Shown: piece after piece, positions 1 to 64,000 of the stretch
How positions within the stretch are numbered: the stretch's first letter is position 1
How the letters are laid out: each line of letters begins with the position of its first letter
Source of the DNA: an uncultured Brachyspira sp.
Lineage (GTDB): Bacteria; Spirochaetota; Brachyspiria; Brachyspirales; Brachyspiraceae
Reading direction: 5' to 3'
NCBI RefSeq assembly: GCF_944390845.1
Contig: NZ_CALXRM010000010.1
Coordinates: 1 to 64,000, forward strand
Length of the DNA: 64,000 nucleotides
Program-made: the position numbers and the translations under genes
The notes under the pieces: model-generated
The model's input: only the letters and a program-made list of their open reading frames with translations
Databases searched by the model: none
What the model was told of the DNA's origin: nothing

Positions 1-49
1 GTCTGTTAAATTAAAATCCATATTATTATTATACAATATATTAAAAAAA

Positions 50-78
50 TTGACAAACTTAAAAATTTTCAGTATATC
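50..78. repeat. Terminus of dispersed TATACTGAAA-type element inside anSME
   Basis: Read on the minus strand, the bases from 78 downward are GATATACTGAAAATTTTTAA followed by GTTTGTCAA, the same terminus as the complete elements elsewhere in the window. Bases 1-49 do not resemble the interior of those elements, so this may be a remnant or a diverged copy. Confidence 0.65.
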
Positions 79-246
79 CTGCGTTTCTATGTATTTTTTT
101 ATATAATTTTCTAGCACTTCATAAGACATTTTATATTTTTCAGTATTTTGAAATAATGATTTTTTCTATAAATAAAAACAATATTCACATTTTATATTAC
201 ATATAGGGCCGAAAGGCTTAGCCATTAAATGATAACCTTTATTCAT
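78..246 (-). pseudogene. Broken anaerobic sulfatase-maturating enzyme (anSME), N-terminal remnant
   Basis: An ATG at 246 with a GGAGG ribosome site four bases upstream opens a frame beginning MNKGYHLMAKPFGPICNIKC. It carries the radical SAM cluster motif CX3CX2C at residues 16, 20 and 23, in the 'KPxGPxCNxxCxYC' context typical of anSME. Codon 27, where the family usually has the Glu of 'YLEK', is TAG (166-168). The frame then continues in anSME style (KYKMSYEVLENYIKKYIETQ) until about position 78, where it runs into the end of a dispersed repeat. No WQGGEP motif follows. Enzymes of this family convert the active-site Ser or Cys of sulfatases to formylglycine, which fits the two sulfatase genes just upstream on the same strand. 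The lesions are read directly; loss of function is inferred. The rest of the gene, if any, lies outside the window. Confidence 0.8.
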
Positions 247-290
247 ATAACCTCCATTTAATATTTTTTACTATAACAATAAAATTAAAT

Positions 291-320
291 CCGCATGCCT
301 CATAATTGAAAAACATGCGG
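291..320 (-). terminator. Hairpin between sulfatase and anSME remnant
   Basis: CCGCATG (291-297) pairs with CATGCGG (314-320) around a 16-base loop, flanked by A/T-rich tracts. It lies between the sulfatase stop and the anSME start and could end or attenuate transcription. Confidence 0.5.
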
Positions 321-379
321 TTTAAAAATAAAAAAACAATAAGAAAAATTATTAAGCATTCGTTTCTAGTATTATAATT

Positions 380-404
380 AGGAGGGATAAAATTAATCCC
401 TCCT
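380..404 (-). terminator. Hairpin after the sulfatase gene
   Basis: AGGAGGGAT (380-388) pairs with ATCCCTCCT (396-404) over a 7-base loop, 24 bases past the sulfatase stop. No strong T-run follows, so termination is probable but not certain. The stem contains a GGAGG sequence, so a role in RNA stability is also possible. Confidence 0.5.
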
Positions 405-427
405 ACTAAAACAATAATAAAAAAGGG

Positions 428-2809
428 CTATTCTAATAAATCATCACCTAAACGGATATTTACTTCATCTACTTTTCCATTAAATGCATAATTATCTTTA
501 TAGTCTAAACTTACTTTAGAGCCTACATCTTCCCCTATACTGAAATAATCATAAGAAATCATTATAGGAAGCATTTTCACAGGAGAACTTGCAACTGCAT
601 TTCCGTCTATAATCATATCAATGACTCCGCTATTTACTTTATCTTTCTTATAATCCATAACTATATTGTATTTACCTTCTTTCATTACTTCAGGTGATAT
701 AACTTTCTGTCTTTCTCCTAAATAATTATATTCGTATACAAGTTTTCCATTATCATTTATATAAAGAGTATATCCTCCGTCTAAACCGCCGTTTGCATAT
801 ATAACACCAGAAGCTTTATTAGGAACTTCTACATCAACATTTATTTTATGAGAAACGGATCCTGTATGTGCTGCTGATAATGAGAAGAAATATCCGTCTT
901 CTTTTTTGTATGTATAGTTTGTAGCTCTAAGTTTTGATGAAGGAGGTCTGTACCAAACCGAACCTACACCAGCATATCCTATACCTTTAGGAACAAAACT
1001 AAAGAATCTATATAATCTCATATATTCTTCTGCATCTTTTGAAACTGCTTTTCCTGTCTGCATAGAAGTAAGTACATCTTTTGCTAATTGTCCGTAACGC
1101 TCTATTAATATTTTACTGTCTACTCTATGGGCAAAATCAATTAATAAATTTTGTGCTCCGTTAAAATCTCTTTTTACAGTTTCTTCATATTTTGAAGCCA
1201 TTTCTTTTACTTTATCAGGCATAGAAGAAGCTAGATTTTTCATTTGAGTAGGATCATTATTTATATCATATAATTCCCATTCCTGAGTTTTAGGATTAGT
1301 TACAATAATGTATCCGCTTCCATCTGCATAGGTTCTGTCAAGCATCATAAGTAAAGCTATTTCTTTTCTAGGATTACTCATAGGATTAGAACTTTCAAAA
1401 CTTTCTTTAAAAGATATACCCTGCATCTTTTCCTGCTTCACTCCATTAACTTCTGTGAGAGGCTCAAAACCTAATACATCAAGCATAGTAGGTGAAATAT
1501 CAAATACAGCTATCATCTCTTTAGATATTCTGCCTTTATCTGCTATGCCATTAGCCCAAGAAGCTATACAGAAAGTTTTAACTCCGCCGTAATGTGCTTT
1601 AGTTTTGAAATATCTTAACGGAGTATTTGAAACATTAGCCCAGCCTTTATTATATTCTGTTCCGTATACAGCACTTCCAAACTCATCTATCAAATTGTAT
1701 TGAGTATCTATATCATGAACATATAAGTTTTCATTAGCATGAGCCATTAAACTTCCGGTTCTTCCTCCATTATAATTAGCCCCATTATCTGAAACTACTA
1801 TAAATATAGTATTATCGTATACGCCTCTTTTTTTCATTTCTGAAATTAAGCGTCCTATTTGTTCATCAGTATGCTCTAAGAATCCAGCATAAGTTTCCAT
1901 ATGTCTTGCCGCAACTGCTTTTTCTTTATCTGTTAAACTATCCCAAGCAGGTACTTCATCATTTCTTTCTGACAACACTGCATCAGCTGGCATTATTCCC
2001 AACTCTTTTTGTCTTTCAAACATCTTTTCTCTTTCAATGTCCCAGCCATGATCAAATTTACCTTTATATTTATCTATATATTTTTTAGCAACATTGAAAG
2101 GGCTATGCATAGCACCGAATGCCACATAAGCAAAGAAAGGCTCATTCTTAGATTCATCAATATATTCTAAAGTTTTATCAACTATATCTTGGCTTAAATG
2201 ATAATTAGGATCTGATGTATCTGCTATTATATAATTATCTCCTTCTATCATACCGCCCGGCTGATTCTGATTAGCCTGACTAGCTACAAAGTTGTAATTC
2301 TTATCAAAACCTTTTCCTGAAGGCCAATGATATTTATCGCCGTCCGGTGTAAACTCATCATAAGGGCCTAAATGCCATTTACCTATAGCATAAGTATTAT
2401 ATCCGTTTGCTTTTAAAGTATGAGTGAAAGGTGCATGTTCTTTTTTTATTCTTCCTGTGATATTTGGAGCTAATTCTCCGAAATCAACATCGCTTACAAC
2501 TCCCATTCCAACCTTATTGGCTTCGCACCCTGTAAGAAGCGATGCTCTGCTTGGGGAACTCAAAGGAGAAGTAAAATAATTAACATACCTTATACCATTA
2601 TTAGCTAAAGCATCAATATTTGGTGTAGATATGCTTGAACCATAACAGCCCAAATCACCGAATCCCATATCATCTAATACTATATAAACTATATTAGGTT
2701 TCTCTGATTGATTTTTATTTTCAGTTGAACAGGATACTGCAGATGCCGCTATGAGTACAGATGAACCTATACAGAAACCTTTTTTTAAATTATTATTGTT
2801 TTTCCTCAT
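428..2809 (-). CDS. Sulfatase lipoprotein (arylsulfatase family, Ser-type)
   Basis: This 793-residue protein belongs to the alkaline-phosphatase-like sulfatases, which hydrolyse sulfate esters. A lipoprotein signal ends at AVSC (Cys27), so it is probably anchored outside the inner membrane. The metal-binding start DDMGFGDLGCYG is at residues 46-57. The activation motif is SSPSR with Ser84 as the residue to be converted to formylglycine, followed by ASLLTG. Later sulfatase motifs include KWHLG and SDNGANYNGG. The last 150 or so residues look like a beta-sandwich C-terminal domain. In gut spirochaetes the likely substrates are mucin or other host sulfated glycans (inference). It is intact, unlike the neighbouring paralogue and the anSME remnant downstream. 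It would need an anSME encoded elsewhere to be active. Confidence 0.92.
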   Translation of the reverse strand: MRKNNNNLKKGFCIGSSVLIAASAVSCSTENKNQSEKPNIVYIVLDDMGFGDLGCYGSSISTPNIDALANNGIRYVNYFTSPLSSPSRASLLTGCEANKVGMGVVSDVDFGELAPNITGRIKKEHAPFTHTLKANGYNTYAIGKWHLGPYDEFTPDGDKYHWPSGKGFDKNYNFVASQANQNQPGGMIEGDNYIIADTSDPNYHLSQDIVDKTLEYIDESKNEPFFAYVAFGAMHSPFNVAKKYIDKYKGKFDHGWDIEREKMFERQKELGIMPADAVLSERNDEVPAWDSLTDKEKAVAARHMETYAGFLEHTDEQIGRLISEMKKRGVYDNTIFIVVSDNGANYNGGRTGSLMAHANENLYVHDIDTQYNLIDEFGSAVYGTEYNKGWANVSNTPLRYFKTKAHYGGVKTFCIASWANGIADKGRISKEMIAVFDISPTMLDVLGFEPLTEVNGVKQEKMQGISFKESFESSNPMSNPRKEIALLMMLDRTYADGSGYIIVTNPKTQEWELYDINNDPTQMKNLASSMPDKVKEMASKYEETVKRDFNGAQNLLIDFAHRVDSKILIERYGQLAKDVLTSMQTGKAVSKDAEEYMRLYRFFSFVPKGIGYAGVGSVWYRPPSSKLRATNYTYKKEDGYFFSLSAAHTGSVSHKINVDVEVPNKASGVIYANGGLDGGYTLYINDNGKLVYEYNYLGERQKVISPEVMKEGKYNIVMDYKKDKVNSGVIDMIIDGNAVASSPVKMLPIMISYDYFSIGEDVGSKVSLDYKDNYAFNGKVDEVNIRLGDDLLE

Positions 2810-2847
2810 ATACTATTTTCTTCTCCTTACAATTCCGTATTTTTTAT

Positions 2848-3149
2848 ATATATCTAAACAACTATATTTTATCAAAAATAATTTTTTTTAATTTTAAATG
2901 TCTGCAGGGCTTTGCCCCGCACCCCACTTCTTTTGTTGCCACAAAGAAGCAAAAAGGCTATATTTTAGCTTAAATTGATAAATTATATTACATGTAAAAT
3001 AATTTTAGTATGATTTAGTACTAATTTTACATTTGCACTTTCGAGGATATAAGGTTCTTTGACGAAGTCCGCCTGCAACCGAAGGAAGTGCCTTTTAGGT
3101 ATGTTGTGCAGCGGGGAAAAAGAACAACAAAATAATTTACAAATACTAA
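2848..3149. mobile_element. Dispersed MITE-like element, copy between the sulfatases
   Basis: The block starts TATATCTAAACAACTATATT and contains the shared core GGGCTTTGCCCCGCACCCCA (2909-2928), then TTACATGTAAAATAATTTTA and the GACGAAGTCCGC module. The right end is degenerate and runs up to the stop of the split sulfatase. It has no credible coding frame. It closely matches the element at 47694-47954. Confidence 0.7.
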
Positions 3150-5433
3150 TTATATAGCTATTTTGTTATAATCATTATATCCTTCAACTGTTACTTTCTC
3201 TAAATCTCCGCTGTATTCAAAATGTCCTCTGCCTTCATATCTTTCGCTTACATTGCCTTGTAAATCTCTTCCTGCCGACATTCCATCTGTTGTATTTGCT
3301 GTCATAGGATATACTTTAGGTAATGCAAGTTTTCCGACTTCTTTATTATTTACTAATAATGAGGCTTCTCCTGAATCATTACCTGTTTTAGTGTATTTAA
3401 CTTTTATAATCAACTCCCCTAAAGGCAAAGGCTCATTTACTTCTATATGATATTTTACGTTATCGTATATATACTCATAATTCAATTTATTATTTATTAT
3501 ATATAATGAATATCCGCCGTAATGATTGCCGAATGCCAACAATACACCTTCCTCTGCAGATGATTTTCTATTTAAATATGCTGTTATATCATAAGAACGG
3601 TTCAATGCTGTAGGTATAGCCGATATATTAACATTTATACTTGATGTATTTGGGTATAATGTTAAAGAGTTTTTCTTTTCTATATTCGCACTTAATTGCT
3701 TAGCTATTAGTTCAACATGCACTCTGTCATCAAGAGGATTAACTCCGTATTTTTCTGCCTCTTTATCCCATAAGTTTTTCATCTCTTTTAATTTGCTTTC
3801 ATTTTCTTTTGAAATATCTTTAAGCTGAGAAAAATCAGTATTCAAATCATAAAGAGCAAAATTATCATTATCAAAACTATCACCCTTTTTATGAGAAATT
3901 GACAATAAATATCCATTATCATATAAGCCTCTATTTCCGTAAAGCTCAAAATATTGAGTGGTTCTTTTAGTATCAGCATTTGCATCATTGAAAGTAGGCA
4001 CTAAACTATATCCATGTAAAGGCATTTGTTCTATACCATCAACTGTTTTTAGGTTCTTTTATGCCTGTAATATCTAATACAGTTTTTGCTATATCTGTAA
4101 CAAAACTAAATTGTGTTCTTATGCTTCCATTTTGTGATTTATCAATGCCTTTAGGATAATGTATTATTAAAGGAACTCTTATTCCGCCTAAATAATTTGC
4201 ACTTTCTTTATAATATCTAAAAGGAGTAGCAGAAACCTGTGCCCAGCCTTGAGGATAATTAGGTGCTAATTTAGAAAATTCATTTATTCTCTTAACATCT
4301 TTTTCTATATCTGACATAATACCATTTTTTATATTAACAGTATTCAAAGTACCTGTAGCCTTTCCAGAAGGAGAAGGGCCATTATCAGCTATTAATAATA
4401 TTACAGTATTATCAAGCTCTCCCATATCTTCCAATGCTTTTATTAATCTTCCTATTTGTGCATCAGTATGTTCTATGAAAGCTGCATAATGTTTTTCGTA
4501 CTCTATAAATAATCTTTTTGTATCTTCATCAAGTTCATTCCAAGGCTTAACGTTTTCATTTAATGGAGAAAGTTCCGCATCCATTGGTACTATGCCTAAT
4601 TCTTTTTGCTTCTTTAATCTTTCCTCTCTTATTTTATCCCAGCCAACATTATAAACATTCTCATACTTCTTCACATATTCTTCCGGTACCTGATGAGGTG
4701 AATGTGCTGCACCTGTTGCATAGTAAAGCATGAAAGGTTTTTCTTTTGATATTGATTTATGGCTTTTAATATAATAAATAGCTCTGTCTGTAATATCTTC
4801 TGTCAAATGATAATTATCATCATATACAGTATCAACATGAGTATTTCCGTCAACAAGTTCAGGATTGAATTGATCAGTTTCCCCGTCCATAAATCCGTAG
4901 AACTTATCGAATCCTCTTCCTAAAGGCCAATTATTATAAGGCCCTATGCTGCTGGTTTCCCATAGAGGCGCCACATGCCATTTGCCTACCGCATAAGTAT
5001 TATAATTATTGTCTTTAAGTACTCTTGGTGTTAAAGCTGCCGTATTTGTTATTTGAGCTGTAGAATGAGGAGCATCTAAAGTATAATTAGCAAGTCTTCC
5101 CATACCTACAGAATGTGAATTTCTGCCGCTTAAAAGTGCTGCTCTTGTAGGAGAACTTAAAGGAGTAACACAAAAATTATTATAGCGAAGTCCGTTTTCT
5201 GCAAGCTTATCTATATTAGGCGTGCTTATCTCTGAACCGTAACAGCCTAAATCTGAAAAGCCCATATCATCTATAACTATATAAACAATGTTGGGCTTTT
5301 CTATATTATTATTAGCTAAAACTACACTATTATCAGCCGCCGCATTATTATTATTACAGCTTACACTTATCATTGATGAACTTAATGCACCTGCGAATAA
5401 TAATGATTTAGAAAAAATATTATCTTTATTCAT
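3150..5433 (-). pseudogene. Sulfatase lipoprotein split by a one-base frameshift
   Basis: Two frames make up one sulfatase. The first (4039-5433, 464 residues) has a lipobox SVSC (Cys26), the metal motif DDMGFSDLGCYG and the Ser-type activation motif SSPTRAALLSG with Ser93. It ends abruptly at GIKEPKNS. The second (3150-4025) holds the C-terminal part. Removing one base from the T5 run at 4046-4050 gives GIKEPKTVDGIEQMPLHGYS, a typical sulfatase junction, so the break is a single-base insertion. The whole would be about 755 residues, similar to the intact paralogue at 428-2809. It could be a true pseudogene, a slippage-switchable gene or a sequencing error. The N-terminal piece alone lacks the C-terminal domain and is unlikely to be active. 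Confidence 0.88.
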
Positions 5434-5474
5434 AAATATTAATAAACTCCAAAATTAATCTTATTTACGGTATT

Positions 5475-5493
5475 AGAACAAATGTTCTGAACA
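5475..5493. promoter_or_regulatory. Operator-like palindromes downstream of sulfatase promoter
   Basis: AGAACAAATGTTCT (5475-5488) is a perfect 6+6 palindrome that overlaps a second one, TGTTCTGAACA (5483-5493). The same TTGTTCTGAAA word recurs at 5533-5543 on the other side of the promoter. Sites placed at the start point and just upstream of -35 suggest a repressor, possibly the SorC-type regulator at 5903 (inference). Confidence 0.55.
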
Positions 5494-5504
5494 ATTTTTC
5501 TATA

Positions 5505-5532
5505 ATTATACAATATAGCTGTATTTTGTCAA
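5505..5532 (-). promoter_or_regulatory. Sulfatase promoter, TTGACA-N16-TATAAT
   Basis: On the minus strand TTGACA lies at 5532-5527 and TATAAT at 5510-5505, separated by 16 bases. Transcription would begin near 5497, about 65 bases upstream of the sulfatase ATG at 5433. Confidence 0.75.
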
Positions 5533-5628
5533 TTGTTCTGAAATAAATTTCTAAAATTTAAATATAAATTTATTAATATTTATTAAATTGATTAAATGAA
5601 TAATAATTTATAAAATAAAATTATTGAA

Positions 5629-5904
5629 GATATACTGAAAATTTTTAATTTTTTATATTTTGTAAATGTATTATCAACTTTAAAGTTTTTATCATTCGGA
5701 TACGCTACGCGAAAAACGCAATTGTTAAACTTTATATTTTAAGAATATGTATTAAATATTGTATAATCCCCCAGTTTTGGTTAAAAATGCAGTTCTTTTG
5801 CTTCTTTTATACCAATAAAAGAAGTAGGGGTGTGGGGGCAAAGCCACCACAAACAAAAAACTTAAAAAATACTTTTTGGAAAATTTAAAAATTTTCAGTA
5901 TATC
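5629..5904. mobile_element. Complete MITE-like element with perfect 20-bp terminal repeats
   Basis: The left end GATATACTGAAAATTTTTAA (5629-5648) is the exact reverse complement of the right end (5885-5904). The 276-bp interior holds fragments of the GC-rich modules and the AGGGGTGTGGGGGCAAAGCC core but no plausible protein. It lies between the sulfatase promoter and the SorC-type regulator, and its edge overlaps the regulator's TGA stop (5903-5905). No transposase is encoded, so any movement would depend on an enzyme supplied elsewhere. Confidence 0.82.
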
Positions 5905-6835
5905 ATAGATTGAAGTTTGATATTATAGAGTCTGCTGTAGCTTCATCGGTAATTAAAATATTAAAATATTTCTTCATAGCAGCAAATTTAATAATATCTA
6001 TTTTTTTAACTCCTGAAACTATACAAACTATATCTTTAATTTTTTTTAATTCTGAAAGCATTATAGAATTTATATAATATTTATCAGAATAATGAAAAGT
6101 TTCTCCATTGTTCATGAAAAAACTTCCTAATATTATTCCTTCTATCTCATCAATATTTAATTTATATACTTTTGGTATATCTGATATATATGATTGATAA
6201 GATTCTCTCCTGCTGCTTAAACCTACTATAGCAACATCTAAATCAGACCAAAATTTTTTAAACTCCTCTAATTTTTCAAGGTCATTATTATTAAGAGATT
6301 TTTTTTCTATCAATGCAGGATAATTATTGAAATATGCTTTTGAATTGAATTTTTCAGCAAATCTATCAACTATAGTAGTAATTTGCAAATAAGGATTATT
6401 ATTATTTCCTAAATTTCCTATAAGCGGATAAAATACTTTTTGTTTATCTGAATCATTGTATTTTAATTCTATAGAAATATTGTATAGGGTTTCATTCCAC
6501 CCTACTCCTATTTTTTTACTCTTTTCTATTAAAGCTGATAAATACTCTGATGCTTTTACATATAAAAGTTTATTATCATTTGAATCTTCTACTATCAAAA
6601 CATCTTTAAGATTCAAATATTTTTTTATCTTTTCTGCCTTGCTTTCATCTTTGATATTATTAGGCATGGATATTTCTATTTTTACTATTTCTAATTCTCT
6701 CGCTCTTTTTAATAATCTTGATATTTGAGGTCTTGATATATTTAGAATTTTAGCTATTTCGCTTTGAGAATAATCATCTATATAATAATATTTAGCAACT
6801 GTATAAAGCAAGCTTGCATCATCAAAGATATTCAT
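5903..6835 (-). CDS. SorC/DeoR-type sugar-binding transcriptional regulator
   Basis: This 310-residue protein has an N-terminal helix-turn-helix (about residues 8-50: YYIDDYSQSEIAKILNISRP followed by QISRLLKRA), the hallmark of the SorC family. The C-terminal part is an effector-binding domain of the SorC phosphosugar-isomerase-like fold, with GVGWNETL and the closing ITDEATADSII. Members respond to phosphorylated sugars and control catabolic operons. It lies just upstream of the sulfatase promoter on the same strand, separated by a MITE, so the sulfatase genes are its most obvious targets (inference). The family is usually 310-320 residues, so it is essentially full length although its stop codon overlaps the MITE edge. 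Confidence 0.88.
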   Translation of the reverse strand: MNIFDDASLLYTVAKYYYIDDYSQSEIAKILNISRPQISRLLKRARELEIVKIEISMPNNIKDESKAEKIKKYLNLKDVLIVEDSNDNKLLYVKASEYLSALIEKSKKIGVGWNETLYNISIELKYNDSDKQKVFYPLIGNLGNNNNPYLQITTIVDRFAEKFNSKAYFNNYPALIEKKSLNNNDLEKLEEFKKFWSDLDVAIVGLSSRRESYQSYISDIPKVYKLNIDEIEGIILGSFFMNNGETFHYSDKYYINSIMLSELKKIKDIVCIVSGVKKIDIIKFAAMKKYFNILITDEATADSIISNFNL

Positions 6836-6865
6836 TAAATTGCATCCAAATTAGATTTTGATTTT

Positions 6866-6893
6866 ATTATACAAAAAAAAATTAATTTGTCAA
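6866..6893 (-). promoter_or_regulatory. Promoter of the SorC-type regulator
   Basis: On the minus strand TTGACA (6893-6888) is followed after 16 bases by TATAAT (6871-6866), about 30 bases upstream of the ATG at 6835. Confidence 0.7.
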
Positions 6894-6951
6894 AATAAGT
6901 AGCGGTTGGCAATGCAGAATAAAATTATAAAGAAATTTGTTTTATATTTTT

Positions 6952-7278
6952 ATATGTACTAAAAATTTTTAATTTTGTCAGCTGATGCACTTTATGTAAA
7001 TTTTATCTACTTTTTTGACATACAAAAAAGTAGCTATATCCTCGACAGGCTCGGATACGCTTCGCGAAAATGCAACTGTTAGAACTTTATATTAAAAACA
7101 TTCCTATTAAATATAGGATATACCCTAAAAATGCAGTCTTTCGCGAAGCGTATCTAAGTTTATCGAGGATATAGGTTCTTTGTGCCAACAAAAGAACTGG
7201 GGGTGTGGGGGCAAAGCCACCACAAACAATAAAATTGAAAAAACTAAAATTGACAAAATATAATTGTTTAGGGATATA
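6952..7278. mobile_element. Dispersed MITE-like element carrying inverted copies of a GC-rich module
   Basis: The left end ACTAAAAATTTTTAATTTTG resembles the TACTGAAAATTTTTAA terminus, and the right end is TTGACAAAATATAATTGTTT followed by AGGGATATAT. Inside, one module (ATCCTCGACAGGCTCGGATA, continuing CGCTTCGCGAAA) occurs at about 7038-7068 and again in inverse orientation at about 7138-7173, so the element could fold on itself. It also has the GGGTGTGGGGGCAAAGCC core at about 7201-7218. No coding frame. Confidence 0.75.
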
Positions 7279-7324
7279 TTATTACATTACAAATAAGTAT
7301 AGATTTATAAAATTAATTTATTGC

Positions 7325-7359
7325 TACCATACTAAAATTTTATAAATCTTAGTATGGTA
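7325..7359 (-). terminator. Terminator of the aroC-adh unit
   Basis: TACCATACTAA (7325-7335) and TTAGTATGGTA (7349-7359) form a perfect 11-bp stem, 36 bases past the dehydrogenase stop, with A/T-rich flanks. Confidence 0.65.
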
Positions 7360-7394
7360 TTTAAAGAGTAACAAAATTAAAATATATTAATAAA

Positions 7395-8414
7395 TCATGA
7401 TTTTATCAAAACTTTACCGTCATTAAGATATAATTTCTTTGTAAATACATCATTAATATTTTCAAGTTCTACAATGTCAGTGATAATCTCTGATACATCT
7501 ACTATATTTCTAGCTAGTAAATTAACTGCTCTTTCAAAAGCATAAGGATTAACAAAAGAAGTTTTTATAGTAATTTCTTTTTGGAATAATTCAAAAGGTT
7601 TTATTTTTAATTCATCATCTGGACCAGTTAATCCAAATAACATTACTGTGGCACCTTTTCCTGCATACTTAATAGAATATTCTGCTGTTTGTATTTTACC
7701 TGCACAATCTATAACTTTATCGATATTAAATATATTATTTTCTTTTAATATATTTTCTGTATTATCATTGATTGGATCTATTACAATATTAGCACCATAT
7801 TTTTTTGCTCTTTCTCTTCTTTTCTCAACAGGTTCAACTGCTATTATATTAACAGCTCCGCTATATTTTAAAAGCTGAATCATAATAAGACCAATATTTC
7901 CTGTTCCAACTACCATAACAGTATCGCCTTGTTTTATATCCATCAAATCAATACCATGCAAACAGCATGATATAGGTTCTGTCATAGCGGCACTTTCATA
8001 AGAAACATTATCAGGTACTTTAAAAACTAAATTTTCTTTAACTGTAGCATACTCAGCAAATCCTCCGTCTAAAGAAACACCTACAGCAGTCATACTATCA
8101 CATAAATGTTTTTTGGCATTATTACAATGATAACAGTTATTACAATAATCATTAGGATCAATTGCAACTTTATCTCCTACTTTTACTTTAGTAACTTTGC
8201 TTCCTATTTTTTCAACACAGCCGGAAAATTCATGTCCTAATATTCTTGGAGGATTAACATCAGTGGAACCTTTTGCCCCCTCATATATATGAACATCTGT
8301 ACCGCAAACTCCGCAGTATTTAACTTTAACTAAAACCTCATCTTCTTTAGGTTCTTTTATATTTACATCTTCTATTAGTATTTTGTGCTTTTCATAAAAT
8401 ATTGCAGCTTTCAT
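7395..8414 (-). CDS. Zinc-dependent medium-chain alcohol/polyol dehydrogenase
   Basis: The 339-residue protein is a GroES-like plus Rossmann-fold dehydrogenase of the sorbitol/threonine/butanediol dehydrogenase type. Near the N-terminus it has the catalytic zinc Cys in CGVCGTD, then GHEFSG. The structural zinc site follows with four Cys in DYCNNCYHCNNAKKHLC. The NAD-binding turn is VMVVGTGNIGL, and EP two strands later favours NAD over NADP. The exact substrate is not decidable. A clean AGGAGA ribosome site precedes the ATG, and chorismate synthase lies 55 bases upstream on the same strand, so the two may be cotranscribed. Confidence 0.9.
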   Translation of the reverse strand: MKAAIFYEKHKILIEDVNIKEPKEDEVLVKVKYCGVCGTDVHIYEGAKGSTDVNPPRILGHEFSGCVEKIGSKVTKVKVGDKVAIDPNDYCNNCYHCNNAKKHLCDSMTAVGVSLDGGFAEYATVKENLVFKVPDNVSYESAAMTEPISCCLHGIDLMDIKQGDTVMVVGTGNIGLIMIQLLKYSGAVNIIAVEPVEKRRERAKKYGANIVIDPINDNTENILKENNIFNIDKVIDCAGKIQTAEYSIKYAGKGATVMLFGLTGPDDELKIKPFELFQKEITIKTSFVNPYAFERAVNLLARNIVDVSEIITDIVELENINDVFTKKLYLNDGKVLIKS

Positions 8415-8469
8415 TTTTTAATCTCCTATTTTTGTATTTTTCTTAATGAAAATAATTTATGAAATATTT

Positions 8470-9579
8470 TTATAATAATTTGCCTTTCATATCTATACAT
8501 AAATCAAGTATGGCAATAGCAAGTGCAGCCTCTATTACAGGAACTGCTCTCACTGCTATACAAGGGTCATGACGTCCTTTAATAATTAAAGTTTCTTCTT
8601 CTTTAGTTTCTATATTTAAAGTTAATTGTTCTTTAGAAATTGAAGGTGTGGGCTTTATTACAACATTAACTATTATAGGCATGCCATTTGATATACCGCC
8701 TAATATACCGCCATTATTATTAGTTTTTGTTTCTACTACCTTTATATTATTATTGTCTTTTATTGTATAAGCATCATTGCACTCACTTGACTTATAATTA
8801 ACAAAATCGAATCCAAGTCCGAAATCAATACCTTTAACGGCAGGTACAGCAAACATTGATTGTGCTATTCTGCTTTCTATAGATGAATAAAAAGGATCTC
8901 CAAAACCAGCTGGTACATTAAATGCAGCAGCAGTTATAATTCCGCCAACAGAATCCATATTCATTTTTGCTTCTTCTATTGTGCTAATCATTTTATTCAT
9001 AGATTCATTATTAAATACACTCAATTCCTTATCATAATTATTTACAAACTCTTCATAAGTTGGAAATGTATCATTCGGATATTTATCTTTGATATTGTAT
9101 ATTTGTTTAATATGTGCGGCTATATTAATATCAAATTTTTCTTTCAATGCCAATTTAGCTAAAGCACCGGCAAATACTAAAGGAGCTGTAAGTCTTCCTG
9201 AAAAATGACCTCCTCCCCTTATATCATTAAAGCCGTCATATCTAAGCATTGCGGTATAATCACTATGCGAAGGTCTTGGCAACACTTTCAAATTTGAATA
9301 ATCACCGCTTCTTTTATTCTCATTTCTTATTATGGCAGCAATAGGCATGCCTGTACTTTTATTATCAAGAGTACCTGATAATATTTCAACTTTATCAGCT
9401 TCATTTCTAGCTGTTGTTAATTTGGCATTTTTAGCCCTTCTTCTATCCATTTCATTTTCTATAAAGTCATTATCTATATTAATGCCATAAGGAAATCCGT
9501 CTATAACACAGCCTATAGCCTCTCCATGAGATTCTCCGAATAAACTTAATTTTATATTATTTCCAAATACGCTTCCCAT
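8470..9579 (-). CDS. aroC: Chorismate synthase
   Basis: This is the last enzyme of the shikimate pathway: it makes chorismate from 5-enolpyruvylshikimate-3-phosphate using reduced FMN. The 369-residue length is normal. Signature stretches are MGSVFGNNIKLSLFGESHGE at the start, RPSHSDYTAMLRY, DIRGGGHFSGRLTAPLV, and GGILGGISNGMPI and GRHDPCIAVRAVPVIEA towards the end. No other shikimate gene is nearby in the window. The dehydrogenase gene follows 55 bases downstream. Confidence 0.96.
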   Translation of the reverse strand: MGSVFGNNIKLSLFGESHGEAIGCVIDGFPYGINIDNDFIENEMDRRRAKNAKLTTARNEADKVEILSGTLDNKSTGMPIAAIIRNENKRSGDYSNLKVLPRPSHSDYTAMLRYDGFNDIRGGGHFSGRLTAPLVFAGALAKLALKEKFDINIAAHIKQIYNIKDKYPNDTFPTYEEFVNNYDKELSVFNNESMNKMISTIEEAKMNMDSVGGIITAAAFNVPAGFGDPFYSSIESRIAQSMFAVPAVKGIDFGLGFDFVNYKSSECNDAYTIKDNNNIKVVETKTNNNGGILGGISNGMPIIVNVVIKPTPSISKEQLTLNIETKEEETLIIKGRHDPCIAVRAVPVIEAALAIAILDLCIDMKGKLL

Positions 9580-9869
9580 AATTTGTTCCTAATTAACTTT
9601 TATTAAAAAATAATTTGCATTAGTATATATCATTTCTTTCAAACTTTCCATATAAATAATTCAAAGCATTATCCCAAATAGTTTGATTATATACCATATT
9701 TTGCTATTAATAATCAAATAAACATCATTTAATACAATATAGACAACTTTACAAAAATTCAATTAGTTACATATATATGTAAATTTAACCATTTTTATTA
9801 TATTAAGGTTGATATATATTGAATATATGTTATTATGTATATATAATAGGATATTAGTGTGGATATAGT

Positions 9870-11339
9870 ATGAAAATTGTATCTGGCAGATTTTTCTCTA
9901 AATCTGAATTAAGAAACAGAATAGTTAGAGATGTTATTATAACAATAATGTTCTTTTCTATAGTATTTCTGGTTTATGTTCAAATGAGAAGTCCTATACC
10001 AATTAAATTTATTTTTAAATCTCTTTTCCAAGATGTAAAAACTTCAATAGTAGAAGAATATTCTAAAATATTCTACCCTACTTATTATTTTTCTATGCAA
10101 ATGACTCCTATATTCGATATAGTGAATCAGGCTCCTGAAGCTTACAAGATTTTGATAACAAATTTCTTCCCTAAGCATACTTTTATAGAAAAAGCAGCAA
10201 TGCAAGTGGGAAATAATTATATGTCCATAACCAAAGAAGGAAATGGATATAAAGTTGTCGGGCATATTGTTACCAATAGTAATACACATCAATATTCATC
10301 TGTGCCTTTTGAACAGCTTAGCATAGATTCTTTCTATATAAAAAATGGACACCCTTATATACATTTGATATATATAGCGAATGAAAATATAGCTTTTGAA
10401 TATATATCTCAATTCAATGTTAATTTTAATGATGTTGAATTAAAAAATATTGAGAATATATATGCATATTTAGTAACTGGTAATAGTAAAATTACTTTCC
10501 CTATATCATACTCAGATACAAACAGTACTGCTAGCAATAGTGTAGATTATAATATTATAGCTGATATTATGACAAGGGAATTCAATGGTACTAATGAAGA
10601 TATGGTAAAAATACTATATAAAGATAATGTTTATTGGGGATATAAAGGAACATTCTCCGTTGCTAATAACAATATAGAAATAGGAATTATAATACCTGAA
10701 AAAGCTCTTATAAATAAAATACAAGTACCTATAGTTCTATTTATAATATTCTTTGTTGTTATTACTATAACTTTGATTGTAATACTTGCTATACATTATA
10801 TTAGAATCATTGAAGATTTGAAAAGAAATCACATGAACGTAAAGAAAATTATAGAAGAAGGCGAAAGCACTAATGTAGAGTTCAAATCTACTTTGAGATA
10901 TGACAATAATACTCAAAAAATGAATAAAGCATTAGAAGAAGTAATTATGAAATCTATTGCTGCATTTAGTAATACTGAAGGCGGACGTTTATTTATAGGT
11001 ATTACCAATGACGGAGAAATTATAGGGCTTGAACATGATTACAGTACTTTGAAACAGCCTAATAGAGATTTCTTTGAACTTCATTTAAGAACATTAATAG
11101 AAACTTATTATGGAAATGCTTTTTCTGCTGAAGGTATAAGAATTGATTTCATTGTTGAAGATGGAAAAGATATATGTGTTGTTTATGTAACTAAAGGAAA
11201 AGAGCCTGTATATACTAAGATTACAAATAAACAAGGTGCTAAAGAAGAAAAATTCTATATACGTGTAGGAAACTCATCAAGAGAAATTGCCAATGCTAGT
11301 GAAATAATAGCTTATGTGAAAAAACATTTCAAATATTAA
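9870..11339 (+). CDS. Membrane protein with cytoplasmic AlbA_2 (Schlafen-like) domain
   Basis: The 489-residue protein has one membrane helix near residues 23-42, about 240 residues outside the cytoplasm, a second helix near 287-313, then a cytoplasmic AlbA_2 domain from about residue 330. The AlbA_2 signature is GESTNVEFKSTLRYDN followed by AAFSNTEGGRLFIGITNDGE. AlbA_2 domains bind nucleic acid or nucleotide and usually occur in soluble regulators; here the domain is joined to a sensor-like membrane topology. A role in signalling across the membrane is inferred only. The start has a GGA site seven bases before the ATG. It is divergent from aroC. Confidence 0.75.
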   Translation: MKIVSGRFFSKSELRNRIVRDVIITIMFFSIVFLVYVQMRSPIPIKFIFKSLFQDVKTSIVEEYSKIFYPTYYFSMQMTPIFDIVNQAPEAYKILITNFFPKHTFIEKAAMQVGNNYMSITKEGNGYKVVGHIVTNSNTHQYSSVPFEQLSIDSFYIKNGHPYIHLIYIANENIAFEYISQFNVNFNDVELKNIENIYAYLVTGNSKITFPISYSDTNSTASNSVDYNIIADIMTREFNGTNEDMVKILYKDNVYWGYKGTFSVANNNIEIGIIIPEKALINKIQVPIVLFIIFFVVITITLIVILAIHYIRIIEDLKRNHMNVKKIIEEGESTNVEFKSTLRYDNNTQKMNKALEEVIMKSIAAFSNTEGGRLFIGITNDGEIIGLEHDYSTLKQPNRDFFELHLRTLIETYYGNAFSAEGIRIDFIVEDGKDICVVYVTKGKEPVYTKITNKQGAKEEKFYIRVGNSSREIANASEIIAYVKKHFKY

Positions 11340-11359
11340 ATTTGTTCGACAATACTAAC

Positions 11360-11387
11360 TTGACTATTAAAATATATATTATATAAT
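11360..11387 (+). promoter_or_regulatory. Promoter of thioredoxin reductase gene
   Basis: TTGACT (11360-11365) and TATAAT (11382-11387) are separated by 16 bases, 37 bases ahead of the ATG. Confidence 0.6.
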
Positions 11388-11423
11388 AATTATTACTAAT
11401 AACAAAAAAAGGAGTGTTTAGAT

Positions 11424-12356
11424 ATGTCTGTATATGATAGTATTATAATAGGAGGAGGCCCTGCTGGTCTTTCTGCTATGTTATATTTAGGAAGAGCTTT
11501 AACTAATTCCATTTTGATAGAAAAGAAGGGAATCGGCGGTCAGATGATGAGTACTGATACTGTTGAAAATTACTTAGGTTTCCCTGAAGAAATAAGTTCT
11601 TTTGAACTTGTTGCTAAAATGCAGCAGCATGCTGAAAAATTCTCTAAAAATGAAATAGTTTATGATGAAGTTATAAAAGTAGAAAACATTAAAGACGAAG
11701 TAAAAAAAGTTATTACTGCTGACGGCAAAACTTATGAAACAAAAACAATAATACTTGCTATGGGCGGTTCATCTAAAAAATTAGGAACTAAAGGCGAAGA
11801 TACATTTGCAGGCAGAGGCGTTTCTTACTGTGCTACTTGTGACGGTGCTTTCTACAGAAATAAAAGTGTTGCTGTAGTTGGCGGCGGAAACAGTGCTTTT
11901 GATGAGGCTTATTTCCTTACAAGATTCGTTAATAAAATATATTTAGTTCACAGAAGAAAAGAATTCAGAGCTGAACCTATAAACGTAAAACATTTAACAG
12001 ATACTGGAAAGGTAGAATATGTACTTGATTCTGTAATAGATGAGATTTGCGGAGACGGTAAAGTTAATAGCATAAAAATAAAAAATGTATTAGACGGTTC
12101 TATGCATGATCAGCCTGTAGACGGTGTATTTGTATTCGTAGGTCAGGAGCCTTCAACACATTTCTTAAAAGACACTGGATTAGAATTAAAAGAAACTGGA
12201 CACATAGTTACAAATATGTCTACAATGGAAACTAATATTCCTGGTGTATTTGCTTGCGGTGATTCTATATTAAAACCAGTTCGTCAGGTTGCTAATGCTG
12301 TTGGAGAAGGTGCAGTTGGTGCTATGAGCGTAACTCATTATTTGAACAAAGCTTGA
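11424..12356 (+). CDS. trxB: Thioredoxin reductase
   Basis: This FAD flavoenzyme passes electrons from NADPH to thioredoxin. The 310-residue length is standard. The N-terminal FAD motif is IIGGGPAGLSAM, the redox-active pair is CATC in SYCATCDGAFYRNK, the NADPH-binding turn is VVGGGNSAFDEA, and the C-terminal FAD motif is TNIPGVFACGD. An AAAGGAGTG ribosome site precedes the ATG. In an anaerobe with brief oxygen exposure it would serve peroxide defence and ribonucleotide reduction (general knowledge). Confidence 0.95.
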   Translation: MSVYDSIIIGGGPAGLSAMLYLGRALTNSILIEKKGIGGQMMSTDTVENYLGFPEEISSFELVAKMQQHAEKFSKNEIVYDEVIKVENIKDEVKKVITADGKTYETKTIILAMGGSSKKLGTKGEDTFAGRGVSYCATCDGAFYRNKSVAVVGGGNSAFDEAYFLTRFVNKIYLVHRRKEFRAEPINVKHLTDTGKVEYVLDSVIDEICGDGKVNSIKIKNVLDGSMHDQPVDGVFVFVGQEPSTHFLKDTGLELKETGHIVTNMSTMETNIPGVFACGDSILKPVRQVANAVGEGAVGAMSVTHYLNKA

Positions 12357-12384
12357 TTTTAATTTGATAATTTTAATAAAAAAG

Positions 12385-12412
12385 GAGCTTAGCTTTTAAT
12401 TAAGTTAAGCTC
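12385..12412 (+). terminator. Terminator after trxB
   Basis: GAGCTTAGCTT (12385-12395) pairs with AAGTTAAGCTC (12402-12412) with one mismatch, followed by TTTTATTTT. Confidence 0.7.
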
Positions 12413-12438
12413 TTTTATTTTAAATTATAAATATTTAT

Positions 12439-13455
12439 TTAATCATCTAAAAAATAATTAGAATCTATAAAAATTCTTCTATACCACAATTGCCTTTTAG
12501 CTTTTATATTTTGTATTCTATCTCTAAATTGTAGCACAATACTATAATCTGCTGTATCATATAAACTATCAATTTTATACAAAATATTATCCAATTCTTC
12601 AAATTTTTCAATATAATATATTCTGATCTTCATTCCCTTTCTAAGTTGAAATTTTATAGAATTAATAATATCTTCAGCCTCATTTATTAAGTTATTAATT
12701 TCATAGATATCATTATCATATCTATTTCTTTCTATTAACATATTTTCAGCGTATATATATTTTGGATATTCTTGGTTATTAGTTTCTTCTTCATTATCTT
12801 CATTATTTTCATCTTTATTATTGCATTTATATAATATTAATTTTCCTTTTTGTATAAATTCCCATTCAGTTCTTAATAATTCATTAACATCATCTTTATT
12901 ATCATTTAAAAAGTCACCATCTTTATCGTAAATATATAAAGTTGCATTTTCTAATTTCTTATAATACAAAAGAGACTCCCACATTAAAGAATCATAATGA
13001 GAATGTTTTTTGTTTCCTTCTTTTTTTCTATATGGAGCACGTTCAGAATTAACTCTATTTTCTGCACCAACAAAATTCTCAGCAGAAAATGGTATTATTT
13101 CCTGTTTTCCTAAAAAATCAAATATTTCTTTTACTATATTCTTTCTATTATTTATTAGTTCATTGTATAATTTATTAGCACCTTCTTTTAACTCTTTTGC
13201 CATATTTTTTAAATTATCTGGATATGAATTTTCTTCTCTATATAATCTAGATAATTCTGATAATGCCTTTTCAAAATCATTTGTTCTGTTATAATTATCA
13301 GCAATATGCGATTGTAATTCATGCAATTGTACACTAGGAATTACAATATTATGTTTTTTTGATATTTTTTCTAATTTATTTAATAAAGTAGATTTTTTTT
13401 CATTAAAATAAATATTAGTATCTATAAATATATAATCTTTTTTATTATTAGGCAT
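12439..13455 (-). CDS. PIN-domain protein (probable endoribonuclease)
   Basis: The protein (about 338 residues) opens with a PIN domain: IFIDTNIYF gives the first acidic residue, VIPSVQLHEL the second, and ENATLYIYDKDGDFLNDNKD the later acidic cluster. PIN proteins are metal-dependent RNases, often toxins, but this one is much longer than a VapC toxin and has no visible antitoxin next to it. The acidic stretch NNKDENNEDNEEETNN separates the PIN part from a C-terminal helical half of unknown function. I chose the ATG at 13455, which has GGAG seven bases upstream, over the one four codons earlier. Confidence 0.7.
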   Translation of the reverse strand: MPNNKKDYIFIDTNIYFNEKKSTLLNKLEKISKKHNIVIPSVQLHELQSHIADNYNRTNDFEKALSELSRLYREENSYPDNLKNMAKELKEGANKLYNELINNRKNIVKEIFDFLGKQEIIPFSAENFVGAENRVNSERAPYRKKEGNKKHSHYDSLMWESLLYYKKLENATLYIYDKDGDFLNDNKDDVNELLRTEWEFIQKGKLILYKCNNKDENNEDNEEETNNQEYPKYIYAENMLIERNRYDNDIYEINNLINEAEDIINSIKFQLRKGMKIRIYYIEKFEELDNILYKIDSLYDTADYSIVLQFRDRIQNIKAKRQLWYRRIFIDSNYFLDD

Positions 13456-13561
13456 TATTAACTCCATTCACAAATAATTAAAGTTAATATTATATTCATC
13501 AAGTATAAAAAATAAACAATATATAGTTCATAAAACATAGTATTTTTTAATCAAAGATATA

Positions 13562-14497
13562 CTATCTGTTTTCCCTTCTAAATTGGGCTGGATCTTTGAA
13601 TGGGCGTCTGCCTTGAAATTTCGATAAATAAACTATATTGCTTGCTATAGTTACAAAGCCGTTATCTCCGTATTTTGTTATGGTTTCTTTGGCTTGCTTA
13701 TCCTGCATCATTGGATATGCTAATGGAATTTTATCTACAAATAAATGACATAATATTCGGCCGAAAGCATCATAAGAACCTATTAAAATATTTACATTAG
13801 CAGCATTAGATATTTTCTCTCTTACATAAGCCATTACATTGGTACCATACTCCTGTTTTAATTCCGGAGCATCTAGTCCTATAAATCTGTAATAATTTTT
13901 ATTGTATCTTATTGTATCACCGTCTACAACTCTTATAGCATTTTTATCAATTCCTATTACATACTTTGATAAGGATTCGCTGTAATTAGAGTCTATATGG
14001 TATATTTCTCTATTTGTGAATGAAAGAAAAAGTTTTGTATCATCGCTTTCTTTTAAAGTTAAATATTCATCTTCTGTTATATCGTATATACTTAAAACCA
14101 CTCGGCATAATTGAACATTTAGGGATTTTAATTTATCAATGGTGCTGTTGTCACAAGAATAAAATATAATCCTATCTTTAAAGAAATGGGAATAAATAAC
14201 AAATCTAATATCTCCAACATATTTGACACTTGGAAAATAATTTTTGATATATCTTTTAGTTTTATCGCTTAATGAATCATCATAAACATAAACTTTATCT
14301 CTATTTTTTATATAATCATAAATAATTTCTGTTCTATTATTATGTATCATACTTAATATAGATAAAGCATCAATAAATAAATCCTTACCTTCTTTTATAT
14401 GAATACTTCGTATAACAAGGAAATAAGATAATATCAAAGCAAAAGAAAAAATGATAATCTTTATAATCTTTTTATTTTTTTTATTAGAAGTTCGCAT
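13562..14497 (-). CDS. Membrane-anchored thermonuclease-like (SNase) protein
   Basis: This 311-residue protein starts with a basic segment and a membrane helix (about residues 11-28). A middle region of about 160 residues has no recognised domain. A staphylococcal-nuclease-like domain follows from about residue 190: IRVVDGDTIRY, then YRFIGLDAPELKQEYG and YDAFGRILCHLF. The acidic residues of VVDGDT, the Arg and Asp of RFIGLD, the Glu of APE and the Arg of FGR match SNase catalytic positions, so it is probably active outside the cytoplasm. The start overlaps the end of thiE by 37 bases, which suggests cotranscription. Confidence 0.75.
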   Translation of the reverse strand: MRTSNKKNKKIIKIIIFSFALILSYFLVIRSIHIKEGKDLFIDALSILSMIHNNRTEIIYDYIKNRDKVYVYDDSLSDKTKRYIKNYFPSVKYVGDIRFVIYSHFFKDRIIFYSCDNSTIDKLKSLNVQLCRVVLSIYDITEDEYLTLKESDDTKLFLSFTNREIYHIDSNYSESLSKYVIGIDKNAIRVVDGDTIRYNKNYYRFIGLDAPELKQEYGTNVMAYVREKISNAANVNILIGSYDAFGRILCHLFVDKIPLAYPMMQDKQAKETITKYGDNGFVTIASNIVYLSKFQGRRPFKDPAQFRRENR

Positions 14498-15153
14498 TTA
14501 GCTTTTATATCCTCAGAAGATACTATCTCTGTAAGCATACATAAACTCATAGCTTTATGTTCTATAAGCAAATCCATATTATTTAATTTTATTCCGCCTA
14601 TACAAACAAAAGGAATATCTAAATTCTTAACTACATAATCAATATAATCAATACCAGTAGCATCATCAGCATCGGGTTTGGTATTAGTTGAAAATATAGG
14701 CCCTATTCCAATATAGTCTGCACTTGTGTGAACTGCTTCTTCTGCCTGTTTTGTATTTGTAGTAGAAAGCCCAACTATTTTATCATAACCAACAATTTTT
14801 CTTACTACTTCAATAGGCATGTCTTTTTGTCCTATATGAACCCCATCAGCTTCAACGGCCATAGCTAAATCAGCATAATCATCTATTATAAATAAAGCAT
14901 TATGTTCTTTTGTAAGTTCTCTTATTATTAAGCACTCATTATATTTTTCACGCATATATTTATTAGGATTGTCTTTTTCTCTGTATTGAATGATTTTTAT
15001 TCCAGCTTCCAACATTGATTTTACAACTTCTATATTATTTCTTCCATTAGAAAAGTCTTCAGCTGTAACACAGTATATTGAATCTTGAAAATATTTATCT
15101 TTTAAAATTTTTCTTCTTTCTTTTATATCTTTTGATTTAATTATATCATGCAT
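14461..15153 (-). CDS. thiE: Thiamine-phosphate synthase
   Basis: This enzyme joins the pyrimidine and thiazole phosphates to make thiamine phosphate. The 230-residue protein shows the family signatures IIQYREK, FIIDDYADLAMAVEADGVHI followed by GQKDMP, VGLSTTN, and YIGIGPIFSTNTKPDAD. It has about 20 extra residues at the N-terminus compared with the usual 210. No other thi gene and no convincing TPP riboswitch is visible upstream, so it may serve salvage. Confidence 0.92.
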   Translation of the reverse strand: MHDIIKSKDIKERRKILKDKYFQDSIYCVTAEDFSNGRNNIEVVKSMLEAGIKIIQYREKDNPNKYMREKYNECLIIRELTKEHNALFIIDDYADLAMAVEADGVHIGQKDMPIEVVRKIVGYDKIVGLSTTNTKQAEEAVHTSADYIGIGPIFSTNTKPDADDATGIDYIDYVVKNLDIPFVCIGGIKLNNMDLLIEHKAMSLCMLTEIVSSEDIKAKCELLIKKIKRL

Positions 15154-15227
15154 AAAATAATCCCAAATATTTTTTTATATATTTTATTATAATTTCACAA
15201 TATTTTCAAATAAAAAATTTTATTCTA

Positions 15228-15588
15228 ACACCCCACCCTTTATCCTTTATAGCTATATTTTGAATTTTAATATTAATTATACCTATAACTTAATTAGAAT
15301 TTATAACACCCACCCAAGTTTTTACAAAGTTTAAAATTTATTTAACGCACGGTGAACTAAATTATAAATATAATTAAATTTGAATTGTAAATAAACTTAT
15401 ATTTTCAGCTTATTCTGCGTGCGGTGAATAATACAGCAAATTAAAAAAATCTTGGGCGGGCAGCTAAAATAACAATTTTTATTTATTAAAGAAAAATAAT
15501 ACAGAAATATCATAATAAATTTAAAAGATAGAGGGTGGGCAAATGTAATTAAATTTTTAAACTTGTGTTACATACCCGCCCTATATCT
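15228..15588. repeat. Cluster of nested GC-rich palindromic repeats, copy 1
   Basis: This gene-free stretch holds paired GC-rich arms in an AT-rich background. Outer arms are CACCCACCCAAG (about 15307) and CTTGGGCGGG (15451-15460). Inner arms are AACGCACGGTGAAC (15344-15357) and CTGCGTGCGGTGAA (about 15415-15428). A further pair is AGATAGAGGGTGGGC (15526-15540) and CATACCCGCCCTATATCT (15571-15588), and a single arm AACACCCCACCC starts near 15228. It could be a palindromic mobile repeat or transcript-folding element. Confidence 0.7.
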
Positions 15589-15647
15589 TTATTATTTTAT
15601 TATAAACTATTGTTTAATTATTCTTTATAGCATTATTAAGAATAATT

Positions 15648-15770
15648 AACACCCACCCAAGTTTTTTTTAAATTTATTATGCATATTACGCACGCTGAAC
15701 AAAGTTATAAATATAGATAAGATGATAAATACATTTTTATTATAAAGGAAATACTGTTCACCGTGCGTTA
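15648..15770. repeat. Nested palindromic repeat, copy 2
   Basis: It has an outer arm AACACCCACCCAAG (15648-15661) and inner arms ACGCACGCTGAAC (15688-15700) and GTTCACCGTGCGT (15756-15768). The spacing and A/T-rich loop match copies 1 and 3. It ends directly against the chemoreceptor terminator. Confidence 0.7.
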
Positions 15771-15774
15771 AAAA

Positions 15775-15808
15775 AAGCTGCTAAACTTAAATTAAGTCAA
15801 GCAGCTTT
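15775..15808 (-). terminator. Terminator of chemoreceptor gene
   Basis: AAGCTGCT on the left pairs with AGCAGCTT on the right, extended through AACTT/AAGT, just beyond the stop at 15826. On the minus strand it is followed by a run of T. Confidence 0.7.
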
Positions 15809-15825
15809 ATCTAATGTATGAATGA

Positions 15826-17655
15826 TTATTTTATAATATTAAAGAACTTTATACTTTCTTCTAATGACCTAGCCTTATCAACTAAACTCTTTGATATCTC
15901 ATTTGAATTTTCAGCTAATGCTGCATTCTGTGTAGTAGCATTTTCCATATTATTAACTTCTACACTTATTTGATTTGTACCCGATTCTTGTTCCAAAGCA
16001 TTTGATGTAATAGTTTCCATCAATCTTGAAGTTTCTAATACTTTGCTTTGAAGATCAACAAATATTTCCTGAGATTGCTTAGCAGTTTGAGTTGCTGTAT
16101 CTATTTTTTGAGAAGTATTATCTACTAATGTTGTTATGTCCTGAACAGAAGCCTGAGTAGTTTGAGCAAGATTTCTTACCTCAGAAGCTACTACAGCAAA
16201 ACCTCTGCCTTGATCTCCAGCACGTGCAGCCTCTACTGATGCATTAAGAGCAAGTATATTTGTTTGGAAAGCAATGTCTTCTATTATTTTTGTAATGTCT
16301 TTTATCTTCTCACTAGCTTGATAAACTTCTTCTATGTTTGAAGCTGTTTGAGATATTATATTTGCAGCACTTTCAATATACTTCATAGATTCAGACATCA
16401 TATCTTTACCTTGTATGGAATGTTCAGCTGAAATTTTAATATTTGAAACCATCTCCTCAATACTTGCTGCAGTTTCTTCCAAACTAGATGATTGAGAATC
16501 TGTTCTCATAGATAATTCCCCGCTGCTTTCCATCATACTTTGTGCAGCTGTCATTATTTCTCTAGAAGCATCATTTACATTAGAAACTACTTCTGCCAAT
16601 CTATTGCTCATAGTGTCAAAAACTTTTTCTAATTGACCAAATTCATCTTTTCCATAATTAAGCTTATTGGTTATATTAATATTTCCTTCTGCTATACTTG
16701 CTGCATGCATCATTAAATCTTTAAGAGGATGAGTAACTTTTTTAATGTAAAGGAAAGCAAATATATTAATGAATATAATAGATAAAATACATATAATAAT
16801 AGATATTATAATAGAGTTATTATTATCCCTATAAATTATTTTATCGTCCATAGCCATAATTAAATACCAAGGTAAATTATCTATTCTGCTGTAAACTGCA
16901 GTTCTAGGATCATGACTTACAGAAGATATATAATTCATAACACCAGCTTTCAATCCTTTATCTATTATTGAAGTATATGCTTCATTAGCCTCTGTGTTAA
17001 TTTCGTTTTTTGTATCTAAGACAATAATATTATTATCATCAACAGCAAATATTCTAGTTCTTTCAGGCAGTTTTAATTCCTGAAGCTTCATTGACAATTC
17101 TTCCCAATCCATAATCATGTATATATTTCCAACATGCTGACCATTATATTTAACTCCTGCAATCATAGCCAATGACCATTTTTTATCTGCACTTGACTTT
17201 TGTACACTATCATCAAAAGAAGCTTCATTATTGTTTTCTCTTAATATGTTTAAAATATTAGTTCTTACAGTAGTAATATTTTCTCCGAGTTTTACTTTAT
17301 TAACATTATCTAAAATAATACCATTTGTATCTGTTAAACCTATATCAAGTACATAATTATTTATAGCCTCAAATTCTGAAAGTGTAGTATGTACATCTAT
17401 ATTTCTATTTAAAAAATATTCTCTTATTATTGGGGTAACGGCATAAGTTTTTATTAAATTTCTGCTGTCATCAAGCCAAACATCTAACATATCTTTATAA
17501 CCGCTAATTGTATTTTCAAAACCTGATAATGTGGTATTTTTAGTGATTCTGAATGATCTGTAGGATAATAAAGCCACAATCAGGACCAAAAAAATTGTAC
17601 TTAAAATGCTTATCGCTATAGGCATTTTTACTCTTATTGAATGTATTTTTCTCAT
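15826..17655 (-). CDS. Methyl-accepting chemotaxis protein
   Basis: This 609-residue transmembrane chemoreceptor has a first membrane helix near residues 11-33, a periplasmic Cache-like sensor to about 275, a second helix near 280-305 ([20 protein letters not shown]), a HAMP region (about 306-360) and a long coiled-coil signalling domain. The tip of the hairpin reads [20 protein letters not shown] followed by [20 protein letters not shown], the conserved CheA/CheW contact. No C-terminal NWETF-like pentapeptide is present. The ligand cannot be told. It is a single gene with its own terminator. Confidence 0.93.
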
Positions 17656-17770
17656 ACGCTCTCTCTTTTATCTAAAAATTATTGCAAAATTTTGGCTCAT
17701 TATAAATTAAATTTAGATCAATGTCAATAAAACATTAATTATTATATGAAAATTTTCACGAATAAATATA

Positions 17771-18532
17771 TTAATTATATCCGTCGCTTCTTCCCAAAGA
17801 TACACCTAATACCAATCCAATAGAAAGATCCGAGAAATTATATTTATTATATATATTATTACCTATATTATTATTAATGATGCCAGTTTTATATTGCATA
17901 CCAAAATTATACATCATATATCCGCCCACAGTAATTGCCAAATTAGGAACTAAATATATAAAACCTTCAACGGTAAGTTTTATATAAGGCATTATTGGAG
18001 CTTTAAATAGATTTCTCATATCATTAACATTCCAATTATCTAAATTAGGTGCTGCCATAACACCGCCATATTTACTTGAGGCAACCATAGCATATAAAGG
18101 TGCTATTATTCCCGTACCTAATCCTACAGACATTTTACTGAAATTTAATTTAACAGTGGCTCCAACCATCATAGAATAAAATCCAAGCATCTCTGTATAC
18201 TTTTTATTGTTTTCTTTATAATCTGACATCAAAGCATTAACACTAAAACCTATATCACCAAATAAACTCACACCTTTAATAAGACTTGTATAATCATTCT
18301 CAAATAATTTAAAATAATTTCCAATTTGAAACAACAAAGTTCCTTCAAAACCTAAATTACCATCAACACTGTCATAAATAGTATTTTTATAATTATCATT
18401 TACTTTTATAGAATTAAAAGGAAAAGCAATACCATAATGCCCATTGAAATTTATCTCTAAACTAGCAAAAGCATTGCATGTAATAGCTATAATTAAAATG
18501 TTTACAAATAAAAAATATTTTAATAATTTCAT
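17771..18532 (-). CDS. Exported protein, probable outer-membrane beta-barrel
   Basis: I do not recognise a named family. The 253-residue protein has a signal peptide (MKLLKYFLFVNILIIAITCN, cleavage probably near AFAS). The mature part is rich in glycine, tyrosine and alternating hydrophobic strands (LEINFNGHYGIAFPF, ITVGGYMMYNFGMQY, LSIGLVLGVSLGRSD), which looks like a small outer-membrane barrel. It is monocistronic. Confidence 0.5.
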   Translation of the reverse strand: MKLLKYFLFVNILIIAITCNAFASLEINFNGHYGIAFPFNSIKVNDNYKNTIYDSVDGNLGFEGTLLFQIGNYFKLFENDYTSLIKGVSLFGDIGFSVNALMSDYKENNKKYTEMLGFYSMMVGATVKLNFSKMSVGLGTGIIAPLYAMVASSKYGGVMAAPNLDNWNVNDMRNLFKAPIMPYIKLTVEGFIYLVPNLAITVGGYMMYNFGMQYKTGIINNNIGNNIYNKYNFSDLSIGLVLGVSLGRSDGYN

Positions 18533-18634
18533 AATAAATCCAAAGTATTAATATTATAATAACCTAATGATAATAATATTGTAAATTAAATATGTTAGGA
18601 TTTGTAATTAAAGATTTATTAGAGATATTATCAT

Positions 18635-18675
18635 AAAAAAGCTGCCCAACTTTTATTAAAGTCAGACAGCCTATA
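18635..18675 (-). terminator. Terminator of pyrophosphatase gene
   Basis: On the minus strand GGCTGTCTGACTTT pairs imperfectly with AAAGTTGGGCAGC and is followed by TTTTTTA, just past the stop at 18693. Confidence 0.65.
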
Positions 18676-18692
18676 TATATTAAATAAATTAA

Positions 18693-21089
18693 TTACTTAA
18701 CAATTTGATCAGCTATACCTAGCAGAGCCTGAATTTTTGGTGAGAATGAAACTACAGCACCTGCAAATACAACACTTATCAAACTCATTAATTTGATAAG
18801 AATGTTGATAGAAGGTCCAGAAGTATCTTTGAATGGGTCACCAACTGTATCGCCTATAACAGCAGCAGCATGGTTAGGGTTAGTAATTTTTTCTCCAGTT
18901 TTTGGATCTATGATTTTTTTACCGCCAAAATTACCAGCTTCAATGTATTTTTTAGCATTATCCCAAGCACCGCCTGCATTAGACATCATAACAGCCATAG
19001 CAAATCCTGCTGTTAATCCTCCTACTAACACACCTATAACAGCAGGTACTCCGAATAAGAAACCAACTATAACAGGTACTATTATAGCAAGTACAGAAGG
19101 AACAATCATCTCTTTCTGAGCTGATTTAGTACAGATTTGAACAGCTTTTTCATAATCAGCTTTTACACCTTTTTCACCAGCAAGTAAGCCTTTAATTTCT
19201 CTAAACTGTCTTCTAACTTCTTCTACAACACCTGCAGCAGCACGTCCAACAGCTTTCATAGTTAAAGCACAGAAGAAGAATACTAACATAGCACCAATAA
19301 ATATACCTATTAATACTTTAGGGTTCATTAAGTGAATATTGAAAGCATTCATAAACTCATTCATACCTAAACTATAAACAACTTTGTCATATAATTCTTT
19401 AGCACTATTAGCAGTGTATTGAACAGTACCTATATCTATAGAAGTAAGATTACCAGTATTAATCATTCTTCCTAAAGAAGTTTTAATTTCCTCAATATAA
19501 GCAGCAATTAAAGCCATAGCAGTTAAAGCAGCAGAACAAATAGCAAAACCTTTACCAGTAGCAGCAGTAGTGTTACCTAAAGAGTCTAAAGCGTCTGTTC
19601 TCTCTCTAACACTTTCAGGAAGTCCTGACATTTCAGCATTACCGCCAGCATTGTCAGCTATAGGTCCGTAAGCATCAGTAGCCAATGTGATACCTAAAGT
19701 AGATAACATACCAACAGAAGCTAAGGCAATACCGTATAAACCTTGAGAGAAAGAAGAAACTTCAGTACCGAAACCGCCTGCAAAACCAAATGAAAGCATT
19801 ATTGATATAACTACTGTAACAACAGGTATTAAAGTAGATTGCATACCTACGGCAAGTCCGCCGATTATAACTGTAGCAGGACCAGTTTTAGACTGTTCAG
19901 CTACCCATTGAGTAGGTCTGTATTCAGCAGCAGTATAGTATTCAGTGAAGAAACCAACTACGTTACCAGCTATAAGTCCAACAATTATAGAAACGAATAA
20001 TCCCAAATTGTTTGGAAGAAGCATTTTTACAAGTAAGAAAGATACTACGATGATTATAGCACTGCTTACATAAACTCCAACTCTTAAAGACTTTAATAAT
20101 TCTCCCATAGTAGCACCTTCTTTAGTTTTAACGAAGAATACACCTACAATAGAAGAAAGAGTACCAATAGCAGCAAGTATCATAGGAAGAGATACAGCAT
20201 ATATTGGGCTTATATCAGGGTTAATATATCCGAAAGCAGCAGAACCCAAACTCATAGCAGCAAGTATAGAACCTGCATAAGATTCGTAAAGATCCGCACC
20301 CATACCAGCAACGTCTCCAACGTTATCTCCTACGTTGTCAGCTATAACTGCAGGGTTTCTAGGGTCATCTTCAGGTATTCCAGCTTCAACTTTACCTACT
20401 AAGTCAGCACCAACATCAGCAGCTTTAGTAAATATACCGCCTCCGACGCGTGCAAATAATGCTTGGAAAGAAGCACCTACACCAAAGCTAAGCATTGTAG
20501 TAGTTACAAAGTGCATTTTGGCAGCGGTGTATTCAGCAGTACCTTTAGTTATTCCAGTAATAGACAAATTAAGGAAGTCTGTACCGAAAAGACTATTATC
20601 AAGCCATAAATTTAACACTATAAACCATAAAGAAATGTCAAACAAAGCAAGACCTACAACAGTAAGTCCCATAACAGCACCAGAACGGAAAGCGATAGTT
20701 AAACCCTCATTTAAAGACTTACTAGCAGCATTTGCAGTTCTAGCTGATGCATAAGTAGCAGTTTTCATACCTAAGAAACCAGACAAAGTTGAGAAGAAAC
20801 CGCCTGTTAAGAAACCGATAGGAATGAAAGGGTTCTGCACTTTTAATGCATAAGAAAGAATAGCAAAAATAATGAAAGCTCCAGCAAAGAAGAAAGCTAT
20901 AACTTTATATTGTTGCTTAAGATAAGCTATAGCACCGGAACGAACATGCGAAGCTATTTCTTTCATAGTTTCATTACCTTCATCTTGTTTACGCATCCAT
21001 TTATAGAAATAGAAGGCAAACGCTAATGTTAAGATTGCCGCTGATATTGTAAAAAAGCGGGCATTTTCAGCTAATATTTCATAATTCAT
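18693..21089 (-). CDS. hppA: Membrane-bound ion-pumping pyrophosphatase, K+-dependent and probably Na+-pumping
   Basis: This roughly 800-residue, about 16-helix protein hydrolyses PPi and pumps cations. Substrate-site stretches are ADVGADLVGKVEAGIPEDDP, IADNVGDNVGDVAGMGADLY, TDAYGPIADNAGGNAEM and, near the C-terminus, GDTVGDPFKDTSGPS. Two residues inform specificity. GNTTAAT (about residues 507-513) has Ala where K+-independent enzymes have Lys. The gate glutamate is in ADLYESY, three residues after Asp, as in characterised Na+-pumping enzymes rather than the later position of plant H+-pumps. A loop of about 60 residues after residue 530 makes it longer than most bacterial forms. I prefer the ATG at 21089, seven bases after AGGG, over the one two codons upstream. 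Confidence 0.93.
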   Translation of the reverse strand: MNYEILAENARFFTISAAILTLAFAFYFYKWMRKQDEGNETMKEIASHVRSGAIAYLKQQYKVIAFFFAGAFIIFAILSYALKVQNPFIPIGFLTGGFFSTLSGFLGMKTATYASARTANAASKSLNEGLTIAFRSGAVMGLTVVGLALFDISLWFIVLNLWLDNSLFGTDFLNLSITGITKGTAEYTAAKMHFVTTTMLSFGVGASFQALFARVGGGIFTKAADVGADLVGKVEAGIPEDDPRNPAVIADNVGDNVGDVAGMGADLYESYAGSILAAMSLGSAAFGYINPDISPIYAVSLPMILAAIGTLSSIVGVFFVKTKEGATMGELLKSLRVGVYVSSAIIIVVSFLLVKMLLPNNLGLFVSIIVGLIAGNVVGFFTEYYTAAEYRPTQWVAEQSKTGPATVIIGGLAVGMQSTLIPVVTVVISIMLSFGFAGGFGTEVSSFSQGLYGIALASVGMLSTLGITLATDAYGPIADNAGGNAEMSGLPESVRERTDALDSLGNTTAATGKGFAICSAALTAMALIAAYIEEIKTSLGRMINTGNLTSIDIGTVQYTANSAKELYDKVVYSLGMNEFMNAFNIHLMNPKVLIGIFIGAMLVFFFCALTMKAVGRAAAGVVEEVRRQFREIKGLLAGEKGVKADYEKAVQICTKSAQKEMIVPSVLAIIVPVIVGFLFGVPAVIGVLVGGLTAGFAMAVMMSNAGGAWDNAKKYIEAGNFGGKKIIDPKTGEKITNPNHAAAVIGDTVGDPFKDTSGPSINILIKLMSLISVVFAGAVVSFSPKIQALLGIADQIVK

Positions 21090-21136
21090 ACACATACCCT
21101 ATTTTTTGATTTTTGTTAGATTTTGTACAGTTATTT

Positions 21137-21164
21137 ATTATAACAAAAATTCAGATATTGTCAA
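21137..21164 (-). promoter_or_regulatory. Promoter of pyrophosphatase gene
   Basis: On the minus strand TTGACA (21164-21159) and TATAAT (21142-21137) match consensus with a 16-base spacer. Confidence 0.75.
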
Positions 21165-21267
21165 TTATATTCCAAAGTATTTTTAATACATATTAAACTA
21201 TATTTTATTTCACAGGATAAATAAATATTATATATAAACACATTATCTAAAAATATTAATTAATTTA

Positions 21268-21295
21268 TTGAAAAAAAATAAACTGCTATTATAAT
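21268..21295 (+). promoter_or_regulatory. Promoter of histidine phosphatase-cbiB pair
   Basis: TTGAAA (21268-21273) and TATAAT (21290-21295) with a 16-base spacer lie 49 bases upstream of the ATG. Confidence 0.65.
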
Positions 21296-21344
21296 GTAGA
21301 CAATATATAGTTAAACAATTTATTTTTTAGTTGGAGTAATCATT

Positions 21345-21935
21345 ATGAAAATACTATTTATACGTCATGGTCAAACACAATTAAATGCTGAAGGAAGATG
21401 GCTTGGTTCTACAGATGCTCCATTATCTGAAGCAGGAAAGGAAGTTTTAAGAGATAAAAAAAACATTATAGAAAAATATAAACCTGTTCAAAAACTATAT
21501 TGCAGCCCTATGAAAAGATGCTTAGAAACAGCTCAAATATATTTTGAGGAAATGAATGATACTAAAGAAATTATTAATAATTTAAAAGAAAGATGCTTCG
21601 GTGATTTTGAAGGTAAAAATCATGAAGAATTAAAAAATAACCCTTATTATAAAGAATTTTTTAGAACTAATTGGAAAAGTAATGTCCCTAATGGTGAAAC
21701 TTCAGAGGATTTCTTTTCAAGAACTGAAAATGCATATCTATATATAATAGAAGATATGGAGAAAAATAATTTAGATTATACTGCTATAGTTACTCATGGC
21801 GGTGTTATAATGTCAATATTCAGCAAATATGATAAACAAAATTTAAACTTCTATGATTATCTATTACAAAACGGCGGCGGATATTATGCTGAAATAGATG
21901 ACAAAAATAATATAAGTATTATAGAAAAGTTATAA
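21345..21935 (+). CDS. Histidine phosphatase, probable alpha-ribazole phosphatase
   Basis: The 196-residue protein belongs to the phosphoglycerate-mutase-like histidine phosphatases. The phosphate-accepting His is in FIRHGQTQLNAEGRWLGSTD, followed by YCSPMKRCLETA, a catalytic acid in ERCFGDFEG, and the second His in AIVTHGGVI. Adjacent cbiB, 42 bases downstream, points to the alpha-ribazole-5-phosphate phosphatase step of cobalamin assembly (CobC), although other small-molecule phosphatase roles cannot be excluded. GGAG lies eight bases before the ATG. Confidence 0.82.
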   Translation: MKILFIRHGQTQLNAEGRWLGSTDAPLSEAGKEVLRDKKNIIEKYKPVQKLYCSPMKRCLETAQIYFEEMNDTKEIINNLKERCFGDFEGKNHEELKNNPYYKEFFRTNWKSNVPNGETSEDFFSRTENAYLYIIEDMEKNNLDYTAIVTHGGVIMSIFSKYDKQNLNFYDYLLQNGGGYYAEIDDKNNISIIEKL

Positions 21936-21977
21936 TTTTACGATGATTATTAGTAATAACTTTTACTGGACTATATA

Positions 21978-22955
21978 ATGAAAATACTATTAATATTACC
22001 TATATCATTCCTTTTGAATATATTTATAAAAAATGTAAAGTTTGATCCTTTCATTTTTATATCAAGACTTCATTTTATAGTGGAAGATTTATTTAAAAAG
22101 AAAAGTAAAACAGAAAATGATAAATTAGCCTTTGCTGTAGGAACTTTATCATCTTTGATAATGGTAGCTATCAGTTTTGTAATACCATTCTTTCTTTTAA
22201 TGCTTCTTTATAAAATTCACTTTATTTTGGGTTTAATAATAGAATTAGGATTATGCTACCTTACACTTGGTATTAGAAAACCTCTAGAAATAAGTTCTCA
22301 TATAGTAAGAAGTTTAAAAACAAATGATGTAAAAAAGGCTAAATCTCTATTAAAAGAAAATACTGAGATAGAAACAGATGATATAGAACAGGAACAGATT
22401 ATAAAAAGCACTATTGAATATACAACTATAAGCATTGCAGAAGATTATATATATCCTGCAATATTTTTATTGTTGGGAGGTGCTCCTTTATGTATAGCAT
22501 ATAAGGTTCTTTATACATTGTCTGAAAGTTCTTCTGATACTGTTTATATTGATGAAAATAAAACTAAAGATAGTTTTGGAATATTCAATATAAAACTTTG
22601 CTATATATTAAATATTATACCTTCTATATTTACATCTCTTACTCATATAATTGCTGCTAAATTCTATAAATATGAATTCAAAAATGCTTTTGAAACTTTA
22701 AAAAGAGATGGAAGAAATAATAAAGCAAGATTAGAATCAACTGTAGCCGGAGCTTTAAATATAGAACTTGGCGGAGAATATGTAAAAGACGGAGAAATAT
22801 ATGACAGACCTTTAGTGGGTGAATATTTAGAAGATTTAGAAATATTCCATATAGAAAAAGCAAATAAACTTATATTGATTTCTGCTATATTTGCTTTATT
22901 TATTTTAATATTGTTAAAACTTATATTTATGCTTTTTTCTTCTATTATTTTTTAA
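21978..22955 (+). CDS. cbiB: Adenosylcobinamide-phosphate synthase
   Basis: This 325-residue integral membrane protein (CbiB/CobD) attaches aminopropanol phosphate to adenosylcobyric acid. Membrane segments appear near residues 1-20, 52-90, 155-175, 205-225 and 295-325. Diagnostic stretches are PLEISSHIVRSLKTND, the acidic loop around DDIEQEQIIKSTIEYTTISI, and ARLESTVAGALNIELGGEYV, equivalent to the family's 'MAGALGVQLGG' region. Together with the preceding phosphatase this suggests a fragment of a cobinamide salvage pathway. No cobalamin riboswitch is visible. Confidence 0.88.
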   Translation: MKILLILPISFLLNIFIKNVKFDPFIFISRLHFIVEDLFKKKSKTENDKLAFAVGTLSSLIMVAISFVIPFFLLMLLYKIHFILGLIIELGLCYLTLGIRKPLEISSHIVRSLKTNDVKKAKSLLKENTEIETDDIEQEQIIKSTIEYTTISIAEDYIYPAIFLLLGGAPLCIAYKVLYTLSESSSDTVYIDENKTKDSFGIFNIKLCYILNIIPSIFTSLTHIIAAKFYKYEFKNAFETLKRDGRNNKARLESTVAGALNIELGGEYVKDGEIYDRPLVGEYLEDLEIFHIEKANKLILISAIFALFILILLKLIFMLFSSIIF

Positions 22956-22977
22956 TGGTATTTTTTTATAAAAAAAC

Positions 22978-23005
22978 GGCTTTAAATATTTTATTATTTA
23001 AAGCC
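22978..23005. terminator. Bidirectional terminator between cbiB and MATE gene
   Basis: GGCTTTAAATA (22978-22988) and TATTTAAAGCC (22995-23005) form a perfect 11-bp stem, with T-rich flank on the right and A-rich flank on the left, suiting the convergent genes. Confidence 0.8.
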
Positions 23006-23053
23006 ATTATTTTTTATTTATAAATCATACACAAAATATAATCAATATTCTAA

Positions 23054-24409
23054 TTAATCATTCTCATACACAGCTTTATCAAATATATCATTTTTCTTTA
23101 TATTAGTATTATAATATATGAAGAAAAACAAAATTATTAATATAAATTGTGCTGTCGGTATAGCAAACCATATTCCATCAAGCTTCAAAAATATAGGAAG
23201 CACAACTATACATAGAGGGCTTACAAAAAGCGGATCTATATAAGTTAAAAATGCTGAATACTTACTTTCGCCAGATGAATAAAAATATGCTGTTCCAAGT
23301 CTTACTATAGGCTGAAGTAAAAAAGTTATTGATATTATAAGTAAGCCTGATTTTACAATATTATTTGTTTCTTCTGATGCCCCAAATAATAAGCCTAAAT
23401 TATTTTTAAAAATAAATATTACAGTAATAATTATTAAGCCTAATGAAAATGCAAATAAAATACCTTTTTTCAAAACCTTTCTCATAAGATTATTTTTACC
23501 GGCACCTTTAAAATAACTTATCATAGGCTGACAGCCTTCTGCCACTCCTTCAAATAAATGCAAAATAGAACCAGCTATATAATTTATAACAGAATATGCT
23601 GATGCCCCAATATATCCTCCATACTTTATACATTGCAAATTATTAAAAATTACTATCAAAGAAGGTGCCATCACTAAACCAAAAGGAGATAAACCTATCT
23701 GTATAGCCCTTTTTGTCATTGATAAATTAAAATCTGATAGTTTTATTCTAGTTCTGTTTTTCTTTCTTATAAATAGATAATAAACTGCTATTAAAGCAAC
23801 CAATCCCTGAGCTATTATTGTGGCAAGGGCGGCACCGAACATTCCTAATCTAAAAACCATCAAAAATAAATAATCTAATATAATATTTGTAATAAGCCCT
23901 ACTCCCATAAAACTCATAGCATGAACAGTTTTACCGCAATTTCTTATTATAGGCATGCTTCCAAATGATATTATTTGAAGCGAGCCTCCCAAAATAATAG
24001 TTGTAATATATTCATCAGCATAATCAAATATTTTATCCCTTGCTCCAAGTAAATATATAAGAGGATTTTTTAGTAATAATAAAACAATAGTTAATATTAT
24101 ACTGGCTAATATTAAAGAAATAAAAGTATTCACTTTAGCTTTATTAAATCCTTCAATATCATTTTGCCCAAGATATGTAGACATTATAACAGAGCCCCCC
24201 ATACCAAGCATTACTGCAGTAGCCATGAGCAGAGTACCTATAGGATAAACTAAATTAATTGCAGTAAGCCCAATATCTCCCATAGAATTACCAACGAAGA
24301 AACCGTCTACAACTATATAAAATCCTCCAAGCATTGTTGAAACTATAGCAGGAATAATATATTTGAAAAAAGATTTTTCCATACTTTCTACGCTGCTGAC
24401 TACTGTCAT
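23054..24409 (-). CDS. MATE-family multidrug/metabolite efflux protein
   Basis: The protein (about 451 residues) is a 12-helix antiporter of the MATE superfamily, with the DinF/MepA-like opening YIIPAIVSTMLGGFYIVVDG followed by FFVGNSMGDIGLTAINLVYP. The second half repeats the fold (QPMISYFKGAGK). Such proteins export cationic drugs or metabolites using Na+ or H+ gradients. I set the start at 24409 (MTVVSS), which has AAAGGAG six bases upstream; the upstream 17 codons have no such signal. It is monocistronic. Confidence 0.9.
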   Translation of the reverse strand: MTVVSSVESMEKSFFKYIIPAIVSTMLGGFYIVVDGFFVGNSMGDIGLTAINLVYPIGTLLMATAVMLGMGGSVIMSTYLGQNDIEGFNKAKVNTFISLILASIILTIVLLLLKNPLIYLLGARDKIFDYADEYITTIILGGSLQIISFGSMPIIRNCGKTVHAMSFMGVGLITNIILDYLFLMVFRLGMFGAALATIIAQGLVALIAVYYLFIRKKNRTRIKLSDFNLSMTKRAIQIGLSPFGLVMAPSLIVIFNNLQCIKYGGYIGASAYSVINYIAGSILHLFEGVAEGCQPMISYFKGAGKNNLMRKVLKKGILFAFSLGLIIITVIFIFKNNLGLLFGASEETNNIVKSGLLIISITFLLQPIVRLGTAYFYSSGESKYSAFLTYIDPLFVSPLCIVVLPIFLKLDGIWFAIPTAQFILIILFFFIYYNTNIKKNDIFDKAVYEND

Positions 24410-24526
24410 ATAAAACTCCTTTAATAAAAATTTAGTACGACGGTGGACTATTATATACATGTTTGCTTCTTTGTCAATAGAGAAAGTACGATTTTTTACT
24501 TTTTATTGTTTAGGAGTAATAGATAT

Positions 24527-25550
24527 TGCACACTTTTTAGTTTAAAAAAAGCAGGTATTCCTTATAATTAAATTAGCAAAAAAATAAAAAGGAATACCTA
24601 TGAAACAATATAATACAAATCAGAAAAAAAAGATAGTATTAACTATTAATAAAGCTAAAAATAAAAAAGTTCAGGCTCTCAAATTTAATATTAGCATAAG
24701 AACTTATTACTATTGGAAGAAGAAATTATAAGAAACAGGAACTGTAGAAAATAAGAGTAGGAAACCCAAAAATAGTCCTAATAAGCTTAAAAAGAAAAAG
24801 ATTATTAATAAAGTAATAGAAGTTCGTAAGAAATACAAATATGGTAAGCTAAAAATTAAAAAACTCTTAGAAAAAGAAAATATTACAATAGGCACTACAG
24901 CTATTGAAACAATCTTCAAAGATTATAATCTCTATCAAAATAGAAAGAAGAAAATAAGAAAAAAACATAAAGGAAAGCATGCTATTTATATAAAAGAAGC
25001 GGGGGAAAAGGTACAAACAGATGTAAAATATGCTTTCTTTGGGGAAATACGTTATTATCAATTTACTGCTGTAGATATAGCAACAAGAATGAGCTTTAGA
25101 TATTTATATGCTGAAAAAACACCAGAAAGTACTATTGATTTTACCAAACGTATGCTGAAATATTTTTCTTTTCGTGTTCATTGTATTCAAACAGACAATG
25201 GCACAGAATTCACCTATCGTAAGCATTTTTTTGAAACAGAGCATCCGCTAGATAATTTTTGTAAAAATAAACACATCAAAAGAGTTTATAGCCCAGTTGC
25301 TAGTCCTTGGTATTGCCGCAGGCACGCAGAGCGATGGAGTAGTAGAAAGTACACATAACCGAGACCAAAAAGAATTTTATGACTTTTGTACAAAAGAATT
25401 AACTTTAGAGAAAGCTAATCTAAAACTAAGGAAATATAATAATTTTTGGAATCATAAAAGAATACATTCTAATGCAAAATTATGATACGCCTATGATATA
25501 CTTTAAGAAATTAAGGAATTCCTAAATGCAATATCTATAGCACCTGTGCA
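24527..25550 (+). mobile_element. IS481-like insertion sequence, inactive
   Basis: The ends are TGCACA (24527-24532) and TGTGCA (25545-25550), about 1.02 kb apart, enclosing one damaged DDE transposase gene. An ATAGATATTGCA word also occurs inverted near both ends. The family call rests on the rve integrase core and single-gene layout. A diverged 3' piece of a related copy lies at 26400-26513. Confidence 0.75.
24600..25485 (+). pseudogene. DDE integrase-core transposase with a nonsense codon and a short insertion
   Basis: The ATG at 24600 opens MKQYNTNQKKKIVLTINKAK with an N-terminal helix-turn-helix, but codon 44 is TAA (24729-24731). The same frame continues with the integrase core: first Asp in VQTDVKYAFFGE, second in IQTDNGTEFTYR. 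At about 25311 the frame is lost in the sequence ATTGCCGCAGGCACGCAGAG. It resumes one frame later as DGVVESTHNRDQKEFYDF, which carries the catalytic Glu, and ends at 25485. Removing 19 or 22 bases restores SPW(S)DGVVES. The inserted bases match a module of the dispersed MITE-like elements. Confidence 0.82.
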
Positions 25551-25712
25551 ATAATTTTTATTTTTTAGTAAAGATATATTACTATTTTCAATAAAACTTT
25601 TAAATTTACTAATATTATCCGTTTCATAAAAATTCATTTTTATGAAAATAAATTTGACTTCTAATATAAAAATATTATATTTAAGACATATAAAAAATAA
25701 AGGAAATAAAAA

Positions 25713-26306
25713 ATGAAAATAAAAATATTTTTAATTATAATGATAATTCTATTTGCGGCATCATGTACCAAAAATAACCCTGCTAATCCTCTTCAAAATA
25801 CTGATAATGTAACAAAAAATAATGCTGATTCAGATAATACTTCTTCTAAGAATGATGGTAACATCAGTGAAAATGTAACAGGAAATAGCACTGATTCAGA
25901 TAATACTTCTTCTAAGAATGATATAAGCAGCAGTGAAAATAAAACTTCAGAACCAAATTTTGAAGATGATGGTTATGTAGAATTTAGAGGAAAAGCAAAA
26001 TCAATTGCTAAAAAATTGGATGGAACAGAACTTACAGAATTTGACCCTGAAAATGTGTATGTTGATATTAATGAAAAAGATAAAAGTGCTGTAGTGAATA
26101 TACCAACTCCTTTTTATTTTAATAATATTAAGTTGGATAATTCTAAACATACATATTATTCAAGTGATTATAGAGGTGAATATACATTAACTATGAAAGT
26201 TGAAAATGATTCTATAACAGAGTTTCAGTTTATAATCTTTGATAAAAGTGAAAATATAAAATATTATTATGAAACTGATAGATTGTATAAACTTCAAAAA
26301 AATTAA
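25713..26306 (+). CDS. Small lipoprotein of unknown function with a duplicated Asp/Ser/Asn-rich segment
   Basis: The 197-residue protein has a lipoprotein signal ending in FAASC (Cys18). Residues about 25-75 form a low-complexity linker containing two copies of DSDNTSSKND, each followed by a SEN triplet, and the DNA is nearly identical over the duplication. The folded part (about 80-197) starts YVEFRGKAKSIAKKLDGTEL and is beta-rich. No family is recognised. It has its own terminator. Confidence 0.75.
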   Translation: MKIKIFLIIMIILFAASCTKNNPANPLQNTDNVTKNNADSDNTSSKNDGNISENVTGNSTDSDNTSSKNDISSSENKTSEPNFEDDGYVEFRGKAKSIAKKLDGTELTEFDPENVYVDINEKDKSAVVNIPTPFYFNNIKLDNSKHTYYSSDYRGEYTLTMKVENDSITEFQFIIFDKSENIKYYYETDRLYKLQKN

Positions 26307-26335
26307 TTATATTAATTATTAACTGAGTAATTTAA

Positions 26336-26370
26336 AATAGGCTTTATATTTTAATTATACAGCCTATTTT
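26336..26370 (+). terminator. Terminator of the small lipoprotein gene
   Basis: AATAGGCT (26336-26343) pairs with AGCCTATT (26361-26368), followed by a T7 run. Confidence 0.8.
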
Positions 26371-26399
26371 TTTATATATTTTTTACATATACCAATATA

Positions 26400-26513
26400 T
26401 GCACAGATGGCATAGATATTGAATTTAAGTATTCCTTAATTTTTTGAAGTAAAAAAACGTTGTATCATAATTTTGCATCAGAATGTATGCGTTTATAGTT
26501 CCAAAAATTGTTA
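26400..26513 (-). mobile_element. 3' remnant of an IS481-like element, interrupted by a MITE
   Basis: Read on the minus strand, this stretch parallels the last 110 or so bases of the insertion sequence at 24527-25550. It contains TTTTTGGAACTATAAACGCA, then GATGCAAAATTATGATAC, then AAAAAATTAAGGAATACTTA and the end CTGTGCA. The residual translation NFWNYKRIHSDAKL matches the NFWNHKRIHSNAKL end of the transposase. It stops at about 26513, where a MITE-like element starts. Confidence 0.75.
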
Positions 26514-26850
26514 TATACTGAAAATGTTTAAGTTTGTCAATTCTTTTATTCAACTTTTTCCCGCCGCATACGCTCTGCGGACTTCGTCAAAGTTGCAAAA
26601 AGTGCAAATATAAAATTAGTGCTAAATCATACTAAAATTGTATTACATGTAAAATAATTTATTACATTTAAGTTTAAATATAGCCTTTCGCGAAGCGTAT
26701 CTGAGCTTGTCGAGGATATAGCTTCTTTGTGGCAATACTTACAGTACTTCCTTCAGTCGCAAAAGAACTGGGGGTGTGGGGGCTAGTCCCCACAAATAAT
26801 AAAAATAATAAAATAATTTTTGACAAAATATATTTGTTTCAGTATATATT
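26512..26850. mobile_element. MITE-like element inserted in an IS remnant
   Basis: It starts TATATACTGAAAATGTTTAA and ends TTTGTTTCAGTATATAT, giving imperfect inverted ends. Its interior reads, on the minus strand, like the elements at 2848 and 47694, but carries extra modules: one around TTTCGCGAAGCGTATC (about 26687), a GACTTCGTC/GCGGACTT module near 26566-26590, and TACTTCCTTCAGTCGC. It has no coding frame. Confidence 0.75.
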
Positions 26851-26880
26851 TAAAATTATTAATATAAGTAGGAAAGAATT

Positions 26881-27336
26881 ATGACTAAATATAATATAAA
26901 ATTTTATTTTTTAATATCAATATTATATATAGTGTCTTCCTCATTTATATTTTTTGATGATGAAAGAAATATTCAGTTTGTACCATATACCTCTCTTCCT
27001 AATAATATTCAGGAATTCGTAAATACATACTTTAACGAATATGAAGTGTATAGTGCTGCAGTATCCACTCATTATATGGTTATTTTTAAAGGCGGTTCAT
27101 CTATAAACTTTAACAGAAAAGGCGAATGGACTTCTATAATAGGAAACAGAAAAATAATACAGATAAGTACAGCTGAAAAATTTATTGACAGTAAAATCAT
27201 GAATATCATAAAAAACAAATATACAAGCATAAATAATATATACAAAAGAAGCAAAGGCTATGAGTTTAAAGTAGATGATGCATACTATATTTATATAGAC
27301 TATAACGGAAATATTTTAAAAATAAAAAAAGCCTAA
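26881..27336 (+). CDS. Secreted PepSY-like (DUF2874-type) protein
   Basis: The 151-residue protein has an N-terminal signal or membrane segment (IKFYFLISILYIVSSSFIFF) and a domain of the putative beta-lactamase-inhibitor-like PepSY-like group. The recognisable pattern is LPNNIQEFVNTYF, then MVIFKGGSSINFNRKGEWTS, then YNGNILKI. These domains are common in gut bacteria and their role is not established. A paralogue without signal peptide lies at 27758, and both share the GGSS(I/V)NF..(K/R)GEWTSIIGN core. Confidence 0.72.
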   Translation: MTKYNIKFYFLISILYIVSSSFIFFDDERNIQFVPYTSLPNNIQEFVNTYFNEYEVYSAAVSTHYMVIFKGGSSINFNRKGEWTSIIGNRKIIQISTAEKFIDSKIMNIIKNKYTSINNIYKRSKGYEFKVDDAYYIYIDYNGNILKIKKA

Positions 27337-27581
27337 AAATAATAATATAATTTTTTTATAAAAATATTACATTCTTAAAAAATAAATATGTATATTTATA
27401 TATCTGCAAAATTAATAAATCATAAGTATTTATAAAAAAAGTTAAAATCATTTAGATTCAAATACATTTTTAATACTGTATTTTAAGCAATTCTATCTAC
27501 TAATTATAGATTGACATACTGCAAATAATATTATATTGTTTAACCCAAAAAATTATTAATTAAATTATTAAAGGATTTTAT

Positions 27582-27725
27582 ATGAAAACAAAAGAAGAAT
27601 TAGTGGAATTCCTAAATAAAAAAATCAACAATAATCAAAATCTTGCAGATGTTCATAATTATATTTTCTTAAAGGCGTATTTGGAAGATATGATAGAAAA
27701 AGAAAAGAACGAAGAAAATCAATAA
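27582..27725 (+). CDS. 47-residue small protein of unknown function
   Basis: The ATG at 27582 has AAAGGA about seven bases upstream. The product begins MKTKEELVEFLNKKINNNQN and is charged and probably all-helical, with no signal peptide. It ends 32 bases before the PepSY-like gene at 27758 and may be cotranscribed with it. It reads as a real small gene because of the strong ribosome site and amphipathic composition, but no family is recognised. Confidence 0.55.
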   Translation: MKTKEELVEFLNKKINNNQNLADVHNYIFLKAYLEDMIEKEKNEENQ

Positions 27726-27757
27726 ATTAATTTCTATTAGAAGCAATAAGGATAATT

Positions 27758-28141
27758 ATGGATATTATTTCATATAACAAATTGCCTGAAAAAGCAAGAA
27801 ATTTTATAGAGACATATTTTTCTGATTATTATATTTTTAAAGTAACATTCAATGCCTCATATAGTGTAGTATTTAAAGGAGGAAGCTCTGTAAACTTCAC
27901 ATCAAGAGGAGAATGGACTTCTATAATAGGAAATGGAAATGAAATACCATTAAATATAGTAGAAAAATTTGCAGAAGATAATATTATAGAAAAAGAAGTA
28001 TTGAATACTATAAAAGAAAAGTACGAAAGTCCTAATATATACAGAATAATAAAGAAAAAAAACAAGTATGAAATACTTATAAACAACAATATTATCATAA
28101 TAGATATTGAAGGTAATATTTTAAAAATAAAAAGTGAATAA
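27758..28141 (+). CDS. PepSY-like (DUF2874-type) protein without signal peptide
   Basis: The 127-residue protein is a paralogue of the product at 26881. Shared blocks are LPEKARNFIETYF, SVVFKGGSSVNFTSRGEWTS followed by IIGNG, and IEGNILKIKSE. The N-terminal export segment is absent, so this copy should be cytoplasmic unless the true start is missed. It follows the 47-residue gene on the same strand. Function unknown. Confidence 0.7.
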   Translation: MDIISYNKLPEKARNFIETYFSDYYIFKVTFNASYSVVFKGGSSVNFTSRGEWTSIIGNGNEIPLNIVEKFAEDNIIEKEVLNTIKEKYESPNIYRIIKKKNKYEILINNNIIIIDIEGNILKIKSE

Positions 28142-28194
28142 AATATTAATAAATGCATAGTTGAAATTTGTAATTTTAAGGTTATTATATAATT

Positions 28195-28953
28195 ATGAAA
28201 AACATATTGATAATTTTTTTTATATTAAATTCTTTTTTATTGGCACAGTATTATTCATATACTAATATTCCAGATTTTCAAAAAAGTGAATATTTTGTTC
28301 ATAAAGGAATATCAGGCAAAAAAAATAATGCTGTAATAGTATATACAGAAACTTCTGTTGATAACAATGGATATTGGAATATTAAAGAAACTTATATTAA
28401 AGGTTTTGTAACAAATAAAAAATTAAAAGATCCATTCCAATTAGAAGAAAGTATGATGACTAATATTAGAAAGTCAGAAATGTATTCTATTATAGACTTG
28501 GAAAATATGAGAACAGTTTATAATAAAACAATAGACTATTATGATTTTGGAACAATGGAACATACATTTGATATAAGGGGCAAAGTAAATTATACAAACA
28601 ATGCTGGTTCATTTGCAATATTTTCTATGTACGGAATATATCAAATGGCAAGAACCTTCCCTCTTGATATAACAAATGAAATGAATATTATAATGCCTAT
28701 GGCTTCAAAAGATAATAAGGTAAAAGTATCAATAGTAAATAATGGAATAAAAAAAATAAAAATAAAAGATGAAGAAAAGGAATGTTATGAAATGGAAATA
28801 AAAGGAGAAGGTATTCCATTTTCAATATTCCTTCCAAAAATAGCTGCATATATTGAAAAAGATGATAAAACAAGAAAAATAATCAAATACAATACTATGT
28901 CTGGTATGCTTGATACTACAGATATTTTTCTTACTGACACAGTAAAAAAATAG
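28195..28953 (+). CDS. Exported protein of unknown function
   Basis: The 252-residue protein has a signal peptide (MKNILIIFFILNSFLLAQYY, cleavage near LAQ). The mature region is beta-rich with YVIDLENMRTVYN-like strands and ends KYNTMSGMLDTTDIFLTD. The layout (measure of a cofactor- or thiol-free secreted beta-protein containing a single late Cys) does not match a family I can name with confidence. It lies 25 bases upstream of the hydrolase gene and may share its transcript. Confidence 0.55.
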   Translation: MKNILIIFFILNSFLLAQYYSYTNIPDFQKSEYFVHKGISGKKNNAVIVYTETSVDNNGYWNIKETYIKGFVTNKKLKDPFQLEESMMTNIRKSEMYSIIDLENMRTVYNKTIDYYDFGTMEHTFDIRGKVNYTNNAGSFAIFSMYGIYQMARTFPLDITNEMNIIMPMASKDNKVKVSIVNNGIKKIKIKDEEKECYEMEIKGEGIPFSIFLPKIAAYIEKDDKTRKIIKYNTMSGMLDTTDIFLTDTVKK

Positions 28954-28977
28954 TAAATTAATTAGGAGAAAATAATA

Positions 28978-29604
28978 ATGAGTGAATTAAAAGTTGATTG
29001 TATAAGTATAAACATGTACGGAATGAATTCTTATGTAGTATCCGTTGATGATGAAGCTATGATTATAGATATAGCAAAATTATCATTCGGATATGATGAT
29101 TATAAAAAATTATTAGAAGGTAAAAAATTAGTAAGAGTAATATATACACATGGACATTTTGATCATATATCCGGAGCTGATGATATAAGAAAAGAATTTC
29201 CAGATGTTCCTCATTGCGTTCATAACTTGGATTATAATTTCTTTCAAGATCCTAATTTAAATGTAAGTGCATATTTAGGAAGCATATTAAAATGTCAAAG
29301 CCCAGAAATACAATTTGATGACGGAGATACTTTCAAATTAAAAGACAGAGAGTTTAAAGTAATACATACACCGGGTCATACTGGAGGCGGAGTATGTTTC
29401 TATACAGAAGGACATTTATTCTGCGGAGATACTGTATTTGCTTATGGAATAGGAAGAACTGACTTACCTACTGGTGATTATGATACATTAGAAAAAAGCA
29501 TAAAAGAAAAAGTATTTACTTTAGATGATGATACTTTATTATATCCGGGACATGATGCTTACGGATTTAAATTATCACAAAGAAAGAAAATGGGTGTGTT
29601 TTAA
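28978..29604 (+). CDS. Metallo-beta-lactamase-fold hydrolase (glyoxalase II-like)
   Basis: The 208-residue protein has the full zinc-binding set: THGHFDH (HXHXDH), HTPGHTGGG, FCGDTVF and the last His in YPGHDAYG. The small size and motif spacing match the YcbL/glyoxalase II-like group, which hydrolyses thioesters or related small molecules in the cytoplasm. The precise substrate is unknown. A GGAGA ribosome site precedes the ATG. Confidence 0.88.
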   Translation: MSELKVDCISINMYGMNSYVVSVDDEAMIIDIAKLSFGYDDYKKLLEGKKLVRVIYTHGHFDHISGADDIRKEFPDVPHCVHNLDYNFFQDPNLNVSAYLGSILKCQSPEIQFDDGDTFKLKDREFKVIHTPGHTGGGVCFYTEGHLFCGDTVFAYGIGRTDLPTGDYDTLEKSIKEKVFTLDDDTLLYPGHDAYGFKLSQRKKMGVF

Positions 29605-29617
29605 TACATTTATATAA

Positions 29618-30526
29618 ATGATAATTAGTGCAAGCAGAAGAACCGATATACCTTCATCTCATTACAAATGGTTTTTAAATAGATTAAAAGAAGGATATGT
29701 TATTACTCAAAATCCTATAAGTAAAAATAAATTCTATAAAATACCATTAAATAAAAATATTGTAGATATTATAGTATTTTGGTCAAAGAATCCTAATATA
29801 GATTTTTTGAAAGAGGTAAAAAATTTAGGATATAATTTCTACTTGCATTTTACTATCACGCCTTATAATAAAGATATAGAAAAGAATATACCAGATAAAA
29901 ATATATTAATAGAAAATTTCAAAACTATAAGTAAATTATTCGGTAAAGATAGTATTGTATGGAGATATGATCCTATTATACTAAATAATAATTTTGATAT
30001 AAATTATCATAAAGAAAACTTTGAAAATTTTGCCGGAAGCTTAAATGGATATACTGATGAATGTATATTCAGCTTTATTCAAATATATTCAAAAATAAAA
30101 AATAATATAAGCAATATAAATGATAATAATGAAGACAAAATTATATTAATAAATAAATTAAAAGAAATATCAGAAAAAAATAATATAAAATTAAAATCTT
30201 GTTCTCAAGACTTTGATATAACAGAGAAATCATCTTGTATAGATAAAAACAGAATACAAAAAATATTAGGCTATACTATAAAAGAAAATAAAGATAAATC
30301 CCAAAGAAAATTATGCAATTGTATAGAAAGCATTGATATAGGAACATACAATACCTGTACAAACGGCTGCATATACTGTTATGCCAATTCAAAAAACATA
30401 TTAAAGGAATATGATATAAATAATGATATTCTATCCAATAAAAAAATAGATTACAGTACAGCTGATATAAAAGAAAGAAAAATCATTTATAACAATAAAG
30501 AAGATAAACTTTCTCTATTAGAATAA
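29618..30526 (+). CDS. DUF1848-family protein with C-terminal CX3CX2C motif
   Basis: The 302-residue protein opens with the conserved DUF1848 sequence MIISASRRTDIPSSHYKWFL and includes FWSKNP, FTITPY and WRYDPI. Near the C-terminus it has CTNGCIYCYAN (Cys247, 251, 254), the spacing of radical SAM 4Fe-4S ligands, and an earlier LCNC pair. In ordinary radical SAM enzymes the motif is near the N-terminus, so this is a permuted or convergent arrangement. Function is unknown. It follows the hydrolase gene by 13 bases and ends two bases from the convergent kinase gene. Confidence 0.82.
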   Translation: MIISASRRTDIPSSHYKWFLNRLKEGYVITQNPISKNKFYKIPLNKNIVDIIVFWSKNPNIDFLKEVKNLGYNFYLHFTITPYNKDIEKNIPDKNILIENFKTISKLFGKDSIVWRYDPIILNNNFDINYHKENFENFAGSLNGYTDECIFSFIQIYSKIKNNISNINDNNEDKIILINKLKEISEKNNIKLKSCSQDFDITEKSSCIDKNRIQKILGYTIKENKDKSQRKLCNCIESIDIGTYNTCTNGCIYCYANSKNILKEYDINNDILSNKKIDYSTADIKERKIIYNNKEDKLSLLE

Positions 30527-30527
30527 A

Positions 30528-32114
30528 TTAAAAATCCTTCATTATATTTTCATATTTTAATTTATCATTGAACATATCCAAATATATTTCATATTTTTTA
30601 TTATAATAATTACTTAATTCTTTATTAGGCTTTACAATATCACCAAGTTTTCCCATATTTCTCAAAGCCTCTTTATATGTAGGATATATTCCTGAAGCTA
30701 TAGAAGCATTAATAGCACTTCCCAAAACAACTGCCTCATCATGACCTGCAAAATAAATATCCTGACAGCAAATATCAGCCAATTCCTGCATATATAAAGA
30801 ATTCTTCACAGCTCCGCCGCATACTATTATAGAATTGATTTTATATCCATTATTTCTTGCCACTTCAATAATATGTCTTGTACCAAAGCATATACTGTCA
30901 AGTACTGCCAAATATATTTTAGCCATAGATTCTAAATTTTCAGCCATATCTAAACCAATAATCATTCCTCTAGGTTTATTATCTGCTCTAGGAGATCTAT
31001 TGCCGTAATGATAATCTAATACATGCAAATCTTTTATTATATACGGATCTTTTTCTCTTAATCTTTTTATTTCATCATTTAATATATCATATATCTTATT
31101 ATGATTTCCATTTACCTCTTTAAGTAAAGTATTATAATAAGAATGATTTCTTAATGTATAATCAAGCAAACTTCCATAAGCACTTTGTCCGCCTTCATTA
31201 AGCCACATATTAGAAACCATAGCATTATAATAAGGTCCCCATATTCCCGGTATAAAAGTAGATTCTTTTCTATTCATCATATGACAAGCAGATGTTCCTG
31301 CCACTATAACAAGCACATCATCTGCCTCATCTCTCAAAGAACCTAATCCGCCAGCATGAGCATCTATCATTCCAACAGCAACTTTTACATTTTCACTCAA
31401 ACCTAATTCTAAAGCACTTTGTTTTGTAAGATTTCCAGCAAAACTTCCTGGTTCTTTAACTGTATTTCCTATTTTATTATCTTCCAATAAATCCTCTAGT
31501 CCTATAGATTGAAAGAAGCTTTTATCCCAACTATTTTCATGTGCTAAATATGTCCATTTACAAGCTAATGTACATGAACTTCTTATCTCAGAACCGCATG
31601 CCTTATACTGAAGAAAATCTGCTAAATCAAAAAATTTTGCAATTCTTTTATAGGAGCTATTTAAATTGTTTTTTAACCATAAAATCTTTGGCATTTCCAT
31701 TTCTATGCTTATCTTTCCGCCTACATAATTTAAAACTTTATAATTATTAGAATTTATAAATTCAGTTTCTTTTTCAGCCCTATGATCCATCCACATTATT
31801 ATATTCCAATAATTATCATTATCAGGATTAACACTTACAGGCTTATCATCTTTATCTAACACAACAAGCGAACAAGTAGCATCAAAACCTATGGCAATAA
31901 TGTCTGAAGGATTAATCTTTGATTCCTTTATACTTTCTTTTACTACATAACAAAGACTATCCCATATATCTTCAGATGACTGCTCTACAAAATTTCCAGA
32001 CATCTTTCTCATCTTTATATCTTTGCTTTTAAATATTACACTTTCACCTTTCACAGAAAATATACCAGCTCTTACGCTTCCGCTTCCTACATCTATACCT
32101 ATAACATATTGCAT
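30528..32114 (-). CDS. FGGY-family carbohydrate (pentulose) kinase
   Basis: The protein (528 residues from the chosen start) is a two-domain sugar kinase. It begins YVIGIDVGSGSVRAGIF with the phosphate-binding loop, has WMDHRAEKE, VGMIDAHAGGLG, and the ADP-binding IIVCGGAVKNSLYMQELADI. Length and the GSVRAG form fit the ribulokinase-like FGGY subgroup that acts on pentuloses. The start at 32114 has GGAG seven bases upstream, whereas the longer frame to 32141 has no such signal. A HAD phosphatase gene lies immediately upstream (16 bases), so the two are probably an operon. Confidence 0.88.
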   Translation of the reverse strand: MQYVIGIDVGSGSVRAGIFSVKGESVIFKSKDIKMRKMSGNFVEQSSEDIWDSLCYVVKESIKESKINPSDIIAIGFDATCSLVVLDKDDKPVSVNPDNDNYWNIIMWMDHRAEKETEFINSNNYKVLNYVGGKISIEMEMPKILWLKNNLNSSYKRIAKFFDLADFLQYKACGSEIRSSCTLACKWTYLAHENSWDKSFFQSIGLEDLLEDNKIGNTVKEPGSFAGNLTKQSALELGLSENVKVAVGMIDAHAGGLGSLRDEADDVLVIVAGTSACHMMNRKESTFIPGIWGPYYNAMVSNMWLNEGGQSAYGSLLDYTLRNHSYYNTLLKEVNGNHNKIYDILNDEIKRLREKDPYIIKDLHVLDYHYGNRSPRADNKPRGMIIGLDMAENLESMAKIYLAVLDSICFGTRHIIEVARNNGYKINSIIVCGGAVKNSLYMQELADICCQDIYFAGHDEAVVLGSAINASIASGIYPTYKEALRNMGKLGDIVKPNKELSNYYNKKYEIYLDMFNDKLKYENIMKDF

Positions 32115-32130
32115 AAAAAAACTCCTATAA

Positions 32131-32934
32131 TTAAAAGTCAAAATTAAGATAATTATTTATAAACTCACCTACTCCATTTTCTTCATTGCTTTTGGTTATA
32201 TATTGGCATTTTTCTTTTACTGATTTTTCAGCATTATCAACAGCAACCGATATGCCGGAAAATTCAAGCATTTCTAAATCATTATTATTGTCTCCAAAAG
32301 CCATGACATTTTCTCTATTAAGATTATATTTATTTAGTAAAAATTCCAAAGCATTAGCCTTTGAAACTTCTTTATTCATAACCTCTAAATATACTTCTCT
32401 TGAAAATGTAAAATACAAATCATTTCCAAATATATTTTGTAATTCAAACTCTATATTTTTTAATACAGCATTTTCACCTATAAACATAAATTTAGTAAAA
32501 GAAAAATCTTCTATACCTTCAAAACCAATAATATAATTATGTATCTGTGCTATTGCTATATAATAATTAAGCCATTTCTCATCAAAGAAGCCTATATTCC
32601 ATCTATTGCCTAAAAATGATTGATAATATACATTATATTTCTTTGCCATGCTTATAAGTTTCTTTCCAGTATCAGAATCTAAACTTTTCTCATATATGAT
32701 ATTAGAATCCTTATCCGTTATCATAGCACCATTAAATGATATTAACTCGCTGTCTATATTCAAATCATATAAAAATTTCAAAGCTGATGATGTAGGTCTT
32801 CCAGTAGAAAGTATTATTTTTATTCCATTATTATAAGCTCTTTTTAAAACATTTTTATTATAATCACTTATTTGATGATTATTATTTAAAAGAGTTCCGT
32901 CTAAATCTAAGGCTATTAATTTAATGCTATTCAA
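32131..32934 (-). CDS. Cof-type HAD-superfamily phosphatase
   Basis: The 267-residue protein has HAD motif I LIALDLDGTLL, motif II in ILSTGRPTSSA, a C2B cap, and motif IV FGDNNNDLEML followed by AVDNAEKSVKEKC. Cof proteins dephosphorylate sugar phosphates, nucleotides or flavin. Its position just upstream of the pentulose kinase suggests a sugar-phosphate role (inference). Confidence 0.9.
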   Translation of the reverse strand: MNSIKLIALDLDGTLLNNNHQISDYNKNVLKRAYNNGIKIILSTGRPTSSALKFLYDLNIDSELISFNGAMITDKDSNIIYEKSLDSDTGKKLISMAKKYNVYYQSFLGNRWNIGFFDEKWLNYYIAIAQIHNYIIGFEGIEDFSFTKFMFIGENAVLKNIEFELQNIFGNDLYFTFSREVYLEVMNKEVSKANALEFLLNKYNLNRENVMAFGDNNNDLEMLEFSGISVAVDNAEKSVKEKCQYITKSNEENGVGEFINNYLNFDF

Positions 32935-33029
32935 AATATCCTCATAATTATTTAAATAATTTGAACAAAATAATAATTAGTTTATATTTTATATGGAAAT
33001 AAAAAATATGAAAAAAATTATGATTTGTA

Positions 33030-33464
33030 TTATATTAAATCATATATTTCTAAATCACTTAAATCATCATACATTATTCTTTTTATTTTTTCGCTTTCAT
33101 TTAATAAATCAGCTATTTCTTCTAATAATTCCTGATGATGTTCATTATTTTCAGCAGCTAATGTAAATAGTAAAAATACTCTGTTTTTTTCATCAAAATC
33201 AACACCATCTCTAATTTTTAAAAGAGTAATTCCATTTTTTATAACACCGTCTTCCGGTCTGGCATGAGACATAGCCATTCCGTCACCAAGTACAATATAA
33301 GGTCCTGATTCTTTGATATTATTTACAATACAATCAACATATCTAGGTTCTACGCATTTATTTTCTACTAAAAGCTCAGCTCCCTTTCTTATAGCTTCTT
33401 CCCAATTACTTACATTATCAATTATATCTATTTTGTTTCTTATTAGCTGTTTTAGCATATTCAC
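33030..33464 (-). CDS. PTS EIIA component (fructose/mannitol/ascorbate class)
   Basis: The 144-residue protein is a PTS EIIA type 2 domain. The phosphorylated His is in GDGMAMSHARPEDGVIKNGI, a form closest to ascorbate-type (UlaC/SgaA) EIIA. The C-terminal EENNEHHQELLEEIADLL-like helix is also typical. No EIIB or EIIC gene is in the window, so it is an orphan that may regulate or serve a permease elsewhere. A promoter-like TTGACA-N17-TATACT lies upstream at 33500-33528 on the minus strand. Confidence 0.88.
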   Translation of the reverse strand: MNMLKQLIRNKIDIIDNVSNWEEAIRKGAELLVENKCVEPRYVDCIVNNIKESGPYIVLGDGMAMSHARPEDGVIKNGITLLKIRDGVDFDEKNRVFLLFTLAAENNEHHQELLEEIADLLNESEKIKRIMYDDLSDLEIYDLI

Positions 33465-33699
33465 ACCCCCAAATAATAAACTACTATTATGTATAATATA
33501 GTATAGTTTTATTTTATTTATTTGTCAAATTATATTATTTATGTGTATTTAAGTATTAAAAAATAACTATTCATAGTTTTTAACTGATAAAATCAGAAAT
33601 TCCGATAGTAAGTAACTATAGATATAACAATTTTTCTATAAATAGGTTATATTATATAATGAAAATAATTGTAAACAATATTTAAAAAAGGACTGCTGA

Positions 33700-36600
33700 G
33701 TGCGTCAAAGAAATAGGTACTCTAGGTTTAGAATGTATATAGCTACAACCTTGTTAGCTTTTATGATACCTGCTTTGTTTAGCGTTTCATTAGTATTATC
33801 AAATAAACAAAAGTATCTTGATAATGTTATAGAATATATAAACAAAGTAAGTCCTATAGATATTTCTGTATCCGATATAAGTATATCCTATAAATTAGAA
33901 TTAGTACTTGATAATGTTAAGCTATATTCTAAAAATAACCCTGATGCTTTCTTTGATATGGATAGAGCCTCTTTGCGTTTTAATTTATTTAGAATATTTA
34001 TCAAAAGAGATCCTTTATATCTTTTAAGCGACATTGCTATAGATAATGCTGATTTTTATCCTGTATTATTAGATACCTCTATATTCGGCAGCGGAGGAGG
34101 TAGTAAAAACTCTTATGAGGATATCAGAAAACTTATAAATAGTATAACTCCAATATTTATGGATAAAAATATTAGTATAAAGAACTTCTCTACAAAAATA
34201 GTAGATAATAGTAATAATGTCACAGAAGCATCTTTAAACTCTTTAGATGGTAATTTTAGATCTTATGGTTATTTTCTTTCATATAATATAGATTTGCCTG
34301 ATAAAACTACTGTACATTTTTCTTTAGAAAGTAAAACTAATTTATCAGAAATAACTTCATTAATACATGCCAAAGATGAACATGGGGATTTATTTGTATA
34401 TAATCTGTTATTAACAAACAGCAGTGATGGAGTAAAAGGCAGTTTACAAAATAAAAAAAATAATAATAATTTCTTAAATGTACAATATGATTATAATGAA
34501 CAAGATATAAGCTTCTCTGCTACAAATATAAAAGTAACAAAAGATACTATATATAAATTCATGAATATTGCTTTAGATACTCCTATCATTTATAGATTCG
34601 TTAAATTAGATGAAAAAACAATATCTACAATAAGCAACTCTATAGATACATTCAGAGATCTTGATATTAATGCTTATGGTAATTATTCATTAACTAATAT
34701 GACAAATTCATATATAGATTTTGATTTAAGAGTAAGAGATAAATTATTTAATGTAGCAGTTAATGCTGAACTTACCAATAACAGTATAATACTATCTAAT
34801 GCATACGTAAATGCATTAGAAGGTAATATAGTAGCAAGCGGAATAGTACCATTAGGAGATCCTGTATCAAGCTTACTATCATTAAATGTAAATAATATAA
34901 AAGCCGGAGATAAACCTTTATCTACAAAATTATATTTAAGACCTCTAAAAATAGATGATAAGGAAATTAAATCAAGATTTACAATATCTGAATTTACTTA
35001 TGCAAATACATTAACCAAACCTTTAGCATTTGATTTTCTATATAATAGAGATGAAAAAGAAATAGGACTTGATTTAGTAGCAAGTAAATATGATCAGCCT
35101 TTAAGTGCTAAATTTTCTTTGGATAAAACAAAACCTGTTCTAATCAGTGCAAAAGGTGTAATACCTCAAGAAATTTTCATGGTGGCATTAGGCCAAAATG
35201 TAATAGATAACCTTTCATCACTAAATGTTGAATATACTATGAGTAATGCATTATATACTCAAGATAAAGGAAATGTACATGTATTAAAGGCATCATCTAA
35301 AAAGATATACACAGAAGAATATTTAATAAGAATAGGAGCTTCAGCATATAAAAATGTAATAGAAATTAATGATATTTACTATAGACTTTCAGAAAACGGC
35401 GGAATAAATGCAAATGCTAAAATAGAATATGATAAGAATTTAAATGTAAAAATAGAAGGTAATCTAAATACCCCTGCTGGAAATTATGGTTTAAGCGGAT
35501 TTTCAACAACATCTACTAACGGAAGCAAGGTAATATATGCCTCTACAGATAAATCAGAAATAATTGCAAGCGGTATAATATCAACAAACGGATTATTGGA
35601 TTTAAATATAAAAACTCCAAAAACTTTAAGTATAAAAGATATCGATTTAAATGTAGATGTGAATGTTAATAACTATACTCAGCAGCCTATATATTTATAT
35701 GGAAATATAAAGGCTAATAAAAATTTAGCACCTATATTTGCTCTAAATACTCAATTTGAATTGTCAAATCAAAGTATAATGTTTACAAACATCATATTAG
35801 ATTATGGTGAAAACAGAGTATCCGGAAACGGAATATTGGCATCTTCTGACGGAATAAATAAATTTACAGTATTATTAAAAGATATAGAAAATGACGGAAT
35901 ATTAGCATTAGATGCTTCAATCAATAAAAATAATGTATATGGAAAAGTTACTATCAGCCAATTACCATTTGATATCAGCGGTCAGGCTTATGGAGTATTA
36001 ACAGCTAATGCTACATTAATAGGTTTAATGAGCAGCCCTGTTGTTTATCTTGAAAAATTTGATGTTAAAGATTTTCAAATACCTGGTATGAGATTTGATA
36101 TTTCATTATCCGGTTATTATAAAACTGATGAATTAGAATTAAAAGATATATTAGTAACAAAAACAGGAGATTTTGGTACAGTTTCAGCAAAACCATTTGC
36201 CAAAAAACAGCAAATAAAAATACCTTATGCATACTTCTCAAGAGATTTGCAGAATATGAAAGTAGAAGTTAATAATATGACTTTCTTAAGTTCATTTTCT
36301 GGTACTATAGATTATAATATGAGAAGATTGCCAGATGACAGACAGGAATTTAGAATACAAACAACACCTATAACAATAAACAAAAGAAAATTACCGGAAT
36401 TCGGTACAATAATGACTTATAATGGTGAAGACATAATATTCACAAATACAAAGAAACATGGTATCTCAGGTTCCATAACAAAAGAATTAGGCAATACCAA
36501 AACAGATTTAGTTTATGTATATGATAATGATGATATGCTCAATATAGATGGAGTTATAAAAAATACTAAAAGAGATCAAGTGGATTTATTAATTACTTCA

Positions 36601-38148
36601 GACATAATAAATGTAGAAGTATTTGAAATATTTAATGTATTATTCACAGAAATTAACTCCTCCCCTACTAACTTTATGGTAGACGGAAATCCATATACAT
36701 TATATGCCCATATACATGGTGATGCTGATAATGTCGCTATAGACGGAAGATTCTTAGGTCATGGTAAAAGAGTAAAAATAGCATATTTTAATGATGTATT
36801 TGACGACACAATAGTAGATTTCGGCTTTAACGGACACATGTTTGATGTAAATAATTTGACATTCACATCTAAGAAAAAGAAAAACTTGAGTATAACAGGC
36901 GAAGCAGAAATATTCAAAAACAATATAAACTATATGGCATTCGATTTATTGTCATCAGATGAACAGCTAGGACTTTTAGACGGAAATTTAAATTTAGGTA
37001 TTGCTAAAGTTAAAGGCCCTGTACATGTTGATATAACAGTAGGCGGAAATATGGCTGCTCCTAGAATAGGAGGAGTTCTTACTTTAATGAAAAGTGATGT
37101 TCAATTATCAATATCATCTCAAAATACATATAAAGAACGTGTATATGGAATATTAAGTAAAATTTATTGGGATTTCACTATAGAAGCTTGGAAACAGGTT
37201 AGAGTTGCTCATAACTTAGTAGGTGATGTATACTTGGAAGAAGGCTCTAAAATGAGAGTTTACAATACTATTATGGACGGTATAGAGCTTGCTGGTACTG
37301 TAAATGTAGACAGAGGAAGTATTTATTATCTACAAAATATATATCAGTTAGAAAGCGGTTCTGTTACATTCCCGCCTAATAACAGTTTAGATCCTATAAT
37401 AACAGCTACAGCATACACATATAAAAAGTATTATCCTACCACAGCTAATTTATCTTCTCAATCATTTGAAAGTGAATTATCCGGTGAAAATGTAACTTTA
37501 TATATGGAAATGAATTCTAGATTATCTCAGTTGGTATCATCTCAAGACGGAGGAATATCACCTGTAAAATTCTACACTATACCTGCATTAGGACAATATC
37601 AAGTTAATCAATTAGCCGGAATACCTCAAGGTACTTTTGGAGACAGAGAAAATCAAATGTTTGCAGAAAGTGCTGCTAATAGAAATACTATGAATAACGA
37701 CCAATTACAGCAGCTTACTATGAATTACAGCGACTTACTTTTAAGAAGTACCGTATTAAGACCTGTAGAAAGATGGTTCAGACAGTTCTTAGGAATAGAC
37801 TATATTAACTTAAGCCCTACAGTAGTAAATAACTTGCTATTTGTTACAAATAATAATAGTATAAGTCCTACTTCTATATGGGATAATACAAGTGTTGGTA
37901 TTGGAAAATATGTTTCTAAATATTTGTATTTAAAATACGATGTTACCTATAGAGTTAATGATACATCAAGACCTAGTGTTAATGGTAAAAACGTGGATCC
38001 TTATTATTTTGACCATCAATTTGGTTTTGAAGTATCTTTACTAAAAAATTATAAACTTGCAAATTTTGTTTTTGAGTATAAAATAAATCCTTTCGATATA
38101 CAAGGAAAAGGACAAGATTTTAACATAGTTACTCGGTGGAGATTTTAG
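33700..38148 (+). CDS. tamB: TamB-like translocation/assembly protein (AsmA/DUF490 family)
   Basis: This 1482-residue protein starts with a GTG preceded by AAAGGA seven bases upstream. One N-terminal membrane anchor (about residues 11-28) is followed by a very long beta-rich periplasmic region. The DUF490/TamB C-terminal domain is recognisable in VDRGSIYYLQNIYQLESGSV followed by TFPPNNSLDPIITATAYT, and the end EVSLLKNYKLANFVFEYKIN is barrel-like. TamB proteins bridge inner and outer membranes and carry phospholipid or help barrel insertion. Its TAG stop overlaps the start of bamA (TAGTG), so the two are translationally coupled. Confidence 0.9.
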   Translation: MRQRNRYSRFRMYIATTLLAFMIPALFSVSLVLSNKQKYLDNVIEYINKVSPIDISVSDISISYKLELVLDNVKLYSKNNPDAFFDMDRASLRFNLFRIFIKRDPLYLLSDIAIDNADFYPVLLDTSIFGSGGGSKNSYEDIRKLINSITPIFMDKNISIKNFSTKIVDNSNNVTEASLNSLDGNFRSYGYFLSYNIDLPDKTTVHFSLESKTNLSEITSLIHAKDEHGDLFVYNLLLTNSSDGVKGSLQNKKNNNNFLNVQYDYNEQDISFSATNIKVTKDTIYKFMNIALDTPIIYRFVKLDEKTISTISNSIDTFRDLDINAYGNYSLTNMTNSYIDFDLRVRDKLFNVAVNAELTNNSIILSNAYVNALEGNIVASGIVPLGDPVSSLLSLNVNNIKAGDKPLSTKLYLRPLKIDDKEIKSRFTISEFTYANTLTKPLAFDFLYNRDEKEIGLDLVASKYDQPLSAKFSLDKTKPVLISAKGVIPQEIFMVALGQNVIDNLSSLNVEYTMSNALYTQDKGNVHVLKASSKKIYTEEYLIRIGASAYKNVIEINDIYYRLSENGGINANAKIEYDKNLNVKIEGNLNTPAGNYGLSGFSTTSTNGSKVIYASTDKSEIIASGIISTNGLLDLNIKTPKTLSIKDIDLNVDVNVNNYTQQPIYLYGNIKANKNLAPIFALNTQFELSNQSIMFTNIILDYGENRVSGNGILASSDGINKFTVLLKDIENDGILALDASINKNNVYGKVTISQLPFDISGQAYGVLTANATLIGLMSSPVVYLEKFDVKDFQIPGMRFDISLSGYYKTDELELKDILVTKTGDFGTVSAKPFAKKQQIKIPYAYFSRDLQNMKVEVNNMTFLSSFSGTIDYNMRRLPDDRQEFRIQTTPITINKRKLPEFGTIMTYNGEDIIFTNTKKHGISGSITKELGNTKTDLVYVYDNDDMLNIDGVIKNTKRDQVDLLITSDIINVEVFEIFNVLFTEINSSPTNFMVDGNPYTLYAHIHGDADNVAIDGRFLGHGKRVKIAYFNDVFDDTIVDFGFNGHMFDVNNLTFTSKKKKNLSITGEAEIFKNNINYMAFDLLSSDEQLGLLDGNLNLGIAKVKGPVHVDITVGGNMAAPRIGGVLTLMKSDVQLSISSQNTYKERVYGILSKIYWDFTIEAWKQVRVAHNLVGDVYLEEGSKMRVYNTIMDGIELAGTVNVDRGSIYYLQNIYQLESGSVTFPPNNSLDPIITATAYTYKKYYPTTANLSSQSFESELSGENVTLYMEMNSRLSQLVSSQDGGISPVKFYTIPALGQYQVNQLAGIPQGTFGDRENQMFAESAANRNTMNNDQLQQLTMNYSDLLLRSTVLRPVERWFRQFLGIDYINLSPTVVNNLLFVTNNNSISPTSIWDNTSVGIGKYVSKYLYLKYDVTYRVNDTSRPSVNGKNVDPYYFDHQFGFEVSLLKNYKLANFVFEYKINPFDIQGKGQDFNIVTRWRF

Positions 38149-40781
38149 TGAATTTTATTAAGAAAAATTGTATTATCTTATTTTCATTTCTGGCATTAAC
38201 TGTAGCTTTTTTGATAGCTGCAGAAAGTGACTTTGAAAATTTACAAACAGCAAAAAATATAGCTGTATATGAAGGTCTTGAAATAAAGCGTATAGATGTT
38301 ACAGGAGAATCTAGGCTTACAAAAGATCAAATAATTAACAGCTTTCCAATAAAGGCTGGAAGTAAATTTAAAAGGGCTGAAATAAATGAAGCTATAAAAA
38401 AACTATTTGATACTCAATCATTTGACAGAGTTGCTATTGATGCTAATAGAGAAGATGACGGAGTTGTATTAAATATTGTAGTAGCTGAAAGATACATAAT
38501 AAAAGATATAGAGTATATTGGAAATAAGCGTTTAAGCAGAACTGCACTTAATGATGCCATAAAACCAATAATGAAGCCCGGAAATCCATATATACCTCAA
38601 AAACTTAATGAGGCAGTTAATGCTATTATTACCAACTATCAGGATAAAGGCTATTTAAAAGCTTATGTTGAACCTAAAGTAATAGAAAATAATGATACTT
38701 CTGATGTTGTTATACAAATGAACATAGTGGAAGGAAATGAAGTAAAAGTAGCTAATATAAGATTCCATGGCAATACCCATTTTTCTGCTAATGAATTAAA
38801 AAGACAAATGTCAACAAAAGAAAACGGATTTATGGCACTCGGTAAATTTAATGAGTTTAAATTTGAAGAGGATAAAACCAAAATCGTAAAGTATTATGCA
38901 GACCGAGGTTATTACAGAGCCAAAGTAGATAATGTAAAGTTCACATATCAATGGAGAGATCCGCAGATAAAAAATGAACAGGACTTAATAATAGATATAT
39001 ATGTTACTGAAGGTGATAAATATTATTTCGGCGATATAGGATTTAAAGGTAATTTCATTATATCTTCTGAAAATATACAAAAAGATATTAAATCAAAAAA
39101 AGGTGCTTTATATAATTATACTTATCATATGACAGATTATCAAGGCATACAAAATAAGTATTCTGAAAGAGGTTATATATTCAGACAAGTTATACCGGTA
39201 ATTACTGTTAATGAAGAAAATAAAATAGTAAATATAATGTACGATATTGTAGAAAACGATAAAGCACATATAGAAAATATCACTATAGCTGGAAATACAA
39301 AAACTAAAGATTTTGTTATACAAAGATATGTTGATATAAAAGCTGGTGAAGTATTTAATACAACTAAAATACAAAGACTTCAAGAAAGATTATATAATAC
39401 ACAATTCTTTGATAATATTAATATAGGAGTTAAACCTGGTTCTGCTGAAGGATTGATGGAATTGACTTTAAATGTAACAGAAGGTAAAACTGCAATGGTA
39501 TCAGGCGGAGGCGGTTTCTCTACTGGTTCAGGATTTAAAGTATTTGCTTCTATAAGGGAAAATAACTTCTTAGGAAGAGGCTTACAATTAGGATTAAGCG
39601 GTGAATTAGGAGAAACACAGAAACGTATAGCTGTAAATTTTGCTGAGCCTTATTTACTTAATCTTCCAATATATTTAGGTGTTGATTTATCATACTTTAA
39701 TGAGGGTATAAATACTGGTTATGAAATAGGAGCAGACTCATTTGGAATACCTAAATATTCATATTATACAAGACATGGTTTTGAAGGTATAGTAAGACTC
39801 GGTTATTATTTTGCTGATTATTATTCTACTTTCATAACATTCGATACAATAGTTCAGCAGTATCAGCAGGGAAAAGATCAGGGTGCCAATGCCGATGGAC
39901 CTAATTATGTACTTAATGATATTAAAAAATATTTAGTACATAGAATCAATAAGAAGGACGGTTCTTTCTTAAGATGGCAAAGTGATTGGTTTACAACATT
40001 TATTATATCTTACTCACTTCTTCGTGACAGCAGAAACGATTATCTTAACCCTACAAGAGGAAGCTTCTTAAGAGGTATAGTAGATTTATACTTCGGACAT
40101 ACTCAATTAACAAGAATGAACTTAACAGGATTCTTAGCTATACCTGCAACAGATTGGCTTTCATTTGCCTTCTATGGAGAATTAGGTCAAATAATAGCTA
40201 CTCCTGGACTTCCTTTACAAAATGACGCTGATGTTTTATACTATCTTAACCCATTTGAAGATGTACGCGGTTGGGATACTTCTAAATATACTATATTTAA
40301 GAAAAATAGAGGTTTATCAACTTATGATATGGCTGGAACTCCTAATGAAGATGGAACAGCTACTACAGATTCTTGGAGTTATGGTAGAGCAAAAGTAAGA
40401 TTCTTCGCTGAACTTCGTATACCAATAGTACCAAAAACATTAGGATTTGTTACTTTCCTTGATGCAGGTCAATTATGGATGCCTGGAAGTACTGGCTGGA
40501 ATGAAGACGGAGATGCTAAAACTTATCCTTCTCAATTTATGGATATTAAGGATATATTTGATCCGTCTCAATACATATATTCTGTTGGTTTTGGTTTAAG
40601 ACTTACTATACCGATATTCAATGTAAGATTCTATGTTGCAAAAAGATTTGTATACAATAAAAATGATGTTGGTTTCGGTAAAGGATTCCAAGACTTTGAA
40701 GGAGATAGTTTTACTCCGCTTGGAGCTTGGTTCGGCAGAGGTTGGGGAATTGCATTTACTATGAACCACCCATTCTATTAA
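38148..40781 (+). CDS. bamA: Outer-membrane protein assembly factor BamA
   Basis: The protein (about 877 residues) has a signal peptide (VNFIKKNCIILFSFLALTVA followed by FLIAAES), five POTRA domains (about residues 35-440) and a C-terminal Omp85 barrel with VSGGGGFSTGSGFKVFASIR, DYLNPTRGSFLRG, a VRGW-like DVRGWD, and the final FTMNHPFY. BamA inserts beta-barrel proteins in the outer membrane. I take the GTG at 38148, which has GGTGGAG six bases upstream and overlaps the tamB stop by one base; an in-frame GTG at 38136 lies inside that ribosome site. Confidence 0.95.
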   Translation: MNFIKKNCIILFSFLALTVAFLIAAESDFENLQTAKNIAVYEGLEIKRIDVTGESRLTKDQIINSFPIKAGSKFKRAEINEAIKKLFDTQSFDRVAIDANREDDGVVLNIVVAERYIIKDIEYIGNKRLSRTALNDAIKPIMKPGNPYIPQKLNEAVNAIITNYQDKGYLKAYVEPKVIENNDTSDVVIQMNIVEGNEVKVANIRFHGNTHFSANELKRQMSTKENGFMALGKFNEFKFEEDKTKIVKYYADRGYYRAKVDNVKFTYQWRDPQIKNEQDLIIDIYVTEGDKYYFGDIGFKGNFIISSENIQKDIKSKKGALYNYTYHMTDYQGIQNKYSERGYIFRQVIPVITVNEENKIVNIMYDIVENDKAHIENITIAGNTKTKDFVIQRYVDIKAGEVFNTTKIQRLQERLYNTQFFDNINIGVKPGSAEGLMELTLNVTEGKTAMVSGGGGFSTGSGFKVFASIRENNFLGRGLQLGLSGELGETQKRIAVNFAEPYLLNLPIYLGVDLSYFNEGINTGYEIGADSFGIPKYSYYTRHGFEGIVRLGYYFADYYSTFITFDTIVQQYQQGKDQGANADGPNYVLNDIKKYLVHRINKKDGSFLRWQSDWFTTFIISYSLLRDSRNDYLNPTRGSFLRGIVDLYFGHTQLTRMNLTGFLAIPATDWLSFAFYGELGQIIATPGLPLQNDADVLYYLNPFEDVRGWDTSKYTIFKKNRGLSTYDMAGTPNEDGTATTDSWSYGRAKVRFFAELRIPIVPKTLGFVTFLDAGQLWMPGSTGWNEDGDAKTYPSQFMDIKDIFDPSQYIYSVGFGLRLTIPIFNVRFYVAKRFVYNKNDVGFGKGFQDFEGDSFTPLGAWFGRGWGIAFTMNHPFY

Positions 40782-40835
40782 GAATATATTATTTTGATAA
40801 TAATTTTATAATTTATAAATAAAAAGGAGATAAAA

Positions 40836-41264
40836 ATGAAAAAGTATTATATTATGAGTTTATTATTTATAGCTACACTTGTAGTATCAATTGTCAGCCC
40901 AAGAGTATTTACACAATCATATAGACTTACAAAAGTTGGATATATTGATCTTGAAAGAGTTATCAAAGAACTTACAAGCGATGAAGTGTTTGTTGAAAAA
41001 TTAAAAGCAAAATTAGAAGAATATAAACTTCAGGAAGCTCAGCAAACAAATATGGAAGATACTTCAATAGCTCAAAACAATAGAGATTATTCTTTAAGAG
41101 GCGAAGTAAAAAGACAAGTTGCTAATTCACTTATGACTATAGTTAAAAAAGAAGGATACACTTTAATATTAGAAAGAACAGAACATGCTATACTATATGC
41201 TGACAGAAATTTTGATATTACAGAATCAGTTATTGCAAATGTAAAAGCATCATTACAGAGATAA
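40836..41264 (+). CDS. OmpH/Skp-like periplasmic chaperone
   Basis: The 142-residue protein has a signal peptide (about the first 27 residues) and the Skp opening KVGYIDLERVIKEL, then a helical middle and VKKEGYTLILERTEHAILYA at the end, typical of OmpH. The coiled-coil arm is shorter than in E. coli Skp. It would hold unfolded outer-membrane proteins for BamA, encoded 54 bases upstream. AAGGAG precedes the ATG. Confidence 0.88.
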   Translation: MKKYYIMSLLFIATLVVSIVSPRVFTQSYRLTKVGYIDLERVIKELTSDEVFVEKLKAKLEEYKLQEAQQTNMEDTSIAQNNRDYSLRGEVKRQVANSLMTIVKKEGYTLILERTEHAILYADRNFDITESVIANVKASLQR

Positions 41265-41289
41265 TTATTAGTCATTAATTATTAACTAT

Positions 41290-41327
41290 AAAAAACTAAG
41301 ATGTATTCAAAATGCATTTTAGTTTTT
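41290..41327 (+). terminator. Hairpin between skp and lpxD
   Basis: AAAAAACTAA and TTTTAGTTTTTT form the lower stem, with ATG..CAT pairing inside, followed by TATATAT. It may cut expression of lpxD relative to bamA. Confidence 0.55.
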
Positions 41328-41357
41328 TATATATTTTAAATAAAAGGAGATAATATT

Positions 41358-42398
41358 ATGAAAATAAAAGATATTTATAATTTCCTTCAGGCACAAAAAA
41401 TAATAGGAGATGAAGAAAAAGAAATAACAACTCTTTCCCCTATTAATGAAATAATAGATAATTCAATAGTTTGTATAGATAATGACAAATATTTAGAAGC
41501 TGCATTAAATAGTAATGCCAATGCCTTAATTTTAAGAGAAGATACAGCAAATAAAATAAACGATTTTAAAGACAAAACAGCAATTATATATAATAATCCT
41601 AAAGAAGCATTCATAAAATTATTATATTTCCTATTTGAAGATAAAAAATATCCTTTAGGTACTATTGAACCATCAGCTATTATAAAGGAAAATGCCAAAG
41701 TATCTTCAAATGCTTATATAGGAGATAATGTTCATATAGGTAAAAATACAGTTATAGGAAATGGAACAGTTATAGAAGCTAATGTATTTTTGGGAGATGA
41801 TGTTGTTATAGGAGAGAACTGCACAATATATGCCAATGTTTCAATTCATGACAGATGTATTGTAAAAGACAGAGTTATAATAGGTTCATCAACCGTTATA
41901 GGAAATGACGGATTTGGATTCTTTGAAGTTAATGGCAGACAAATGAAAATACCTCAAAGAGGAAATGTTGTTATAGAAAATGATGTTGAAATTGGGGCTA
42001 ATGTTTGTGTTGACAGAGCTACTTTAGGTTCTACTCTTATAAAAGAAGGAGTAAAAATAGACAATCTAGTTCAAATAGCACATAACTGCCAAATAGGAGA
42101 ACATTCTATAATAGTATCTCAAGTAGGTATTGCCGGAAGTTCTAAAATAGGTCATCATTGTATATTAGGAGGACAAGCTGCATTAGCTGACCATGTTACT
42201 CTAGGCGACAGAGTTATATTCGGAGGAAGAGCTGCTGTTATGTCAAATGTAAAAGTTGAATCTAATTCAATTATGTTAGGTGCTCCTGCTCAAAATATAG
42301 AAAGAGAAAAATTAAAAATGATTGCTGAACAAAAATTGCCTGAACTTATTAGTTTAGTTGAGGAACGTTTCGGTGTAAAAATAAAAAGAGTAAAATAA
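41358..42398 (+). CDS. lpxD: UDP-3-O-acylglucosamine N-acyltransferase
   Basis: The 346-residue protein makes the third step of lipid A synthesis. It has an N-terminal uridine-binding domain, then left-handed beta-helix hexapeptide repeats (about 105-310; for example [20 protein letters not shown]). The LpxD signature is [20 protein letters not shown], and the catalytic His is in [11 protein letters not shown]. It implies that this organism makes lipid A-based lipooligosaccharide, as Brachyspira does and Borrelia does not. AAAGGAGAT precedes the ATG. Confidence 0.94.
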
Positions 42399-42414
42399 TA
42401 TAATTTAATTTTTT

Positions 42415-42453
42415 AAACTTTATTAAACTAATCTTTTTAGTTTAATAAAGTTT
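42415..42453 (+). terminator. Terminator of the tamB-lpxD unit
   Basis: AAACTTTATTAAACTA (42415-42430) and TAGTTTAATAAAGTTT (42438-42453) form a perfect 16-bp stem. Confidence 0.8.
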
Positions 42454-42768
42454 TATATTATACTGAAATATATTAGAAAATCTAATAAACAATTATCTTT
42501 ATATAAAATAATATAGCTACTAACAAAATAATAAAAATACCTACCCTATTTATTTTACAACAATATAAAAAAATCAATAATTATAAAACAAATACATCAT
42601 TATAATTACTTATATCTAATATAATTGCACATAAAAATAATTTTTTATAATACAAATCTATTATTATTTTGGTTATTATTTATATATAAAATTAATTTTA
42701 TCACAATTTATTGTTATTTTTTTATAATAAGTGTATTATACCTATTATAATAAAAAGTGGGCGGGGTT
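42454..42768. other. AT-rich spacer without recognised gene
   Basis: About 300 bases of A/T-rich sequence upstream of the chemoreceptor. No frame, RNA gene or repeat family was recognised. It presumably holds the chemoreceptor promoter. Confidence 0.5.
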
Positions 42769-44730
42769 ATGGAAAACAGAAAATCTTTAGGTCTTCAATT
42801 TAAAATCTTCGTATTGTTAGCAGTATCAGTAATAATAATGTTTGTAACTGTTATTTCTTATATGGTTACACATAATATCGAAAACTCTAAAAAAGAAGGT
42901 TTTGCTTCAACAGAATATATGGTCACAACTTATGCTAAAGATATAGAAAAAGAAATGCTTTCATATATATCTATGCTTGATACTATAGCATTATCATTAA
43001 AAAACGATATAGTAAGCGGAACTATCACAAGAGAATCACATACTCGTATTCTAGGGGAAATGCTTAACAATAATGATAATTTATTTAGTATATATGAGAT
43101 GTGGGAAAAAAATGCATTTGACGGCAGAGATGATGAATTTATAGATACTGATTATGGTTCTGAAGTTGATGGAAGATACGGTCCTTCTTTCTTTTATGAT
43201 GAAAATGAAGTTACTTATGATAAAGTTTATCAAGAAGAATTTGACGCCAATCCTAATTACTATACTATACCTAAAAATTCAAAACAATTATATATAAGCG
43301 ATGTTGAAAAAGATGATACTTATACAGGAGCTGATACTGTACTTACTGTAAGCATTGTTGAGCCTATACTAGATGATTCCGGAAAGTTTTTAGGTATGGT
43401 TGGAGTGGATTTTTCTGCTGATAATTTGGTAAAAATAGTATCAGCAATCTCAACTAATAATGGTATGAGCGGTTATTTAATTAATCAATACGGTGTAATA
43501 TTGGCTGCTACAAATACTCAAATTATAGGAGAAGAAATTTCAACTATATATAACAATGCAAATGATATAATAAGCAGTATAAAAAATAATACTAAATTAT
43601 CATTTAGAAACAAAATAAATAATCATAAAGTTTTCAATATTGTAGTGCCATTAACTTCATTGAAAGATGATAATAATGCTATAGGCTTATTAGTAAATAT
43701 ACCAGAAATTGTTATAGTAAGAGAAAATATAAAAAATGCTGTTGTAACTTCTATATTGGCTATTATTGTTCTTATAGTATTTTTAGTACTTATAAATATA
43801 TTAATCAAGAAAAGCTTAATAGACCCAATACTTAAAGTTTTGCATGTATCAGAAAAATTGAGCAATGGGGATTTAAGTTCCTATGAAAATAAATCATTGA
43901 GTACAAGAAAAGATGAAATAGGAATGATATTTAATTCTATATTAAATACTCAAAATATATTATCAAATATAATAAAGCAAATATTAAACTCTACAAATGC
44001 TATGGAAAATGCCAGTAAAAATGTAAGTGCCGGAAGTGCGGATTTATCTAATAGAACAGAAAAACAGAGAGATGATCTAAAAATGATAACTGAAACTATG
44101 GCAAACACTTTAGAAGTAATAGATAAAACAACAAATGATATAGCAGTTACAAATGATAAAATACAAATACTTACAGATTCAAGCGAACATTGTTATAATT
44201 TATCAAAAGAATCTATGGTTCTTATGGAAGATATAACAAAGGCTGCTTCAGAAATAGCCAGCATAACAAAAATAATAGATGATATAGCAATGCAGACAAA
44301 TATACTTGCTCTTAATGCTTCAGTAGAGGCCGCACGTGCCGGAGATCAAGGAAAAGGATTTGCTGTAGTAGCTGCTGAAGTTAGAAATCTAGCTCAAACT
44401 TCTCAAGCATCAGTAAAAAGCATTACAACTATAGTAAATAACAGTTTAGAAAAGATAAACGAAGGAAACAATAAAATAAAAGAAACTATGGACGCTTTGG
44501 AAGATATTACTAATAAAGCTAAAGAAAGCAGTTATATAGTAAGTCAGATGGTAGAATCTTCTACAGAACAGGACGCTTCAGCAAGAGAAGTTCAAAGTGC
44601 TGTAAACAGTGTGGATATAAGTGCCGAACAGAATACTGATTTAGTAAGAACAAATGCAGATATAGTTGTTGATATGGAAAAAGAAACTCAAAAACTCGCG
44701 GATTTGATGAAATTCTTTAGCTTCAAATAA
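42769..44730 (+). CDS. Methyl-accepting chemotaxis protein with dCache-type sensor
   Basis: The protein (about 653 residues) has membrane helices near residues 15-35 and 325-350, a periplasmic dCache-like domain between them ([20 protein letters not shown] followed by GMVGVDFS), a HAMP region and a signalling coiled coil. The tip is [20 protein letters not shown] followed by [20 protein letters not shown]. It shares the tip with the receptor at 15826 but has a different sensor. I prefer the ATG at 42769, with the GGGCGGGG site upstream, over the GTG at 42757. No CheR-binding tail is seen. Confidence 0.93.
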
Positions 44731-44761
44731 TATTTTTATCAATAATTTAATACAAAAAATT

Positions 44762-44792
44762 AGGGCCTTTATTAAAATTAATAAAAGCCCTT
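44762..44792. terminator. Bidirectional terminator between chemoreceptor and ankyrin genes
   Basis: AGGGCCTTTATTA pairs with TAATAAAAGCCCT, with T-rich sequence to the right and A-rich to the left. Confidence 0.78.
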
Positions 44793-44813
44793 TTTTATTA
44801 TTTTTTAATTATA

Positions 44814-45503
44814 TTATTGACAAGAAGCTTTTCCAGTGCGTACATTTATACCGCCTGCATCTTTTATCATCTTTATAATATTTTGATTTTTAGATTCGCA
44901 TGCATAAGTATAAGCAGATTTATTTAACTGTTTGCTTACAATATTTACATCAACTTTTTTGTCTAATAAGAATTTAACTGCATCTTCTCTGTTATTTCCA
45001 GCAGCAACCATAAGCATTGTTTCGCCGTCTCTTTTATCTTGTTCATTAAGATTTAATTTTCCGCCATACAAAGGATATAAATATTCTATAACTTTAATAT
45101 TTCCGCCAAGTATTGCTGATTTAAAAGCACTTGTAACATCAGCAGTATCTCCTGCATATAAATTAGCACCTTTTGATACTAAATACTCTACTACATCTAA
45201 GTATCCTATAAAAGCAGCCCAGCCTAAAGCAGTTTGTTTCAAACTGTATGTATCTTGAACTTCTATATCCTGACCTGCTTCAACCATTCTTTTTATTTCA
45301 GCAAGATTTCCCTCTTTTACAGCATCAAACCATTTAGCATTAGGGCCTTGTGATGGCTTAGTATAAAATATTCTGTGAGAAAGTCTTCTTGGATTTGCAA
45401 GATTTGTTAATTCCTGAGGACTTAATCTTGTAAATCTTGAAGTTTGAGAATAAAGAGAAGCTGACAGCATTAAAATAAAAAATACAGGTATTATTTTTTT
45501 CAT
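44814..45503 (-). CDS. Exported ankyrin-repeat protein
   Basis: The 229-residue protein has a signal peptide (MKKIIPVFFILMLSASLYSQ) and about five ankyrin repeats from residue 58. Examples are FDAVKEGNLAEIKRMVEAGQ, TALGWAAFIGYLDVVEYLVS and TMLMVAAGNNREDAVKFLLD. Ankyrin arrays bind proteins; a periplasmic or surface partner is likely but unknown. Brachyspira genomes often hold many such genes (general knowledge). It diverges from the OppA gene. Confidence 0.85.
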   Translation of the reverse strand: MKKIIPVFFILMLSASLYSQTSRFTRLSPQELTNLANPRRLSHRIFYTKPSQGPNAKWFDAVKEGNLAEIKRMVEAGQDIEVQDTYSLKQTALGWAAFIGYLDVVEYLVSKGANLYAGDTADVTSAFKSAILGGNIKVIEYLYPLYGGKLNLNEQDKRDGETMLMVAAGNNREDAVKFLLDKKVDVNIVSKQLNKSAYTYACESKNQNIIKMIKDAGGINVRTGKASCQ

Positions 45504-45654
45504 ATATTTCCCCTTTTTTAAATTAGTATTTTCGTTTTAAAACTTTAATAATATATTTTAAGTAAAATTTATATTACAAAGGTAAAAACAATTGCATTAT
45601 ATTTATTATTATTGTATTATGATAACTAATAATATTATATTAAGGATATCTTAA

Positions 45655-47256
45655 ATGTTTAGAAAAATTTTATTGGTACTGTCAAGTATAATATTTATAT
45701 TTTCATGTACCCCTGCAGCTAAAGAACGCAGCAGCAGAGAACTTTTTATTAATGCCGGAGAAGAACCTAAAACAATAGACCCTACCCTTTCTGGAAATGA
45801 TTTTGTATATCCAAGACATGCATTTGAAACATTAATTACAAAAGATAAATCTGGAAACCTTCAGGCTGGAGCTTGCGAGAGTTGGGATATATCAAAAGAC
45901 GGATTAACTTATACATTCCATTTAAGAACAAATGCTAAATGGTCAGATGGAAAGAATGTAACTGCTAATGATTTCGTATACGCTTTACAAAGAGCTGCAA
46001 ATCCAGTAAGCGGTGCTGAATACACTTCTTTTATAGAATATATAAAAAATGCTGTAAAAATATTATCAAGCGAACTTGAAGTAACTGAGCTTGGTGTAAA
46101 AGCTATTGATGATTATACTTTAGAAATTACATTAGAATCGCCTACTGGTTATTTTTTAGATATTTTAACTTATCCTATATTTTCGCCTATAAGAAAAGAC
46201 ATAATAGAACAATACGGCGATGAATGGTCATTAAATCCAGAAAGCTATATTGGAAATGGTGCTTTTGTTATGACAGAAAGAAATCCAGATGAAAAAATAG
46301 TTATGGTAAAAAATCCTAACTATTGGAATAGAAGCAGTATAAAGCCAGAAAAAATAACATTTGTAATGATGAAAGATGCTACTTTAGCACTAGCTGGAGT
46401 AAAAGATGGAAATTTAGATTTTTCTGTTAATATAGTAGAGCAGGATTTAGACAAATTAAGAGCAGAAGGAATAATAGATATCGCTCCATACTTCTCAACA
46501 GTTGCATTTGGAATCAATGCTACAAATGAAGTATTAAAAGACACTAGAATAAGAAAAGCATTAGCTTTGGCTATAGATAGAAATTATATAGTTGAAAATG
46601 TTGTTCCTACAGCTAAATCTCCTACAAGTGCTTGGGTACCTGTTGGAGCTTATGATGTAGAAGGCGATTTCAGAAAAAACGGCGGTGAATATATAGATTT
46701 ATCAAAAGAAGCTTATTCCAACAATGTAGAAACAGCAAAAAAATTAATGGCTGAAGCTGGATATCCTAATGGAGAAGGTTTCCCTGTATTAGAATATAAA
46801 ACTACTTCTGATTTAATTTATTTACAAGTTGCTGAAGCTGTACAGCAAATGTGGAAAGAAAATTTAGGAATTGATTTGATGATATCATCTATGGAATGGG
46901 CTGCTTATCAGCAAATGAGAAGCGAAAAGAATTATGAGTTAATAAGAACATTATGGATAGGAGACTACAGCGATCCAATGACTTTCTTAGAAAATTATTT
47001 AAGCTATAGAAGTCAGAATACAGCAGGCTACAGTAATGCTCAATTTGACAAATATATTGAAATAGCAAGAAATACTGCTGATCAAAAAACTAGAATGGAA
47101 GCTATGCATGAAGCTGAAAAAATAATGATAGCTGAAGATAATATCTTAATACCTATATATAATCCTTCAAATCCTACTCTAGTAAGTAAGAGATTAAAAG
47201 ATTATGTATTAACTCCGCTTCAAGAGTATCAATTTCATTATGCATATTTAGAATAA
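45655..47256 (+). CDS. Oligopeptide ABC transporter substrate-binding lipoprotein (OppA-like)
   Basis: The 533-residue protein is a family 5 extracellular solute-binding lipoprotein. The signal ends at FIFSC (Cys17). Family blocks are AGEEPKTIDPTLSGNDFVYP, WDISKDGLTYTFHLRTNAKW followed by SDGKNVTANDF, and IRKALALAIDRNYIVENV. It binds peptides for an Opp permease, which is not encoded nearby. It is a paralogue of the protein at 53124, similar over the full length. Confidence 0.93.
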   Translation: MFRKILLVLSSIIFIFSCTPAAKERSSRELFINAGEEPKTIDPTLSGNDFVYPRHAFETLITKDKSGNLQAGACESWDISKDGLTYTFHLRTNAKWSDGKNVTANDFVYALQRAANPVSGAEYTSFIEYIKNAVKILSSELEVTELGVKAIDDYTLEITLESPTGYFLDILTYPIFSPIRKDIIEQYGDEWSLNPESYIGNGAFVMTERNPDEKIVMVKNPNYWNRSSIKPEKITFVMMKDATLALAGVKDGNLDFSVNIVEQDLDKLRAEGIIDIAPYFSTVAFGINATNEVLKDTRIRKALALAIDRNYIVENVVPTAKSPTSAWVPVGAYDVEGDFRKNGGEYIDLSKEAYSNNVETAKKLMAEAGYPNGEGFPVLEYKTTSDLIYLQVAEAVQQMWKENLGIDLMISSMEWAAYQQMRSEKNYELIRTLWIGDYSDPMTFLENYLSYRSQNTAGYSNAQFDKYIEIARNTADQKTRMEAMHEAEKIMIAEDNILIPIYNPSNPTLVSKRLKDYVLTPLQEYQFHYAYLE

Positions 47257-47293
47257 CGATTTTTATACATTTTTGTTTATACCTATCAAAAAA

Positions 47294-47327
47294 ATGCCCC
47301 TGCTAAATTTTTTAGAAGGGGTATTTT
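47294..47327 (+). terminator. Terminator of the first OppA gene
   Basis: ATGCCCCTGCTAAA pairs with TTTAGAAGGGGTAT with one mismatch, followed by a T-run. Confidence 0.78.
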
Positions 47328-47329
47328 TA

Positions 47330-47698
47330 TATCTACCTAAACAACTATATTTTGTCAATTTTAGTTTTTTCAATTTTATTGTTTGTGGTGGCTTTGCCCA
47401 CCGCTCTGCGTGCCGTAGGCAAGGTACCTTTCGGTATTGGGATAAGGCATAGCCTGCCTTCGGCGAGAACCTATATCCTCGACAGGCTCGGATACGCTTC
47501 GCGAAAGACTGCATTTTTAGGGTATATCCTATATTTAATAGGAAAGTTTTTAATATAAAGTTCTAGCAATTGAGTTTTTCGCATAGCGTATCCGAAGGAT
47601 AAAAACTTTGATGAAGTCCGCAGAGTGTGTGCGGCAAAAAAGTTGATAATATTACATAATGTGCAGTAGTCGGCAAAATGAAATCGTTTCAGTATATA
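47330..47698. mobile_element. MITE-like element with several GC-rich modules
   Basis: It runs from TATCTACCTAAACAACTATA to CGTTTCAGTATATA. Inside are a CTCTGCGTGCCGTAGGCAA module (47404-47422), TCCTCGACAGGCTCGGATAC followed by GCTTCGCGAAA (about 47477-47507), and GATGAAGTCCGCAGAG (about 47610). A frame on the minus strand (47263-47514) is produced by these modules and is not treated as a gene. The CTCTGCGTGCC module is the reverse complement of the insertion in the IS transposase at 25313-25337. Confidence 0.75.
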
Positions 47699-47954
47699 CC
47701 TAAACAACTATATTTTGTCAAAAATAATTTTTTTAAATTTTAAATATCTGCAGGGCTTTGCCCCGCACCCCACTTCTTTTGGTGACCCAAAGAAGCAAAA
47801 GGACTATAATTTAGCTTAAATTAATAACCTATCTTACATGTAAAACAATTTTAGTATGATTTAGTACTAATTATGTAATTGCACTTTTTGCAACTTTTTG
47901 CGGCGGGAAAAAGTTGAATAAAAAAATGACAAACTTAAAAATTTTTAGTATATA
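47694..47954. mobile_element. MITE-like element adjoining the previous copy
   Basis: It begins TATACCTAAACAACTATATT, shares 5 bases with the end of the preceding copy, and ends ACTTAAAAATTTTTAGTATA. It contains CAGGGCTTTGCCCCGCACCC and the TTACATGTAAAACAATTTTA stretch and has the least interior insertion of the long copies, so it may approximate the ancestral form. Confidence 0.75.
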
Positions 47955-47978
47955 ATAAGTTTTTATCAAATCAAAATA

Positions 47979-48794
47979 TTAATCATCGCTTTCTTTTTGG
48001 ACTGTTTCTTTTTCTTTTTTAAGTTTCTCTATTCTAATTTTTGTAACAATATTTCCGCTTTTTCCTACAACTGTGAAAGAATAATTTTTATATTCTATAG
48101 CCTCATTTCTTTTAGGAAGTCTGCCCAAATAAGAAAATAAAAATCCGCCTACTGTATCTGCCTCATCATCTGGTATAGGAGGAAGTATTCCATATTTATT
48201 AAAATCTTCTATTCTGGCTCTTGCATCCACTAAATATGTACCGTCATCATTACTTTTTACTTCTTCATCTTCTTCATCGTATTCATCGCGTATATCACCA
48301 ATAATCTGCTCAAGTACATCTTCCATAGAAACAATTCCTGAAAAACCGCCGTATTCATCAACTACCATAGCAATATGTATTTGCTTCTCTCTAAAGTTTT
48401 TCAAAAGCTCCATTAAAGATATTGATATTGGAACAAATAAAGGTTTATGAAGCATTTTCTTTAATGAAAAATTTTTCTCATCTGCATCTATCAAATCTTT
48501 CACATACAAAACACCTACTATATCATCTATACCATCTTTATATACTGGAATCCTTGAATTTCTCTCTTTATTGAAAGCCTTTATCACCTTATCATAAGAA
48601 AAGTCAATAGGTATCATAACAACATCTACACGCGGCACCATAATTTCTCTTACACTCTTTGATTTTAACTCTATAGTATTTATTATAATTTCCCTTTCTG
48701 CCTCTGTTAATGTAGATAAATTTACATAGTTATTCTTTTCTGATTCATTATCCTTTTTCTTTGTTATTTTTGATATTAATTTTTTTATTGGCAT
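47979..48794 (-). CDS. CorC/HlyC-type CBS-domain protein
   Basis: The 271-residue protein has two CBS domains (about residues 45-170; start VREIMVPRVDVVMIPID, end MVVDEYGGFSGIVSMEDVLE) and a C-terminal CorC_HlyC domain (DGTYLVDARARIEDFNKYGI). It lacks the DUF21 membrane part, as in E. coli YbeX/CorC. Such proteins are linked to divalent-cation efflux and to ribosome-related functions. Its start overlaps ybeY by 10 bases, preserving the ybeZ-ybeY-ybeX order found in other bacteria. Confidence 0.9.
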   Translation of the reverse strand: MPIKKLISKITKKKDNESEKNNYVNLSTLTEAEREIIINTIELKSKSVREIMVPRVDVVMIPIDFSYDKVIKAFNKERNSRIPVYKDGIDDIVGVLYVKDLIDADEKNFSLKKMLHKPLFVPISISLMELLKNFREKQIHIAMVVDEYGGFSGIVSMEDVLEQIIGDIRDEYDEEDEEVKSNDDGTYLVDARARIEDFNKYGILPPIPDDEADTVGGFLFSYLGRLPKRNEAIEYKNYSFTVVGKSGNIVTKIRIEKLKKEKETVQKESDD

Positions 48795-49225
48795 TTATTT
48801 TTATCCTTATTATTTTTTATATATTCCATTACTTTATAGTAAAGCTCTTTCATTCTTTCATTGTTTTCTATTAAGGATTTTTTACTGTAATTATGATGTA
48901 TACCCATTAAATGAAGTACTGAATGAATTATTAATTTTAATACTGTTTTTTTTATCTTTTCTTCACTATATCTTGTTGTTACCCATTCATAAGAAATGAC
49001 TATATCTCCGCCCTCTTTGGCATCTCCCATTGGAAATGTTAATACATCTGTTGCTTTATCTTTATTCCTAAAATCATGATTGAGCTTTTTTATATATTCA
49101 TCATTACAAAATAATAAATTAACATCTCCTTTTATACCGGTAACCTTTACAGTACAATACAAGAAATATTTATAATATTTTAAATTTATATCATAATCTG
49201 TTTCATTAAAAACATTAACTTTCAT
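48785..49225 (-). CDS. ybeY: Endoribonuclease YbeY
   Basis: The 146-residue protein is the zinc RNase that processes and checks 16S rRNA. The zinc ligands are in HSVLHLMGIHH (H, +4, +10). The preceding conserved region is LNHDFRNKDKATDVLTFP and the acidic GDIVISYE. It is between pgpH and corC, 10 bases upstream of pgpH's end and overlapping corC, in a conserved gene order. Confidence 0.95.
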   Translation of the reverse strand: MKVNVFNETDYDINLKYYKYFLYCTVKVTGIKGDVNLLFCNDEYIKKLNHDFRNKDKATDVLTFPMGDAKEGGDIVISYEWVTTRYSEEKIKKTVLKLIIHSVLHLMGIHHNYSKKSLIENNERMKELYYKVMEYIKNNKDKNKCQ

Positions 49226-49234
49226 AATACCTCA

Positions 49235-51886
49235 TTATTTTTTTACAGTATTTTCTTTACTCTCTTTTTTTTCTGTATTATTATATTTTATTTCATCTTT
49301 TTCATTTTTATGTTTAATAGGAATTTTTTTAGCTATCTTCTCTTTTATTTTTTCTTTCTCTTTTATCATTTTAGCTGCTTTTTCCTTTTGTACTTTCTCT
49401 TTCTCAGCCTTCTCTTTAGCTATTTTCTCTTTGTGTGCTTTTTCTTTTTCTGCCTTTTCCTTCTCTGCTTTCTCTTTGGCTGCTTTTTCTTTAGCTATTT
49501 TTTCTTTATGTGCTTTCTCTTTCTCTGATTTCTCCTTAGCTATTTTTTCTTTATGTGCTTTCTCTTTCTCTGATTTCTCCTTAGCTATTTTCTCTTTATG
49601 TGCCTTATCTTTTTCTGCCTTCTCCTTATGAGCTTTCTCTTTAGCTGCTTTTTCTGCATCTGCATTATTATTTTCAGCTTTATCTTCTGGAAGCTCTGGA
49701 TATTTAATTCTTTCATGCAAAGAAACTATAATTTTCTGGAATGTTATTCTTTTTATTATTTCTATATCTTTTAAAGTAAGACCGCTGTCATTCAATTCTC
49801 CTTGAGCCATTTTTTCATCTACCATATTCTCTATAAACATTTCCAAATCTTCCCTTCTAGGAGAATCTAAAGTTCTGCTTGCCGCCTCTATAGAATCCAA
49901 TATCATTATAATTGCTGTAATTTTTGATTGAGGACGAGGACCCGGATAAGTAAATAAATTAATATCAACATCAGGATTTTCTTTTGCTGCCTCTACATAG
50001 AAATATTTTATTAAGCTTGTTCCATGATGCTCTTTTATTGCTGCAATAACCTCTTTAGGAAGTCTGTATTTTTTTGCTATCTCAACACCCAAACGTACAT
50101 GAGCTTTAACTATAGATGCCGAAAGAGTAGGTTTTAATTTATTATGTCTGTTTTCATCTCTATTGGAATTCTCAATATAATATAGAGGATTTTCCATTTT
50201 ACCTATATCATGATAATATGCTGATACGCAGGCAAGTCTTGCATCTTCTCCTATTTCTTCTGCTATAGTTTCTACTAAATTAGCCATACTTATAGAATGG
50301 TGATAAGTACCAGGAGCATTCATCTGCAATTTTCTAAGCAAAGGATTATTCAAGTCTGATAATTCCTGAAGTCTGAATATAGTAGCTGTTTCAAGCATAT
50401 ACTCACAAATAGGTAAAAATATCATAACTAATATTGCCTGAGTAAATCCGCTTACAAATGACAATATAAAAGTTAAATATGTTACATTCATAGTATTATT
50501 AAGAAGCATGCCGACTAATGACATCAAACTTAAATATGCTCCTATTAAAAGACCTATCCATAAAACGGCATATCTGCTGTTGATTTTTCTTGAAAGTATA
50601 GATGAAAATATGGATATGACAAATAATGCTGATATCTCAAATATATTTGCCTGTGCTATATTTGCAGCTAATAAAGTAATACATAATGTTACAATAGCTG
50701 ATATTCCTCTTTTTGCTCCTAATAAAGAATTCATCATACTAAACATCGGAATGAATGTGTATATATAAAAAGGTATATATGTATCTGATATTTTATATGA
50801 TATATGATTATAAAATATATATGTCAAAGTAACTATAACAAAATATTCAATTGTAAATAAGAGATAGTTTTTAAAATTCAAATAAAAAGGAATTTTATAT
50901 CTTAAAATAACAAAACCAATAAAGAAAAATAACAGCAATATAAATAAAGACTGACCTATAAAAATAGAAATATTATAAGTGGCAAAATTATTTCCAAATA
51001 AATTTCTTATTAATTCAGCTTTTTCTTCTGTTACTCTCTCCCCTACATTCAATATAGGAAACCCCTTTTTAATCATATTATAAACAGGAGGTATAGAATA
51101 AGTAACATCATTTATTTTCTCCCTAGTCTTTACAGAATTATATATTAAATTATCTCTTAAGAAAGAATTAATTATAGATGCTATAGTATTAATATGATTT
51201 ATATTAAGATTTCTGTATTTAGCACCTACAATAGAAGGAAGCTCCATTCTTAAATCTTCCAAAAAGAATACTCTGTTTCTAGGAAGTACTTTTTCTTCAA
51301 CCACATAATCATCGAATATATATATAAATATTCCATTATCAAGTATTAGGTTTAAAGTTTCAGAACTTAAATTACTTCTGGATATAACGCCTATATTAAA
51401 TAAATCTCTAATAATATCTATTATCTTTGCTTCATATCCAATATTAAGCTCATTAACTACGGCATTAGAAAATACTGATTTGTTTATAGGTTCATTATAT
51501 AAAAGTAAAAACTGACTATACATTTCTTCTATAGGCACTTTATTATCATAAGATATTCTCATAAAAGAAAACATATTGCTTATTTTAGATATAGTTTCAT
51601 ACTCTATATCTTTAGGCATATCAAATATAGGTGCTATAGCTGACTGGGCATAATATACAAGCTTTTCAGTTTCTTCTTTATTTTCATATCTTACATTACG
51701 TTTAACTATTAAAGGTTCTTTTACAATATCGCCTACAGAAGGTATATCTGCTTTTTGCATATAGGTAGGAAATACCAAAAATAAAGTAAAAATATATAAT
51801 AAGATAGCTATTATCAATTGGAATATTCTTTCTATATTCGGGGTTTTATTGATAACCGATTTCATTATTTTTTTATTTGTATTCAT
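49235..51886 (-). CDS. 7TM-HD phosphodiesterase (PgpH-like, c-di-AMP) with Lys/Glu repeat tail
   Basis: The 883-residue protein has a membrane helix near residues 22-42, an extracellular 7TMR-HDED domain, about seven helices (about 300-495) and a cytoplasmic HD domain with [22 protein letters not shown] and KEHHGTSLI. These features fit PgpH, which degrades c-di-AMP. Residues about 745-860 are an unusual charged tail built from repeats such as [15 protein letters not shown]. At DNA level two exact 45-bp copies lie at 49491-49535 and 49536-49580. The gene lies between phoH and ybeY, as in many Firmicutes. Confidence 0.88.
49491..49580. repeat. Two exact 45-bp tandem repeats within pgpH
   Basis: The units at 49491-49535 and 49536-49580 are identical and sit in a longer stretch of diverged relatives (about 49385-49660). 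Each encodes 15 residues of the charged tail, so unit gain or loss keeps the frame. Confidence 0.85.
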
Positions 51887-51895
51887 AATTAATAA

Positions 51896-52864
51896 TTACC
51901 CTTCAAAAGTATTTTCTTTATCAGCATTTTCATAAGCCTCTAAAATTTCTGAAACTAAATGGTGTCTTATAACATCTTTCTTTTCAAAATGATGGAAGCT
52001 AATTCCATTTATGCCTTTTAAAATTTTCAAAGCATGCTCTAGTCCGGATTTTGTATTTTTTGGCAAATCGCTTTGAGAAACATCACCAGTAATAACCGCT
52101 TTAGATTTTTCACCTATTCTGCTTAAAAACATTTTCATTTGAGAAACTGTTGTATTCTGAGCCTCATCAAGTATTATAAAAGATCTGCTTAAAGTTCTTC
52201 CTCTCATATATGCTAAAGGAGCTACTTCTATTTTTCCTTCCTCTGTATATCTCAATATCATATCACTTGATAAAAGACTATATAAAGCATCATAAACAGG
52301 ACGCATATAAGGAGAAATTTTTTCCTTAAAATCTCCAGGCAAATAACCTAAACTCTCCCCTGCCTCAACAACCGGTCTTGTTATAATTATACGCTCCACT
52401 CTGCCTTCAGAAAGTAAATTAATTGCATAAGCTACCGAAAGAAAAGTTTTTCCTGTACCAGCTGCCCCTGTAGAAAATATAATATCACTGTTTTGCATTT
52501 TATAGAGATATTCTCCTTGTGATATCGTTTTCATCTGTATGCTTCTGCCTAGATAAGGTAATTTTATACGCATAGATATAAGTTTATTTTCTTTATCATT
52601 AGAAACATTATCAGCTATGCTTATAACTTTTTGATATGTTATTTCCGCAGATGAATTATACAAATCCTTTAATGTATATAAAACTTTAATAGTATCTTCT
52701 ACTTTATTTAAATCACCTTTTACAGTCAGTTCATTTCCCTTTGGATATATGGAAACATTAAATTTGTCTTCAAGTATTTTTAGATTCTTATCATCAATTC
52801 CGCATATTGAAATAAAAGATTCATTATTTTTAAATGTTATTTTATTACTTAATGTTTTAACTAT
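51896..52864 (-). CDS. phoH: PhoH-family ATPase (YbeZ-like) with non-standard start
   Basis: The ATPase core has Walker A GAAGTGKTFLSVAYA, RPVVEAGESLGYLPGD, Walker B FIILDEAQN and sensor ITGDVSQSDLP. The usual shorter reading (TTG at 52663, 255 residues) leaves out a conserved N-terminal KH-like domain. Reading upstream in the same frame gives FISICGIDDKNLKILEDKFN followed by VSIYPKGNELTVKGDLNKV, which clearly belongs to PhoH. The frame opens after a TAA at 52877-52879. It has no ATG, GTG or TTG before 52663, but AAAAGGA is seven bases upstream of an ATA at 52864. That start gives about 322 residues, the normal family length. Confidence 0.88.
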   Translation of the reverse strand: MVKTLSNKITFKNNESFISICGIDDKNLKILEDKFNVSIYPKGNELTVKGDLNKVEDTIKVLYTLKDLYNSSAEITYQKVISIADNVSNDKENKLISMRIKLPYLGRSIQMKTISQGEYLYKMQNSDIIFSTGAAGTGKTFLSVAYAINLLSEGRVERIIITRPVVEAGESLGYLPGDFKEKISPYMRPVYDALYSLLSSDMILRYTEEGKIEVAPLAYMRGRTLSRSFIILDEAQNTTVSQMKMFLSRIGEKSKAVITGDVSQSDLPKNTKSGLEHALKILKGINGISFHHFEKKDVIRHHLVSEILEAYENADKENTFEG

Positions 52865-53050
52865 ATTAAAATCCTTTTAAACTAAATTCCTATATTTTAA
52901 AAATATAATAAAAATTATAGTATAATAGTATATAAAATTATATCTATTGTCAATAATGCAAAACAAAATTATGAACATTTTTTATTATATTCTTTTTTAA
53001 TATACACATATATTAAAATATCATTTCTATAAAAATACAAGTCAAAACCT

Positions 53051-53068
53051 AATACTGTTGACAGTATT
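53051..53068. promoter_or_regulatory. Palindromic operator over the second OppA promoter
   Basis: AATACTGTTGACAGTATT is a perfect 8+8 inverted repeat around TG that contains the -35 element TTGACA (53058-53063). A bound repressor would block the promoter. Confidence 0.6.
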
Positions 53069-53085
53069 TATTTCTATTATATAAT
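53058..53085 (+). promoter_or_regulatory. Promoter of the second OppA gene
   Basis: TTGACA (53058-53063) and TATAAT (53080-53085) with a 16-base spacer lie 38 bases upstream of the ATG. Confidence 0.78.
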
Positions 53086-53123
53086 ACTACAAACAAAATT
53101 ACTATATACAATAGGAGTTCATA

Positions 53124-54728
53124 ATGAATAAGAAAATACTTTCAGCATTATTTATAATAATGTCATTTATTGTTATATCCTGTTCCGGCGGAAATAAGGA
53201 AAGCAAGAATGTTATTACTATAAATGCAGGCCCTCAGCCAAAAACAATAGACCCAACTCTAAATACAGCATTAGATGCATGCTATTATGTAATACATGCA
53301 TTTGAAGGCTTAACTACAAAATCCAAAGACGGAAAGATAGTAGGAGGAGTTGCTGAAAATTGGGAAATACTTGATGACGGAACTAAATATATATTCCATT
53401 TAAGAACTAATGCTAAATGGTCTGACGGAAAACCTGTTGTAGCATCTGACTTCGTATACAGCTGGCAAAGAGTAGTAGATCCGGCAGTAGGAAGTCAATA
53501 CAGTTTCCAGCATGAACCTGTAAAAAATGCAAAAGCAATAACAGCAGGACAAATGCCTGTTGATAGTTTGGGCGTAAAAGCTATAGATGATTATACTTTG
53601 GAAGTTACATTAGAAGCACCTACAGCATATTTCTTGGATTTGGTAGCATTCACAACTTTCTACCCAGTAAGAAAAGATATAATAGAACAATATGGAGATA
53701 CTTGGAGTTTGAATGCTGCAACTTACATAGGAAATGGTCCTTTTGTAACTACTGAAATAAATCAAGATGAAAGTATCATAATGGTAAAAAATACTAATTA
53801 CTGGAATGTACAAGAAGTTAAACCAGAACAATTAAAATTTATACTTATGCAAAATGAAACAGCTTCTGTTGCCGGTATAAAAGAAGGTTCTATAGACTTT
53901 TCAAGAATACTTCCTACACAAGATATACAAACATTAAGAGATGAAGGTCTTCTTCAAATTAAACCAATGCTTGCATCATATTTTTATTGTTTGAATATAA
54001 CAAACGATGTATTAAAAGATGTTAGAGTTCGTAAGGCATTAGCTCTTGCTATAGACAGAAATTACATAGTAGAACAAGTTACTAAAGGCGGAGAAACACC
54101 TGCTAATGCTTTTGTTCCTTATGGTATAAATGATGCTGAAGGAAGCTTCAGAGAAAACGGAGGCGGATTCTTTGATATAAGCAGCGAAAATTATCAAAAA
54201 AATATAGAAGAAGCTAAAAAATTAATGGCTGAAGCAGGATATCCAGATGGAAAAGGATTCCCAGTATTTGAATTCAAAGCTGATCCTGGTTTCCATATAG
54301 CAATATTTGAAGCAGTTCAGCAAATGTGGAAAGAACATTTAGGAATAGATACAAAAATAGTGCAGGAAGAATGGGCAGTATTCTTACAAACTAGATATGA
54401 TAAGAACTTAACTATGTGCCGCGGCGGTTGGTTCGGAGATTTTAATGACCCTATAAACTTCTTATCTTTATATACAAGCTATTCTCCTAATAACTATAGT
54501 TCATACAGTAATGCTCAATATGATCAGTACATACAAACAGCACTTACTACAGGAGATCAAAAAGTAAGAATGGAAGCTATGCATAAAGCTGAGGAATTAT
54601 TAGTTAATAGTTTCGCTATAATACCTATGTATTTTTATACAGAGCCTTTATTAGTTTCTCCAAAATTAAAAGATGTTTATTATGATGCATTATCTATGCA
54701 TAAATTCACTTATGCTTATAAAGAATAA
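53124..54728 (+). CDS. Oligopeptide ABC transporter substrate-binding lipoprotein (OppA-like), second copy
   Basis: The 534-residue protein has a lipoprotein signal ending in VISC (Cys20) and the family blocks INAGPQPKTIDPTLNTALDA, WEILDDGTKYIFHLRTNAKW and VRKALALAIDRNYIVEQV. It parallels the protein at 45655 throughout, so they are paralogues with probably different peptide preferences. No permease or ATPase genes adjoin it. The promoter carries a palindrome that the first copy lacks. Confidence 0.93.
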   Translation: MNKKILSALFIIMSFIVISCSGGNKESKNVITINAGPQPKTIDPTLNTALDACYYVIHAFEGLTTKSKDGKIVGGVAENWEILDDGTKYIFHLRTNAKWSDGKPVVASDFVYSWQRVVDPAVGSQYSFQHEPVKNAKAITAGQMPVDSLGVKAIDDYTLEVTLEAPTAYFLDLVAFTTFYPVRKDIIEQYGDTWSLNAATYIGNGPFVTTEINQDESIIMVKNTNYWNVQEVKPEQLKFILMQNETASVAGIKEGSIDFSRILPTQDIQTLRDEGLLQIKPMLASYFYCLNITNDVLKDVRVRKALALAIDRNYIVEQVTKGGETPANAFVPYGINDAEGSFRENGGGFFDISSENYQKNIEEAKKLMAEAGYPDGKGFPVFEFKADPGFHIAIFEAVQQMWKEHLGIDTKIVQEEWAVFLQTRYDKNLTMCRGGWFGDFNDPINFLSLYTSYSPNNYSSYSNAQYDQYIQTALTTGDQKVRMEAMHKAEELLVNSFAIIPMYFYTEPLLVSPKLKDVYYDALSMHKFTYAYKE

Positions 54729-54750
54729 ATAATAGCATACTCCAAATATA

Positions 54751-54787
54751 AAACGGATTCATTTATTTTTGAGTCCGTTTTTTTATA
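54751..54787 (+). terminator. Terminator of the second OppA gene
   Basis: AAACGGATTCA pairs with GAGTCCGTTT (one mismatch), followed by a T-run. Confidence 0.78.
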
Positions 54788-54789
54788 CT

Positions 54790-55068
54790 TTTTATACAAT
54801 TCAATAAAATTTATTTAATTTCTATAAATTACAAAATATCATAATTATATACATTTTTCACAAAATACAAATTGAAAAAATTAAGTAAATTTTCAGTAAA
54901 ATACACATATAAGCCTTTACTTTTTATAAAAAATACTTTTTTTAATTTTTTTGTGTAAAAAGATATATAAAAAATACAAAAATATATAGACTATTTTTTT
55001 ATTTATAGTAGTATATAATTATAGAATATTAAATTTTGTAAAGGGAACAATTAAAGTTATAACAGACT
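54790..55068. other. AT-rich spacer before coaBC
   Basis: Nothing specific recognised. AAGGGA (about 55040) is too far from the coaBC ATG to act as its ribosome site. Confidence 0.4.
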
Positions 55069-56262
55069 ATGAGAATTTTGCTTGCTGTTACAAGCTCAAT
55101 ATCAGCATACAAAACCCCAATGTTAGTGAGTATGTTAAAAAAACAAGGACATGAAATTATTTGTGCTGTCACCAAAAATGCACAAAATATGGTTGGCGTA
55201 AAAGCATTGGAAACAATGAGCAGCAATCATGTTATAACTGATATATGGCAGGAAGATGATGTTCTAAGACATATAAACATAAATAAAGAAACTGATATAT
55301 TATTAATAGCTCCCGCTGATGCTAATATTATAGGTAAAATAGCTAATGGTATATGTGACGATGCCATAAGTACAATAGCTTGTGCTTATACTAAAAAGAA
55401 GTATTTCGCTCCAGCTATGAATACTCATATGTGGCTCAATAAAGCTACTCAAAAAAATGTAAAATATATGATAGAAGAACTTGAGTATGAATTAATAGAA
55501 CCAGAAAGCGGAAATATGGCATGCAATGATAAAGGTGTGGGCAGATTAGCAGAACTTGAAACAATAATCAAAAAAATTACAAATAATGATAATAAATATC
55601 AAAATATCAAATTTACAATAACCTCAGGGGCTACTAAAGAATGGATAGACCCTATAAGATATATCACTAATAATTCCAGCGGAAAAATGGGGGCTTCTAT
55701 ATATGAAGAAATAGCTTCAAACGGCGGAATATCTACATATATAGAAGGCGAAGTAAATACTAACTTAAATATACATTCAAATGATAAGAAAATAAAAGTA
55801 GATACTACAAAACAATTACAGAAAGCTGTATTAAATGAATTAGACAACACAGATATACTTATAATGGCAGCAGCTCCTTTGGATTTCAGACCGGCAGTAT
55901 CTTATGATAAAAAGATAAAAAAACAGAACTTAAATACTATAGAATTAATTGAAAATGATGATATACTAGCATCAACAAAAGATAAAAAGAAAAAAGGTAC
56001 ATTAATAGTATCATTTGCAGCGGAAACTGCAGAAACTGATGATGAATTAAAAAATTATGCTGTTGATAAGATGAATAGGAAAAATGCGGATATGATAGTA
56101 GCAAATAAAATAAAAGATGCTATTGGAAAAGATACCAATAAAATAACTATTTTCTTTAGAGACGGCAGATATAAATCATATCCTATCTTAAGTAAAAAAG
56201 AATGTGCAAAAGAGATTGTAAGCATAGCTGTTGAAGAATGGAAAAACAAACAACAGTTATAA
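55069..56262 (+). CDS. coaBC: Bifunctional phosphopantothenoylcysteine decarboxylase/synthetase
   Basis: The 397-residue fusion performs two steps of coenzyme A synthesis. CoaC domain (about 1-180): LLAVTSSISAYKTPMLVSML, the catalytic His near DDVLRHINI, PADANIIGKIANGICDD, APAMNTHMW and the Cys in MACNDKGVGRL. CoaB domain (about 185-397): FTITSGATKEWIDPIRYITN, NSSGKMGASI, and DILIMAAAPLDFRP. The order and length are normal. The ABC exporter genes follow 34 bases downstream. Confidence 0.94.
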   Translation: MRILLAVTSSISAYKTPMLVSMLKKQGHEIICAVTKNAQNMVGVKALETMSSNHVITDIWQEDDVLRHININKETDILLIAPADANIIGKIANGICDDAISTIACAYTKKKYFAPAMNTHMWLNKATQKNVKYMIEELEYELIEPESGNMACNDKGVGRLAELETIIKKITNNDNKYQNIKFTITSGATKEWIDPIRYITNNSSGKMGASIYEEIASNGGISTYIEGEVNTNLNIHSNDKKIKVDTTKQLQKAVLNELDNTDILIMAAAPLDFRPAVSYDKKIKKQNLNTIELIENDDILASTKDKKKKGTLIVSFAAETAETDDELKNYAVDKMNRKNADMIVANKIKDAIGKDTNKITIFFRDGRYKSYPILSKKECAKEIVSIAVEEWKNKQQL

Positions 56263-56296
56263 GGTTAATAAATAATATTTTACGGGATTTTATATA

Positions 56297-57004
56297 ATGA
56301 GTTATCTTTATGAAATAAAAGAAATAAGCAAAGTATATGGACATGGGGGCGGTGCCACTCAGGCATTAAAATCAGTTAATCTTACAATAGAAGAAGGAAA
56401 ACTTACTGCAATATTAGGACCTAGCGGTTCCGGTAAAAGTACATTGCTCAATATTTTGGGTGCTTTGGATAAACCTACAAGCGGACAGGTATTATTTTTA
56501 GGAGAAGATATTTCTCATTACAGCAACAAAAAATTAGCGAAATTCAGAAGAGAAAATATAGGTTTCGTTTTCCAAAGCTATAACCTACTTCCAAATTTGA
56601 CTGCTATTGAAAATGTAGAGTTTTCAACAGAGATAACAGGACTTTCACGCAGCAATGCAGAGGAAGCTCTAAAATTATTAGGACTTGAAAATAGAATTAA
56701 ACACTATCCTACTGAATTATCAGGAGGAGAGCAGCAGCGTGTAAGTATTGCACGTGCTATAGCTAAAAAACCTAAAGTTGTATTATGCGATGAGCCTACT
56801 GGAGCATTGGATAATAAAACTGGTGTTATGGCTTTGAAAATATTAAGAGATTTAAATAGAAATTTTGGTACAAGCATAGTATTAATAACTCATAGTAAAG
56901 AAATAGCTAAAATGGCTGATACTGTAGTAAAAATACTTAGCGGTGAAGTATTAGACAGATATGACGTAGAGAACCCTCTAAATCCTGAAGATATAGAGTG
57001 GTAA
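56297..57004 (+). CDS. ABC transporter ATP-binding protein (LolD/MacB type)
   Basis: The 235-residue ATPase has Walker A LGPSGSGKSTLLN, Q-loop in VFQSYNLLPNLTA, signature LSGGEQQRVSIARA, and Walker B VVLCDEPTGALD with the D-loop. The LolD/MacB class pairs with FtsX-like permeases and usually moves lipoproteins, peptides or antimicrobials out of the inner membrane by a mechanotransmission mechanism. Its partner gene begins 31 bases downstream. Confidence 0.93.
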   Translation: MSYLYEIKEISKVYGHGGGATQALKSVNLTIEEGKLTAILGPSGSGKSTLLNILGALDKPTSGQVLFLGEDISHYSNKKLAKFRRENIGFVFQSYNLLPNLTAIENVEFSTEITGLSRSNAEEALKLLGLENRIKHYPTELSGGEQQRVSIARAIAKKPKVVLCDEPTGALDNKTGVMALKILRDLNRNFGTSIVLITHSKEIAKMADTVVKILSGEVLDRYDVENPLNPEDIEW

Positions 57005-57035
57005 AATATTAATTAAAATGGATAAATAATCTATC

Positions 57036-59357
57036 ATGATAAACATAAAAACTAAACTTTTATTTAGAAAAATAAATAAACAACTTGCAATATTTATGTC
57101 AGCGGTATTTATAGTAACTTTGGCTGTACTTTTCTTTGTTGCTGTAAAAACAGTGTATAGAGATTTCAAATTAGCTGCTGAAAACTATTTTGAAGAAAAT
57201 GTATTAGATGATTTAGTATTATTTGGAATGTTTGATACAAATGATATTAAAGTATTAGAAGATATGAACGGTATTAATAAAGTTGAAGCCAGACATAGAT
57301 TTCAAGGTAAAATAGATAATATTGATGCTATCATATACGGAACTGATAATTCAGAAAATAGAATTAACAAACCGTATCTATATGAAGGAAAATACGATTT
57401 AGAAACTAATGAAATAGCTATTAATAAAAATTTTGCAGATGCTAATTCTTTAAAATTAGGCGATACTGTAGAATTAAGCTTTAATGATAAAACTAATTCA
57501 TTTACTATAGTAGCTTTAGTTTCATATCCTAATTATGTATTTTTGTTTAAAGATGGTGCTAGTACTGCTTCTGAAGCTAAAGATTTTGCTGTTATAGAAG
57601 TAAATGAGGAACATTTTAAATATGTGCCTTACAATTCTATATATGTAAAATATGAAGAAGATGCTAATAAAAATAATACTGAAAATTTAATAAGAACAAA
57701 ATTAAAACAAAAAATATTCTTTTTCACAGACAGAGAACAATCAGTTAATTACGTGAACTATGAACAAACATTGCTTCAAATAGATTCATTCTCATATATT
57801 TGTCCTTCTATACTTCTTCTTATGGCAATACTTCTTTTATACATCATACAAAGGAGAAATGTTGCTGTTGAAAGAAAACAAATAGGTATAATGAAGGCTA
57901 TAGGTTTGACAGATTTTTCTATAATGTTTATGTATATTAAATATTCTTTCTTGGTATCATTCTTTGGTATACTTTTAGCATTTATAGCAAGTAAATTCTT
58001 ACTTCCTCCTATATTTAATGCTCTTGGAAATATATTTGATATGCCTAATTTCACATACAATATTTATATAGATTTATGGATAATATCCGCTTTAATAATA
58101 TTATTTGTATGTATATTTTCTAATCTTTTAGCTGCAGTATCAATATTAAAATTAAATCCTGCTCAATCAATGAGAGGAGAACCTCCTAAAGGTGCAGGAA
58201 AAACATTTATAGAAAAATTCAAGATATGGAATAAATTATCTTTCAATACAAGATATGCAATAAAAAATGCCTCAAGAAGCAAAACAAGATATTTAGCTTC
58301 TCTTTGGGGTATGTTTGCTGCTATTAGTATGACTATATTTGCTCAGGGATTCAATAATTCATTTGATTATTTCTTGTATACTTTATATGAGAAATTTGCT
58401 TTATATGATGTAACTGCAACAATAAATCCTACTAAATGGGAAGATAATTCTGATATATTAACTAATTCTTGCATACAATATTTTGATAAAGCTGCTATTT
58501 ATCAATCAAGAATATATCCGGCTTTCAAAGACGACGGAGAGAGTTTATATATACCTACACTAATATATAAAGACAGTTTCTCATCTCTTGATATACCAAA
58601 TAATCATGATAAAGAAGACTCTGTAATGATACCAAAATATTTAGCAGAGAAATTAAATGTTAAAGAAAATGATTATATAGGAATAGAGTTATATACAATA
58701 GGAAATAGTATCTCAAGAAGAGTAAAGGTTAGTCAATTTGTAGATCAGCAGGGAATGTTCTATATATATATGGATAAAGAATTTGCTGAAAAAACATTTG
58801 ATGTTCAAGATGCTTATAATAATTTATTTTTAAAAACAAAAGATGATGTTTCAAGAGAAGAAGTAAAAGATATACTAGATAAAACAAAAGAAGTATCATA
58901 CTACAGTTTTAGAAACGATGAATATGAAGCATATAAAAATCAAATAGCTACAATATATTTACTTGTACAAATACTTATATTTATAGCATTCTTACTTGGT
59001 GCTACATCTCTTTACGGAGTTGGAGTTATTACGCTTGCTACTAGAAGATATGAATTCACACTTCTTAAAGTTATGGGATATACAACTAAAGAGATTATGA
59101 TAGCTTCATTAAAAGAAACTATTACACAAGTTATAGTAGCAATTCCATTAGGTATAGCTGCCGGTTATGGAATATTGTATTTGGTAAAAAAACCATTCTC
59201 AAGCAAATTATTCTCTTTTGTACCTCATGTATACAATTCAAGCTATTTTCTTGCTATAATACTTCTTATAACTGTAATACTTTTAGTTTCTATTATGAGT
59301 ACGCATTATATAAATAAACTTGATATGGTTGAAGGATTAAAAGACAGAGAAGAATAA
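57036..59357 (+). CDS. FtsX-family ABC transporter permease
   Basis: The 773-residue protein has an N-terminal membrane helix (about 17-38), a periplasmic domain, then helices near 255-280, 300-325 and 345-370 (first FtsX domain). A second unit has a helix near 425, another extracellular domain and helices near 640-660, 690-710 and 735-757. The conserved KQIGIMKAIGLTD and the second TLLKVMGYTTKEIM are coupling-helix signatures. Two FtsX units in one chain suggest it works as a single polypeptide with the preceding ATPase. Substrate unknown. Confidence 0.9.
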   Translation: MINIKTKLLFRKINKQLAIFMSAVFIVTLAVLFFVAVKTVYRDFKLAAENYFEENVLDDLVLFGMFDTNDIKVLEDMNGINKVEARHRFQGKIDNIDAIIYGTDNSENRINKPYLYEGKYDLETNEIAINKNFADANSLKLGDTVELSFNDKTNSFTIVALVSYPNYVFLFKDGASTASEAKDFAVIEVNEEHFKYVPYNSIYVKYEEDANKNNTENLIRTKLKQKIFFFTDREQSVNYVNYEQTLLQIDSFSYICPSILLLMAILLLYIIQRRNVAVERKQIGIMKAIGLTDFSIMFMYIKYSFLVSFFGILLAFIASKFLLPPIFNALGNIFDMPNFTYNIYIDLWIISALIILFVCIFSNLLAAVSILKLNPAQSMRGEPPKGAGKTFIEKFKIWNKLSFNTRYAIKNASRSKTRYLASLWGMFAAISMTIFAQGFNNSFDYFLYTLYEKFALYDVTATINPTKWEDNSDILTNSCIQYFDKAAIYQSRIYPAFKDDGESLYIPTLIYKDSFSSLDIPNNHDKEDSVMIPKYLAEKLNVKENDYIGIELYTIGNSISRRVKVSQFVDQQGMFYIYMDKEFAEKTFDVQDAYNNLFLKTKDDVSREEVKDILDKTKEVSYYSFRNDEYEAYKNQIATIYLLVQILIFIAFLLGATSLYGVGVITLATRRYEFTLLKVMGYTTKEIMIASLKETITQVIVAIPLGIAAGYGILYLVKKPFSSKLFSFVPHVYNSSYFLAIILLITVILLVSIMSTHYINKLDMVEGLKDREE

Positions 59358-59396
59358 TTTTAATAGAAAAATAAATAATAATTAAAAATAATAAAA

Positions 59397-59426
59397 AGAG
59401 TCTGATAATTGTCAGGCTCTTTTTTA
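59397..59426 (+). terminator. Terminator of the ABC exporter unit
   Basis: AGAGTCTGA pairs with GTCAGGCTCT with one mismatch, then a T6 run. Confidence 0.78.
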
Positions 59427-59491
59427 TATACATAAGCATATAAATAATTTCAAAAAAATTAACAAAAAAACAAAAAAATATTTTTTATCTA

Positions 59492-59519
59492 TTGACATTT
59501 TTTATAGTTGTAGTATAAT
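59492..59519 (+). promoter_or_regulatory. Promoter of tRNA-Thr
   Basis: TTGACA (59492-59497) and TATAAT (59514-59519), 16-base spacer, 12 bases upstream of the tRNA. Confidence 0.85.
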
Positions 59520-59531
59520 AACAATCAATTC

Positions 59532-59604
59532 GCTGGTGTAGCTCAATTGGCAGAGCAGCTGATTTGTAATCAGCCGGTTGCGGGTTCAAGTCCCATCACC
59601 AGCT
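59532..59604 (+). tRNA. tRNA-Thr (anticodon TGT)
   Basis: The 73-base cloverleaf has acceptor arms GCTGGTG and CACCAGC, a D-arm GCTCAATTGGCAGAGC, anticodon stem GCTGA/TCAGC around loop TTTGTAA (anticodon TGT, reading ACA) and T-loop GTTCAAGTC. CCA is not encoded. A T9 run directly after it should act as terminator. Confidence 0.97.
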
Positions 59605-59714
59605 CATTTTTTTTTGCATCACTTTTTTCCTCCCTATTTTATTTCAAAAATACTAATTATTTAATTATTCTATTTCGATAATATACTGAATTGTTTAGTT
59701 AGGAAATGAATAAT

Positions 59715-60749
59715 ATGATCAAATTAAAAGATTTAATAAGTAAAAAAGGATATTTTTTAATAGCTGAAGCTGGCTGTAATCATGAAGGCAGTTTAGAGAT
59801 GGCTATAAAAATGGTCAAAGAAGCAGCTAAAGCTAAAGCTGATGCTATAAAATTTCAAAGCTTCACACAAAAAACTTTATTCGCTCCAAAAGAATATACT
59901 AAAATATTAAAATTAAAAGAAGATGCTCTTGAAGGAGTTGATAATATAGTATTAAAAAAAGAATGGTATGAACCTCTAATAAAAGAAGCTAAAAAAAATA
60001 ATATAATGTTTATAACTACACCTTTTTCTGTAGAATCAGTTAATGACATCAATTTTTATGATATACCTGTTATAAAAATAGCTTCTTGCGATATAGATAA
60101 TATACCGCTTCTTGATGCTGTTGCTAAGACAAAAAAACCTGTAATACTTTCTGCTGGTTTGGCTCTTAATAAAGACATCAAAAATGCATTACAAATATTA
60201 AAAAATAATGAAGTGGCTTTATTACATTGTTCTGTTGAATATCCTACTCCTATGGAAAATGCTAGATTAAACAGAATACCTGTAATGAAAAAAACATTTA
60301 AAAATTGCATAATAGGTTATTCCGATCATACTATAGGAATAGAAGCTCCAATTATAGCTCTTACTTTAGGGGCTAAAATAATAGAGAAGCATTTCACTAT
60401 TACTCCTGAAAAAGATAGCGGAGATCATATTTTAAGTTTAGATACTGAAGGAATGTCTAATTTAGTAACATCTATAAATAATACTTTAACAATGCTTGGC
60501 GGTGCTGCTGCTGAAAAGAAAGAACATATTTTAAGCAAACAAGAGAAGAAAGAACTTGTATATGCTAAAAGAGGCGTTTATCTTAATCATGCTATGCTTA
60601 AAGGTGAAATCATTACAGAAAAAGATATAATAACTTTAAGACCTTGTGTAGGAATACCTGCTAAGGACTATAGGAAAGTTATAGGAAAAACTTTAAAAGT
60701 GGATAAGAAATCATACACTGCTTTAAGTTTCAAAGACTTAAAGAAATAA
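59715..60749 (+). CDS. N-acetylneuraminate synthase family protein (NeuB-like)
   Basis: The protein (about 344 residues) is a sialic/legionaminic/pseudaminic acid synthase type enzyme that condenses PEP with an N-acetyl hexosamine. The NeuB domain opens LIAEAGCNHEGSLEMAIKMV and has DAIKFQSFTQKTLFAP, FSVESVNDINFYDIPVIKIA, LLHCSVEYPTP and GYSDHTIGIEAPIIA with the metal His. The SAF domain (about residues 275-344) has VYAKRGVYLNHAMLKGEIIT. Neighbours give no hint of a nonulosonate pathway; a role in surface glycan or flagellin glycosylation is inferred. I take the second ATG (59715), ten bases after AGGA; the first ATG is too close. Confidence 0.88.
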   Translation: MIKLKDLISKKGYFLIAEAGCNHEGSLEMAIKMVKEAAKAKADAIKFQSFTQKTLFAPKEYTKILKLKEDALEGVDNIVLKKEWYEPLIKEAKKNNIMFITTPFSVESVNDINFYDIPVIKIASCDIDNIPLLDAVAKTKKPVILSAGLALNKDIKNALQILKNNEVALLHCSVEYPTPMENARLNRIPVMKKTFKNCIIGYSDHTIGIEAPIIALTLGAKIIEKHFTITPEKDSGDHILSLDTEGMSNLVTSINNTLTMLGGAAAEKKEHILSKQEKKELVYAKRGVYLNHAMLKGEIITEKDIITLRPCVGIPAKDYRKVIGKTLKVDKKSYTALSFKDLKK

Positions 60750-60772
60750 TCCTATTATATATAAATTTTTAT

Positions 60773-60978
60773 TAACGCACGTTAAACAAAGTTATAAACT
60801 TTTGATTCATTAAATTATATAATCGAATAAAATTAAATAGCTTTGTTCAGCGTGCGTTATTTGCATTTTAAACCTAATCTCCACTTGGGCGGGTGTGCTT
60901 TTTCAATTTTTATTTTCAAGAATAAAAAAATTAAAACTTTAAATAGAATTCAAAAATTTTAAAGGGCGGGGTATGTAA
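60773..60978. repeat. Nested palindromic repeat, copy 3
   Basis: AACGCACGTTAAACAAAGTT (60773-60792) and GCTTTGTTCAGCGTGCGTT (about 60840-60858) form a long imperfect palindrome around an A/T loop. CTTGGGCGGGTGT (about 60894-60906) and GGGCGGGGTATGTAA (60964-60978) follow. The order and words match copy 2 read in reverse (15770 down to about 15571), so the repeat unit is about 200 bp. It lies after the NeuB-like gene. Confidence 0.75.
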
Positions 60979-61069
60979 ATAATTTTTTATTGAATAAAAG
61001 TAACTTGTATTATAGAATGATTATAATAAATTCAATAATAAAAAATAATAATCATTAAGGATAAAATAA

Positions 61070-62257
61070 ATGCAAAGCTTTATATACAACAACCCTACAA
61101 AAGTAATATTTGGAAAAGACGCTGAAGAAAATACAGCAAAAGAAATAAAAAACTTCGGCGGTAAAAAAGTATTCATAGTTTATGGTACAAAAAGCGTAAA
61201 AGAAAGCGGATTATTAGAAAAGATAGAAAATATATTAAAAAAAGAAAATATAGAATATCAATTATTTGGAGGAGCCATTGCCAACCCTACCCTATCACAT
61301 GCTAGAGAAGGTGTAAAAAAAGCAATAGATTTAAAAGCTGATTTTATACTTGGTATAGGAGGAGGAAGTGCTATCGATACAGCTAAGGCAATAGCACATG
61401 GAACAGCTAATCCAGATACTGATATATGGGAATTTTGGACTAAAACAAAAACTTTAGAAAAAAGCCTTCCTATAGGATGCATACTCACAATAGCAGCAGC
61501 AGGAAGCGAGACAAGTAATTCTTCTGTACTTACTAATGAAGAAACTCTTGATAAAAGAGGCTTTCCTACAGAATTTAACCGTCCTAAATTTGCTATAATG
61601 AATCCTTGCTTAACTTTCACTTTACCATATTATCAAGTAGCATGCGGAATAGTGGACATGCTTATGCATACATTTGACAGATATTTTGGCGACAGTGAAG
61701 GTTCAGTAAACGGTGACAATAATCAAACAACCGATGCTATTGCTGAAGCTATTTTAAGAACTATTATAAAAAATGGTTTAATAGCTATGAAAGATAAAAC
61801 TAATTATGATGCTATGAGCGAGCTTATGTGGTGCGGAAGTTTATCGCATAACACTTTAACAGGACTTGGACTTTCTGCTGACTTTATAGTTCATAAATTC
61901 GGTCATGAATTAAGTGCTAAATTTAATGCTGCCCACGGAGCAAGCCTTTCTGTGATGTGGGGATCTTGGGCTAAATACTGTCTAAAAGACAAAAAAGAAA
62001 GATTCATTCAATACTCAAAAAATGTTTGGGGAATTGATGATGATACAGGACTCAAAGGAATAGAAAAAACTATAGAATATTTCAAACAAATAAATATGCC
62101 TACCAACTTTACAGAATTAGGAGTAGGAATACAAAGCGAAGAAGTTTTAGAGGATTTAACAAGAAGATGCATCAAAGATGGTAAATTAGAGTTTAAACAT
62201 TTTAGGGCTTTAAATAGAGAAGATGTTTATAATATTTTCAAAATGGCTAATGTTTAA
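61070..62257 (+). CDS. Iron-containing alcohol dehydrogenase (butanol dehydrogenase type)
   Basis: The 395-residue protein is a group III alcohol dehydrogenase. NAD(P)-binding: FGGAIANPTLSHAREGVKKA and LGIGGGSAIDTAKAIAHGT. Metal-binding His and Asp are in GIVDMLMHTFDRY, LSADFIVHKFGHELSAKFNA followed by AHGASLSVMWGSW. The closest description is an NADPH butanol/aldehyde reductase (YqhD/BdhA-like), important for redox balance in fermentation. It is preceded by a palindromic repeat. Confidence 0.93.
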   Translation: MQSFIYNNPTKVIFGKDAEENTAKEIKNFGGKKVFIVYGTKSVKESGLLEKIENILKKENIEYQLFGGAIANPTLSHAREGVKKAIDLKADFILGIGGGSAIDTAKAIAHGTANPDTDIWEFWTKTKTLEKSLPIGCILTIAAAGSETSNSSVLTNEETLDKRGFPTEFNRPKFAIMNPCLTFTLPYYQVACGIVDMLMHTFDRYFGDSEGSVNGDNNQTTDAIAEAILRTIIKNGLIAMKDKTNYDAMSELMWCGSLSHNTLTGLGLSADFIVHKFGHELSAKFNAAHGASLSVMWGSWAKYCLKDKKERFIQYSKNVWGIDDDTGLKGIEKTIEYFKQINMPTNFTELGVGIQSEEVLEDLTRRCIKDGKLEFKHFRALNREDVYNIFKMANV

Positions 62258-62324
62258 TAGTTTATATCTAGTCAATTTAACTATAAAAAATAATATCATA
62301 GTTAAATTGACTATACAATTTATA

Positions 62325-63854
62325 TTATAATACCTTTGAAGATAAATAAATATTTTTCAATATATCTACTTTATTACAATATCTAGACATTCCAACCATA
62401 TACAATCTGCTTTTTGTTCTTGATATTGCCACATTAAGTCTTTTTATATTAGAAAAAAATCTAGCAGAACCCGTATTTCTAACGACACTAAAATAAACTA
62501 TATCAGCTTCCTTACCCTGAAAAGCATCTATTGTATCTATTTCTATATTTAAATGCTTTAATTTTTCATTACCGTTAATAATCTCTTTTAATTCTCTTTT
62601 TTGCTTTTTATATGGAGTTATAACAGCAATAGATGTATCTGTATCAATATTCAAACTTTCAATGCTGCTATTTATTAAATCAATTTCTATAGGATTATAT
62701 AATTCTCCGCCGTAATTATTAGGAAATCTTTCATTTGTATTATAGTCAAGCCAATATATACTGTCATCGTTACTATATTCTGTGCCATTTTTTTATTCTC
62801 CATTATAGAAAAATTTACTTACAATATCACCTATTTTAGCTTCCATTCTATACTGAGTATCAAGCATTCCGAACATAGTTTCTCTGTCAGTATTTGCAAA
62901 TAATCTATCAACTAAGGAATTATCAATAAGTTCATCTTGTAAATTTGTATCTATTTCGCTCATAGTTTCTATTTCATCTTTACAAAATACAGGCGGAAGC
63001 TGATTAGGATCGCCTACCAATATCAATTTTTTGGCAAATGAAGCTGGTATTAAAATTTCAGGCAATGTATTTTTAGAAACTTCATCTATAATTATTAAAT
63101 CATATATATCGTCTAATTCATCTACTTTAAATCTAGCCATCTGATTGCAGGTTATTCCTATAATATTAGCATTCTCACATATATATTTATCATACTTTTT
63201 ATTTTTCATAATATGCTCTTCAAATTCATTAAACAATTTCTTTGTAAAATTTGTACCATATATGTTTTCTAATTTTTCTTTCCAAGAATCTATATAATTT
63301 TTGTAGCATATATTTAATCTTTCATTATCATACTCATTTTTAAACTCTTCATACCTCATAATAGTAGCATTAATATTTCTATTCTCTATTTCAGTGTTAA
63401 GTATTTCTATAGCATTATCCACTGCAATATGGGTTTCAGAACACACCGCTATTTTTGCTTTATAATTCTGCTTTATAGTCTGCAGAATAATTTCAACAAT
63501 AGCTGTAGTTTTTCCAGTACCTGGAGGCCCCATCAAACAAAATAATTCATTATTATTAACAGCTTTTTCTATTACTTTAAACACAGAACTGTCTTTTTTA
63601 TATATTTCTTGTATAGGATTAATGTTTGCTATTTGTATATTATTCTCTGTTATATTATTATTAACATTATTATAATTATTTTTTATAGTATTAAACAAAT
63701 TTACAGACATAAAAATACCAGAACGAATGCTATTTATAGCTTTTAACTGTCTTGAATACTTTATATAATCTCCATTTTCTTTTTGATTCTCATATCTTTT
63801 TATGAGCTCAGACAAATAATTTTCCCATTTATTTAAATATTCAAAAAAAGTCAT
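62325..63854 (-). pseudogene. UPF1/DNA2-like SF1 helicase interrupted by an in-frame TAA
   Basis: The frame would encode about 509 residues. Present are Walker A LMGPPGTGKTTAIVEII, Walker B LIIIDEVSK, motif III LILVGDPNQLPPV, motif IV TQYRMEAKIGDIV, then motif V IDTIDAFQGKEADIVYFSVV and motif VI RLNVAISRTKSRLYMVG. The codon at 62793-62795, between motifs IV and V, is TAA. Downstream codons (KNGTEYSNDDSIYWLDYN) stay in the same frame, so the cause is a substitution, not an indel. A translated upstream product would lack motifs V and VI. I chose the ATG at 63854 after AAGGGG, rather than the GTG at 63863. Confidence 0.85.
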
Positions 63855-63877
63855 TATTATCACCCCTTAAATTATAA

Positions 63878-64000
63878 TTATAAAACTTTATTAATATCCA
63901 TCAAATCTAATGCTTCTAATATATTTTTATTAACAGAATTATTTCTCAATATATTGTAAATTTCTTTTTTATCTAAACTTTGTAAATCAGAATAATCTTT
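63878..64000 (-). CDS. C-terminal end of a gene continuing beyond the window
   Basis: Forty codons are open to the right edge and end LEALDLMDINKVL followed by TAA at 63878. It is upstream of, and 14 to 23 bases from, the helicase start on the same strand, so the two probably share a transcript. Too little is visible to name it. Confidence 0.5.
   Translation of the reverse strand, partial: KDYSDLQSLDKKEIYNILRNNSVNKNILEALDLMDINKVL

Follow-up and report, generated by a model that had tools for sequence, protein, structure and literature searches.

The question raised by the locus at 6952-7278 is whether short GC-rich blocks within a larger repeat move as units of their own or are what deletions have left of one ancestral element. 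The window, i.e. the whole 64,000-nucleotide stretch analysed here, belongs to a genome of 3.43 Mb in 133 contigs (G000). The nearest named relatives of one of its proteins include B. innocens, B. hampsonii and B. catarrhinii, which places it in Brachyspira; over 6.2 kb the B. innocens and B. hampsonii loci match the genus genomes G008 and G006, respectively, without a difference. The locus is one member of a large AT-rich Brachyspira repeat family with common ends. Used as a query it gave 120 matches in its own genome, and 81 distinct elements with inward-facing ends were extracted from the sampled G000 loci. The earlier note had stated that copies share their ends while differing in the combination of blocks, and the 81 elements bear this out. 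Ends of the types T1, T2 and T3 pair inward in them; the family has the terminal inverted repeats (imperfect in this case) and the many copies of a MITE. Empty sites in relatives were found as well, with filled and empty states in the pairs L492/L271, L498/L394, L290/L446 and L310/L456.

The element ends are TA-rich and would suit a TA target-site duplication, but the empty sites are too strongly diverged to define it. At 25 distinct tandem junctions among the G000 loci the adjoining elements have a single GTATATAC in common, as expected if a later copy went into the TA-rich end of an older one. The repeats may be described as non-autonomous elements of ~220-420 bp with TA-rich insertion sites, each of which would form a long quasi-palindrome bearing side hairpins. 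No autonomous partner was seen as end pairs 900-4000 bp apart enclosing an ORF among the examined loci. A search of 26 genomes of the genus for the IS630-type transposase domain PF13358 gave no recognisable partner, the single match being a broken fragment in one genome. The E003/E004 pair is missing from the orthologous intergenic regions of the 47.3-47.95 kb locus in five relatives, and the orthologue of the gene at 7395-8414, which adjoins the element at 6952-7278, showed no synteny in any of four relatives. At 47694-47697 of the window and at other G000 junctions, elements directly adjoin each other, the members often having different cores.

Starting at T1 (TACCTAAACAACTATATTTTGTCA), the order of parts in an element is an AT spacer, the GGGGCTTTGCCCC hairpin (slot S1), a CTTCTTT/AAAGAAG stem (S2, with S2b on its 3' side), S3, one of several AT-rich cores, S4, a second stem, e.g. 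CAACTTT/AAAGTTG (S5), a spacer and the opposite end. The slot names S1-S5 were coined in this analysis.

Table 1. Elements, slots and GC-rich modules located in the window.
Feature	Position	Strand	Remarks
Sister element E000	5633..5900	-	T2-like at both ends; one slot filled with the short A' module TATCATTCGGATACGCTACGCGAA
Element E001 (the locus under study)	6952..7278	-	T1 right, ~7250-7278; T2 left, ~6952-6981; ends pair at 6957-7274
Stem of slot S5, empty in E001, CTACTTTTTT...AAAAAAGTAG	7007..7033	-	inverted repeat, fold
A-module in slot S4 of E001	7034..7069	+	
Core type 1 of E001, separating its A-modules in S4 and S3	7070..7138	-	
A-module variant in slot S3 of E001	7139..7181	-	inverted relative to first A; arms 84% complementary
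Stem of slot S2, empty in E001, GTTCTTTTGTTGGCACAAAGAAC	7174..7199	-	sequence, fold
Hairpin of slot S1, empty in E001, GTGGCTTTGCCCCCAC	7203..7222	-	sequence, fold
C-type module (CGCTCTGCG + TGCCTGCGGCA)	25314..25333	-	in IS481-family transposase gene remnant; no surrounding element
Sister element E002, core 2	26516..26844	-	A in S3, E-type module in S2, D in S5
Sister element E003, core 1	47334..47694	+	
C-module [CGCTCTGCG][TGCCGTAGGCA] in E003	47402..47421	+	
F-module [GGCATAGCC][TGCCTTCGGCG] in E003	47446..47465	+	
A-module in E003	47471..47506	+	identical to 7034-7069
Short A' module in slot S4 of E003	47580..47601	-	
D-module in slot S5 of E003	47610..47635	+	
Element E004, in tandem with E003	47697..47950	+	module-free

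Other repeats were observed beside this family. A second type of element, whose ends bear GTTTTGAAACAAGTC inverted repeats, contains S1/S2-like parts as well (flanks of L319/L379; L126, ~2690-2870), and the region between its ends is inverted in L319 relative to L379. Another core, with GTGCGG/CCGCAC stretches and CGTATAG, is common to L264, L279, L267 and L282/L372 and was not noticed in the window. Outside the element family the window holds a 196-bp inverted repeat, 81% identical, at 16102-16297 and 44262-44457.

The slots can be filled with modules. What had been described as GC-rich blocks are separate units as claimed; however, they are not arbitrary stretches of GC but paired mini-hairpins with stems of 3-5 bp and loops mostly of 3-5 nt, mostly 16-35 nt overall, received by about six fixed slots of the element. 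The A-module reads [CGC GAA GCG][TATCC..GGATA], the C-module [CGC TCT GCG][TGCC GTA GGCA], the D-module [GAC GAA GTC][CGC AGA GCG] and the F-module [GGC ACA GCC][CGCC TAC GGCG]; E-type modules carry CC-GAA-GG and TACC-TTTC-GGTA hairpins. In the locus itself the claim of an inverted second copy of the 7038-7068 block proved right, the arms being 7027-7069 and 7139-7181, and the copy of the same form expected near 47477-47507 is identical over 36 of 36 bases. Two further blocks attributed to this family are absent from 6952-7278 itself but present in sister elements, namely GACGAAGTCCGC at 26571-26588 with a variant at ~47610, and GCACGCAGAG (complement CTCTGCGTGC) at ~47402-47421. Chance is excluded as the source of the blocks by 191 G000 matches to GGATACGCTTCGCGAA at up to 3 mismatches vs 7 for the reversed control and by 138 genome matches to GACGAAGTCCGCAGAGCG vs 0. 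At least 20 matches to A with up to 2 mismatches occur in 14 of 26 genomes of the genus and at least one in 25 of 26, some of these 25 having matches that look coding.

From the 81 elements 71 could be parsed and 56 scored at all five slots; the latter showed 22 slot combinations, with 7 copies wholly empty. Occupancy was partly correlated among S1, S2, S3 and S5 (S1-S5, p=0.0003); S4 varied independently of these. A [CGC TCT GCG] hairpin with a varying second hairpin was seen in S1, in S4 and within the E module of S2, i.e. in non-homologous slots. Modules occurred in both orientations at S1 and also nested in one another or in each other's loops. Even close copies differed: E004 is module-free, but its near-identical paralogue E079 (260 of 262 aligned bases) contains two, and 15 of 22 G000 paralogue pairs (at least 95% identity over at least 200 aligned bases; the pairs are not independent) differed in modules. 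At L019 (~300-430), an E module lies in a ~100-bp insert with a direct repeat of ~17 bp (ATTTTCTTCTCCTTAAA) at its flanks, near a short ORF.

The hairpins might instead be a functional, non-mobile RNA or DNA structure maintained by selection with compensatory changes. The fold of the 6952-7278 element as single-stranded DNA is strong (-60.4 kcal/mol, z = -10.2), as is that of 47330-47700 with E003 (z = -6.1). Stems covary too, GGC/GCC vs TAC/GTA in the first hairpin of the F class (31 distinct sequences) and at the middle pair only in the S5 class (14 distinct sequences). Yet an Rfam scan of the window returned one tRNA and no family for the repeats. Moreover, inversions, together with the presence or absence at single loci and the insertions into genes reported below, do not fit a conserved RNA, and we regard this explanation as quite unlikely.

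Elements and flanks were compared from four related genomes, namely G025, the MAG G022 and two with contigs of 3.04 Mb (G007) and 3.30 Mb (G009), using a subset of the end matches in G009, G022 and G025 and most of the listed places in G007; flanks outside the element were matched and the interval between them was compared. The 133 comparisons, which are not independent sites because one site can recur in several genome pairs, comprised 66 with different elements at one site, 31 partly similar, 27 the same and 9 filled vs empty or nearly empty. For G007 vs G009 (n=18) the respective numbers were 10, 5, 2 and 1. In L282/L372, L353/L366 and L354/L400, as in the 66 comparisons, the occupant is wholly different, as if the site had been retained and its occupant replaced.

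Where the same element was present, module-sized GC-rich gaps of one to four modules distinguished 19 of 28 comparisons, a set of the 27 rows classed as the same plus L284/L292 added by hand; this count and that of 7 of 12 comparisons with module differences that did not involve G022 were made by eye. L391/L470 are 98.5% identical, with two additional modules in G025 at S4 and S5. Three additional modules distinguish L393/L455 and L321/L457 (G009 and G025), L263/L291 differ by two and L284/L292 by three, and L330/L361 at three slots. In L328/L359 one slot differs and the left spacer is also swapped, while in L348/L484 two different modules alternate in one slot. On one backbone in three genomes, L393/L455/L537 carry 0, 3 and 4 modules; L394/L454/L498 hold two modules in G025 (L454) alone. 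Filled slots replace short T or A runs present in empty slots. Boundaries with duplicated bases, for which the earlier note had proposed to look, occur in some cases; there is no constant target-site duplication, and insertions duplicate ~2 nt, replace 1-3 nt or are clean. The modules come and go as units. Such differences in whole modules on orthologous backbones of ~95-99% identity support the view that the blocks behave as independent units within a larger repeat.

Short-read assemblers that mix repeat copies could in principle produce such patterns, and G022, a MAG of ~110 contigs, was the poorer partner in several comparisons. Yet module differences persisted in the comparisons without this genome, the long contigs of G007 and G009 hold different elements at 10 of 18 common sites, and the insertions in the ssb gene described below lie in non-repeated gene sequence. 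An assembly artefact is thus highly improbable.

With G007 as the outgroup (by identities), parsimony makes the L393 triple look like a loss in G022 and L454 like a gain in G025; both directions could be misled by exchange between species. The three-module loss at L393 would suit an ancestral element that had every module, with copies differing by deletion alone, and deletion derivatives do exist (E042, E059 and E075). This history is hard to reconcile with the T or A runs, which are replaced in filled slots and which simple deletion does not leave in empty ones, with the alternative modules in the slot of L348/L484 and with modules in an IS481 and an ssb gene. Neither does it account for the two modules of L454 in the face of none in L394 and L498, nor for nesting and inversion. 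The one uniform ancestor whose blocks never gained a new position, named in advance as what would overturn the idea of independent units, is contradicted by the alternative modules, the non-homologous slots, the inversion and the nesting. We consider a history of deletions only as hardly credible.

A more serious rival is that slot contents are swapped among dispersed copies by short or patchy gene conversion, the modules not being mobile themselves. It is possible because sequences adjacent to the slots are conserved in all copies. Gene conversion accounts for the exact boundaries, for T/A runs being restored in empty slots and for gain as well as loss. Recombination or replacement of elements must be frequent because 66 of 133 orthologous comparisons hold different elements, and this, like the partial correlation of slot occupancy, is in favour of it. 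So is the swapped left spacer of L328/L359. The same holds for the direction of change, since most loci that differ by more than one module changed in one direction throughout (exceptions, L520/L379 and L530/L468), a trend further weakened by the paralogue pair E052/E079.

At L393, two toggled slots are separated by an 85-nt backbone, for which four whole genomes were searched. Perfect matches were confined to the locus itself, in G022 and G025. The closest paralogue reached 95% in G022, and in G009 97% over 76 nt. In these four genomes the backbone is unique to its locus; thus modules changed at several slots and left the intervening sequence as it was, and one long conversion tract is rejected for L393/L455, for this locus only. 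At other loci there was mostly no paralogue within 2 edits of the inter-slot backbone among the sampled sequences, which like the 95% of the best G022 paralogue speaks against gene conversion as the sole process. In addition, gene conversion cannot invert modules at the same slot.

Modules outside the elements bear on the same issue. Among 450 double hairpins tested in the sampled loci, 427 were flanked on either side by element sequence, 21 on one side only and 2 not at all. One of these two is in the window, in an IS481-family transposase gene (Table 1), and the other in the ssb gene of G006 described below. The assignment rests on the N-terminal part matching NF033577 at 4e-29, which is below the model's whole-protein cut-off. 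The stretch 24480-25570 looks like the remnant of an IS481-family element with an early stop and a frameshift. The frame shifts at the module, one frame running up to SPVASPWY and another from DGVVESTH. A search for intact relatives of this copy gave no close match in phages, plasmids and viral contigs, and therefore the exact junction stays putative.

Prophage genes of B. hampsonii (G006) provided further cases. Its prophage-type ssb gene, an identity confirmed by SSB pieces in the gene, carries five inserts, four of them clear double hairpins and the fifth a shorter GC-rich piece. In an alignment the inserts are missing in five prophage relatives, the last of the four double hairpins having been judged by eye since the alignment breaks at a larger insert before it. 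Two of the ssb inserts follow TA or TG, with the dinucleotide repeated at the far side. In the 25.5-kb prophage-like contig 5 of 10 double hairpins lie outside elements; 16 stretches of 20 kb from G000, G009 and G007 had none outside, with three matches in one stretch, all in elements. Gene names other than ssb are putative and were assigned by reading. A putative prohead-protease-like gene of G006 has a 90-nt insert with a module in comparison with four relatives, and its frame stays open. This insert also has a duplicated stretch, i.e. other processes act in the B. hampsonii prophage. Modules vary among prophages in a putative connector gene, while a putative portal site in L634 (10141) showed no homology upstream. 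At the N-terminus of another prophage gene (L654, L658, L661 and L634, ~13213-13263) 21-nt in-frame hairpin pieces vary, giving VAEGVLSQ or GTEGMLSQ. Gene conversion among element copies cannot put modules into the IS481 gene or the prophage ssb gene. Thus we regard it as a tentative and, taken as the sole cause, unlikely explanation.

Taken together we favor the view, with a probability of about 0.6, that the modules are micro-mobile double hairpins like the GC clusters of yeast mitochondria, with gene conversion also moving them. Modules would be gained and lost singly, for the most part where an element has a hairpin tip or a T/A run and seldom at other places. New sites may receive copies of them, probably by template switching that hairpins assist or by some other process that recognises hairpins, and insertion would sometimes replace 1-3 nt and sometimes duplicate ~2. 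The covarying stems and the strong folds agree with this view as well. Recombination between element copies probably adds to the exchange. The earlier idea of blocks shuffled between copies is retained in that modules do shuffle, recombination between copies being just one possible route. Several observations count against free mobility. Nearly all modules are inside elements, a constant target-site duplication is missing, the genome search with PF13358 yielded no enzyme, and differences in the same direction at a locus speak against it because single independent insertions would not predict them. The duplicated stretch in the protease insert likewise points to other processes in that prophage.

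The modules called Eb point to a further possibility. At S2 and in ssb they occupy TA or TG sites, and in 38 of 42 strand-doubled rows the dinucleotide at the flank agrees with its repeat at the end and with the complementary pair that separates the hairpins; since the dinucleotides are only TA and TG (or CA), this may reflect two families rather than templating. Conceivably, mobile DNA of a novel kind that lacks fixed ends is at work, in which a process writes double-hairpin modules, several together, into selfish or dead DNA such as MITE-like elements, IS481 and prophage genes, using target bases as stems (Eb: N1N2-CC..GG-complement-CC..GG-N1N2), and also removes them cleanly in bursts. We hold this to be rather improbable.

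In the accessible parts of the Brachyspira literature outside subscription journals, including the genome papers PMC3532143, PMC3163572 and PMC2897892, no account of these repeats was found. Because orthologous loci show many such units precisely present or absent, gain, loss and target choice become measurable, and as fast-varying repeats they are candidate markers for strain typing. Several bacterial repeats are similar in part; the comparisons here are with the portions of the cited papers available to us. Correia/NEMIS, RUP and Rickettsia palindromic elements are MITE-like, several with TA targets or ends; Correia elements have forms with and without a 50-bp internal piece and the Rickettsia elements insert in genes, but micro-modules at multiple slots are not described in those portions (PMC2229807, PMC10969869). 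REPINs, or REP doublets, are likewise paired palindromes proposed as a mobile unit, yet they are RAYT-linked and free in extragenic space, whereas the Brachyspira modules are mostly within a larger element (PMC3116915). BOX of Streptococcus pneumoniae is a modular MITE-like repeat whose number of boxB units, which fold largely on their own, varies between strains at one site (PMC3049150). As described there, a single module kind stands in tandem between boxA and boxC, in contrast to the several kinds found here at about six slots, interchangeable, nested, invertible and also in genes. An assignment to BOX was rejected because the modules stand singly or nested at separate slots, not in tandem between two end units.

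The closest parallels come from organelles, where the mobility of tiny hairpins has so far mostly been argued; here it concerns a bacterial genus. Short palindromic repeats of Volvox organelles have loops of 3-5 nt and palindromes inserted in palindromes, but units of up to ~77-79 nt, and the available text describes no host repeat with conserved slots (PMC2670323). The RHE of sponge mtDNA are double hairpins as well, again in an organelle genome and, in the portion available, with no slot-bearing host repeat described (PMC2800124). The GC clusters of yeast mtDNA (GC42 family), with AG or ACT duplications at their flanks, are reported to turn over far faster than substitutions accumulate, and their palindromic units merge and shuffle (PMC4478555). 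As for not being tied to one host repeat, as GC clusters are not, only 2 of the 450 double hairpins in the sampled loci were outside elements, and more in the G006 prophage contig. Like GC clusters, the Brachyspira modules are short GC-rich hairpins in an AT-rich genome, polymorphic for presence and absence; unlike these, they occupy fixed slots within a transposable repeat of a bacterium and lack a constant duplication (PMC4478555).

Follow-up and report, generated by a model that had tools for sequence, protein, structure and literature searches.

Inside a decayed transposase gene of an uncultured Brachyspira species, a short GC-rich stretch interrupts the reading frame, and a similar stretch lies some distance away in a different setting. 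Did these bases enter the gene as a unit, and if so, what kind of unit are they and what moves them? We address these questions for the window, a stretch of 64,000 nucleotides of assembled Brachyspira DNA (contig NZ_CALXRM010000010.1, positions 1 to 64,000), through comparison with its own genome, other Brachyspira genomes and genomes from further afield. Ever since GC clusters were described in yeast, double-hairpin elements in Allomyces and SDRs in Nostoc, the movement of elements of 20 to 50 nt has been an open question. Brachyspira, which can be cultivated and sequenced, offers many pairs of filled and empty sites, including near-identical orthologues that differ mainly by such modules.

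An insertion in a transposase gene

The host element is a decayed insertion sequence (IS) of about 1030 bp on the forward strand (24524-25553), whose ends TATTGCACA and TGTGCAATA are evident on direct reading. It carries the remnant of an rve-type (DDE) transposase; the Pfam rve_3/rve domain was found in L209, an intact-site relative reading SPWYNGVVES. Within the remnant, positions 25314-25333 of the forward strand read TGCCGCAGGCACGCAGAGCG: 20 bases that stand where relatives have one A of the transposase gene, a net gain of 19 through which the window transposase loses its reading frame. We searched for the IS in its own genome and in 25 congeners and aligned the copies. The empty-site reading CCTTGGTAT-A-ATGG is present in at least a dozen copies: this genome has four, and congeners contribute no fewer than ten. 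Empty copies show GGTAT-A-ATG or GGTAC-A-ATG on contigs C114, C30, C79 and C48 of this genome and in genomes G005, G008, G012-G015, G017, G022 and G023. The filled form, GGTAT-[20 nt]-ATGG, is found in the window copy, in its G022 and G023 orthologues, and in a second copy on contig C96. At the same IS position, G024 has the remnant TTGCCAGCG and G010 a degenerate relative. Elsewhere in this transposase, other copies are filled at two further sites: L194:1467, and a position some ten codons upstream in L197, L210 and L213.

Judged by these filled and empty copies, 25314-25333 is a genuine insertion. An assembly artefact is unlikely, since three independent assemblies have the same module in the same place. 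It is scarcely credible that the IS had the 20 bases from the start and that the copies lacking them have lost them by deletion. Three genomes do have filled copies, this one on two contigs, but copies lacking the module restore an open rve-domain frame genus-wide, and the same 20-mer turns up in unrelated contexts; the empty copies across the genus led us to reject this origin. The module broke the reading frame of the element, which either was a pseudogene already or became one, and it has no evident function there. It is not the sole cause of the pseudogene state, since this IS is also damaged by an in-frame stop codon (TAA, 24729-24731) and by a shift of the C-terminus near 25480.

The first-pass annotation, made from the letters of the window, had placed a GC-rich module exactly at this frame break, and the relatives confirm the coincidence: their uninterrupted site, GGTATAATGG, translates to SPWYNGVVES. 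It had suggested that removal of 19 or 22 bases would restore the frame; 19 does, because the unit replaces one A, and 22 does not. Its ancestral peptide, SPW(S)DGVVES, was mistaken. The match that it reported between 25313-25337 (TTGCCGCAGGCACGCAGAGCGATGG) and the reverse complement of 47398-47422 (TTGCCTACGGCACGCAGAGCGGTGG), 21 of 25 bases, is exactly as claimed. The second of these loci does lie in a MITE-like repeat, but the word is also present at sites outside MITEs. Both loci read CxRHAERW in the same frame because they share this DNA; as a coding signal the reading falls away, the copy at 47402-47421 being non-coding.

Other traces of the IS include an inverted remnant of its 3' end at 26400-26516 (82% identical), which adjoins a MITE-like repeat, and a rearranged copy (G000:C96:10179-11001) in which the 5' part meets the inverted 3' part at one base. 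The IS had no match among plasmids.

A family of double mini-hairpins

The window module belongs to a large Brachyspira family of GC-rich 20-mers. In a genome of 28% GC, the 13-mer GGCACGCAGAGCG occurs twice in the window, where 0.02 occurrences are expected; the genome holds 29 exact copies and 39 with one mismatch, and the reversed control yields 0. Such counts reject chance similarity among the copies. A known Rfam family is ruled out for 23500-48500, where Rfam at gathering score gives no match.

The anatomy of the module is that of two abutting GC-clamped mini-hairpins: stem 4, loop 3, stem 4, and then stem 3, loop 3, stem 3. The window module, TGCC-GCA-GGCA / CGC-AGA-GCG, has the predicted single-stranded fold ((((...))))(((...))), and single strands are predicted to fold as drawn in most cases. 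Sequence reading and word searches identify a sister module, TGCC-TAC-GGCA / CGC-AGA-GCG, on the reverse strand at 47402-47421. The same MITE-like copy holds a further reverse-strand module at 47446-47465, CGCC-GAA-GGCA / GGC-TAT-GCC, where paralogues have a single A.

Modules are inserted as a unit, with the replacement of one base, sometimes two, and no target-site duplication. We compared 1.8 Mb, and later 2.6 Mb, of Brachyspira DNA all against all for indels. GC-rich indels have a sharp mode at 19 nt: 82 of 286 in the 1.8 Mb, versus 7 of 210 AT-rich indels, a peak that persists in the larger set (76 of 250 versus 7 of 256). Among events of 17-21 nt with gap-free flanks, 56 of 83 obey the rule that one or two bases give way to a 20-nt module. 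Beyond the IS, we collected 30 unique filled contexts with a known empty counterpart. One base was replaced in 20 of these and two in 9, nearly always A/T (T in 10, A in 9, AA in 7, AG in 2, others in 2) and mostly within a short A/T run; a target-site duplication was found in none of the 30.

The fold is equally regular. Perfect 4-3-4/3-3-3 hairpins account for 11 of 21 distinct net +19 events, and two more have one mismatch; the corresponding frequencies in shuffled sequences are 0.1% and 1.8%. When a 9+9 form is allowed and de-duplication is stricter, 11 of 17 are perfect, versus 0.35%. Stems differ among modules by compensatory changes: 99.5% of the stem cells of 27 distinct modules are paired, and double-sided stem changes number 36 cells versus 13.4 +/- 2.5 in shuffles, with 0 of 500 shuffles reaching 36. 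The modules for the covariation count were partly picked by the grammar, so the hairpin tests on net +19 events are the cleaner evidence. Several net insertions of 18-24 nt do not match the 4-3-4/3-3-3 grammar. We infer that structure, not sequence, is what is recognised or copied. The double mini-hairpin and the replacement of one or two bases had been overlooked by the first-pass annotation, as had the placement of most of the polymorphism inside MITE-like repeats, whose copies can also spread modules by exchange, and the occurrence outside Brachyspira described below.

Genomic locations of modules

Modules enter transposase genes, MITE-like repeats, and one gene leader (C31). Counts of perfect modules are 19 for G007 and 17 for G025, each over 800 kb, and 21 for G009 over 400 kb; a Markov control gives 0-1. 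Open frames of at least 150 aa hold about 5 of 60 perfect modules (in about 2.1 Mb) versus 87% of random positions. Polymorphism is concentrated in multi-copy MITE-like repeats, which hold most of the variable sites.

Gene conversion or recombination between MITE copies would account for most presence/absence differences if true insertions were very rare and old. The concentration of polymorphic sites in multi-copy repeats suits such a process, which could move a module without a new insertion, as do the few modules in open frames and the small number of clear low-copy insertions in the 800 kb each of G007 and G025. We hold this to be improbable as the main explanation, though it deserves weight: no donor has a flank homologous to the IS sites, the Rpn-gene sites or the C31 leader, the same site holds different modules in different copies, and purifying selection against frameshifts explains the deficit in genes equally well.

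Coding cases extend beyond the transposase family. In G009, a PD-(D/E)XK Rpn-like gene holds two modules, one of 21 nt in frame and one a perfect 20-nt module; in G025, a fragment of an Rpn-like gene carries a 42-nt in-frame insertion. Translational bypassing of the insert, of the kind known from mitochondrial byp elements, was set aside, as the transposase gene carries other lesions and the Rpn-like gene has its insertion in frame. The proposal of the first-pass annotation that 20-base modules insert on their own is supported. Two things that would speak against it were looked for and neither was found: intact-site IS copies that carry the bases (the four copies in this genome and at least ten copies in congeners lack them), and a want of modules in other coding regions (they occur in the same transposase family and in the Rpn-like genes of G009 and G025). 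The Rpn-like (PDDEXK_2) gene of G009 (contig C2, about 2.329 Mb; L107-L108, joined stretch 339336 and 339671) is chimeric, and its paralogue halves meet exactly at the perfect 20-nt module. A module at the joint of two Rpn paralogue segments is as expected of filler at a repaired break. Modules break or lengthen genes and may serve as filler at rearrangement joints, which makes them a source of small indels that are treated as noise in alignment-based work.

Recent activity and the history of filled sites

The block at 24520-26890 is 99.7% identical to two other Brachyspira genomes, with flanks only 84% identical. From 24520 to 26560, the window differs from G022 and G023 by 5-7 substitutions per approximately 1975 bp; at 24000-24395, the difference is 16%. 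The block appears to stem from recent transfer or recombination.

Downstream of the IS lies a MITE-like repeat (26533-26827, ends TTTGTCAA and TTGACAAA), recognised by sequence reading and copy comparison, which is host to several module sites. Within 230 bp of it, the trio of window, G022 and G023 shows four module-sized events. At 26569-26588, on the reverse strand, the window alone has the module GAC-GAA-GTC / CGC-AGA-GCG+TA, where the near-identical orthologues have a single A. Near 26600, G023 alone is filled, as it is at 26780. At 26736-26759, on the forward strand, the window alone carries a 24-nt insertion of a longer GC-rich class that is missing from the G022 and G023 orthologues. 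Because near-identical orthologues differ by four module events, the process is recent, and its insertions are still polymorphic. The same repeat has a 30-nt GC-rich module on the forward strand (26689-26718; CGC-GAA-GCG plus a longer hairpin) that is missing in other copies of the repeat.

The history of the IS site is less simple. The filled copy on C96 is 92.5-95.5% identical to the empty copies of its own sublineage versus 88.6% to the C10 copy, also filled. A tree that unites the filled copies in one group has a p-AU of 0.067, or 0.020 with the G024 remnant added. A single origin of the filled state is therefore disfavoured but not rejected, which leaves room for separate insertions at one site, for gene conversion over small tracts and for loss; the presence of one module at this IS site in two sublineages could also reflect an old, shared state.

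Repeats of other kinds were also observed. At 25824-25890, a 66-bp repeat copy lies in a lipoprotein-like gene (25713-26306) and is absent from the G022 and G023 orthologues. In L174 and L190 (G006 and G004), a different repeat family (CCTACAT ... TAGTAGGGTATCGAGAC) carries the module in several copies, about 80-375 bp apart; these could be cassette-like arrays of the attC-like sort.

Candidate mechanisms

The replacement of one or two bases, the fixed length of 20 nt and the fold place concrete constraints on mechanism. The favoured reading, which we regard as probable, is that 25314-25333 belongs to a family of mobile 20-nt modules that are non-autonomous and are moved by host replication or repair. 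The filling of a nick, a gap or a broken end within an A/T run would bring in a folded single strand, either copied or captured; this would cost one or two bases at the target, and exchange between copies of MITE-like repeats would then spread the modules. Support comes from the comparison of sequences, from which the insertion events are deduced. The route through host functions is suggested by the joint lack of a Y1/RAYT transposase in the genus and of a reverse transcriptase in most carriers. PF01797 (Y1/RAYT transposase) has no match in any of the 26 Brachyspira genomes, against matches in 5 of 14 controls, on which ground mobilisation of the RAYT/IS200 type is rejected. The replication-strand bias expected of a lagging-strand process was not significant (35 versus 24, p = 0.19). 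A phage carrier was likewise set aside: a scan of IMG/VR gave two matches, both in GC-rich, coding-looking sequence free of repeat context, and we take them as chance.

A dedicated transposase or recombinase that has escaped recognition, perhaps from the IS, the MITE parent or an Rpn-like nuclease, would mean that a 20-nt element moves by true DNA transposition. Enzymes typically give a fixed unit length, precise ends and targets that recur, and the module-bearing coding genes found are transposase or Rpn-like genes. Such genes may simply tolerate insertions; the genus has no Y1 transposase, target duplication is absent, and stem sequences vary so much that the fold alone is common. We think a dedicated enzyme unlikely, to about the same degree as the recombination between MITE copies discussed above.

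Copying through RNA, in which a small hairpin transcript is reverse transcribed into a nick, has been proposed for Allomyces and suspected for yeast GC clusters. For Allomyces, the case was argued from the missing target duplication (PMC2800124), and hairpins would make stable RNAs. RVT_1 (reverse transcriptase) is found in 7 of 26 Brachyspira genomes; it has no match in the window's own genome, where an undetected reverse transcriptase family is possible, or in the module-rich G006, G008, G009 and G010. With most carriers lacking RVT_1, we rejected mobilisation by reverse transcriptase and give the RNA route little credence.

Relation to known elements

The literature searched holds no earlier description of such repeats in Brachyspira. 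We regard the module as a very small mobile hairpin element akin to SDRs, the Allomyces elements and GC clusters, and not to REP/RAYT; it is among the smallest mobile DNA units so far.

The SDRs (small dispersed repeats) of Nostoc and its relatives, which Elhai and co-workers treated in 2008, are reportedly dispersed units of about 20-27 nt, structured with compensatory changes, and are said to be nested, to occur inside minitransposons and to be mobile by a mechanism not known. The Brachyspira module is likewise a dispersed unit of 20-30 nt whose fold is kept by compensatory changes, with precise insertion and known empty sites. It differs in belonging to another phylum, in replacing one or two bases, and in its explicit 4-3-4/3-3-3 double hairpin, SDRs being compared here by description and not by sequence. 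Its target, a short A/T run, is not an octamer; SDR5 inserts precisely within the octamer HIP1 (PMC4390886).

The mitochondrial double-hairpin elements of Allomyces and the repetitive hairpin elements (RHE) of sponge mitochondria have units longer than 20 nt. Like them, the module consists of two adjacent hairpins inserted without flanking duplication; unlike them, it resides in a bacterial chromosome, is only 20 nt long, and occurs mostly in carriers without a reverse transcriptase, and 20 nt is too short for homology at such distance. The Allomyces elements are short mobile units that occur in genes and spacers and lack a flanking duplication (PMC2800124). Yeast mitochondrial GC clusters are GC-rich and palindromic, have been active recently, merge and shuffle their units, and change the bases beside the insertion (PMC4478555). 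The module shares with them the form of a GC-rich palindromic unit in AT-rich DNA. The clusters compared (GC42, GC18) are longer, GC42 having 42 bp, and are flanked by AG target nucleotides; the module is a fixed 20-nt double hairpin at A/T positions, AG being replaced in only 2 contexts.

In REPs of the GTAG and CGTC superfamilies, one long stem, of 5-13 or 8-9 bp, stands beside the tag of that name, and those of the GTAG kind go with a RAYT (PMC2817692, PMC3733652). The module resembles REPs and REPINs as a small palindromic mobile repeat with compensatory stem changes, but the 27 distinct modules have stems of 4 and 3 bp and no GTAG/CGTC tag, in a genus without Y1. As with MITEs, the module is non-autonomous, and it often rides within a MITE-like repeat; unlike a MITE, it lacks terminal inverted repeats and target duplication and is far below MITE size.

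Range across taxa

The core TGCCNNNGGCACGCAGAGCG is present in 18 of 26 Brachyspira genomes and in 0 of 5 genomes from other genera of the same class. Among the matches listed from a scan of GTDB genomes, repeated hits fall in Brachyspira and a few Chloroflexota/Anaerolineales MAGs, with none in cyanobacteria. Two of the Anaerolineales MAGs have 6 and 5 copies of the core, which is found in none of 149 other genomes of that Chloroflexota class. At the Anaerolineales loci, a perfect 4-3-4 hairpin with other stems precedes 5 of 10 CGCAAAGCG words, where 0.04 are expected; matches to empty sites are weak only. The presence in Anaerolineales of one exact core and of relatives of the same grammar extends both core and grammar to a second phylum, by possible horizontal spread or convergence. 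A wider reading would be an enzyme-independent class of mobile DNA in bacteria, in which any 20-nt 4-3-4/3-3-3 double mini-hairpin is copied by ordinary replication or repair, replaces one or two bases and is shared across phyla; we offer it tentatively, as a good deal less probable than the host-driven movement of the Brachyspira modules.

Double mini-hairpin modules of the same grammar were seen in the Anaerolineales MAGs at L269, L275, L278, L282, L286, L304, L307 and L320. Some lie in ATCCGTG-type or GAAGACACC-type repeat contexts, and some sit in the loop of longer perfect hairpins, for example gtgcacttc[CGCCGGAGGCGCGCAAAGCG]gaagtgcac.
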